DNA of 35,250 bases, taken from positions 1 to 35,250 of the forward strand of contig OMIR01000041.1 of NCBI GenBank assembly GCA_900299125.1, written 5' to 3'. Source of the DNA: Nitrosopumilales archaeon. GTDB lineage: Archaea > Thermoproteota > Nitrososphaeria > Nitrososphaerales > Nitrosopumilaceae. The notes beneath the pieces are model-generated. The model searched no databases and was not told where the DNA came from. It was given only the letters and a program-made list of their open reading frames with translations. The position numbers and the translations under genes were made by a program. Below are positions 1 through 35,250 of this stretch, one piece after another; position 1 is the first letter of the stretch, and each line of letters begins with the position of its first letter.

Positions 1-498
1 ATCATAATCCTATTTTTCTGTGCTATCTATTCCACAAGAATCTTCAATGTCTTTCTGCGATTATTCAATAAATTCAATTTCTTTCAAAAGCTTGTAACAC
101 CATTAATGTCACTTCAAGAAACTGTCAAAAAATCTTCCAAAAGCAAAATAGCAGCAACATCGGTGACACTCACTGTTATCTATAGGCTGATTGAGGCATT
201 TGCAATTTACTTTATTCTGTTGGGATTCAATATTGATGTAATACACTATCTGAGCCTAGCAGCAACGTATTCATTCTCAATTATTGTAGGCAACGTTTCA
301 TTTGTACCTGGGGGTCTTGGCGTAACAGAAGGCAGCCTTACTGGATTGCTGTCTTTACAGGGAGTTGAACTCTCTACTGCGATTGGAGTTGCTCTTGTCA
401 TACGACTCTTTACGTTATGGTATGGCGTGATTGTGGGATTTGTTTGTCTGCGTCTGACAACTAGAATCACACCAAATAATTCAAATCCAAAAATCTAA
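1..498 (+). CDS. Flippase-like (UPF0104 / LPG-synthase TM domain) membrane protein, 5'-partial
   Basis: The reading frame is open back to position 1, so the start lies outside the window and the ATG at 106 is internal. The visible 165 residues are strongly hydrophobic with several membrane segments. Near the end they carry a V-P-G-G-L-G-V-T-E-G-S motif followed by a small-residue helix and an A-x-x-x-x-R turn. This is the typical C-terminal signature of the UPF0104/AglD-like family, the lysylphosphatidylglycerol-synthase transmembrane domain. In archaea AglD-type members are linked to the last steps of surface-protein glycosylation and lipid-linked sugar handling. Its stop overlaps by 4 bp the stop of the convergent aminotransferase-fold gene. 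Family assignment is good; the substrate cannot be told. Confidence 0.8.
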   Translation: MIILFFCAIYSTRIFNVFLRLFNKFNFFQKLVTPLMSLQETVKKSSKSKIAATSVTLTVIYRLIEAFAIYFILLGFNIDVIHYLSLAATYSFSIIVGNVSFVPGGLGVTEGSLTGLLSLQGVELSTAIGVALVIRLFTLWYGVIVGFVCLRLTTRITPNNSNPKI

Positions 499-1793
499 TC
501 TGATTTTGTCTTCTTATCCAAAAACCTGATGATGATATCTGCAACATATTTTCTTTTTCTATCATTAATTGCTTGGTGATTGCCAATCAGAAATGAGTTC
601 TTCATGATGTATTGGGAATTTACTAGTTCTCCACTCACTTTGTGATCAATGTGTGTCATTACTGGCTGTCTTACCATATTTCCTGCCATGACAGGCCTAG
701 TTTCTATACCATGTCTCTCTAAATCTCTGACTAGATCGTCTTTGTCAAAGAACTTGTTCTCATTTACAGTAATTGGATATGTCATGTAGACATTTTTGAA
801 TCCAGCAAAATCTGGTGGTAGCATTATGTATTTAGAATACGCAGATAATCGCATCTTCCAATATTTTGCATTTTCTACTCTGATTTTTATTAATGAGTTT
901 AGTTTTTGTATCTGGTGTATGCCAAATGCACCTTGAATCTCAGTTGGCCTGAGGTTGTAACCGATGTTGATGAAAAGAAAACGAGAATCGATTGAGGGAT
1001 ATTTCTTTTTGTATTGTTGCTTATCTGCAAGATCTCTTACCCAACCAAATGCTCTTAGAGCTTTTCCAAGCTCATAGATTTTTTTATTACTAGTGACTAG
1101 CATACCACCTTCCATTGTGGTAATATGATGAGATGCAAAGAAACTAAACGTACCTATGTCTCCAATAGAACCAACTTTTTTCCCAAAATACTCTGCTCCA
1201 TGAGCCTCACATGAATCCTCAATTACGTGCAAGCCATATTTGCCAGCAATTCTTTTGATCTTTTTCATATCTGAAGGAAAACCGAGCAGGTGCACAGGCA
1301 TGATTGCTTTTGTCTTTTTGGTAATTGCCAGTTCTATTTTATCTGCATCAATGTTGTATGTTTGTCTATCTACATCAACAAAAACAGGCTTTGCTCCTAC
1401 ATTTACTATTGGATACACAGTAGTCGCCCATGTTACGGCAGGTGTAATTACCTCGTCGCCTTTTTTTATTCTGTCATTACCGAAAGATGAATTCGAAAGA
1501 ACCGATAATGCAAGTAAATTAGCAGACGAGCCTGAATTAACCATGACTGCATATTTTGTCCCTATGTATTTTGCAAAAGACTCTTCAAATTTTCTAACTT
1601 TATCTCCCATGGTTGTCTTCATTGAAAGCATAGAGTCCAATGCCTCGCATACCTCTTCCCAACCGTATGGTGGTACAGCTAATGGTACATGAGATTTGCT
1701 AGATGAACTATGATCAAGCTGATCAAAATATTGTCTAACAAGTTTTTTTGTGGCATGAAAATAATTGTTTGACAACAATCTGCTATGACGCAA
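495..1793 (-). CDS. DegT/DnrJ-fold PLP enzyme with His for the catalytic Lys: RfbH/ColD-like sugar 3-dehydratase
   Basis: This 432-residue protein has the full DegT/DnrJ/EryC1 fold: a substrate-binding N-terminal stretch, an N-S-G-S-S-A PLP-phosphate motif near residues 86-91, and an I-E-D-S-C-E-A-H-G motif near 191-199. At the Schiff-base lysine position it reads F-F-A-S-H-H-I-T-T (about 218-226), so a His (about 222) replaces Lys. That replacement defines the 3-dehydratase branch (RfbH/E1 of ascarylose and tyvelose pathways, ColD of colitose) rather than true aminotransferases. Only two cysteines are present (about 49 and 195), so the four-Cys Fe-S motif of E1 is absent, which fits ColD better. 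It starts with TTG at 1793; no ATG lies near the N-terminus. It is divergent from a sugar SDR and near a GDP-fucose-synthase-like gene, suggesting 3-deoxygenation of a 4-keto-6-deoxyhexose. Confidence 0.85.
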   Translation of the reverse strand: MRHSRLLSNNYFHATKKLVRQYFDQLDHSSSSKSHVPLAVPPYGWEEVCEALDSMLSMKTTMGDKVRKFEESFAKYIGTKYAVMVNSGSSANLLALSVLSNSSFGNDRIKKGDEVITPAVTWATTVYPIVNVGAKPVFVDVDRQTYNIDADKIELAITKKTKAIMPVHLLGFPSDMKKIKRIAGKYGLHVIEDSCEAHGAEYFGKKVGSIGDIGTFSFFASHHITTMEGGMLVTSNKKIYELGKALRAFGWVRDLADKQQYKKKYPSIDSRFLFINIGYNLRPTEIQGAFGIHQIQKLNSLIKIRVENAKYWKMRLSAYSKYIMLPPDFAGFKNVYMTYPITVNENKFFDKDDLVRDLERHGIETRPVMAGNMVRQPVMTHIDHKVSGELVNSQYIMKNSFLIGNHQAINDRKRKYVADIIIRFLDKKTKSD

Positions 1794-1840
1794 AACTACT
1801 TTTATCTATATCTTAGCCTAATTTTACACTCGTAATTGTA

Positions 1841-1846
1841 TTTATA
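1841..1846 (+). promoter_or_regulatory. TATA box (TTTATA) for the SDR gene at 1867
   Basis: TTTATA is centred about 26 nt before the GTG at 1867 and the TTG at 1870. That is the canonical archaeal TATA-to-start spacing and predicts a leaderless transcript beginning at the start codon. It lies in the 73-bp divergent gap shared with the minus-strand 3-dehydratase gene. Confidence 0.55.
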
Positions 1847-1866
1847 CGGGCGAATACCGTTCTGAC

Positions 1867-2895
1867 GTGTTGTCATCTAACAACCAATTTTCTGCACTGA
1901 AAAACAAGCAGGTGCTTCTTACTGGAGGGTGTGGTTTCATAGGTTCGGAAATTACAAAACAGCTTTCAAAGGCAGGTGCTAAAATTACAATTATAGATAA
2001 TCTTTCATCAGGAAAAGAACGTCACATTCGAGGACTAAAAGGAATCACTCTTCTAAAGGGAGACCTATCAGACACAAATCTGGTAAAAAAAGCAGTAAAA
2101 AATCAAGAATATATCATACATTTAGCTGCATTACCGTTCATTCCAGATTCATATCACTACCCAATGGAGTTCTTTGAAGTCAATGTCAACGCTACAATCA
2201 ATTTAGCACTTGCAGCTATCAAAGAAAAAAAGGTCAAAAGATTTGTTCACATATCGTCAAGTGAGATCTATGGAAGTTCGCGTTATTCCCCAATGGACGA
2301 AAATCACCCAACCACTCCTCATTCTACATATGCTGTAAGTAAGCTCGCTGGAGAGAGAGTAGTCTACACATTACACAAGGAACATGAATTGCCTGTAGTA
2401 ATCATACGACCATTCAATTCATTTGGACCAAACATTACTCAACCATACATAATTCCAGAAATTATTGGCCAAATACTCAAGGGTAGAAAAGAACTTACAC
2501 TTGGAAATATTCACAGTAAGCGAGATCTCACGTTTGTCTCAGATACTGCACGCGGAATAATCTTACCTCTGATTACAGATGGTGTTATAGGTGAGACAAT
2601 AAATGTTGGCAGTGAAAGAGCAGTAGCTATCAAAGATCTTGTAAAAATAATCTCAGAGTTGATGTCTAAAGATGTTCAGATAAAGATTGATGCATCTAGA
2701 TTCAGACCATATGATGTTGATTCACTCATATGCGATTATGGAAGAGCAAACCGACTACTTGGTTGGAAACCTGAGGTAAGCATTGCGGATGGCCTAAAAA
2801 TGACAATCAAGTGGATGGTGAACAACAAAATTGAATTAACATCATTTAAAGGATGGACATCATCCTACAGAAAAGATCATAATGACAAAACCTAG
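1867..2895 (+). CDS. Extended SDR nucleotide-sugar 4,6-dehydratase/epimerase, LegB-like
   Basis: This is a 342-residue extended short-chain dehydrogenase. The Rossmann motif T-G-G-C-G-F-I-G lies at 19-26. An S-S-S-E-I-Y-G active-site loop lies near 130-136, and the catalytic Y-x-x-x-K is Y155/K159. The segment I-P-D-S-Y near 92-96, the R-P-F-N-S-F-G-P motif, the R-D-L-T-F-V motif and an L-G-W-K-P end motif all resemble the LegB/GDP-sugar 4,6-dehydratase group, though a 4-epimerase cannot be excluded. The GTG start is favoured by the TATA box 26 nt upstream; no ATG is available before residue 100. Its 3' end overlaps the next SDR gene by 14 bp, so the two are surely co-transcribed. Likely role: supplying a 4-keto-6-deoxy intermediate. 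Confidence 0.75.
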   Translation: MLSSNNQFSALKNKQVLLTGGCGFIGSEITKQLSKAGAKITIIDNLSSGKERHIRGLKGITLLKGDLSDTNLVKKAVKNQEYIIHLAALPFIPDSYHYPMEFFEVNVNATINLALAAIKEKKVKRFVHISSSEIYGSSRYSPMDENHPTTPHSTYAVSKLAGERVVYTLHKEHELPVVIIRPFNSFGPNITQPYIIPEIIGQILKGRKELTLGNIHSKRDLTFVSDTARGIILPLITDGVIGETINVGSERAVAIKDLVKIISELMSKDVQIKIDASRFRPYDVDSLICDYGRANRLLGWKPEVSIADGLKMTIKWMVNNKIELTSFKGWTSSYRKDHNDKT

Positions 2896-3850
2896 CGATT
2901 TTATCGACTGGAATACCAAAACTATACTAGTAACTGGCGGCCATGGCTTCCTCGGCCGTTATGTGGTAGAACAATTAAAGAAAAAAGGAGCTACAAACAT
3001 TCTCGTTCCATCTTCTAAGGATTATGACTTACGAAATAATGAAAATTGCAAGAAGTTAGTTCATAATGTGAACATCGTTTTTCATCTAGCTGCTCGAGTT
3101 GGAGGAATTGCCCTGATGCAAGAAAAACCGGCGGATATATTTTATGATAACATAATGATGGGCACACAATTAATCCATGAAGCAAAAGAGGCCAAAGTGG
3201 AAAAATTCGTAGCTCTTGGAACCGTTTGTAGCTATCCAAAATTTGCCCAACTTCCGTTTACAGAAGATGCAATTTGGGAAGGCTATCCAGAAGAAACAAA
3301 CGCTGCATACGGTCTTGCCAAGAAAATGATGATTGTCCAATCGCAATCATATCGTCAACAATATAATTTCAAATCTATATCTCTTGTACCTACCAATCTT
3401 TATGGTCCAGGAGATAATTTTGATCCTGTAATGTCTCATGTTATACCTGCGTTAATTTTGAAAATATCTAATGCAAAAAAATCAAATCAGAATTCAATAA
3501 CAATGTGGGGTAATGGATCACCTACAAGGGACTTTCTATATGTGGAAGATGCAGCAAGAGGCATAGTTCTTGCAGCTGAAAAATACGATGAACCTGAACC
3601 AATGAATCTGGGCTCAGAAGAAGAGATCTCAATTAAAGATCTTGTATCTTTAATCTCGGAATTGATGAATTTTCAGGGGGATATAATTTGGGATACAACA
3701 AAACCGAATGGACAGCCACGAAGATGCGTTAGTAATAAAAAAGCAGAGCAAAAAATTGGCTTTAAACCGCAAATAAAACTAAGGAAAGGACTACAAAATA
3801 CCATAGATTGGTTTACTAAACAACAAGCAAGCGGATTGTTGCAATATTGA
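2882..3850 (+). CDS. GDP-L-fucose synthase-type epimerase/reductase (Fcl/ColC family)
   Basis: The length (322 aa) is normal for GDP-L-fucose synthase. Seen in order: T-G-G-H-G-F-L-G NADP-binding loop (18-25), H-L-A-A-R-V-G-G-I (68-76), G-T-V-C-S-Y-P (113-119, with the family's epimerase Cys), Y143/K147, P-T-N-L-Y-G-P, and S-H-V-I-P-A-L-I carrying the family's epimerase His. These are the diagnostic motifs of the family that converts GDP-4-keto-6-deoxymannose to GDP-L-fucose. GDP-colitose synthase (ColC) belongs to the same family. The ATG lies inside the preceding gene (14-bp overlap), implying translational coupling. With the neighbouring His-type 3-dehydratase, a 3,6-dideoxy product such as colitose is possible. 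The exact product is inference. Confidence 0.85.
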   Translation: MTKPSDFIDWNTKTILVTGGHGFLGRYVVEQLKKKGATNILVPSSKDYDLRNNENCKKLVHNVNIVFHLAARVGGIALMQEKPADIFYDNIMMGTQLIHEAKEAKVEKFVALGTVCSYPKFAQLPFTEDAIWEGYPEETNAAYGLAKKMMIVQSQSYRQQYNFKSISLVPTNLYGPGDNFDPVMSHVIPALILKISNAKKSNQNSITMWGNGSPTRDFLYVEDAARGIVLAAEKYDEPEPMNLGSEEEISIKDLVSLISELMNFQGDIIWDTTKPNGQPRRCVSNKKAEQKIGFKPQIKLRKGLQNTIDWFTKQQASGLLQY

Positions 3851-3860
3851 ACCAATAATT

Positions 3861-3870
3861 GATATATACA
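3861..3870 (+). promoter_or_regulatory. TATA-like element upstream of the GT2 gene at 3892
   Basis: GATATATACA is centred about 26 nt before the ATG at 3892, the spacing expected for an archaeal leaderless transcript. Only 41 bp separate this start from the previous stop. Confidence 0.45.
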
Positions 3871-3891
3871 GAATAAAATTTTTGACAGCTA

Positions 3892-4563
3892 ATGTCTACA
3901 GATCTAATAGTTCTCACATTAAACGAAATAGATGGCTTCAAGAAACTAATGCCTCAGGTAAAAAGAGAATGGGTTAATGATATCATCGTAGTTGATGGTG
4001 GCTCAACTGATGGCACAATCGAAGAGGCACAAAAAATGGGGTTCAAAATAATAATACAAAAAATCAAAGGACATGGTGGAGCCATTTTAGAAGGATTTAA
4101 TGCAAGTACTGCTGATAATATTTTGATTTTTGGCCCAGATGGAAATCACTTACCGGATGAAATTCCCCAATTGATTGAAAAAATGAAAGAAGGTTATGAT
4201 CAAGTTGTAATTACACGATTTGGAGTAGGTTCTGTAAATCTAGACGCAGGAACTCTTGACAGATTTGGAAATAGATTGTTTGCATTTCTATCTAATATTC
4301 TCTTTGGAGGACATTTCACTGACACCTTAAATGAAAGTAGAATTATCTCTCGTAAAGCAATGGAAGAACTAAAGTTTGATGCAACAAAGTTCAGCTCAAC
4401 TCAACAAATGAGTATAAGAGGCCTCAAAAAACGACAGAAAATTTTTGAAATAATAGGTAATGAAGGTGAACGGATAGGAGGAAAAAGAAAAATGCGCTCA
4501 TTCAGAGTGGGTAAAGAACTTAGCTTGCAGATAATCAAGGAGTTTGTCTTTTGGAAGTATTGA
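3892..4563 (+). CDS. GT2-family glycosyltransferase, polyprenyl-phosphate sugar transferase type
   Basis: This compact 223-residue GT-A protein has the length of a soluble dolichyl-phosphate-mannose-synthase-like enzyme. It opens with a T-L-N-E strand, then V-V-D-G-G-S-T-D-G-T at 34-43. The usual D-A-D-G-Q-H metal motif is instead G-P-D-G-N-H near 81-86, a known variant in which the first Asp is lost. No membrane helices follow. The stop overlaps the start of the next gene, a large GT39-type membrane transferase, by 13 bp. That arrangement suggests this enzyme charges the polyprenyl-phosphate carrier that the membrane enzyme uses (inference from context). Confidence 0.8.
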   Translation: MSTDLIVLTLNEIDGFKKLMPQVKREWVNDIIVVDGGSTDGTIEEAQKMGFKIIIQKIKGHGGAILEGFNASTADNILIFGPDGNHLPDEIPQLIEKMKEGYDQVVITRFGVGSVNLDAGTLDRFGNRLFAFLSNILFGGHFTDTLNESRIISRKAMEELKFDATKFSSTQQMSIRGLKKRQKIFEIIGNEGERIGGKRKMRSFRVGKELSLQIIKEFVFWKY

Positions 4564-6176
4564 CTGCAAATCTCTCCCGTAAACAAGTAATATTTTGTCT
4601 AATTGTAATATGTACAATATCATTAGCACTCAAACTATCACTGGTAAACTTTGCTTCTGTTCCGAACCAAGATACATTTGGCTACATTTTAAATGCAATA
4701 TCGATTATCCATGGAGATTTTAGTGAGCCTCCGCGAAAGACTCTTGGGTGGTCATTTTTTGCAACACCGTTTCTGTTCTTAGTGAATTCCGATCATTTCA
4801 TTGATTATGTTAATGTATTCAGGAGTCTAAGTATCGGAGTCTCAGTTATTACGATTCCTCTTGCGTATGCCTTATCTAGAAAATATTTTGAGACAAAATA
4901 TTCTCTTGTGGCCACTAGCTTTTTCGCATTTGAACCTCATCTGAGCTCTATTGCAGGACAAGGCCTCTCGGAACCTCTATACATTTTGTTCTGCGTTATA
5001 GCATTTTACTTTATTTTACATGGTAATAGGCTCAGTTATTTTGCATTTGCCTTTGCTGCGCTTTTGTGGTGGGTAAGATGGCCTGGAATCATAGTTTTCT
5101 TTGCAATATCAATTATCTATTTTATCAACAACAGAAAATCTCCAAAACTAGTTCAAAAATATCTACTCTGTACCATGTTGTTCCTAGTGATCGTGTCTCC
5201 TATGCTAATACATAGATATGAGCAATATGGTGATCCACTACATTTCTCGTTATCTGACAACTTCTTTACTGGGGATTATGGTAAGCTACTTGCAGAAAAT
5301 ACCAAATCAACAAAATATTCTGTGAGTGATTATATTGCAGAAAATGGAATTGGGCAATTCATTAGCAAATTTGTTCTAACTGGAATATACAATATTTTAG
5401 AGCAGATATTCAGAATATCTTTTCCATATCTGATAGTACTCTTGCCATTTGGCATCTTGTTTTCATTTAGAGCATTTGATCAAAATGCAAAATATATACG
5501 TGCTAACTGGATTTTAATTTTAGTAACACTAGCATCTTCTCTAATATCGTTTTCATTAATCCCAGAAAGAAGGTTTCTTTACTATTTGTACCCGTTTCTG
5601 ATAATATTTGCAGTTATGACAATAGAGCGTGTCATAAAGTACGGCCTGAGCACGTTTTCGTTTTCAGAGAGAAAAAAGAACATTACAATTCTTGCTGTAG
5701 TTGCAACTATATTGATTTTGTCAATAGGATTTGCTCAAAGATTTGCACCTGATGTTTTGGCCGAAGATGAAAAAATACAGTTTACAAAATATCTGATTAC
5801 TAATTTTGATAAAGGAAAAATATTGCTCAGCAATGAAGACTGGAAATATGGAACGTTTCTCAATGTCGACAATCCAAAATTTTTCCAAAATTTCACAATC
5901 AACTATAATGAGCAAAACTCAATGAACAAAGTGATTAGTACTCAATTCATCAGTTTACATGCAAAATCTGTTTCAGATTTGATGCTTGTTGGTCAACAAT
6001 ATGATTTGAAATATCTAGTTTTGATAGATGATGATTATTCGATCTGGTACAGTTACCTTAAAGATGTATATGACAATGAATCTAGTTACCCGTATCTGAC
6101 AAAAATCTATGATTCATCCGAGATGGGGCTTCAGAAATTCCGAGCGAAAGTATTTGAAATTAATTATAGAAAATAA
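4551..6176 (+). CDS. GT39/PMT-like integral membrane glycosyltransferase
   Basis: This is a 541-residue polytopic protein. After a hydrophobic segment near 12-30, a first extracytoplasmic loop carries the acidic N-Q-D-T-F-G-Y motif near 39-45, the position of the catalytic Asp in PMT/ArnT-type GT-C transferases. About ten more membrane helices follow up to residue 395, then a roughly 145-residue soluble C-terminal domain. Such enzymes use polyprenyl-phosphate sugars outside the membrane. The TTG start at 4551 overlaps the preceding GT2 gene by 13 bp; no ATG is nearby. It is clearly paralogous to the convergent gene at 6201-7763: both share the acidic loop, an F-x-P-H/R motif, and a C-terminal Y-P-Y-L-x-x-x-D-S-x-E-x-G motif. 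The acceptor is unknown. Confidence 0.8.
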   Translation: MEVLTANLSRKQVIFCLIVICTISLALKLSLVNFASVPNQDTFGYILNAISIIHGDFSEPPRKTLGWSFFATPFLFLVNSDHFIDYVNVFRSLSIGVSVITIPLAYALSRKYFETKYSLVATSFFAFEPHLSSIAGQGLSEPLYILFCVIAFYFILHGNRLSYFAFAFAALLWWVRWPGIIVFFAISIIYFINNRKSPKLVQKYLLCTMLFLVIVSPMLIHRYEQYGDPLHFSLSDNFFTGDYGKLLAENTKSTKYSVSDYIAENGIGQFISKFVLTGIYNILEQIFRISFPYLIVLLPFGILFSFRAFDQNAKYIRANWILILVTLASSLISFSLIPERRFLYYLYPFLIIFAVMTIERVIKYGLSTFSFSERKKNITILAVVATILILSIGFAQRFAPDVLAEDEKIQFTKYLITNFDKGKILLSNEDWKYGTFLNVDNPKFFQNFTINYNEQNSMNKVISTQFISLHAKSVSDLMLVGQQYDLKYLVLIDDDYSIWYSYLKDVYDNESSYPYLTKIYDSSEMGLQKFRAKVFEINYRK

Positions 6177-6200
6177 CAGTCTATTGGTTTCATATGAATC

Positions 6201-7763
6201 TCAATTCTGTGACATACTTGTTGATTGAACTTTATATTCCACAAATTTTTCATAATCAATTTTGTAAATTATCATGTGATATCTATAGCCTAATTCGGTA
6301 GAATCAAACTCTTTTATGAGATAAGGGTATTCTCGTTTATTATAATACACATCATTCAAAAAGGTCGGCCTGCTTTCAGCACCATCTAGTACTAGATGAT
6401 CCAAACGATTATTGGAACTTTCAATGAATTTTTCAAGTGAATCAAAACCTTCTACTGGAATGAACTCCGGCCCAAATTTTGTACCGTTGAATACTGTTGG
6501 AAGTCCTTGCATGTCTACTGGAAGGCGTGTGTATTTTGTTTCTGGATAATAATCATTAGTAACTTTAGTTATTCTGGAAATATGTTTGGAAATCTCATAG
6601 GCTTCTCGTTCATGATCATAATTGATTTTTTTGTAATCAAGAAAGCCTAAAGATGCTATAATTATACCGCATATTATTGCAGTCAAAATAATGTTCTTAC
6701 CGTTATTCTTATCAAGTAATCTCTCAATAGCAAATGACGAAAACACACAAAGTATCGGAAATACGATGAACAGGTATCTTAGCTCTCTAATGTCTCTGCT
6801 GTATGCGTATAATGCAGGAATCAACATCATAAGAAGCATGAATATAATTGCAGCATGTTTTTGTTCTTTTTTTCTTACAAAATAAAAAACTCCAATGGGA
6901 ACAAAAAATATGAAGATTGGAATTAATATCCAACCCAGTGATTTTGTCAGATTGATAAATCCATTAAGTATGAAGTTTATTCCGCCATTTTCCCCGTTTT
7001 CTTTGATTAGAATATCTGCAGCCACTGCTCCACCAACGACTTGACTTGTTAAGCCATCATTACCGATACTTGTTGTTCTAAAATACGACACTGGGCCAAT
7101 GATGGCAAGTACAATTACAACCACAAAACAACATTTCAAAATTATCTTGGGCTCCTTTCTAAATCGGATGATAAACATCACGGAGAATGGAATTAGTAGC
7201 AAAAGTCCTTCATATCTTATCAATGATGATAATGCGGCAATACTGAATGCGATATATGTGGTTCTGATGTTATTTGAAAAAAATAAGGCCAGAGCCACTG
7301 CGCTAAGTAAAATAAATAATGGTTGTGTATCGCCCTGAATTGAGTTTTGTATAATTCTCGGATCAAAAACAAATAATGCCGCTCCTAACAAACAATATTT
7401 CTTTTCAACAAATCTCTTACACAAAAAATAAACTGGAACAACAGTCACAATAGATAATGTAATGGAAATGTATCGTTGCAGATCCATATAGTCTAGTAAA
7501 TTACTTGAATGAAACATGGAAAAGAAAAATGAAACAAAGACTGGCCATCCGTTATTTGGAAAGTGATATCCTGCAGGCAGCTCGCCTAATATGCTTACAT
7601 CATTTGCATAAAAAAAGTAAGATAGTGTGTCAAGTGAGAGTGGAATTCCGTGGGGGAAATAATAGAATCTGATAACTACGGCTACAAAACAGACTGCAGC
7701 TAGAAAAAATATAGTATTATTTGTAAATCGAGATATTTTATTATCTAAAATCTGATACGACAT
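6201..7763 (-). CDS. GT39/PMT-like integral membrane glycosyltransferase (paralogue of 4551-6176)
   Basis: The 520-residue polytopic protein has the same architecture as its convergent neighbour: an N-terminal helix near 17-32, a first loop with S-L-D-T-L-S-Y near 43-49, about ten further helices to near residue 365, and a C-terminal soluble domain ending in Y-P-Y-L-I-K-E-F-D-S-T-E-L-G-Y. These features fit a polyprenyl-phosphate-sugar-dependent GT-C enzyme. It starts with ATG 12 bp after the stop of the GT2 gene at 7776-8684, so carrier charging and membrane transfer are again paired in one operon, mirroring the pair at 3892-6176. Donor and acceptor are not predictable from sequence. Confidence 0.8.
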   Translation of the reverse strand: MSYQILDNKISRFTNNTIFFLAAVCFVAVVIRFYYFPHGIPLSLDTLSYFFYANDVSILGELPAGYHFPNNGWPVFVSFFFSMFHSSNLLDYMDLQRYISITLSIVTVVPVYFLCKRFVEKKYCLLGAALFVFDPRIIQNSIQGDTQPLFILLSAVALALFFSNNIRTTYIAFSIAALSSLIRYEGLLLLIPFSVMFIIRFRKEPKIILKCCFVVVIVLAIIGPVSYFRTTSIGNDGLTSQVVGGAVAADILIKENGENGGINFILNGFINLTKSLGWILIPIFIFFVPIGVFYFVRKKEQKHAAIIFMLLMMLIPALYAYSRDIRELRYLFIVFPILCVFSSFAIERLLDKNNGKNIILTAIICGIIIASLGFLDYKKINYDHEREAYEISKHISRITKVTNDYYPETKYTRLPVDMQGLPTVFNGTKFGPEFIPVEGFDSLEKFIESSNNRLDHLVLDGAESRPTFLNDVYYNKREYPYLIKEFDSTELGYRYHMIIYKIDYEKFVEYKVQSTSMSQN

Positions 7764-7775
7764 GTTTGCATCATA

Positions 7776-8684
7776 CTACGAACGAGATTCGCGTACTACG
7801 TTCACTAGCGAAAACAGTATTATCGCAGTCATAATCAACATTATCCCAATCAGTGTTGACGCAAAGCCAATTAGAGCAACATTGGTCAGAATGGTTCTAG
7901 ATTCAGAAAACACTTGGATTGCCCAAATTATGAAAAATAATCCAATCCCCAAGAATACTAATCCTGGAATACCGTAAAATTTCAGAGGATGTTCTATTGA
8001 AATAAACTTCATTGTGCTTAAAACTACTGATAATCCATGAGACACGGGATTGTGAGTAGATGTATCTCCTTTGTATAACACTATAATTGGAACCTCTACA
8101 ATTCCGAATTTTTTCTTACTAGCTTTGATCAGAATCTCAGTTGATACTCCCATTCCATGTTCAAATGGAATTATGTCCTTTAGTGTAGATTTACCGTATG
8201 CTCTGAAACCACTTTGCGAATCTGTAATCTTTGTGTCTGTTGAAAGATTTGTTAAACTGGTAATGGTTTTGATTCCGACTTTTCTATATGTAGGAACATT
8301 TTTTTTACCATCGTCTAAGAACCTGGATCCTATTACAATATCTGCCTTATTTTGTAATATTGGTTCTACTACTGTTTTTATATCTTCTACCCGGTGCTGG
8401 CCATCTGCATCAAATGTCACTAAAATATCCGCATCAATCTCAATTCCTTTACTCAGTATCGATCTTATAGCAGCACCATATCCAAAGTTCTTTTCATGAT
8501 TAATCACAACAGCACCAAGATTTTTTGCAATTTCACCAGTAGAATCAGACGAGCCGTCATTGCACACAATTATTTTGCCAGTAATTTGTTTAAGCTTTAG
8601 TAATAACGAAGCAATGTTTTTTTCTTCATTATATGCTGGTATGCCAATAACTATGTCCATTTTTCTTTCCTTACCATTAACCAT
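7776..8684 (-). CDS. GT2-family polyprenyl-phosphate glycosyltransferase with C-terminal TM helices (GtrB/DPM1-like)
   Basis: The 302-residue protein carries a GT-A domain with I-G-I-P-A-Y-N-E-E at 13-21, N-D-G-S-S-D-S-T at 42-49, and a full metal motif F-D-A-D-G-Q-H near 91-97. G-S-R-F and Q-S-G-F-R-A motifs follow. Two hydrophobic helices close the protein, near 240-261 and 268-292, as in GtrB-type bactoprenol glucosyltransferases. The call starts at the ATG at 8684, but Met9 (position 8660) fits family alignments better. A TATA-like TTTTATA near 8697-8704 would place the transcript start between the two. It sits directly upstream of a GT39-type membrane transferase. Confidence 0.85.
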   Translation of the reverse strand: MVNGKERKMDIVIGIPAYNEEKNIASLLLKLKQITGKIIVCNDGSSDSTGEIAKNLGAVVINHEKNFGYGAAIRSILSKGIEIDADILVTFDADGQHRVEDIKTVVEPILQNKADIVIGSRFLDDGKKNVPTYRKVGIKTITSLTNLSTDTKITDSQSGFRAYGKSTLKDIIPFEHGMGVSTEILIKASKKKFGIVEVPIIVLYKGDTSTHNPVSHGLSVVLSTMKFISIEHPLKFYGIPGLVFLGIGLFFIIWAIQVFSESRTILTNVALIGFASTLIGIMLIMTAIILFSLVNVVRESRS

Positions 8685-8735
8685 TTTTTTTAAGTGTATA
8701 AAATCTACTATTCAAAAACACATACATCATTCGTG

Positions 8736-9890
8736 TCACACAATGCACTCTATTACCTGGTCCTGCTGAATTCTTGAAATTTGAGGGTAGAATGGGAGTG
8801 AGATTACTTCTTTGTATGTCATCTCTGAATTATCAAGTTTGTCGTATATCTTGGCTTTCTTTTTAAACACTGTAAATTTGTGTAGTGGTTTGTAGTGAAC
8901 AGAAGTTCGTATGCCTTGAGACAACATCTTCCTAAACAAAGCATCTCTGGATATTTTGTAGTCTTTCTTTATTTTTATGATGTAGAGATGAAATGCCTCT
9001 GTAGAATCCCTTTGAATCTTTGGTGTGCTTATTCCTTTTACATTATCTAATTTAGAATTATAGTATTCAAATGCTCTCTTTCTATCGGAATTTAATTTGT
9101 TTATTCTTTCTAACTGGCTTAGTCCCAATGCAGATCTAATCTCATCTAATCTGTAATTATAGCCAGGTTCTAAAACATCATAATCCCATGGTTTGCCGTG
9201 AGTGTATCGTTCTTTTAGTGATTTGAGTATCCCGTGATTTCGTAGAGTGCTTATGTATTTTGCAATCTTTCCAGAATTAGTGGTGATCATGCCACCTTCA
9301 ATAGATGTAATGTTTTTTGTTGGATAAAAGCTAAAACAGCCTGCACTTCCAAATGTTCCTACGTGTCTTTTATTGTATTTAGATCCAATTGCATGTGCAC
9401 AGTCTTCAATTACGATGAGATTATTTTTCTTAGCAATTCTTCCAATATCTGTCATGTTGCAAGGTTTCCCTGCAAAATGAACTGGAAGTATAGCTTTTGT
9501 CTTTGATGTGATACTTTTTTCAATGGATTTAACTGAAATATTGAGATCATCGTTGATGTCAGCAAGTACTGGTGTTGCACCAGACAATAATACTGAGCTT
9601 GCAGTTGCTACAAACGTCATGTCTGGAATTATTACCTCATCTCCGTTACCAATCCCAGCACTCTTTATTGTCAAATGTAATGCTGATGTGGCATTAGAAA
9701 CGCCTATAGCAAATTTAGCCCCAGCAAATTTGGCAAACGCATTCTCAAATTCGCGTAATATTGGCCCATCGGTAAGCAAGGGTGATTCTAGAGCCTTCAA
9801 AACCGCCTGCTTGTCTTTTTTTGTAATCAATGGGGAAAAAAACGGGACTCCTATTGATCTACTAAAGGCATCACCGTCAGTTATCTTCAA
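8736..9890 (-). CDS. DegT/DnrJ/EryC1-family sugar aminotransferase
   Basis: This 384-residue PLP enzyme reads F-S-P-L near the start, S-N-A-T-S-A-L-H-L PLP-phosphate loop near 65-73, I-E-D-C-A-H-A-I-G-S near 161-170, and F-Y-P-T-K-N-I-T near 188-195. It retains the Schiff-base lysine (K192), so it is a true 4- or 3-aminotransferase acting on a keto nucleotide-sugar. Relatives include ArnB, PseC, FdtB and DesV. The start is TTG at 9890, with an AT-rich TTAATAAT element about 26-30 nt upstream on the minus strand. It belongs to a minus-strand run of sugar genes. Together with RmlA/RmlB and the cupin isomerase at 23.5 kb it could form an FdtB-like step, but the substrate is not determinable. Confidence 0.88.
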   Translation of the reverse strand: MKITDGDAFSRSIGVPFFSPLITKKDKQAVLKALESPLLTDGPILREFENAFAKFAGAKFAIGVSNATSALHLTIKSAGIGNGDEVIIPDMTFVATASSVLLSGATPVLADINDDLNISVKSIEKSITSKTKAILPVHFAGKPCNMTDIGRIAKKNNLIVIEDCAHAIGSKYNKRHVGTFGSAGCFSFYPTKNITSIEGGMITTNSGKIAKYISTLRNHGILKSLKERYTHGKPWDYDVLEPGYNYRLDEIRSALGLSQLERINKLNSDRKRAFEYYNSKLDNVKGISTPKIQRDSTEAFHLYIIKIKKDYKISRDALFRKMLSQGIRTSVHYKPLHKFTVFKKKAKIYDKLDNSEMTYKEVISLPFYPQISRIQQDQVIECIV

Positions 9891-9919
9891 ATCTACGTTA
9901 TAATGCTAAAATGATATTA

Positions 9920-11104
9920 TTAACTCTCTCTTAGAATGTTTTTGTATACTTGTAGTATATTTTGAGCCATGGTTTTTGAATTACAAACATCATGAACCAA
10001 TCTGTAACCACTCTCTCCATATTTTGTTCTAGTTTTTTCATCTGTAATTAGATGCAGAATAGCTTTTGCAAGGTATTCTGCATTGTCTGGTTCGACCAAA
10101 ATCGCATTGTCTCCGTCTGTAATTGTAAATGGGATTCCATGTGCAGTTGTACTTATGGTTGGTTTTCTAAATGCGAATCCTTCCAATGGAGTTAATGGAG
10201 ATAATTCCCATCTGGATGGTAATACAAGAAATTGACACTCAGAATATGCTGCAAGTACTTCGTCACGTGAGGGTTTTTTTATAACGATAATTTTGTCTGC
10301 AATCTTTAACTCATTAATCATTTTGAGCATTTGTGATTCAAAACCAAAATCTACTCCCATTATCACTAATTTGACATTTAGAACTGCTTGCTCATTTTGT
10401 ATCAATGCAAATGCCTTTACTAATAGATCCACGCCTTTCACATAAGCAAATCTGCCGACAAACAATATGTAATGGGTTACAATGTTATGTTTAGCTTTAA
10501 AACTTTCAGCGCGTATCTGCAGCTTTTCTAGATCAACACCATTTCTTACTATGACTAATTTCGATTCTGGACAGAATTGAGAAAATATTTTCCTTTCATA
10601 CTCGTTACCAATAGTGATCATTGTTGATTGATTAATTATAAAACGAATCATGGGAAACTGAACTCTGTATAATAGTTTCTTTATGATACTATCAGAAATA
10701 TCTGGATGAGATGTCAATCCACCCTGATCGGTTAAAACCAAAGGAATTTTTTTCTTTTTTGCAATTAATGCAGCAACAAAAGATTGAAAGCTCCTTACTC
10801 CAATGGTGTGGATTATGTCTGGCTTGTCTTTTAATATCTGAAAGTACATACCGGGATTAATAAAAAATAATTGCAAGTAAAACCATACATGCGATCGATT
10901 GATCTTGAATTTATCAACAGACTCGATTCTAGGGAGTTTTTTGTTAAATGTGTGTGCATTGTTTGCCAAATCCATATCTGTAGTGTAAATGGTTACATCA
11001 TGATCCATCTGTGAAATCCCTTTAGCAATATCTATGCACAAATGCATTATGCCACCAAATTGTGTGGCAGGAAGTGATGCAGGACAAACTAGCGCTATTT
11101 TCAT
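9920..11104 (-). CDS. GT4-family glycosyltransferase
   Basis: This 394-residue GT-B protein has the N-terminal acceptor domain motif F-G-G-I-M-H near 16-21, a linker with L-F-V-G-R-F-A-Y-V-K-G-V-D near 214-226, and a C-terminal donor domain. The donor domain shows L-S-P-L-T-P-L-E-G-F-A near 304-314, then a G-I-P-F-T-I-T-D-G turn. The glutamate-containing E-G-F-A segment is the usual nucleotide-sugar contact of GT4 enzymes. There is no signal peptide or membrane segment, so it acts at the cytoplasmic face. The ATG start is clear. It lies 29 bp upstream of the aminotransferase gene on the same strand and is presumably co-expressed. Confidence 0.88.
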   Translation of the reverse strand: MKIALVCPASLPATQFGGIMHLCIDIAKGISQMDHDVTIYTTDMDLANNAHTFNKKLPRIESVDKFKINRSHVWFYLQLFFINPGMYFQILKDKPDIIHTIGVRSFQSFVAALIAKKKKIPLVLTDQGGLTSHPDISDSIIKKLLYRVQFPMIRFIINQSTMITIGNEYERKIFSQFCPESKLVIVRNGVDLEKLQIRAESFKAKHNIVTHYILFVGRFAYVKGVDLLVKAFALIQNEQAVLNVKLVIMGVDFGFESQMLKMINELKIADKIIVIKKPSRDEVLAAYSECQFLVLPSRWELSPLTPLEGFAFRKPTISTTAHGIPFTITDGDNAILVEPDNAEYLAKAILHLITDEKTRTKYGESGYRLVHDVCNSKTMAQNILQVYKNILRES

Positions 11105-11159
11105 TCTTGTTATATCTTGAGAACTATTCTAATGTAATAAAGACTGCCAAACATTTCTT

Positions 11160-11936
11160 CTATTGTTTATCTGCAAATATTAAACCATAATTTTGCTTTT
11201 CAGATTTTGTAATTATGTTAAATCCAAATTCCTGTAATTTCATCTTTATCTTCTTTAAGCGTTCCAAATCATTGTTTATAATATGATATTCCATGCTGAT
11301 TTTCTTTATTTTTTTAAAATGATCTTCTGATAATGAATCCAAGATGTCGTATTCTGCTCCTTCACAATCAAGTTTTATCAAATCAACTTCTATGCATTTT
11401 GAATCTATTACATCTCCTAGAGTAGTTGAGTTAATTTTGACATAATTCTCCCCAGATCCGTAAATTGTATGAGCCGCATTATCAGTTCTGTTGAGATAAA
11501 TCTTGAGTGGTTCACTTGTACCTGAAACTGCCAAATTAAACGCAGATACATTATCCAGATTGTTTAGTCGTATGTTTTCCAATAAAACATCATAATTTTC
11601 CTTTACTGGCTCAAATGATATGATCTTTCCAGTTCGACAAAACTGAGAGGCATAAACTGAAAAAAGACCTATGTGAGCACCTATGTCTATGATGGTGTCA
11701 TTATGATTAATCTCGAAATTTTTTACATTATACTCTTGAATAATCCATACGTTAACAAATGCTTCAATATCTGTAGAATTTGTTCTTAACTTCAAATGCT
11801 TGCCGTTTCTTAAATGCAATACAAATGACGGCGTTCTAATCAATCCATAATGAGCAAGTGGTACAACGTACCAATTTTTCACTAGCTTAATGATCTTAAC
11901 TAATATCGATAATTTTGTACCAGTATTAGACTCCAT
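11160..11936 (-). CDS. FkbM-family SAM-dependent methyltransferase
   Basis: The 258-residue protein has the FkbM Rossmann core: I-I-D-I-G-A-H-I-G-L-F SAM-binding motif near 84-94, an acidic S-F-E-P-V motif near 114-118, and V-D-L-I-K-L-D-C-E-G-A-E near 183-194, which is the hallmark of the family. FkbM-type enzymes O-methylate hydroxyls on sugars and polyketides, and here probably a glycan residue. The N-terminal 60 residues lack strong features. It begins with ATG at 11936, divergent from the SDR at 12040, and is followed by the GT4 gene after 55 bp. Confidence 0.88.
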   Translation of the reverse strand: MESNTGTKLSILVKIIKLVKNWYVVPLAHYGLIRTPSFVLHLRNGKHLKLRTNSTDIEAFVNVWIIQEYNVKNFEINHNDTIIDIGAHIGLFSVYASQFCRTGKIISFEPVKENYDVLLENIRLNNLDNVSAFNLAVSGTSEPLKIYLNRTDNAAHTIYGSGENYVKINSTTLGDVIDSKCIEVDLIKLDCEGAEYDILDSLSEDHFKKIKKISMEYHIINNDLERLKKIKMKLQEFGFNIITKSEKQNYGLIFADKQ

Positions 11937-12039
11937 ACTGATTCTGAAATAGTTTTGAATCTAAAGTTTATGCTATTTGTTAATTTGAGGATCTATTACT
12001 AACTACAGTTAATAGACAGATCAATGAAAAACTAAAAAT

Positions 12040-12978
12040 ATGAAAATAATGATAACTGGTGGCCTTGGTTTTATTGGCAGCCATCTGGCAGAAGAATTAA
12101 TAAAAAGAAATCATAACCTTGTTCTATTAACAAAAACCTATTCAAAAAAATCTAATGTAAAGACAATAAAAAAACGAGTTCAAATAGAGAAAATCGATAT
12201 AACAAATTTTTCCAAATTGGGTAACAGTATTGAAAAACATAGACCAGATGTAATCATACATCTGGCAGGTCAGACATCTCATACAAAATCATTTGAAGAG
12301 CCTTTGCAAGATGTGGACTCTAACACAAAATCCACTCTATTCATTCTGGAAAAAATTAGAAAATTAAATCTAAAGTGTAAATTCATACTGGGCAGCACAT
12401 TCATAGTTGTGGGAAAACCAAAATCTCTTCCAGTTGATGAGGATACTCCTTGTAACCCTACAACAATCTATGGAACTAACAGGCTCTCAAGTGAATATTA
12501 CTGTAGGATATATCACAGCGTTTTTGGGTTAGACACGTTAGTATTCCGCATAACCAACTCATTTGGACCACGTGAACAATATCTATCGAATAAAAATGCC
12601 ATTAATCACCTGATTTACAAGGCCTACAAGGGAGAAGATATCACTATTTTCAATCAAGGCAAATTCTTTCGTGATATGATCTATGTTTCCGATGTTGTTT
12701 CTGCAATACTTACCATTATGAACAAAGGAAAATCTGGAAATTTGTACTGGATCTCTTCTGGAAAAAAAGTCTGGTTTTATCAACTTGGTAAATGGTTAAC
12801 AGAACTTACCGGTACAAAAGTAAAATATGTTCCAACCCCAAAATACACCAAACGTGTCGATGTGGGGAATTTTGTGGTAAACAACTCCAAATTATGTGCG
12901 CTTGGATGGAAACCTAAAACGACTGTAAAGTCTGGAATACAAGATAGCCTAAGATATTTTCAACATATGCAACTTTGA
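12040..12978 (+). CDS. Extended SDR nucleotide-sugar epimerase/dehydratase-like protein with Y-x-x-x-R
   Basis: This 312-residue SDR has T-G-G-L-G-F-I-G at 6-13, H-L-A-G-Q-T-S near 74-80, F-G-P-R-E-Q, R-D-M-I-Y-V-S-D-V, and an L-G-W-K-P C-terminal motif. The family resembles CDP-paratose 2-epimerase and UDP-glucose 4-epimerase. The catalytic motif reads Y144-G-T-N-R148, so the usual Lys is replaced by Arg. The serine loop reads L-G-S-T-F-I-V-V-G instead of the common S-S-x-x-V-Y-G. Activity may therefore be altered, but the fold is intact. It has an ATG start and is monocistronic: it is divergent from the FkbM gene and followed by a 222-bp gap. Confidence 0.75.
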   Translation: MKIMITGGLGFIGSHLAEELIKRNHNLVLLTKTYSKKSNVKTIKKRVQIEKIDITNFSKLGNSIEKHRPDVIIHLAGQTSHTKSFEEPLQDVDSNTKSTLFILEKIRKLNLKCKFILGSTFIVVGKPKSLPVDEDTPCNPTTIYGTNRLSSEYYCRIYHSVFGLDTLVFRITNSFGPREQYLSNKNAINHLIYKAYKGEDITIFNQGKFFRDMIYVSDVVSAILTIMNKGKSGNLYWISSGKKVWFYQLGKWLTELTGTKVKYVPTPKYTKRVDVGNFVVNNSKLCALGWKPKTTVKSGIQDSLRYFQHMQL

Positions 12979-13103
12979 TGTTTCATACTCTCGATTACTC
13001 GCATCGATTAACTAATTTCAACTTGATTTTTATTTAGCAGATAAAATATTGTTCAGCTAGTAGTTATATCGAAAATAATAGAGTCATGAGTAACTATTAT
13101 TAG

Positions 13104-13176
13104 TTGTACAAAAATATCATTCACTATTCTTGAATGACAGTATTAAACATCTTTGTTCATTTTTGTATTTGTACAA
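13104..13176. repeat. Two copies of the palindrome TTGTACAA in the gap before the Wzx-like gene
   Basis: The 8-bp perfect palindrome TTGTACAA occurs at 13104-13111 and again at 13169-13176. The second copy lies 25-32 nt before the ATG at 13201, where the TATA element is expected. A 7-bp inverted repeat (13117-13123 and 13131-13137) lies between the copies. Together these could be an operator overlapping the promoter; no regulator gene is present nearby. The rest of the 222-bp gap (12979-13200) contains no convincing gene. Confidence 0.35.
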
Positions 13177-13200
13177 TACTGTCCAATTCAGAATCTAATC

Positions 13201-14367
13201 ATGACTCGTAATAGCTGGAAAAAAATAAGCGATATTTTTGTATCCTTCAGAGGGCTTTCGATTGTAGGCATAAGCGATATATCGAGTAGTACAATTTCCT
13301 CAGTTTTTTGGTTGTATATGGCGACCATTCTTGGCGCAAGTCAATATGGTCAGATAAGCTATCTTCTTGCAATTGCAGGAATGTCATCTACTCTAGCATC
13401 ACTAGGATCACAGAATACCATTGTTGTGTACACAGCAAAAAATATCCCAATACAGTCTTCGCTTTTCTTTTTAATCATTGTTTCTGGCTGCGTTGCATCT
13501 GCAATATTGTTCTTTATTTTTGGAAATAATGCAGTTTCAATATATGTAATAGCAGTGATTATCTCGGGTCTTGCAATTTCAGAAATACTGGGCAGAAAAC
13601 AATACGAGATCTATGCAAAATATCTGATAACCCAAAAAATCCTGATGGTCGGATTGGCCTTATCGTTATATCACTGGATAGGAATTAATGGAGTAATCAT
13701 TGGGATTGGAATTTCATTTCTGATTTATGTTATCAGAATATACAAGGGTTTCAAAACTACCAAGATTGATTTTTCATTAATCAAATCACATAGAGGATTT
13801 ATGTCAAATGTTTATGTATCTGATATCTTTTCGGCACTAAATGGTTCTATTGATAGAATAGTCATCACACCTATACTGGGATTTGTCGCACTTGGGAATT
13901 ATCAGTTAGGAATTCAATTCCTAGCAATTACGTATGTTTTACCCAATATAATATCCAAATACATAATGCCAGATGATGCTAGTGGTATCAGTAACGTAAA
14001 GATCAAAAAACTCTCCATCTTGATATCTGTAATTCTCTCTACACTGGGAATCATTTTGTCACCAATGGTAGTTCCTGTTCTATTTCCGCAATATGGTCAT
14101 GCTGTACAAGTAATACAAATAACAAGTTTAGCTGTTGTACCGCATACTATTTCTGCTATTTATGCATCAAAATTACTTGGGACAGAAAATACACGCATTC
14201 TCCTTTTCAGCTCAGTGATAAATTTTGTAGCGTTATTGTCTGCATTGCTTACAATCGGGCAAATATTTGGAATAAATGGAATGGCACTTTCTTATGTTAT
14301 ATCAGTTGTTGCAACCTATGTTTTCTTTTATGTTGCAACTAGAACAAAGAAAATACAGTTGTTCTGA
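13201..14367 (+). CDS. Wzx-like oligosaccharide flippase (MOP superfamily)
   Basis: This polytopic protein of about 388 residues has roughly twelve hydrophobic helices spread evenly over its length. Short charged cytoplasmic loops separate them, as in Wzx/RfbX polysaccharide-repeat flippases of the MOP (MVF/PST) superfamily. Early in the protein a G-A-S-Q-Y-G motif and an S-Y-L-L-A-I-A-G helix match the conserved N-terminal repeat. The ATG at 13201 is preferred; an upstream TTG at 13153 would add 16 residues with no family support. It presumably flips the lipid-linked glycan made by this island across the membrane. It is convergent with the short neuB gene. Confidence 0.8.
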   Translation: MTRNSWKKISDIFVSFRGLSIVGISDISSSTISSVFWLYMATILGASQYGQISYLLAIAGMSSTLASLGSQNTIVVYTAKNIPIQSSLFFLIIVSGCVASAILFFIFGNNAVSIYVIAVIISGLAISEILGRKQYEIYAKYLITQKILMVGLALSLYHWIGINGVIIGIGISFLIYVIRIYKGFKTTKIDFSLIKSHRGFMSNVYVSDIFSALNGSIDRIVITPILGFVALGNYQLGIQFLAITYVLPNIISKYIMPDDASGISNVKIKKLSILISVILSTLGIILSPMVVPVLFPQYGHAVQVIQITSLAVVPHTISAIYASKLLGTENTRILLFSSVINFVALLSALLTIGQIFGINGMALSYVISVVATYVFFYVATRTKKIQLF

Positions 14368-14408
14368 GATGAACGTCTCAAACAAATCGATATGAGTACA
14401 ATCTGGAC

Positions 14409-15107
14409 TTATTTGAGTATTGTTTCTGATATGCGAATCAATTTAACCAGATTTGCCGTCTCGTCATAATCAAAGCTCACATTGTTATCTATGAAATCTT
14501 TCGATTTGTCTCCAGTAATGTGGAATTCAACTATCTTGGCACCAAGTGATACTGCAGTCAATGGAGCAAGAAAATGTGGACAATGATTAGAATAACCATC
14601 AAAATCTTTGATATTTCGAAAATCTATGTCCTTAAGATCATATGGGTATTTTGGAACACAGTATAGCCATGATATCTGCTCATTATTGAAATATTTTGTA
14701 GTTTTAGGGGATAACTCACTACTAATTATCACCTGTTTTCCCGTGCGCAAAACCTTATTGATTAATTCAGAATCTTTGTTCTCAAAAAGTGGCTTTCCAT
14801 CATGTACTCTGATCTTGAATCTTTTTACATAATCATTCAAAAAATCAACAGCTTCTGGATACATGGGGGTACAAAACCATTCTATGCCTACAGAAGATGC
14901 AATTCTGTCGATTTCATCTATGTTGTTTTGAGATATTGCTGCTTTTGCAAGACGCGCATGTTCTGGGTGATCTTTTACTGCTTCTGCACGATATGCTTGA
15001 AATTTGACTGCATCACATCCTGTTTTCTTTGCATTTTCCATCATATTTTTTGCTAATGCGAAATTGCCGTCCCAGTTAACACCTATCTCGGCAACAACAA
15101 ATACCAT
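14409..15107 (-). CDS. neuB: Short NeuB-family nonulosonic acid synthase (no SAF/antifreeze domain)
   Basis: The 232-residue protein matches the TIM-barrel of N-acetylneuraminate, legionaminate and pseudaminate synthases. Seen in order: V-A-E-I-G-V-N-W-D-G at 5-14, A-V-K-F-Q-A near 33-38, F-C-T-P-M-Y near 77-82, the Y-P-Y-D-L segment, G-Y-S-N-H-C, and G-A-K-I-V-E-F-H-I-T-G-D near the end. NeuB condenses phosphoenolpyruvate with an N-acyl hexosamine. Typical members are about 340 residues and end with a SAF domain that contributes to the partner active site; here the frame stops after the barrel with no SAF-like sequence downstream. The ATG start has a TATA box exactly 26 nt upstream. NeuC and NeuA lie 16-20 kb away in the same island. 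Confidence 0.82.
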   Translation of the reverse strand: MVFVVAEIGVNWDGNFALAKNMMENAKKTGCDAVKFQAYRAEAVKDHPEHARLAKAAISQNNIDEIDRIASSVGIEWFCTPMYPEAVDFLNDYVKRFKIRVHDGKPLFENKDSELINKVLRTGKQVIISSELSPKTTKYFNNEQISWLYCVPKYPYDLKDIDFRNIKDFDGYSNHCPHFLAPLTAVSLGAKIVEFHITGDKSKDFIDNNVSFDYDETANLVKLIRISETILK

Positions 15108-15128
15108 TCACATTCTCTTTGTTACGAG

Positions 15129-15137
15129 ATATAAAAA
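15129..15137 (-). promoter_or_regulatory. TATA box for the neuB-like gene
   Basis: Read on the minus strand, TTTTTATAT is centred about 26 nt before the ATG at 15107. This is canonical archaeal promoter spacing and implies a leaderless transcript. Confidence 0.55.
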
Positions 15138-15199
15138 TATGAATCGATTGGAATATTGCTCGTAACTGTGTCTAGATATGTAATATGCATTAATCTTCA

Positions 15200-16033
15200 T
15201 CAAGATTTCATTACAGCGATATACCTAGTAAATGACGTAAAATCAAAATTCTTCAATAATTGATCTATTCTATCAAATGTCTTTTCAATATTGTGATATG
15301 TGATGAATTTATCTTTGAACGACATTGGAATTCTTGGCATATATTCTGGTGTGAGCTCCCACGAATGTATGTAAAATGAAGCTGGGATATTTTTTCTTTC
15401 ATATTCCTTAATTGATTTCTTGATTGTGTTCATGGGTAGGAGTCTAAGGTAAAATCCTCCCGCCGTAGGGATCTTCTTACCCAGAAATTTACCTATCGAT
15501 AATGGGAACTCTAAAATTTTGCCGCTTGGGTCATCTTGCAGAAGCTTTTTTGTTATCTTGTATGGTTTTGTTTCCGCTTCAGAAAAACCATACATGCCAG
15601 TTTTTACAGGCATGATACTACTATCATATACATATCCGTGGTCTGCAAGTGTGTCTATTACCCAACTGCTTTGATGGTTTAAGGAAAATGTCGGCGCTCT
15701 AAATCCTTTTGAGCGATTACCTGTCATCTCTGCAAATTTTTTGAGCTCATCTGGAAATCTTTCCTTAAAGCCAGGAGAATCTAGTCTTGTATGGTGCATT
15801 GTATGAAATCCTACCTCATGTCCATTTTCAATTATTTTGTCCATGATCTCTGGCGTGTGCCTTAAGGTCTCACCGACAACAAAGAATGTGGCATAGCTGT
15901 CATTGATTCTTAGTAAATCAAGAATTTTGTCTATTCCTTTAGCAACTTTGGGTTCCCTATTCTTACCGTCCAAATATTTTTGGACTAGTTGTGGATGAAA
16001 CCAATCCTCAAAATCGATTCCTAAAATATTCAT
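15200..16033 (-). CDS. Polysaccharide deacetylase (NodB homology, CE4 type)
   Basis: The 277-residue protein contains the NodB domain: D-F-E-D-W-F at 7-12 supplies the catalytic and metal Asp, and G-H-E-V-G-F-H-T-M-H-H at 71-81 gives the metal-binding H-x-x-x-H pair (H77, H81). G-F-R-A-P-T-F-S near 113-120 and a C-terminal F-Y-I-H-S-W-E segment complete the set. The architecture resembles the exosortase/EPS-associated deacetylases that carry a DUF3473-type tail. No signal peptide is visible, so it probably acts on cytoplasmic nucleotide-sugar or lipid-linked intermediates, for example an N-acetyl sugar. The start lies 8 bp after the stop of the acyltransferase gene, so both are in one operon. 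Confidence 0.85.
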   Translation of the reverse strand: MNILGIDFEDWFHPQLVQKYLDGKNREPKVAKGIDKILDLLRINDSYATFFVVGETLRHTPEIMDKIIENGHEVGFHTMHHTRLDSPGFKERFPDELKKFAEMTGNRSKGFRAPTFSLNHQSSWVIDTLADHGYVYDSSIMPVKTGMYGFSEAETKPYKITKKLLQDDPSGKILEFPLSIGKFLGKKIPTAGGFYLRLLPMNTIKKSIKEYERKNIPASFYIHSWELTPEYMPRIPMSFKDKFITYHNIEKTFDRIDQLLKNFDFTSFTRYIAVMKS

Positions 16034-16041
16034 GGTATCAT

Positions 16042-16647
16042 CTAGTGTTCAATCTTCTTTACAACTCTTGCTGGATTACCGACAACCACACAATAATCTG
16101 GCACGTCCTGAGTTACTACGCTACCAGGAGATACAATGGAGTTCTCACCAATTGTGACTCCTGCCATTACAATTGAACCTGGCGTGATTACAGCTCCTGA
16201 CTTGATTATTACAGGTTCTACCTTTCTTGGATATGCTCCCTTTTTGAGAAAAAGATTCGCGGTAGGATTTATGTGAGCAAAGATCATTGTATTTGCCCCC
16301 AATGTGACATTGTCCCCTATTGTGATAATTTGTGGATAAACTAAATCAATTTGGACATACGGACAAATATGACAATTTTTTCCTATCTTTACTCCTCTCG
16401 CTCTTTGTATGTAAACTGCAAAACCAGAATGTACCGATGAATATGCTAGGCAGTGCAATATCCATGAGCGAAGAATCTTGAATTTGATTCTGGTCTTGCC
16501 AATACTACCTTTGTATCCATAATATTCCATCAGTTCTTTTTCATTTACTGATAGTGCGTCCTCAATGTCTTTCATCAGATGTACAAAAAGTCTAAAACAC
16601 AATGCTATAACTTTTGGGTAGAAAAAATTTGATCTAATTAAGGACAA
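16042..16647 (-). CDS. Left-handed beta-helix (hexapeptide repeat) acyltransferase
   Basis: The 201-residue protein has a helical N-terminal part (1-95) followed by hexapeptide repeats from about residue 97. It closes with V-V-V-G-N-P-A-R-V-V, the typical end of serine-acetyltransferase/WcaF-like O-acetyltransferases. The acyl donor is normally acetyl-CoA. Because the gene is divergent by only a few tens of bp from an FkbH-ACP cassette, an acyl-ACP donor is conceivable (inference). The TTG start at 16647 is uncertain; an ATG at 16575 would remove 24 residues of a weakly conserved N-terminus. It is co-directional with the deacetylase gene and 8 bp from it. Confidence 0.82.
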   Translation of the reverse strand: MSLIRSNFFYPKVIALCFRLFVHLMKDIEDALSVNEKELMEYYGYKGSIGKTRIKFKILRSWILHCLAYSSVHSGFAVYIQRARGVKIGKNCHICPYVQIDLVYPQIITIGDNVTLGANTMIFAHINPTANLFLKKGAYPRKVEPVIIKSGAVITPGSIVMAGVTIGENSIVSPGSVVTQDVPDYCVVVGNPARVVKKIEH

Positions 16648-16663
16648 TTAGATCATTAGGTCG

Positions 16664-16671
16664 AAATATTT
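16664..16671. promoter_or_regulatory. Palindromic AAATATTT, candidate shared TATA element of a divergent promoter
   Basis: The gap between the divergent acyltransferase and FkbH starts holds one AT-rich element, AAATATTT, followed by ATT. It lies 20-30 nt from the candidate starts on both strands: TTG 16647 on minus, TTG 16686 or GTG 16698 on plus. A single symmetrical element could therefore serve both directions. The spacing favours GTG 16698 for FkbH. Confidence 0.4.
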
Positions 16672-16697
16672 ATTCTGCGAATAGGTTGTACTTTGTT

Positions 16698-18446
16698 GTG
16701 AGCCAGGAACAAAAACTCTCATACTACATAAACAAAGCAAAATCGCTTGATATTGCAAAATATGAAAAAAAAATACGCATAGCTTTGATTGGAAGCTTTA
16801 CGCTTAATGGAATAGAAGAGACATTGCGAGTCAAATGCTCTGAAATGAATGTCGGTTGTAATTCGTATGTGGCAGGTTACAATCAATACAACCAAGAAAT
16901 TCTCAACAAGGAAAGCAATCTATACAAGTTTTCTCCCGATGTGACATTTCTAATCCTTGATATCAGGAGCATTCTTGGTAAACTATTCCATACACCATAC
17001 TTGATCTCTGAAACTGAGAGAAAGAAATTCATAGACAACAAGGTATCGGAGATTTCTAATCTGATCAAATCTTTTACAAACAATTCTAAATCAAAATTGG
17101 TCCTCACTAACCTTGCAATACCGACGTATTCACCATATGGGATCTATGAAACAAAAGTAGCATATGGTCTACAGGAAATGGTTAATGACTATAACCAACA
17201 AATTTTGGCGATTACTAAAAACGTCGAATCTGTTTATGTTTATGACTTTAATGCCTTTATGACAAAGTTTGGTGAGAAAAATGTATTTGATTTTAAACAG
17301 TTTTTCCTTGGGGATGTACAGATCTCGTTTGAATATATTCCGTATCTATCTCATAGTCTTACAGGCTATGTCAAAGCAATTCTCGGACTGAACAAAAAAT
17401 GTATAGTTTTAGATCTTGACAACACCTTATGGGGAGGAATAGTGGGCGAAGATGGTTTTGAAGGCATAAATCTGGGAGGCGATCCTGTAGGTAAGGCATT
17501 CGCAGAATTCCAAAAATTATTGTTGTCTATACACAAACGAGGTATACTTCTTGCAATAAACAGTAAAAACAATTTCGAGGATGCAATACATGTCATACGG
17601 GAACACTCTGAGATGGTTCTTAAAGAAGAGCATTTTGCATGTATGAAAATAAACTGGAATGACAAGGTGCAAAACATGAAGGAAATCGCAAATGATCTAA
17701 ACATAGGCCTTGACAGCATGATCTTCTTCGATGATGATCCTGTAAATTGTGAATACATCAAATCAAGTTTCCCACAAGTTATGACTGTTACGATGCCAAA
17801 AGACACATCTCAGTATGTTCCGCTTTTAATGAGTCTCAATGATTTTGATATTTTAAAAATAACTGAGGAGGATCTTGGCAGAGGTAATATGTACCTGCAA
17901 GAAAAACAAAGAAAAGATCTAGAACACCAAGCAACAAATCTTGATGACTTTTTACAACAATTAGCGATTAATCTCAAAATAAAAAAAGCAAATGATTTTA
18001 CAATTCCCAGAATATCGCAACTAACACTAAAAACAAATCAGTTCAACCTAACTACAAAACGCTATCAAGATGAAGACATCAGAAAATTCATAGACTCTGG
18101 TAATTGGGTAGGGTGTGCTCAAGTTCAGGACAAATTTGGTGACAGTGGAATAACTGGAGTATTCATAGTCAAAAAAAATCCCACGGAGTGGATTATTGAT
18201 ACATTTTTGCTCAGCTGCAGAATAATGGGCAGAGGCATAGAGAATGGAATTTTATCAGAAATTCTCAAAAAGGCAAAAGAAGCAGGCGTAAAATCAGTCG
18301 TAGGCGAATTTATTCCAACAAAAAAGAATGCCCCATGTGCAAATTTTTTCTCAGACTATGGATTCAAAAAGATTGGACAGTATTGGGTTTTTGATATGAA
18401 TAACCCTATAAAAACTCCTAAACATCTCAGCTGTAGTGTAGAATAA
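16698..18446 (+). CDS. FkbH-like HAD-superfamily acyl-ACP loading protein
   Basis: The protein has about 582 residues. An SGNH-like N-terminal half comes first. A HAD phosphatase-like domain follows with L-D-L-D-N-T-L-W-G-G near 238-247, the D-x-D-x-T nucleophile motif, and F-F-D-D-D-P-V-N-C in its second half. A GNAT-like C-terminal region contains F-G-D-S-G-I-T-G-V. This is the full three-part FkbH layout. In the FK520 pathway FkbH takes 1,3-bisphosphoglycerate, removes a phosphate and loads a glyceryl group onto an acyl carrier protein. The gene ends in a 1-bp overlap with an ACP gene, which fits exactly. The GTG at 16698 is preferred by TATA spacing; a TTG at 16686 would add four residues. 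FkbH systems are mainly bacterial, so horizontal origin is likely. Confidence 0.88.
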   Translation: MSQEQKLSYYINKAKSLDIAKYEKKIRIALIGSFTLNGIEETLRVKCSEMNVGCNSYVAGYNQYNQEILNKESNLYKFSPDVTFLILDIRSILGKLFHTPYLISETERKKFIDNKVSEISNLIKSFTNNSKSKLVLTNLAIPTYSPYGIYETKVAYGLQEMVNDYNQQILAITKNVESVYVYDFNAFMTKFGEKNVFDFKQFFLGDVQISFEYIPYLSHSLTGYVKAILGLNKKCIVLDLDNTLWGGIVGEDGFEGINLGGDPVGKAFAEFQKLLLSIHKRGILLAINSKNNFEDAIHVIREHSEMVLKEEHFACMKINWNDKVQNMKEIANDLNIGLDSMIFFDDDPVNCEYIKSSFPQVMTVTMPKDTSQYVPLLMSLNDFDILKITEEDLGRGNMYLQEKQRKDLEHQATNLDDFLQQLAINLKIKKANDFTIPRISQLTLKTNQFNLTTKRYQDEDIRKFIDSGNWVGCAQVQDKFGDSGITGVFIVKKNPTEWIIDTFLLSCRIMGRGIENGILSEILKKAKEAGVKSVVGEFIPTKKNAPCANFFSDYGFKKIGQYWVFDMNNPIKTPKHLSCSVE

Positions 18447-18682
18447 TGACCAAAAAATTGTTTGAAATTATTTCTCAGGTTTTGAACGTACCAATGACAG
18501 AAATCAATGATGAATCAGGCCCAGAAACAATCGAAGGATGGGACTCATTTAACCTCTATGTGTTATTGGATGAAATTGAAACAACATACAATGTGAAATT
18601 TGATCTGGACGAAACGTTAGAAATAAAGAACGTGGGACATTTCAAAAAAATGCTACAAAGGCATGGAGTAACTGATTTCTAA
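18446..18682 (+). CDS. Acyl carrier protein
   Basis: This 78-residue acidic protein has the four-helix ACP pattern. The phosphopantetheine attachment site reads E-G-W-D-S-F-N, with Ser34 as the modified residue, a common variant of the D-S-L motif in non-fatty-acid ACPs. The ATG overlaps the stop of the FkbH gene by one base, so translation is coupled. A holo-ACP synthase lies two genes downstream and would convert this apo protein to its active form. Archaea normally lack fatty-acid-synthase ACPs, so this carrier is presumably dedicated to the glyceryl (or related acyl) group delivered by FkbH and then moved to a glycan. That use is inference. Confidence 0.92.
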   Translation: MTKKLFEIISQVLNVPMTEINDESGPETIEGWDSFNLYVLLDEIETTYNVKFDLDETLEIKNVGHFKKMLQRHGVTDF

Positions 18683-18685
18683 GCA

Positions 18686-19090
18686 ATGAAGCTACATCAT
18701 GTTGGTATTGTAGTACCAAACATTCGAGATTCTCTCGGTGAACTTGGTAAATATTTCAAATTTGAAAGTATCAGTATACCGACATTGGTGGGCTCTCAAA
18801 AAGTAAATGTCTGTTTTCTAAAGGTGGGCCAGCCATATATTGAGCTAATTGAACCAGCATCTGTAGACACACCTGTGACATCATTTTAGAATACGGGCGG
18901 AGGATTCCATCATCTATGTTTTGAGGTAAATGATATTCACAAAGCAGTTGATGATATGGAAAAAAAAGGTGCCAGAGTTGTAGTAAAACCAGTCATCGGT
19001 TTTGAAAATAGACTCATTGCGTTTGTTTTATTAAACATGAAGAACACAAAATGTAATCTCATTGAATTTGCTGAAGCAATAAAATCATAA
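18686..19090 (+). pseudogene. VOC-family (methylmalonyl-CoA epimerase-like) protein interrupted by an in-frame TAG
   Basis: The frame opens with M-K-L-H-H-V-G-I-V-V, a typical VOC start with its metal His, and runs through Y-I-E-L-I-E-P near residues 51-57. It meets TAG at 18887-18889 after 67 codons. The same frame then continues without any shift for 66 further codons to TAA at 19088-19090. That part contains G-G-G-F-H-H-L-C-F-E-V and L-I-E-F, exactly the second beta-alpha-beta module and remaining metal ligands of the family. Joined, the protein is about 134 residues, the normal length. The TAG aligns with a position usually occupied by Leu (F-L-E-K-x-G-G-G in relatives), so TTG to TAG is the simplest change. 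It may be a young nonsense mutation, a sequencing error or readthrough. It begins 3 bp after the ACP stop and ends 3 bp before acpS. Confidence 0.85.
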
Positions 19091-19093
19091 TCA

Positions 19094-19459
19094 TTGACTG
19101 CATATCATCTTAGAAATATTGGAGTCGGAATAGATATTGTAGATGTTTCACGATTCAAAAAAATCCCATATGGTCAAAACAAAAGCTTTTACAAAAAAAT
19201 CTTCACCGTCTCAGAAATTCAATATTGCGCTAAATTCAGTGAGCCGTACAAACATTTTGCAGCCAAGTTCGCACTCAAAGAGGCTGTAAAAAAATCAATA
19301 GCAAGAAATGTAAAAATGTCTGATATTGTGACATCACACACAAAATCAAAACCTATTGTTTTACTTAAAAATAATAAAAATTATCAATTCAAAGTATCAC
19401 TGAGTCATGAAAAAACTCTTGCAATAGCTATAGTACTCTCAGAAAACCTATCTAGATGA
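19094..19459 (+). CDS. acpS: Holo-[acyl carrier protein] synthase (4'-phosphopantetheinyl transferase, AcpS type)
   Basis: The 121-residue protein has the AcpS signatures: G-V-G-I-D-I-V-D-V near 10-18 with the Mg-binding Asp14, F-T-V-S-E-I-Q-Y-C near 37-45, and F-A-A-K-F-A-L-K-E-A near 55-64 with Glu63 and Lys62. These are the metal and CoA-contact residues of bacterial trimeric AcpS enzymes. It transfers phosphopantetheine from CoA to a carrier Ser, almost certainly Ser34 of the ACP encoded two genes upstream. The TTG start at 19094 lies 3 bp after the VOC frame ends; there is no ATG near. The 3' end overlaps the convergent GT2 gene by 8 bp. Presence of a dedicated AcpS next to the ACP supports a functional module. 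Confidence 0.92.
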   Translation: MTAYHLRNIGVGIDIVDVSRFKKIPYGQNKSFYKKIFTVSEIQYCAKFSEPYKHFAAKFALKEAVKKSIARNVKMSDIVTSHTKSKPIVLLKNNKNYQFKVSLSHEKTLAIAIVLSENLSR

Positions 19460-20495
19460 TCTTTCTTGTAGTTCTGCTTAATCTGTAAATAAATTTGTTA
19501 AAGAGCATGTTGCTTTTTTTGTCTGCAACCTCTTTTGGAACTGCAAGGTCATCGCTAAACTCTACAATTATTTCTCTATCTGATACTTTTCGCTGCTTTT
19601 GGATCTCGTGATAACGTTGATTGATTTTTTTCCTATTCTTTATTATGTCGACTGAAGCTCTTATTTTTGCTTTAATCATGCCTTTTCTTAAATAAAAAAA
19701 GAACACCGCAATTTCTACAAGCACTAACGATGGGAGCATCTTGTAAAAAGTAGATCTTGAATAATGAGTCAGAATACAATAATACCTGTTTCTCTCTAAA
19801 AGATAATACTTGAATTGACTCCATTTGAAACTAAATCCCTCTGGAGGATGATAAATAACAGAATCTGGGACGTAATACGATTTTATTCCACGCATGGCTG
19901 CTCTCCAACCTACATCAAGATCATCATGATATGCAAAAAGAAACGAGTCAAACATACCCAGTCCCCTTAATGTCTCAGTTGATGTAAAAAGGCAAGTACC
20001 AGATGCATAACCAATTGTTTCTATGTGATCAAACTGCTTATCATCACGATTACCTTTTCCACGTGAATAACCAAATGCAAAAAGCTGTATCATGTTCCCG
20101 GTACTCATCAAAATACTGTGATCTGTAGTTGTAAGGAATTTTGGTTGATAAAGGCCGACTCCATGTTCTTCGTATGCCTCAACAAGTTTTGTTAACCAGT
20201 TTGGTTCTGCTAAAGTGTCTGGATTCAAAATCACAACAAACTCTCCTTTTGCAATTCTTATCCCAACATTGTTTCCCTCACAATATCCGAGATTTTCTTT
20301 GTTTTCAATCAAAACTATGTTTGGGAATTTTTCTTTACAAGTTTGATGACTATGATCTTTTGATGCATTATCTACTACAATCACTTCAAAATTTGGGTAC
20401 TCTGTTTTTAGTATGGAATCAACACAATCAATTAACAGCTGTCCTGCATTATAATTAAGAATGATTATGCTGACCAGAGGTTTGTTTTTAGTCAT
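19452..20495 (-). CDS. GT2-family glycosyltransferase (rhamnosyltransferase/WbbL-like)
   Basis: The 347-residue protein starts with a GT-A domain: S-I-I-I-L-N-Y-N near 9-16, V-V-D-N-A-S-K-D near 40-47, E-N-L-G-Y-C-E-G-N-N-V-G near 67-78, and the metal motif L-N-P-D-T near 91-95. The F-A-Y-H-D-D-L-D-V-G-W-R segment near 188-199 is the expected acceptor/catalytic loop of WbbL-type enzymes. A single hydrophobic stretch near 254-267 could anchor it to the membrane. The C-terminal 80 residues are basic and poorly conserved. The ATG start is clear. It is convergent with acpS (8-bp overlap) and divergent from the TylF-type methyltransferase. Confidence 0.88.
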   Translation of the reverse strand: MTKNKPLVSIIILNYNAGQLLIDCVDSILKTEYPNFEVIVVDNASKDHSHQTCKEKFPNIVLIENKENLGYCEGNNVGIRIAKGEFVVILNPDTLAEPNWLTKLVEAYEEHGVGLYQPKFLTTTDHSILMSTGNMIQLFAFGYSRGKGNRDDKQFDHIETIGYASGTCLFTSTETLRGLGMFDSFLFAYHDDLDVGWRAAMRGIKSYYVPDSVIYHPPEGFSFKWSQFKYYLLERNRYYCILTHYSRSTFYKMLPSLVLVEIAVFFFYLRKGMIKAKIRASVDIIKNRKKINQRYHEIQKQRKVSDREIIVEFSDDLAVPKEVADKKSNMLFNKFIYRLSRTTRKII

Positions 20496-20556
20496 GGCTG
20501 TGTGATGAATATTGCATATTATTCATTTTATGAGTGCTGAGTTTTACTTCATAATG

Positions 20557-20562
20557 TTAAAT
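20557..20562 (+). promoter_or_regulatory. TATA-like TTAAAT for the TylF-type methyltransferase gene
   Basis: TTAAAT is centred 26 nt before the GTG at 20586. This supports the GTG as a leaderless start in the 90-bp divergent gap. Confidence 0.5.
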
Positions 20563-20585
20563 TATCAACAAATCTAGTCATAAAC

Positions 20586-21293
20586 GTGGACGATAATACA
20601 CGCAGTAGCGTTTACAAAACCAAAGCGCTTGGCAACATTTTGGGATATTTTCTTTATCTCTTCCAGTTCAAGCTCCTCTCGTTTTACAAAGGTCAACAAG
20701 TAGTGAACTTGATAAAATCCATTAGAAATGAAGTTGATCTCGCTTTCTATCCATACGAAGCCTACACAGTGTATTCAATCGCAAAATCGCAGAGCAATCT
20801 CAAAGGAGACATGGCAGAAGTTGGTGTGTATCAGGGAGGGTCTGCAAAACTCATCTGCGAGGCCAAACAAAAAACCAAGCTTCACCTGTTTGATACGTTT
20901 TCTGGATTACCTCCGGTTTCTGACAAAGATACGCATTTTGGGACCAAATTCTGGCATGAAAATGAATTTAACAACACCAGTGAAGAAACTGTGAAAAAGT
21001 ATCTGTCCAAATATGAGAATGTCTTTTTGTACAAGGGTAGGTTTCCAGAAACATCTACTCCTATCAAAGACGTTCAATTCAGCTTTGTCCATCTTGATGT
21101 CGATCTGTATCAAAGCACACGTGACTGCCTAGAGTTTTTTTATCCTAGACTTGTCAATGGAGGAATCATACTTACCCATGACTATCATTCAAATGGTGTA
21201 CAAACTGCATTCCGAGAATATTTCCAAGACAAGAAAATCCCGATGATTGAGCTTACGGGTTCACAATGTATGGTAGTTAACGCTAAAGAGTAA
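20586..21293 (+). CDS. TylF/MycF-family sugar O-methyltransferase
   Basis: The 235-residue protein shows the macrocin-O-methyltransferase pattern: A-E-V-G-V-Y-Q-G-G-S-A SAM-binding loop near 78-88, L-F-D-T-F-S-G-L-P near 100-108, and H-L-D-V-D-L-Y near 169-175 with the metal-binding acidic residues. L-T-H-D-Y follows near 197-201. These Mg-dependent enzymes methylate hydroxyls of deoxysugars. An N-terminal hydrophobic stretch near 17-32 may associate with the membrane. The GTG start fits the TATA element 26 nt upstream. The 3' end overlaps the convergent rmlA gene by 11 bp. It is a second methyltransferase family in the island beside FkbM. Confidence 0.88.
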   Translation: MDDNTRSSVYKTKALGNILGYFLYLFQFKLLSFYKGQQVVNLIKSIRNEVDLAFYPYEAYTVYSIAKSQSNLKGDMAEVGVYQGGSAKLICEAKQKTKLHLFDTFSGLPPVSDKDTHFGTKFWHENEFNNTSEETVKKYLSKYENVFLYKGRFPETSTPIKDVQFSFVHLDVDLYQSTRDCLEFFYPRLVNGGIILTHDYHSNGVQTAFREYFQDKKIPMIELTGSQCMVVNAKE

Positions 21294-22350
21294 TTCTCGT
21301 TCCTTCCCCAAGAAGAAAGACCTTACTGTCATGTTCTTTTGGATCATAGTTTATTGTTGAATTATACGCAATAATGCTATTCTTTATTTTGATGTTGGAC
21401 TCTATGTTACAATCTCCCATTACAATTGAGTTGCTTATTTGGCATTTTGCTAGTTTGGAATTGTTGCCTATGCTTGTGTTTGGACCTACTATAGTATCGG
21501 ACTCTATTGTGCAATTATCTCCTATTATCACCGGACCGATAATTTTGGCGCCACTTTTTATGACTGTGCCCTCTCCAACCATAACTTTTCCCTCAACGGA
21601 AACATTGCTCTCCTTTCGTGCGTGAAAATATGGAGTCATCTTCTCTAAAATGGCACCATTAGCATTAATGATGTCATCTGGAGTGCCTGTATCTTTCCAA
21701 TAATCTGTTATCATGTTGTAAATGATCTTATTTTTTTCTTCAAGCAACATATGTAGAGCATCTGTTATCTCTAACTCGTTTCTCCAAGATGGTTTTAACC
21801 TGTCTATGATGTCAAAAATTTTTGGCGTGAGCAGATAGATTCCAGTTACTGCTAAATTACTCGGAGGATTCTTTGGCTTTTCCATAATCCTCAATATTTG
21901 ACCGTTTTTTACTTCTGCAATCCCAAATCTACTTGGATTGTCTACTTCGCATAACAAAATTGATGCAGCAGCATCTGAATCTGTAAAGTTTCTGACATAG
22001 TCAATAATTGGTCTTTGAATTATGTTATCTCCCAAAAACACCAAAAATTTGTCATTTCCTACAAACTCTTTGCATAGTCTTATTGCGTGTGCTATTCCAC
22101 GTGGATAATCTTGTTCAATGTATGAAATCTTGACGTCAAACTTTTCACCATTTCCATAGTGTTCTTTTACTTTATTCGATCCGGCACCTCCTATTATGAT
22201 GACGATTTCTTTTACTCCAGACTCTCTCATTGATTCAATACAGTATTGTGACATGGGTTTGTTTGCTATTGGCAATAATTGTTTTGGGCCTGTATGTGTT
22301 AGAGGCCTCAATCTAGTTCCATGGCCACCGTGAAGCAAAATCCCCTTCAT
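21283..22350 (-). CDS. rmlA: Glucose-1-phosphate thymidylyltransferase, long RmlA type with hexapeptide C-terminus
   Basis: The protein has about 355 residues. The N-terminal nucleotidyltransferase domain starts with M-K-G-I-L-L-H-G-G-H-G-T-R-L-R-P-L-T, the signature pyrophosphorylase loop, and has P-K-Q-L-L-P next to it. F-L-G-D-N near residue 90 binds metal and G-I-Y-L-L lies near 165. From about 240 onward, hexapeptide repeats form a left-handed beta-helix as in archaeal long RmlA proteins. It makes dTDP-glucose for the adjacent RmlB. A GTG three codons upstream (22359) is an alternative start; the ATG at 22350 aligns better with the family. It follows rmlB by 22 bp in the same operon. Confidence 0.88.
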   Translation of the reverse strand: MKGILLHGGHGTRLRPLTHTGPKQLLPIANKPMSQYCIESMRESGVKEIVIIIGGAGSNKVKEHYGNGEKFDVKISYIEQDYPRGIAHAIRLCKEFVGNDKFLVFLGDNIIQRPIIDYVRNFTDSDAAASILLCEVDNPSRFGIAEVKNGQILRIMEKPKNPPSNLAVTGIYLLTPKIFDIIDRLKPSWRNELEITDALHMLLEEKNKIIYNMITDYWKDTGTPDDIINANGAILEKMTPYFHARKESNVSVEGKVMVGEGTVIKSGAKIIGPVIIGDNCTIESDTIVGPNTSIGNNSKLAKCQISNSIVMGDCNIESNIKIKNSIIAYNSTINYDPKEHDSKVFLLGEGTRITL

Positions 22351-22372
22351 CAAAATCACATTATTTACTTCA

Positions 22373-23362
22373 TTATTTAGAGTTCTTTACGCCTACTAGC
22401 ATCTGCCTGTTTGAGATCTTTTTCCACCAGTCTTTATTGTGCAGATACCACTCTACTGTGATGTCTAGTCCCTGCTCAAAGGTGTATTTTGGCTTCCATC
22501 CTAACTCTCGCTGAATCTTTGATGAGTTCAAGCTATATCTGAAATCGTGGCCTGGCCTGTCTGATACATATTTGATTAATTTCGTTGATTTACCAAGAGC
22601 TTTTAGAATTCTCCTTACAATGTAGTTGTTGCTAAGCTCATTATGTCCTGCAATGTTATATGATTCTCCAGATTTTCCTTTTTGAAACACGGTCATTATT
22701 GCATCACAATGATCGTCTACAAATATCCAATCTCTGATATTTTTCCCAGTGCCGAAAATCGGAATGTTCTGGTCTTTTGTTGCTAAAATTATTGTTTTTG
22801 GGATCAGTTTTTCAGGAAATTGTCGTGGGCCAAAGTTGTTAGTGCATCTTGTTATCATCACATCTGTGTTGTAAGTAGACCAGTATGACTTTGCCAAAAG
22901 TTCTGCGGCTGCCTTTGTGGATGAATATGGACTGGATGGATTAAACACATAGTTCTCATCTGCACTACCTTTCTTGACGCTACCAAAAACCTCATCAGTT
23001 GAAATATGAACAAGCTTTGTCTTGTATTTACGCACTGATTCTAATACTGAATGTACACCAATAACATTTGAATCCAAAAATGCTCTTGGATTTGTGATAC
23101 TTCTGTCTACGTGTGATTCTGCAGCAAAATTAAACACAACGTCTGCTTTGGAAACAAGTTTGTCCATAAGCTTCTGATTGCAAATATTTCCTTTGATGTT
23201 TTGGTATTTTTTTTTGTTTTTTAATTGATCAAGATTTGCCTTGCTAGAACCAACAAATTCCGCATCAACGTTAGTAATTGTAAATTCTGGGTGTCTTTTT
23301 GCAAGGTACAGGATAAAATTGCTACCAATAAATCCAAGACCTCCTGTTACTAGTATTTTCAT
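22373..23362 (-). CDS. rmlB: dTDP-glucose 4,6-dehydratase
   Basis: The 329-residue extended SDR has T-G-G-L-G-F-I-G at 6-13, A-A-E-S-H-V-D-R-S near 80-88, and the RmlB-specific active-site loop I-S-T-D-E-V-F-G-S near 119-127, where the Asp-Glu pair performs the dehydration. Y-S-S-T-K supplies the catalytic Tyr and Lys, and N-N-F-G-P-R-Q and R-D-W-I-F-V-D-D follow as in all RmlB proteins. It converts dTDP-glucose to dTDP-4-keto-6-deoxyglucose. The ATG start is clear, and rmlA lies directly downstream. No rmlD is recognisable in the window, so the keto sugar probably does not become rhamnose here, or rmlD lies elsewhere. Confidence 0.92.
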   Translation of the reverse strand: MKILVTGGLGFIGSNFILYLAKRHPEFTITNVDAEFVGSSKANLDQLKNKKKYQNIKGNICNQKLMDKLVSKADVVFNFAAESHVDRSITNPRAFLDSNVIGVHSVLESVRKYKTKLVHISTDEVFGSVKKGSADENYVFNPSSPYSSTKAAAELLAKSYWSTYNTDVMITRCTNNFGPRQFPEKLIPKTIILATKDQNIPIFGTGKNIRDWIFVDDHCDAIMTVFQKGKSGESYNIAGHNELSNNYIVRRILKALGKSTKLIKYVSDRPGHDFRYSLNSSKIQRELGWKPKYTFEQGLDITVEWYLHNKDWWKKISNRQMLVGVKNSK

Positions 23363-23497
23363 GAACTAAACCTACCTGTAAATCTCAATTGCAATTATGT
23401 ATTGACACAATTATTGTCTGTATTTAACATTGTTTGATAATTTAATAAAATCATTGAAATAAAGTATCAAATTAATTGTGAATTAGTACCAATCTAA

Positions 23498-23956
23498 ATG
23501 ACAACAGAAATCAAATCAATTAAACTTGAAACACATCCGACCAAATCCATTGTAGATCAACACGTAAATGGCTCTCTAACTGTGATCTGGAGAGATTGGG
23601 ATGATACACTTCAGACCGATCCCAAAATGGTCTATATTTCATACGTGGATCTTGGAGAAACAAAAGGACCTCATCTTCACACAAAAAGAGACAGCTATTT
23701 TGTTTGCATTGATGGAAAGGTTGTTTTCATAATAAAAGACACAGATGGAATCTATCATGAAATTATCTCAAGCTCAGATGAGCCGGTACTGGTAAAAGTT
23801 CCAAAAGGTTATCCATCTGCGCACATTAACATCTCAAACAAAAGATCTGCAGTGTTGGCCTTGGCTAGCATATCTTGGAAGCCAAACGACAACGAAATGC
23901 AAAATGTAACGTTTGATAATTATGACTGGAACAAATGGGCAAAAAATACACCGTGA
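23498..23956 (+). CDS. Cupin-fold sugar epimerase/ketoisomerase-like protein (RmlC/FdtA-like)
   Basis: The 152-residue single-domain beta protein has a K-G-P-H-L-H-T-K motif near 56-63 (H59, H61) that resembles the R-G-x-H-A-H catalytic motif of FdtA/WxcM 3,4-ketoisomerases. It also has a K-V-P-K-G-Y-P-S-A-H segment that resembles the I-P-x-G-x-x-H-G part of RmlC 3,5-epimerases. It therefore belongs to the cupin sugar enzymes, but the exact reaction is open. It is divergent from rmlB, which would supply its likely dTDP-4-keto-6-deoxyglucose substrate. The ATG at 23498 sits 135 bp from the rmlB start. If FdtA-like, the aminotransferase at 8.7-9.9 kb could complete a 3-amino-3,6-dideoxysugar route. 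Confidence 0.7.
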   Translation: MTTEIKSIKLETHPTKSIVDQHVNGSLTVIWRDWDDTLQTDPKMVYISYVDLGETKGPHLHTKRDSYFVCIDGKVVFIIKDTDGIYHEIISSSDEPVLVKVPKGYPSAHINISNKRSAVLALASISWKPNDNEMQNVTFDNYDWNKWAKNTP

Positions 23957-23997
23957 TTGTTAAAATAATCTTAAGCAATATTTAAAAAATGTCATAA

Positions 23998-26046
23998 ATG
24001 AATATGGCCATAATGGCCCCACTCAAAATCTATCTTGGTGATCTCACTCATGATACCATAATAGTCTCAACAGAGGCATTTCCACTAAATGTGGGCTATA
24101 TTGCCGCATATTGCAAAAAACGATTTGGCGATTCTGTCGACATTACTATTTTCAAGTATATCAAAGACCTGGAAAATGCCATAATGAATTCTCCTCCAGA
24201 TATACTGGGCCTTAGCAATTATTGTTGGAATCACCGTATAGGACTGGAAATGTTTCGAGTCTTGGCAAAATGTAATCCGAATGCATTACGCGTATGGGGA
24301 GGACCTAATTTTCCCCTTGATTTACCATCACAAGAAGAATTTTTGCGAAATTATCCAGAAGTGGATGCATATGTTCCAGTGGAAGGGGAAACTGGATTCT
24401 CGAATCTAGTTGAAATCGTACTCAATGCAAAATCCAAAGAAGAAATAAGATCCTCTGTTCTATCAAAAACCGTTCCTGCATGTATTACCAGACAACATGA
24501 TGGAAGGTTGTTGTACGGTGATTATAACAGAATAAGAAACTTGGACGAAATTCCCTCCCCCTACACAATGGGGCTAATGGACAAATTCTTTGATGGAAAG
24601 CTGACACCAATGTTGCAAACCAATAGAGGATGCCCGTTTTCATGTACTTTTTGTGTTGATGGAACAGATCTAGTAAAACAAGTGAACCAATTCAGCATAG
24701 AGCGGGTAAGAACTGACATCAACTACATTGCAACTCATGTTCCAGAAAATATCCATAGCATGCACATTAGTGATCTGAATTTTGGAATGATGCCGCGTGA
24801 CATTGATGTATGTCAAACAATATCTGAAATGAAGCACAAATATGGATACCCACTTAATGTTCTTGCTACCACTGGTAAAAACTCCAAAGAAAAGATAATC
24901 AAAGCAGTCAAACTCTTAGATGGAGCATTACGATTTACAATGTCTGTACAATCTATGGATCAGAAAGTTCTGCGAAATATCCGCCGTGATAACATAAGTG
25001 TTGATCATATGCTTGCATTGGGTCCAACAATTAAAGAAGCCAAACTCAGCACTGCATCTGAAGTCATCTTGGCATTACCGGGTGAGACATACGCTAGCCA
25101 CATACAAACACTAAAAGATCTAGTGCAGGCCAGACTAGATTCTATTCAGATTTACACGTGTATGATCTTGCCTGGCTCGGAGCTATACACTCCAACAGAG
25201 CGCAAAAAGTGGGGCCTTAAGACAAAATTCAGAGTTCTTCCACGAGACTTTACTGAGCTAAACGGCAGAAAAGTAGTCGAAATTGAAGAATGCGTGGTAA
25301 GTTCTGATACTCTGACATTTGATGAATATGTAGAACTTAGAATGATTGCATTTTCAATTGGTATGACAAGCAATGGCGGAATTTATGGAGCGCTTTTGAA
25401 GTTTCTCAGAGAAAAAGGAATAGACGTCTTTGAATTATTCCTTCAAACCATAAAGCGCCTAAACACTTCGCATCCAAACATCAGATATGTCTTTGATTTG
25501 TACAAAAAGGCAACAATTGGCGAGCTGTGGAACACTCCAGAAGATCTTGAAAAGCACTATCAAGATGAAAAAGAGTATCAAAAATTACTAAATCAAGAGG
25601 TTGGAATGAACGTAATGCAATTCCATAATGCACTTGTTACTGCAGAATACATGAATGAGTGGACTGAATATATGCTTGATTTGTCTTCTTTGCTCATGCA
25701 AGACAAACTAAATTCTGATGCGCAAATTGCCCACCAATTCACAGCTATAACTAATTACATTCGAGGTACGTGTTCAAATGTCCTAAAAAGAGATAGAATG
25801 TTTGTCAATCCGGAATTTGAGTTTGATTATGATGTACAAAGCTGGTTAAATGACCCACAAGAAATTCCAATTGAACACTTCAAGCTTTCAACTCCGACTA
25901 AAGTTGCATTCAAACTAACAGAAAAACAATTCAAACTAGTAGAAGATGAGCTGGATGTACATGGAGATAACTCTACTGGGCGTGGCCAAGTGATCAAACG
26001 TGTTCCAATTAACATGTTATTACGTACTCCAGTCATTGTAAACTAG
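23998..26046 (+). CDS. Cobalamin-binding-type radical SAM protein
   Basis: The 682-residue protein has an N-terminal Rossmann-like domain (about 1-140) of the B12-binding kind, with P-L-N-V-G-Y-I-A-A-Y near 29-38, W-G-G-P-N-F near 100-105 and V-P-V-E-G-E near 126-131. The radical SAM core contains N-R-G-C-P-F-S-C-T-F-C, so C212, C216 and C219 bind the 4Fe-4S cluster. The core runs to about residue 420, and an uncharacterised helical C-terminal part of about 250 residues follows. The canonical D-x-H-x-x-G cobalamin motif is not evident, so cobalamin may be bound base-off or not at all. Such enzymes do C-methylations and other difficult radical chemistry. The gene begins 41 bp after the cupin gene. 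The substrate is unknown, presumably a sugar or lipid carrier intermediate. Confidence 0.82.
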   Translation: MNMAIMAPLKIYLGDLTHDTIIVSTEAFPLNVGYIAAYCKKRFGDSVDITIFKYIKDLENAIMNSPPDILGLSNYCWNHRIGLEMFRVLAKCNPNALRVWGGPNFPLDLPSQEEFLRNYPEVDAYVPVEGETGFSNLVEIVLNAKSKEEIRSSVLSKTVPACITRQHDGRLLYGDYNRIRNLDEIPSPYTMGLMDKFFDGKLTPMLQTNRGCPFSCTFCVDGTDLVKQVNQFSIERVRTDINYIATHVPENIHSMHISDLNFGMMPRDIDVCQTISEMKHKYGYPLNVLATTGKNSKEKIIKAVKLLDGALRFTMSVQSMDQKVLRNIRRDNISVDHMLALGPTIKEAKLSTASEVILALPGETYASHIQTLKDLVQARLDSIQIYTCMILPGSELYTPTERKKWGLKTKFRVLPRDFTELNGRKVVEIEECVVSSDTLTFDEYVELRMIAFSIGMTSNGGIYGALLKFLREKGIDVFELFLQTIKRLNTSHPNIRYVFDLYKKATIGELWNTPEDLEKHYQDEKEYQKLLNQEVGMNVMQFHNALVTAEYMNEWTEYMLDLSSLLMQDKLNSDAQIAHQFTAITNYIRGTCSNVLKRDRMFVNPEFEFDYDVQSWLNDPQEIPIEHFKLSTPTKVAFKLTEKQFKLVEDELDVHGDNSTGRGQVIKRVPINMLLRTPVIVN

Positions 26047-26166
26047 TCATATAATCTTATAAAACATAACATTGTAGTTTGATACAAAAGTATGCGATAT
26101 TGTTCTAATTCTGTTCATAATGTTATTAATGTGATTGATTAAAAGCAAACCAAGTGTTATCCTATA

Positions 26167-28044
26167 ATGACTGATACAGTTTTGATTGTAGAAGAAATCG
26201 ACGATGTAAACAAGATACAAAATATAATATCTCGAAGTGATCCCAAAATATTCTCACTAAATTATGTTACACATGTTAGTCTAGAAAAGCATAAAATTTC
26301 TCATAGTGTGGGAGAATTGTATCTTTCAGACGCAGATTATGACATTATTGATCGTTTCATTATAGATACAACACTAAACTGGTACAAAAATGAATTACTG
26401 GAAAAAGCCATAATCTTTGATGGCATAAACCTGGCCTCCTCTTTAGAAATGGAGTTTATACAATACTTTTCAAAGATCTATCTGAGCATACTGACAATAA
26501 AACGAATTATTGAAACAGAAAAACCCAAGCATGTATTTTGTCTGACTCACATTAATGATTTCATCAAAAGATACTGTCAGGAGAAAAGAATTCAGGTAAC
26601 TGACATTGAAAAGAAAATCAATCAGTCGCTAATACTTGATAAGATAAATATAAAGGTCGACTTGCTATCAATTCCAATTTCTATTCATATATCAAGACAA
26701 ACATTCCTAAAAATAAAAAAAATTGAAGAAACTTTGATAAATCGTATTTTCAGATTCAATCCACATCTGAATCCACAAAAAGACTCTATTCTCTTGTTGG
26801 ACTTTAACCCGACTATGTATGGTGACCTGATAAAAGAATTGTCACTGAGTAAGAGTCAAATCGTCTTACTTAACCAGCGTAGACCGGCTGTCTGGAACTG
26901 GAAAAGTCTCCAGCAAATTAGAGCCACAAAATGTAAGATAATTCATCTCCACAACTTTGAGCAAAAAATCCAAAAAACTCTGGAAAAAGAACTAAAAACC
27001 TTTGATAAAAAAATGAACGAAGTTTGGAGTTCTGACAAAATCCTTGAGCATGTATTTTCAGTTGATGGAATATCATTTTGGCATTCCATTAAACATTCAT
27101 TTATGGAAATATGTACGTCTAGATTCAAGGAATCAATCCGACGCATTCTTCTTTCTAATGAACTATTCAAAACATTACGTGTTTCGGTAATCTTGGAATG
27201 GGCAGAAACTGCTCAGGAAGAAAAAGATATTCTGCAAGTAGCTAAAAAATTTGGAATCAAATCGGTGCTTTTACAACACGCGATGTATCCTACCACGAAA
27301 ATTCTGGAACCGTTTGGTAGATTCCTCTCATATTTTTCATATCCAACTATAAGTGACAAGCAAGCAATATGGGGAAATATCATGAAACAATATGCAATAG
27401 AACATGGATACAAACAAGATGCTCTACTGGTAACCGGAAGTCCTAGACATGATCATTTCTTTAATTCCAAAGTTGATCCTGCTAATGAAGCAACCGTAAT
27501 CCTTGCAACATCTGGTGCTACTGGAATTACTGCAAAATATTCAACAACCCTGGCGCGTCTTAATTATGATAAATTTACAAGAGAGACAATTCGGGCTATT
27601 AAAAAAATAACTAACAAAAAAATCATAGTAAAGATAGCTCCACATCAAGAGCATGTGGGTATTGCAAACGTAATTGATATGATAAAAGAAATTGATCCAA
27701 ACATAACCATTATCATAAATGCTAATATCACTGAACTGATATCGTCATGTGATGCTTTGATCACGTTTAACAATTCCACAATTGCATTGGAATCACTGAT
27801 ATTGGGAAAACCTACTGCATCTATACAAACTGAAGAATGGTTAAGCCAGGAAGAAATTGTCAAATCAGGCGCAATTTTATCAATAAACGATATTACAAAA
27901 ATTGAGGACGGTTTATCGAAGCTGATCACCGATCAAAAATTCAGACAAAAATTACAAGATGATGCTAAAACCTTTGTACAACAATATTTAGCAAATGGTG
28001 GAAACGCATCAAAAACCCTAAGAGAAAAACTTGAGAATCTCTAA
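26167..28044 (+). CDS. Large capsule/surface-polysaccharide biosynthesis protein, GT-B-like
   Basis: The 625-residue protein has no obvious membrane segments. The C-terminal half looks like a GT-B donor domain: S-V-L-L-Q-H-A-M-Y near 370-378, V-T-G-S-P-R-H-D near 418-425, a K-I-A-P-H-Q-E-H segment near 491-498, and F-N-N-S-T-I-A-L-E-S-L-I-L-G-K-P near 536-551. The last is the usual donor-site Ser/Glu segment of capsule polysaccharide and CDP-glycerol-phosphotransferase-like enzymes. The N-terminal half is unrecognised. A transferase of sugar or alditol-phosphate to a surface polymer is the best reading. The ATG at 26167 has an AT-rich element about 26 nt upstream. It is convergent with the CapD-like gene, only 2 bp apart. 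Confidence 0.6.
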   Translation: MTDTVLIVEEIDDVNKIQNIISRSDPKIFSLNYVTHVSLEKHKISHSVGELYLSDADYDIIDRFIIDTTLNWYKNELLEKAIIFDGINLASSLEMEFIQYFSKIYLSILTIKRIIETEKPKHVFCLTHINDFIKRYCQEKRIQVTDIEKKINQSLILDKINIKVDLLSIPISIHISRQTFLKIKKIEETLINRIFRFNPHLNPQKDSILLLDFNPTMYGDLIKELSLSKSQIVLLNQRRPAVWNWKSLQQIRATKCKIIHLHNFEQKIQKTLEKELKTFDKKMNEVWSSDKILEHVFSVDGISFWHSIKHSFMEICTSRFKESIRRILLSNELFKTLRVSVILEWAETAQEEKDILQVAKKFGIKSVLLQHAMYPTTKILEPFGRFLSYFSYPTISDKQAIWGNIMKQYAIEHGYKQDALLVTGSPRHDHFFNSKVDPANEATVILATSGATGITAKYSTTLARLNYDKFTRETIRAIKKITNKKIIVKIAPHQEHVGIANVIDMIKEIDPNITIIINANITELISSCDALITFNNSTIALESLILGKPTASIQTEEWLSQEEIVKSGAILSINDITKIEDGLSKLITDQKFRQKLQDDAKTFVQQYLANGGNASKTLREKLENL

Positions 28045-28046
28045 AA

Positions 28047-28958
28047 TTATTTCTGATGTATGACCTTTCCATTTTGGTAAGGCCTAATTATCCACATTTT
28101 TGGTGTCTCGTGACTTATTTTCTTTTCCTTATCAGTTATCAAGACCTCTTCTAGCTTTTCGCCCTGTCGTAATCCAATTGTTTTGTGCTTGCGTGACATT
28201 TTATTTGCTAATTCTCTGATCTCATATGATCTCATTTTTGGGACAAATACCTCACCACGTTCTACATGTGGCAAACAACCGAGAATGAATTCCATGGCCT
28301 CATCTATGTGGAAAAAGTATCTTTCCATCTCTGGATGTGTTATGGATAAAGGCTTGTTCATTTTATGTTCCTCACTCCATATCTCAAAGACATTACCGCG
28401 ACTCTCAATAACATTACCTAGTCTTATAGATGCAAACTTAGTTATGTCATTGAGGTGTTCTCCAGCCCAACTTGTTAACAGCTCGCTCATTTGTTTAGTT
28501 GTTCCGTATAGTGTGGATGGTTGGACAGCCTTATCTGTACTGATATTGATGAATTTTTGAGGTTTGTTCATAATGGACATTTTGATAAGATTAATAGTTC
28601 CATTGATGTTAATGTCTACAGTCTCAATTGGATTAAACTCTGAAATCTCAATATTCTTGATTGCTGCAGTGTGAAAGATGATGTCTGCATCATTTCCGGC
28701 CATCTCAATTCGATCCTTATCTAAAATACTTCCTAACAGCAGTCTTAGTCTTGTGTCGTTGATACGTCGTTTTAATCTGAACAAGGCATGTTCATCAATA
28801 TCAAGTACTCTTACCGTTCGTACTGGATATTCTAGAATCTTCTTTGTCAGAGCAGAGCCAACACTGCCAGCACCGCCGGTAATTAGAACGGTTTTATTTT
28901 TTAACTCATTTGTAAGTATTTGTTTAAGATTTGTTCTTTGCTTAATATGAGAAACCAA
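28047..28958 (-). CDS. CapD/FlaA1/PseB-like UDP-sugar 4,6-dehydratase (polysaccharide biosynthesis SDR)
   Basis: The 303-residue SDR has T-G-G-A-G-S-V-G-S at 27-35, F-H-T-A-A-I-K-N near 95-102, and S-T-D-K-A-V-Q-P near 140-147, the hallmark of the CapD/FlaA1/PseB group. The catalytic Tyr and Lys are Y151 and K155. R-L-G-N-V and G-E-K-L-E-E-V-L motifs follow. This family dehydrates UDP-GlcNAc, with or without C5 inversion, which is the first step toward pseudaminic acid and bacillosamine-type sugars. It is a single-domain soluble form without the membrane domain of CapD. The start is TTG at 28958 with a TTATTAGATA element about 26 nt upstream on the minus strand. It is divergent from the amidotransferase gene, consistent with a nonulosonate role. 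Confidence 0.85.
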   Translation of the reverse strand: MVSHIKQRTNLKQILTNELKNKTVLITGGAGSVGSALTKKILEYPVRTVRVLDIDEHALFRLKRRINDTRLRLLLGSILDKDRIEMAGNDADIIFHTAAIKNIEISEFNPIETVDININGTINLIKMSIMNKPQKFINISTDKAVQPSTLYGTTKQMSELLTSWAGEHLNDITKFASIRLGNVIESRGNVFEIWSEEHKMNKPLSITHPEMERYFFHIDEAMEFILGCLPHVERGEVFVPKMRSYEIRELANKMSRKHKTIGLRQGEKLEEVLITDKEKKISHETPKMWIIRPYQNGKVIHQK

Positions 28959-29057
28959 TCTGAAGTATACCTTTTTTCATTATCTAATAATGTTTCCCAC
29001 AAATGCAAAAAATCTTAATTAGTAAGCTTCAAGTGATCAAAACGTTCTGTGATTACA

Positions 29058-30248
29058 ATGGTACAAAAATCAATTAAATCAGTTCCATCAATATTCAAAG
29101 GTTTGAGGATAATAGATCCGGCTCATAAAGTAGTTTATTGTAAAAAATGTGTATTATCCAATCAAAGGCCACGAACAATGTTTAATGAAGATGGAATATG
29201 TGCACCATGCTTGTATTCTGAATTCAAAAAAACAATGATTGATTGGGATAAACGTGAAAAGGAACTTGAAGCATTATGTGATAAACACAGAAGCAAGGAT
29301 GGATCTTGGGATGTAGTCGTACCCGGAAGTGGTGGAAAAGATAGTGCGTATGTGTCGTATGTTTTGAAGAAAAAATACGGAATGCACCCTCTTACAGTAA
29401 CTTGGGCCTCTTCATTATACACCGATATTGGAAGAAAAAATCTGGAAGATTTTATCAGTTCTGGATTTGATAATGTATTGGGATCGCCAGATGGAGAAAT
29501 ACATAGAAAGCTATCTAAAATAACCTTTAAAGAATTTGGTGATAACTTTTTGCCGTTTGCATATGGTCAAATCAATTTCCCGTTACAAATTGCTGTCAGA
29601 TACAAAATACCGTTAGTCTTTTTTGGAGAAGATGGTGATGTAGAATATGGAGGAAGTTTTGAACGATACAACAAACCTGATCTTGACTTGGAATATACAA
29701 TTAGAACCAAATTTACTTCATTATCTCCAGAACATTGGAAATCATTTGGAATTAAAATGGAAGATCTACGAAGATACAGCTCTCCATCACTTAAGGATAT
29801 CAAGTCAGTTGGCGTTGAAGCTCATTACTTCAGTTATTATGATAACTGGAACCCTGAACAACACTATGAAGTAGCAAAAGAACATACTGGATTCACACCA
29901 AATCCTGAGGGAAGAACAGAAGGAACCTATACAGACTTTGCAAGTCTTGATGACAAAACCGATGGCTTTCATTACTATATGGCTTTCATAAAATTCGGTA
30001 TTGGCAGATCTACTGCTGATGCCTCACATCAAATTCGAGATGGAATAATTACTCGTGAAGAAGGAGTTGATTTGGTCCATAAATACGATGGCGAATTCCC
30101 ATCGAGATATCTAAAAGAATTCTTGGAGTATATGGAAATGGATCTTAACATCCTAAACAAAACAATAGACAAGTTTCGCAGGCCATTAATCTGGAAAAAA
30201 GTAAGTGGACAGTGGAAGCTAAGACAACAGGTTGAAAAACTAGGATAA
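29058..30248 (+). CDS. N-acetyl sugar amidotransferase (PseA/WbpG-like, PP-loop ATPase)
   Basis: The protein has about 396 residues. The N-terminal zinc-ribbon-like part has C-K-K-C near 28-31 and C-A-P-C near 48-51. A PP-loop ATPase domain follows with P-G-S-G-G-K-D-S-A-Y near 89-98, typical of ATP-pyrophosphatases that adenylate a substrate. This is the layout of the N-acetyl sugar amidotransferase family, which includes PseA (acetamidino-pseudaminic acid) and WbpG/WbuX-type LPS enzymes that turn an acetamido or uronamide-type group into an amidino group using ammonia from a glutaminase partner. No glutaminase (HisH-like) partner is seen in the window. The ATG at 29058 is preferred; GTG at 29049 is possible. 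The DegT aminotransferase follows within 33 bp. Confidence 0.85.
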   Translation: MVQKSIKSVPSIFKGLRIIDPAHKVVYCKKCVLSNQRPRTMFNEDGICAPCLYSEFKKTMIDWDKREKELEALCDKHRSKDGSWDVVVPGSGGKDSAYVSYVLKKKYGMHPLTVTWASSLYTDIGRKNLEDFISSGFDNVLGSPDGEIHRKLSKITFKEFGDNFLPFAYGQINFPLQIAVRYKIPLVFFGEDGDVEYGGSFERYNKPDLDLEYTIRTKFTSLSPEHWKSFGIKMEDLRRYSSPSLKDIKSVGVEAHYFSYYDNWNPEQHYEVAKEHTGFTPNPEGRTEGTYTDFASLDDKTDGFHYYMAFIKFGIGRSTADASHQIRDGIITREEGVDLVHKYDGEFPSRYLKEFLEYMEMDLNILNKTIDKFRRPLIWKKVSGQWKLRQQVEKLG

Positions 30249-30280
30249 TAATCTGTCTGAATTAATTGAGATTTGATACA

Positions 30281-31435
30281 ATGAATAAACAAGAAAATCC
30301 TGATCAATGGAAGCTTCCTTTATACAAAATCTATTCAGATGATGAAGATCTAAATCTCATAACAAAAATTATCAAAAGAGGAACAAAATGGGCAATTGGC
30401 CCAGAGATTGAAGAATTTGAAAATGAAATCAAAAATTATGTTGGAAATGATTACTGTGTTACATTAAACTCTGGAACATCTGCATTACACGCATTATTTC
30501 TTGCATATGGGGTTGGAAAAGATGATGAAGTAATCATACCATCATTTTCTTTTATCTCTACTGCAAATTCGGTATTATTCGTAGAAGGAAAACCAAAATT
30601 TACTGATATTGAGGAGACCACTTTTGGCCTAGATCCAACCATGGTCTCAAAAAATATCTCATCTAAAACAAAAGCGATAGTGCCAATGGATTATGGTGGC
30701 CTTTCATGCAATATTTTTGAAATTAAAAAAATAGCTAAGGAGAATAATGTAATTCTGATAGAAGATGCCGCAGAAGCTTTAGGTTCGTCTGTAAAAGGAA
30801 AAAAAACCGGCTCTGTAGCAGATTCTAGCATCTTTAGCTTTTGTGGAAACAAAGTACTGACTACCGGAGAAGGCGGAGCAGTAGTTACAAACTCTAAAAA
30901 TATCTATGAAAAACTAAAACTCATCCGCTCTCATGGTAGGATTGACAAGACTAACTATTTTGACAATCCTGATGATCCAGTCTATGAAATGCTAGGATTT
31001 AACTGGAGAATGTCGACTATTACTGCAACATTAGGTCTATCACAGATTCATAAATTGGATAAACTAATTCGAATGCGTCAAGAAAATGCAAAATACATTT
31101 CATCAAAGATCTCGAAATTCCATCAGATCAAGACCCCAGTTGCTCCTGATGGATATGAACACATTTATCAGATGTAAACAATACGATTAGACAATCAAAA
31201 AATACGTGAGGATTTACATGATTACTTGACGGCAAAAAAAATATTCTCTAAAGTATACTTTTCTCCAATTCATCTCACATCATTTTATCAAAATAAATTC
31301 GAGATTGACAGAAACTCTCTACCTATAACTAACAAAATATCTGAGCAAGTGCTTACACTTCCGATGTATCCGAATATGACTTCCGAAGAAAAAGATTATT
31401 TGGTTGACTCAATTTCGGAATTTTTTGAAAAATAA
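30281..31435 (+). pseudogene. DegT-family aminotransferase (LegC/PerA-like) interrupted by an in-frame TAA
   Basis: From the ATG at 30281 the protein shows W-A-I-G-P-E-I-E-E-F, an N-S-G-T-S-A-L-H PLP loop near 63-70, I-E-D-A-A-E-A-L-G near 160-168, and F-C-G-N-K-V-L-T-T-G-E-G-G with the Schiff-base lysine (about K191), as in LegC and perosamine synthases. After H-I-Y-Q-M the frame meets TAA at 31175-31177. The same frame then continues with T-I-R-L-D and a normal C-terminal domain, including Y-F-S-P-I-H and L-P-M-Y-P, up to TAA at 31433-31435. Relatives have Tyr or Phe at the interrupted position, so TAT or TAC to TAA is the simplest change. Without readthrough the product lacks about 85 residues that complete the active site. 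Alternative start TTG 30266. Confidence 0.85.
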
Positions 31436-31460
31436 ACTCTTATTGCTTTATTCTAACATC

Positions 31461-31466
31461 TTTATT
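31461..31466 (+). promoter_or_regulatory. TATA box (TTTATT) for neuA
   Basis: TTTATT is centred 26 nt before the ATG at 31490, canonical spacing for a leaderless archaeal transcript. Confidence 0.5.
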
Positions 31467-31489
31467 TGCAACCATAATCCATCAATTAC

Positions 31490-32194
31490 ATGCAAGTTTT
31501 AGCAATCATACCTGCACGAGGTGGTTCAAAAGGAATTCATCACAAAAATATACAAAATCTCAATGGAAAACCTATGATATCTTATACTATATCTGCTGCT
31601 AAAAAATCAAAATACATAGGGAAAATCATAGTTACCACAGATGACAAAAAAATTGCAAACGTCTCAATTCTCGAAGGCGCAGAAGTTCCATTCCTGAGGC
31701 CAAAGAAAATATCAAAAGACAATTCTACTACGCTTCAAGCCATAAAACACACACTTAATTTTTTTAGAATGAATAAATCTTATGACCCAGATATTATTGT
31801 AATTTTGCAACCTACATCTCCTTTACGAACTACTAAACTGATTGACGACACAATAAATGCACTGATAAAATCCAAATCTTCATGTGCATTAACTGTTTCA
31901 AAAATTAAAAAACATCCGTTTAGTGCATTCTGGCTTAACGCGGGACTCCTCAAACCTTTCACTAACAATTTTATAAATTATGATAGACGACAAAAACAAC
32001 CTGATCTATACTATCCTACTGGGGATGTCTATGCTTTATGGCGCAGCACAATTGAAAAATATGACTCAATTTATGGACCAAAGATTAAACCTGTTCTAAC
32101 TAATGCCATAAGTGTTGACATTGATGATCCATTTGATCTTTTTGTGACTGAAATGATACTAAAACATTGGAATAAATACAAAAAAAGATTCTAA
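31490..32194 (+). CDS. neuA: CMP-nonulosonate synthetase (acylneuraminate cytidylyltransferase)
   Basis: The 234-residue protein has I-I-P-A-R-G-G-S-K-G near 6-15, the diagnostic CTP-binding loop of CMP-NeuAc synthetases. K-N-I-Q-N-L-N-G-K-P follows near 19-28, V-T-T-D-D near 48-52, and L-Q-P-T-S-P-L-R near 106-113. It activates a nonulosonic acid with CTP for use by a CMP-sugar transferase. NeuA, LegF and PseF cannot be distinguished by eye. The ATG start is supported by a TATA box 26 nt upstream. It lies just downstream of the interrupted aminotransferase and overlaps by 4 bp the 3' end of the convergent SPASM radical SAM gene. Confidence 0.9.
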   Translation: MQVLAIIPARGGSKGIHHKNIQNLNGKPMISYTISAAKKSKYIGKIIVTTDDKKIANVSILEGAEVPFLRPKKISKDNSTTLQAIKHTLNFFRMNKSYDPDIIVILQPTSPLRTTKLIDDTINALIKSKSSCALTVSKIKKHPFSAFWLNAGLLKPFTNNFINYDRRQKQPDLYYPTGDVYALWRSTIEKYDSIYGPKIKPVLTNAISVDIDDPFDLFVTEMILKHWNKYKKRF

Positions 32195-33231
32195 TCAGAA
32201 ACTATTGTGTAGTTATGCACACAATTCTTGCACACATTATTCTTATAATACTCACCAGTTTTTTGAATGGCTCGTAATTCTTTCATCTCTTTACTATTCC
32301 ATATCTCTCTTAGGGAATTTTTTTTCCAATTTCCTATCACCAGATCGACAGCATAAAAGCTGCAACATGGAAGTGTATCGCCATTACTTCTCAGTGTAAG
32401 TCTCTTAAAGGGTTCAGAACAATGAAACTTTTCCGGAATTGGTGATTTTTTTAAAATTATGCTTTCTCCTCTCTCCTCATCTTCAAACCTACCCTCACCA
32501 AATGGGTTTTGCAAATGTTGAATTCCTATGCTATCCACCTTATCTTTCCAATAATTGAGGAATGAATCATATTCGTGATAGTTGATCTTACTAGCTACAA
32601 ATGTCAATCTTATTTTTGGTAGTTTTTTGTTCATCTGCTTTCGCAGTTCAAGAAAATCATGTATGTTCTTGACTGTGACATTGAGATTTCCTCCGACTCT
32701 TATCTTATCATAGGTATCAGTTGTTATTGCATCTAATGAAACGTTGATCTTTGTTAGTCCGGAGTCTATGAGTTTTTTTGACATGGCTTTATTCATGAGC
32801 GTGCCATTAGTTGTGATCAAAACATCAACTATTCCGGCATCAACTGCGTATTTTATGAATTGGTCAATATCTTGTCGGATTAATGGCTCATTGATATAAC
32901 AAAGTCTTACAGATTTTGTTCCAAGAGAAACTGCCTCGTCTATGATTTTTTTATAATCTTCAAACTTGAACCAGTCCTCCTTTTTCTCAACAGTATTTTC
33001 TACTGCCCATGTGCACATGGGGCATCTCAAATTACATGAATAGTTAAGCTCAAGCTCAAGATGTGGTGGATATTCGGACTCTTTTTCTAACTTGCAATAT
33101 TGTTCCCAGTTGTTTCTATACTCTGTCCACTTTTCAAATCCCTTTTCTTCAATAAAATCTTGTTCATAATCTGGATTAAAGTAGAGATTTTCTGAAAGTC
33201 CGCCGTCAAAACTTTTCTTAATTGTTTCCAC
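32191..33231 (-). CDS. Radical SAM protein with SPASM-like C-terminal Cys cluster
   Basis: The 346-residue protein has the radical SAM signature S-C-N-L-R-C-P-M-C, with C66, C70 and C73, followed by a TIM-like core. The C-terminal part is rich in Cys: F-H-C near 277, P-C-C-S-F near 295, and C-K-N-C-V-H-N-Y near the end. This is a SPASM-type pattern for auxiliary 4Fe-4S clusters. Such proteins include anaerobic sulfatase maturases and peptide or carbohydrate modifying enzymes. Placed between neuA and neuC, a role in remodelling the nonulosonic acid or its glycan is plausible, but no specific reaction can be given. The GTG start at 33231 is supported by a TATA-like element 26 nt upstream. Confidence 0.8.
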   Translation of the reverse strand: METIKKSFDGGLSENLYFNPDYEQDFIEEKGFEKWTEYRNNWEQYCKLEKESEYPPHLELELNYSCNLRCPMCTWAVENTVEKKEDWFKFEDYKKIIDEAVSLGTKSVRLCYINEPLIRQDIDQFIKYAVDAGIVDVLITTNGTLMNKAMSKKLIDSGLTKINVSLDAITTDTYDKIRVGGNLNVTVKNIHDFLELRKQMNKKLPKIRLTFVASKINYHEYDSFLNYWKDKVDSIGIQHLQNPFGEGRFEDEERGESIILKKSPIPEKFHCSEPFKRLTLRSNGDTLPCCSFYAVDLVIGNWKKNSLREIWNSKEMKELRAIQKTGEYYKNNVCKNCVHNYTIVSD

Positions 33232-33252
33232 GATAATTTTATAGTCATTCAG

Positions 33253-33260
33253 TTATTTAA
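33253..33260 (-). promoter_or_regulatory. TATA-like TTAAATAA for the SPASM radical SAM gene
   Basis: Read on the minus strand, TTAAATAA is centred about 26 nt before the GTG at 33231, in line with leaderless initiation. Confidence 0.45.
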
Positions 33261-33285
33261 TGATGCGATTAAAATGTATTTGATT

Positions 33286-33347
33286 ATTGAATTATCAGTC
33301 AATATTGACTTTACAATGCTTAACAACAATGTTGTGAATAATTCAAT
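33286..33347. repeat. Cloverleaf-like nested inverted repeats in the neuC upstream gap
   Basis: A 10-bp perfect inverted repeat (ATTGAATTAT at 33286-33295 and ATAATTCAAT at 33338-33347) encloses two further palindromes. One is the 14-bp perfect palindrome AGTCAATATTGACT at 33297-33310. The other is ACAACA-A-TGTTGT at 33323-33335. The 62-bp segment lies in the 146-bp divergent gap between the SPASM gene and neuC. It could be operator DNA, a structured RNA element or a remnant of a miniature mobile element. No terminal duplication is obvious. Confidence 0.5.
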
Positions 33348-33377
33348 CCAAAACCTTATTGTCAGACAAATTGATTA

Positions 33378-34529
33378 ATGATCGTGAAGAGAAAAATAGT
33401 AGTCACTACTGGATCAAGGGCAGATTATGGGATTCTCAGACAGGTACTCAAAGAAATTCGATCTAGCAAAAAGTTAGATCTATACCTAATTGTAACTGGC
33501 ATGCACCTGTCAAAAAAACATGGGTCTACAATTAATGAAATCAAAAATGATGGTTTTAAGATACAGGCTTCATTCAAAATGTTGCCCAAAGATGATTCCA
33601 TGTATTCTATGGCAAATGCCTTGGGTAGTGGAATAATCTCATTTACGACCGTTTTTAGAAAAATCAAACCTGACATCAATGTAGTTTTTGGTGATAGAGA
33701 TGAGATGCTTGCATCTGCACTTGCTGCATATCACATGAATATACCAAATGCGCACATTCATGGTGGAGATAAAACTCAGGGAGGAATAGATGAATACAAC
33801 AGACACGCCCTTACAAAAATCTCAAATATTCATTTTGCAGCTACAAAAAAAAGTAAAGATCGTATCATAAAGATGGGCGAAGATCCAAAATATGTTTTTC
33901 TTACAGGTTCGCCAAGTATTGATGAAATACTAGCAAATAAAGTCACGGATAAAAACATTCTTCAACAAAAATTTACTCTGAATCTTGATGGATCTGAAAT
34001 TCTTTTACTATATCATCCCGTGACAACACAATCTGAGCAGAGCGGCAAACAAATTCTCAACATTTTAAATACAATAACAAAGATGAAAAAACCAATAATC
34101 GCTATATCGCCAAACTCTGATGCTGGAAGCGAGATGATATTCAAATACCTAAAACTCTATTCTACAAAATACAACTTTCTCCAAATTCATCCGTCTGTTC
34201 CACGAAGTGATTTCCTTGGATTGCTCAAACATTGTGCCGTTTTGATTGGAAATTCAAGTAGCGGAATAATAGAGGCCAGCTGTTTTGATATACCAGTAGT
34301 AAACATTGGAATACGACAAAAAGATAGAGAAAAAGGCCATAACGTGATAGAAGTCACCGACGCTTCTCCTAGTAATATACGCAAAGCAATACTATCAGCT
34401 TTAAGAGCGAAAAACAAGTCAACGAAAGATCTTATCTATGGGAATGGTACTGCTTCTAAAAAAATTGTCAAACATCTTGAGAGAATTAAACTTGATACAA
34501 AATTAATACAAAAACAGATCTATTACTAG
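33378..34529 (+). CDS. neuC: UDP-N-acetylglucosamine 2-epimerase, hydrolysing (NeuC/LegG type)
   Basis: The 383-residue GT-B-fold protein begins with V-T-T-G-S-R-A-D-Y-G near 9-18, the family's UDP-binding start. It then shows V-F-G-D-R-D-E near 109-115, H-I-H-G-G-D near 131-136, R-H-A-L-T-K near 147-152, and T-G-S-P-S-I-D near 181-187. I-G-N-S-S-S-G-I-I-E-A lies in the C-terminal half. These are the marks of the hydrolysing epimerase that releases a ManNAc-type (or 2,4-diacetamido) sugar for NeuB. Which of NeuC or LegG applies depends on the substrate. The ATG start is clear. The acetyltransferase gene starts 2 bp after its stop, so they share an operon. Confidence 0.9.
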   Translation: MIVKRKIVVTTGSRADYGILRQVLKEIRSSKKLDLYLIVTGMHLSKKHGSTINEIKNDGFKIQASFKMLPKDDSMYSMANALGSGIISFTTVFRKIKPDINVVFGDRDEMLASALAAYHMNIPNAHIHGGDKTQGGIDEYNRHALTKISNIHFAATKKSKDRIIKMGEDPKYVFLTGSPSIDEILANKVTDKNILQQKFTLNLDGSEILLLYHPVTTQSEQSGKQILNILNTITKMKKPIIAISPNSDAGSEMIFKYLKLYSTKYNFLQIHPSVPRSDFLGLLKHCAVLIGNSSSGIIEASCFDIPVVNIGIRQKDREKGHNVIEVTDASPSNIRKAILSALRAKNKSTKDLIYGNGTASKKIVKHLERIKLDTKLIQKQIYY

Positions 34530-34531
34530 GC

Positions 34532-34927
34532 ATGAACAAAAAAGAAAACACATGGAAAAAACCTGTAATCAAACATTCTAAATTAACAAAATACAACTAC
34601 ATAGTTCAATATCCAGAAAACCTCAAACTTGGGAAAAATTTTGATATTGGTACGTTTACATATATCAATTGTAGATATGGCGTAGAAATAGGTGATAATG
34701 TCCAAATGGGTTCTCATTGTTCGATTTATTCACATTCTACAATTGATGACAAAATTGGTCCAGTAGTTCTAAACAAAGGATGTAGAATTGGTACCCATAG
34801 TACAATAATGCCTAATATCACAATAGGAGAAAATGCAGTTGTCGCTGCATATTCATTTGTAACTAAAGATATTCCTAAGAACGAACTCTGGTCTGGGATA
34901 CCTGCAAAATTCAAACGTAAACTGTAG
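34532..34927 (+). CDS. Hexapeptide-repeat acetyltransferase (NeuD/LegH-like)
   Basis: The 131-residue protein is mostly left-handed beta-helix: I-G-T-F-T-Y-I, I-G-D-N-V-Q-M, I-G-T-H-S-T-I and I-G-E-N-A-V-V repeats are visible. The ending W-S-G-I-P-A-K-F is typical of this acyltransferase class. S-H-C-S-I-Y-S-H-S lies near 69-77 and includes candidate catalytic His residues. The short size matches WbbJ-like O- or N-acetyltransferases. Two bp separate it from neuC, and the next gene follows after 8 bp, so it probably acetylates an amino group or hydroxyl in the nonulosonate pathway (inference). There is no membrane segment. Confidence 0.85.
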   Translation: MNKKENTWKKPVIKHSKLTKYNYIVQYPENLKLGKNFDIGTFTYINCRYGVEIGDNVQMGSHCSIYSHSTIDDKIGPVVLNKGCRIGTHSTIMPNITIGENAVVAAYSFVTKDIPKNELWSGIPAKFKRKL

Positions 34928-34935
34928 ATTATATC

Positions 34936-35250
34936 ATGAAATCGAAAATACTATTTTGGTTAGATTCTGCAATAACACCTTTTGCAATAGCAAAAGGTAT
35001 CTCTGATAACTATGATGCACAACTATATGCCATAATCGACATAACTGACAAACCAAAAAAGTTCTTCCAAAACCAAAAAATTGTGGATTTTTCTAAAATA
35101 TGGTTTTATCATGATCATATAAATCCGAGACTAATACCTGATCTGAATTATCTAACATCATTAGAAGAAAAAAATAACTTAAATTTGTGGGAATTAGCGT
35201 ATAATGAAAGACTGTTTTATAATTTCAATAAATATCGAAAATTCACAGAA
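34936..35250 (+). CDS. Start of an unrecognised surface-polysaccharide protein, 3'-partial
   Basis: An ATG at 34936 opens a frame of 105 codons that runs to the end of the window without a stop. The N-terminus (M-K-S-K-I-L-F-W-L-D) is a beta strand followed by a helix, suggestive of a nucleotide-sugar or Rossmann-like domain, and there is no signal peptide. No diagnostic motif is visible in this part. The gene lies 8 bp after the acetyltransferase gene and continues the neuC operon, so a capsule-type transferase is possible. I do not recognise the family with confidence. Confidence 0.6.
   Translation, partial: MKSKILFWLDSAITPFAIAKGISDNYDAQLYAIIDITDKPKKFFQNQKIVDFSKIWFYHDHINPRLIPDLNYLTSLEEKNNLNLWELAYNERLFYNFNKYRKFTE

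Follow-up and report, generated by a model that had tools for sequence, protein, structure and literature searches.

The carrier-protein acylation cassette studied here is part of a functional unit larger than its four genes, FkbH, ACP, VOC and AcpS. A hexapeptide acyltransferase and a polysaccharide deacetylase belong to the unit as well, and the assembly occurs in several archaeal phyla; the finding holds, and it reaches further than the sequence-only reading of this DNA had stated. The window, meaning the whole stretch of DNA that was analyzed, is all of contig C41 (35,250 bases), from a 1.56 Mb bin in 109 contigs whose host is an ammonia oxidizer at the level of Nitrosotenuis. Gene families and linkage appear to constrain the function well, and point to carrier-protein-dependent sugar acylation as its probable role: a deacetylated sugar would be re-acylated from an acyl-ACP, starting with glyceryl-ACP.

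The cassette and its glycan island

The genes of the unit and its nearest neighbors in the window are as follows.

15200..16033, (-): polysaccharide deacetylase, PF01522 with DUF3473, NodB/XrtA-type; proposed to free a sugar amine
16042..16575, (-): HexAc1, left-handed beta-helix acyltransferase of 177 aa; proposed to transfer the acyl group from ACP to sugar
16698..18446, (+): FkbH (HAD-IIIC) acyl loader; GTG start at 16698
18446..18682, (+): ACP; phosphopantetheine Ser34 at 18545, within GWDSF
18686..19087, (+): VOC protein, methylmalonyl-CoA-epimerase-like; in-frame TAG at 18887-18889
19094..19459, (+): AcpS-type phosphopantetheinyl transferase; Asp14 at 19133, Glu63 at 19280
19452..20495, (-): GT2 glycosyltransferase, convergent to AcpS and conserved there in Nitrososphaerota islands
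20586..21293, (+): TylF-family O-methyltransferase; among the islands, those of VOC type alone have it here

FkbH, ACP, VOC and AcpS lie head to tail with gaps of 0 to about 6 bases. The coordinates and order first read for these nearly touching genes hold; missed at that stage was an interruption of the VOC gene. FkbH scores 314.5 bits against TIGR01686 (cut-off 146.65) and has the HAD motif DxDxT in the form DLDNT at 17412-17426, with D239 and D241 (17412 and 17418) invariant across 97 relatives; Cys507 (18216) is also invariant. The only solved FkbH relative, 3slr, is uncharacterized. The ACP scores 24.6 bits against PF00550 (cut-off 20.8), and the serine of its phosphopantetheine site is present in 23 of 23 aligned island ACPs. 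AcpS reaches 47.9 bits against PF01648 (cut-off 25), falls a little below the equivalog cut-off of TIGR00516 (57.0 against 59.8), can be aligned with B. subtilis-type AcpS structures, and carries in Asp14 and Glu63 the metal-site pair conserved in its family. All three assignments, with their signature residues, are as the sequence-only reading gave them.

HexAc1, the divergent neighbor of FkbH, has an open reading frame that extends to a TTG at 16647, and its His101 and an NPAR motif are conserved. Its confident model (mean pLDDT 90) shows a helical N-terminal part and a left-handed beta-helix. The deacetylase scores 52.6 bits against PF01522 (cut-off 23.1), and its candidate metal-binding or catalytic motifs, GIDFED, HTMHH and RAP, are kept in nearly all homologs from Nitrosopumilaceae.

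The cassette sits within an island of glycan genes, and the islands read are rich in glycosyltransferases and nucleotide-sugar genes. PseB-, PseC-, NeuC-, NeuB- and PseF-like genes occur in the window itself, so that the acceptor could be a nonulosonic acid or an amino sugar. The same bin has further islands on contigs C94, C69, C11 and C60. On C60, NeuB and a NeuD-like acyltransferase gene precede FkbH; C11 joins the end of an AMP-ligase gene, HexAc1, VOC and a deacetylase.

The TAG at 18887-18889 halts the VOC protein after 67 aa, and the frame is open again up to 19087; intact VOC relatives carry Ser, Ala or Leu at this position. The window has a second in-frame stop, a TAA at 31175 that breaks a DegT/PseC-like gene at a position held by Tyr in relatives, and no comparable pair of internal stops was found in the other islands tested. 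Read-through of the VOC stop is judged unlikely because relatives have Ser, Ala or Leu there and the second stop is of a different type. Either errors in the consensus or recent nonsense mutations could account for both stops. Two stops on one contig could also mean that the cassette is decaying in this genome, with VOC dead, the island a relic and the work done by the other islands of the bin; cassettes elsewhere, at loci L060 and L062, have indeed decayed. We consider this somewhat improbable: FkbH, ACP, AcpS, HexAc1 and the deacetylase are all intact, each stop is a single codon in an otherwise open frame, as expected of consensus errors, and some FkbH loci do without VOC or MaoC. The idea that the VOC protein is a plain copy of methylmalonyl-CoA epimerase finds no support: with the stop masked the protein scores 68.4 bits against an equivalog cut-off of 114.95 for TIGR03081, and the Nitrosarchaeum cassette VOC is only 24-32% identical to likely housekeeping epimerases.

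Distribution in the order, in other archaea and in bacteria

Among 300 genomes of the order, FkbH scores over cut-off in 25 and AcpS in 34, and in most cases the two genes lie close together, a finding that extends to genomes assembled as a single contig with 0-1% contamination. With truncated FkbH copies counted, 29 of the 300 genomes have FkbH and 34 have AcpS; 23 have both (Fisher 7e-21, kinship between genomes not being accounted for). HexAc1 occurs in 27 genomes, 25 of which also have FkbH or AcpS. This constant position beside the cassette bears out the choice, made from the sequence, of the divergent hexapeptide acyltransferase as its partner. A search of archaeal genomes for the synteny, a check set beforehand, found the same order in many genomes, and the four-gene order is therefore far above chance. 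Across Nitrososphaerota the arrangement is constant: deacetylase and HexAc1 on one strand, a divergent FkbH-ACP-[MaoC or VOC]-AcpS run, then GT2. Three loci from soil Nitrososphaerales (L047, L048 and L019), on short contigs, show FkbH-ACP-MaoC and neither HexAc1 nor deacetylase.

Two explanations that would have refuted the initial reading were named with it: bacterial contamination on a chimeric contig, and housekeeping roles for ACP and AcpS. The first is rejected, as the same island order is found in single-contig relatives with an estimated contamination of at most 1%; it is found also in Candidatus Nitrosotenuis chungbukensis, a member of the host's genus group. Archaea are for the most part believed to have neither ACP nor AcpS (reviewed in PMC3533463). 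In this order AcpS occurs in just 34 of the 300 genomes, in most of them next to FkbH, and is not a housekeeping gene.

In bacteria the usual work of ACP and AcpS is in lipid, biotin or lipoate pathways, and by that precedent the archaeal pair might do likewise, its place in a glycan island being coincidental. This is hardly credible when the rare AcpS genes lie mostly beside FkbH or an AMP-ligase/HexAc1 pair and ketosynthase matches are only partial. The search with PF00109 gave no match in this genome; in its relatives the matches score 19-30 bits, archaeal controls give such matches too, and they are probably thiolases. With no full ketosynthase match in this genome or its relatives, a type II fatty acid synthase is rejected as the setting, and the description of the cassette as a self-contained module, with its own AcpS and no true ketosynthase, is upheld.

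The suggestion of a single odd acquisition is not, since the module is spread widely through the archaea. FkbH-ACP-AcpS has HexAc1 or a homolog and a PF01522 deacetylase next to it in Nitrososphaerota, Bathyarchaeota, and Loki-, Thor- and Heimdallarchaeota. HexAc1 homologs from Bathyarchaeota and Asgard archaea are 35-41% identical, and some of these loci also have a VOC gene. The deacetylases are of different subfamilies, those of Nitrosopumilaceae having DUF3473 and those of Asgard archaea and Bathyarchaeota lacking it. An AcpS-FkbH pair is found in DPANN archaea and CPR bacteria too. AcpS lies near FkbH at 36 of 42 archaeal loci and all four CPR loci, as against 2 of 51 loci in the remaining (bacterial) group, and one of those two, L112, is itself from a DPANN archaeon. 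Together, HexAc1 and a deacetylase lie near FkbH at 32 of the 42 archaeal loci and none of the 51 in the bacterial group. These counts are of loci rather than independent events, because some archaeal loci come from one genome fetched twice. On a simple reading, organisms without fatty-acid ACP chemistry need an AcpS of their own.

In an FkbH tree of 97 rows, made by a quick search and with composition warnings, most Nitrososphaerota sequences, the window's included, form one clade (SH-aLRT 95), and beside it stands a group in which CPR, DPANN and Omnitrophota sequences mix with those of other Nitrososphaerales. Asgard archaea and Bathyarchaeota have a clade of their own (99). VOC and MaoC types intermingle along the tree, and transfer between these FkbH groups is likely.

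Exchange of the loader and of the gene after ACP

The slot after ACP usually holds a MaoC gene, with the hydratase motif GDxNPLHM intact in most. VOC takes this place in the window, in Nitrosarchaeum Baikal-G1 and in several Nitrosopelagicus-type genomes, and an SDR gene is added at L054 and L055. The loader is exchanged as well: L063 and L065 have an AMP-ligase gene instead of FkbH and keep ACP, AcpS and HexAc1, with related forms at L064 and L073. TylF follows GT2 in all three VOC-type islands that keep that neighbor (the window, L043 and L082) and in none of the 14 islands of the MaoC type (uncorrected p 0.0015). L087, also of the VOC type, has neither GT2 nor TylF.

TylF bears on the oxidizing partners FkbG and FkbI, both first thought to be absent. 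No FkbI-type dehydrogenase was found in the cassette, but TylF, a possible FkbG-like partner, lies one gene away and might O-methylate the acyl group or the sugar. Its closeness to VOC-type cassettes is one point in favor of another explanation: FkbH would start a small secondary metabolite, or an oxidized and methylated C3 unit like methoxymalonyl-ACP, and TylF would serve as the O-methyltransferase. FkbH and ACP are common to the methoxymalonyl-ACP and tetronate pathways (PMC7489565), with which our cassette shares an FkbH domain far over cut-off, its DxDxT motif and an adjacent stand-alone ACP, and some bacterial FkbH genes are housed within ketosynthase clusters. Unlike those pathways, the cassette has its own AcpS and no FkbD/FkbI-type dehydrogenase or ketosynthase, with only the TylF O-methyltransferase nearby; no PKS or NRPS was seen in the neighborhoods read, whose location is always a glycan island, and a deacetylase and a hexapeptide acyltransferase accompany the cassette. 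We regard this explanation as very unlikely.

Proposed chemistry and known counterparts

In the proposed acylation of a deacetylated sugar, AcpS would convert Ser34 of the apo-ACP to the holo form, and FkbH would load onto it a glyceryl group from 1,3-bisphosphoglycerate, the choice of acyl group following homology to known FkbH proteins. The tailoring enzyme encoded after ACP may then alter this group. On chemical grounds, dehydration by MaoC is conceivable, since glyceryl-ACP is a thioester of the 3-hydroxyacyl kind; the product would be the enol of pyruvyl-ACP. Where an SDR is added, it could make lactyl-ACP from this by reduction, and inversion of C2 could fall to VOC, whose relatives include acyl-CoA epimerases. 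An amino sugar of a surface glycan or a lipid-linked precursor would lose its N-acetyl group to the polysaccharide deacetylase, and HexAc1 would place the new acyl group onto the freed amine. We infer the substrate, the amine rather than a hydroxyl as acceptor atom, and the order of these steps. The soil loci with neither HexAc1 nor deacetylase, the difference in deacetylase subfamily between archaeal groups and the interrupted VOC of the window speak against the scheme.

The closest solved folds to HexAc1 are maltose and galactoside O-acetyltransferases, and the N-acyltransferases AntD and Pcryo_0619 are found lower in the list; the fold is thus compatible with either acceptor. The same acyl-ACP module might therefore O-acylate a sugar hydroxyl, with the deacetylase acting on another residue for a reason of its own. 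HexAc1 is nearest to these O-acetyltransferases in sequence as well as in fold, and in Sinorhizobium an FkbH-ACP pair has an MBOAT O-acyltransferase gene as its neighbor. We nevertheless think this unlikely: the adjacency of HexAc1 and deacetylase recurs across archaeal phyla, which argues for the amine; AntD and Pcryo_0619 share the fold; and a NeuD-like acyltransferase gene stands ahead of FkbH on C60.

Re-acylation of a freed amine has bacterial counterparts, known or proposed, as loader and carrier chemistry has known ones. In the making of the rhizobial Nod factor, NodB deacetylase frees a sugar amine and NodA re-acylates it from a dedicated ACP, NodF. The proposal made here from gene linkage has the same succession of deacetylase and acyltransferase drawing on a dedicated ACP; NodA, however, is not a hexapeptide protein, the Nod acyl group is a long fatty acid and no FkbH takes part. 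The window's deacetylase matches the NodB model weakly, at 41.3 bits against a cut-off of 240. A second counterpart is N-(2,3-di-O-methylglyceroyl) pseudaminic acid on the flagellin of Campylobacter jejuni NCTC 11168, for which prior deacetylation by Cj1295 has been proposed (PMC3068675). There too a C3 glyceroyl group replaces the acetyl of an amino sugar after a proposed deacetylation, and TylF would be the candidate here for the O-methylation seen there; Cj1295 is aminopeptidase-like, whereas our unit has a PF01522 deacetylase and a dedicated AcpS. Bacterial FkbH-ACP-MaoC-SDR polysaccharide loci (Omnitrophota, Bacillota, Bacteroidota) carry the same tandem of loader, carrier and tailoring genes, but nearly all lack an adjacent AcpS or PF01522 deacetylase. 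At a Maritalea plasmid locus, FkbH lies between pseB and genes for a DUF4910 protein and a NeuB-family protein.

For archaea, a literature search found no description of such sugar acylation, in keeping with the expectation that the modification is little described there, and searches on FkbH with archaea, O-antigen or MaoC returned nothing on glycans. The one detailed N-glycan study of ammonia-oxidizing archaea (PMC12153357) has no C3 acyl group among its findings, in strains that may or may not carry the cassette. The archaeal combination, with its own AcpS, a deacetylase and a swappable tailoring slot, appears to be undescribed in the searchable literature.

We tentatively extend the proposal, as a possibility that we hold with less than even confidence. 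Archaea of several phyla may retain a phosphopantetheine/ACP system, which they would otherwise lack, for one purpose alone: to modify the sugars of their surface with C3 acyl groups (glyceryl, pyruvyl, lactyl, epimerized or O-methylated), by way of a deacetylase and a hexapeptide transferase and with interchangeable loaders and tailoring enzymes, DPANN and CPR sharing the AcpS-FkbH core. If this is true, there is a modular sugar-acyl code, surface glycan acylation is the one place where many archaea use a carrier protein, and genes that now have no annotation beyond "HAD-IIIC phosphatase", "acyl carrier protein" or "hexapeptide transferase" gain a function. For Nitrosotenuis strains in culture, with an S-layer exposed to both ammonium supply and viruses, it would also yield a chemical prediction that can be tested. 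An addition of 88 Da to the glycan had been predicted from the sequence; if the acyl group replaces an N-acetyl group, the expected shift is instead +46.005 Da relative to HexNAc.

FkbH genes and FkbH cassettes in other loci

Two plasmid records (L172 and L174) hold further FkbH genes, from Pseudalkalibacillus and Sinorhizobium. The former lies within a cluster rich in ketosynthase genes, while the latter adjoins an ACP gene and an MBOAT acyltransferase gene, so FkbH-ACP pairs work in several pathways. FkbH-MaoC-AcpS cassettes in two compared loci are decaying, with several stops, showing that loss of this cassette is recurrent:

L060, about 7834-11253
L062, about 67-1934

In the window, AAATATTTATT occurs at 16664-16674, some 25-35 bases 5' of the FkbH GTG. 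It is a possible TATA box for a leaderless FkbH transcript.

Other genes of the glycan island

14409-15107, NeuB-like protein of 232 aa, missing the family's C-terminal part
23998-26046, B12-binding radical SAM protein inside the island, kin to KedN5-type C-methyltransferases
30266-31177, DegT/PseC-like aminotransferase

L046 and L060 also encode NeuB-like proteins of comparably short length, 243 aa. The radical SAM protein scores 199 bits as a KedN5-type C-methyltransferase, below the cut-off. The aminotransferase gene contains an in-frame TAA (31175-31177) where its kin have Tyr, and past it the frame stays open to about 31434. This is the second internal stop on the window contig.

Related islands in one bin

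Bin G000 carries pieces of related glycan islands on up to five contigs, and complete relatives carry one island. Besides the window, these are C94, C69, C11 and C60 (loci L006, L169, L168 and L056). Given the bin's contamination of 5.74%, the multiple island contigs may reflect strain mixing.
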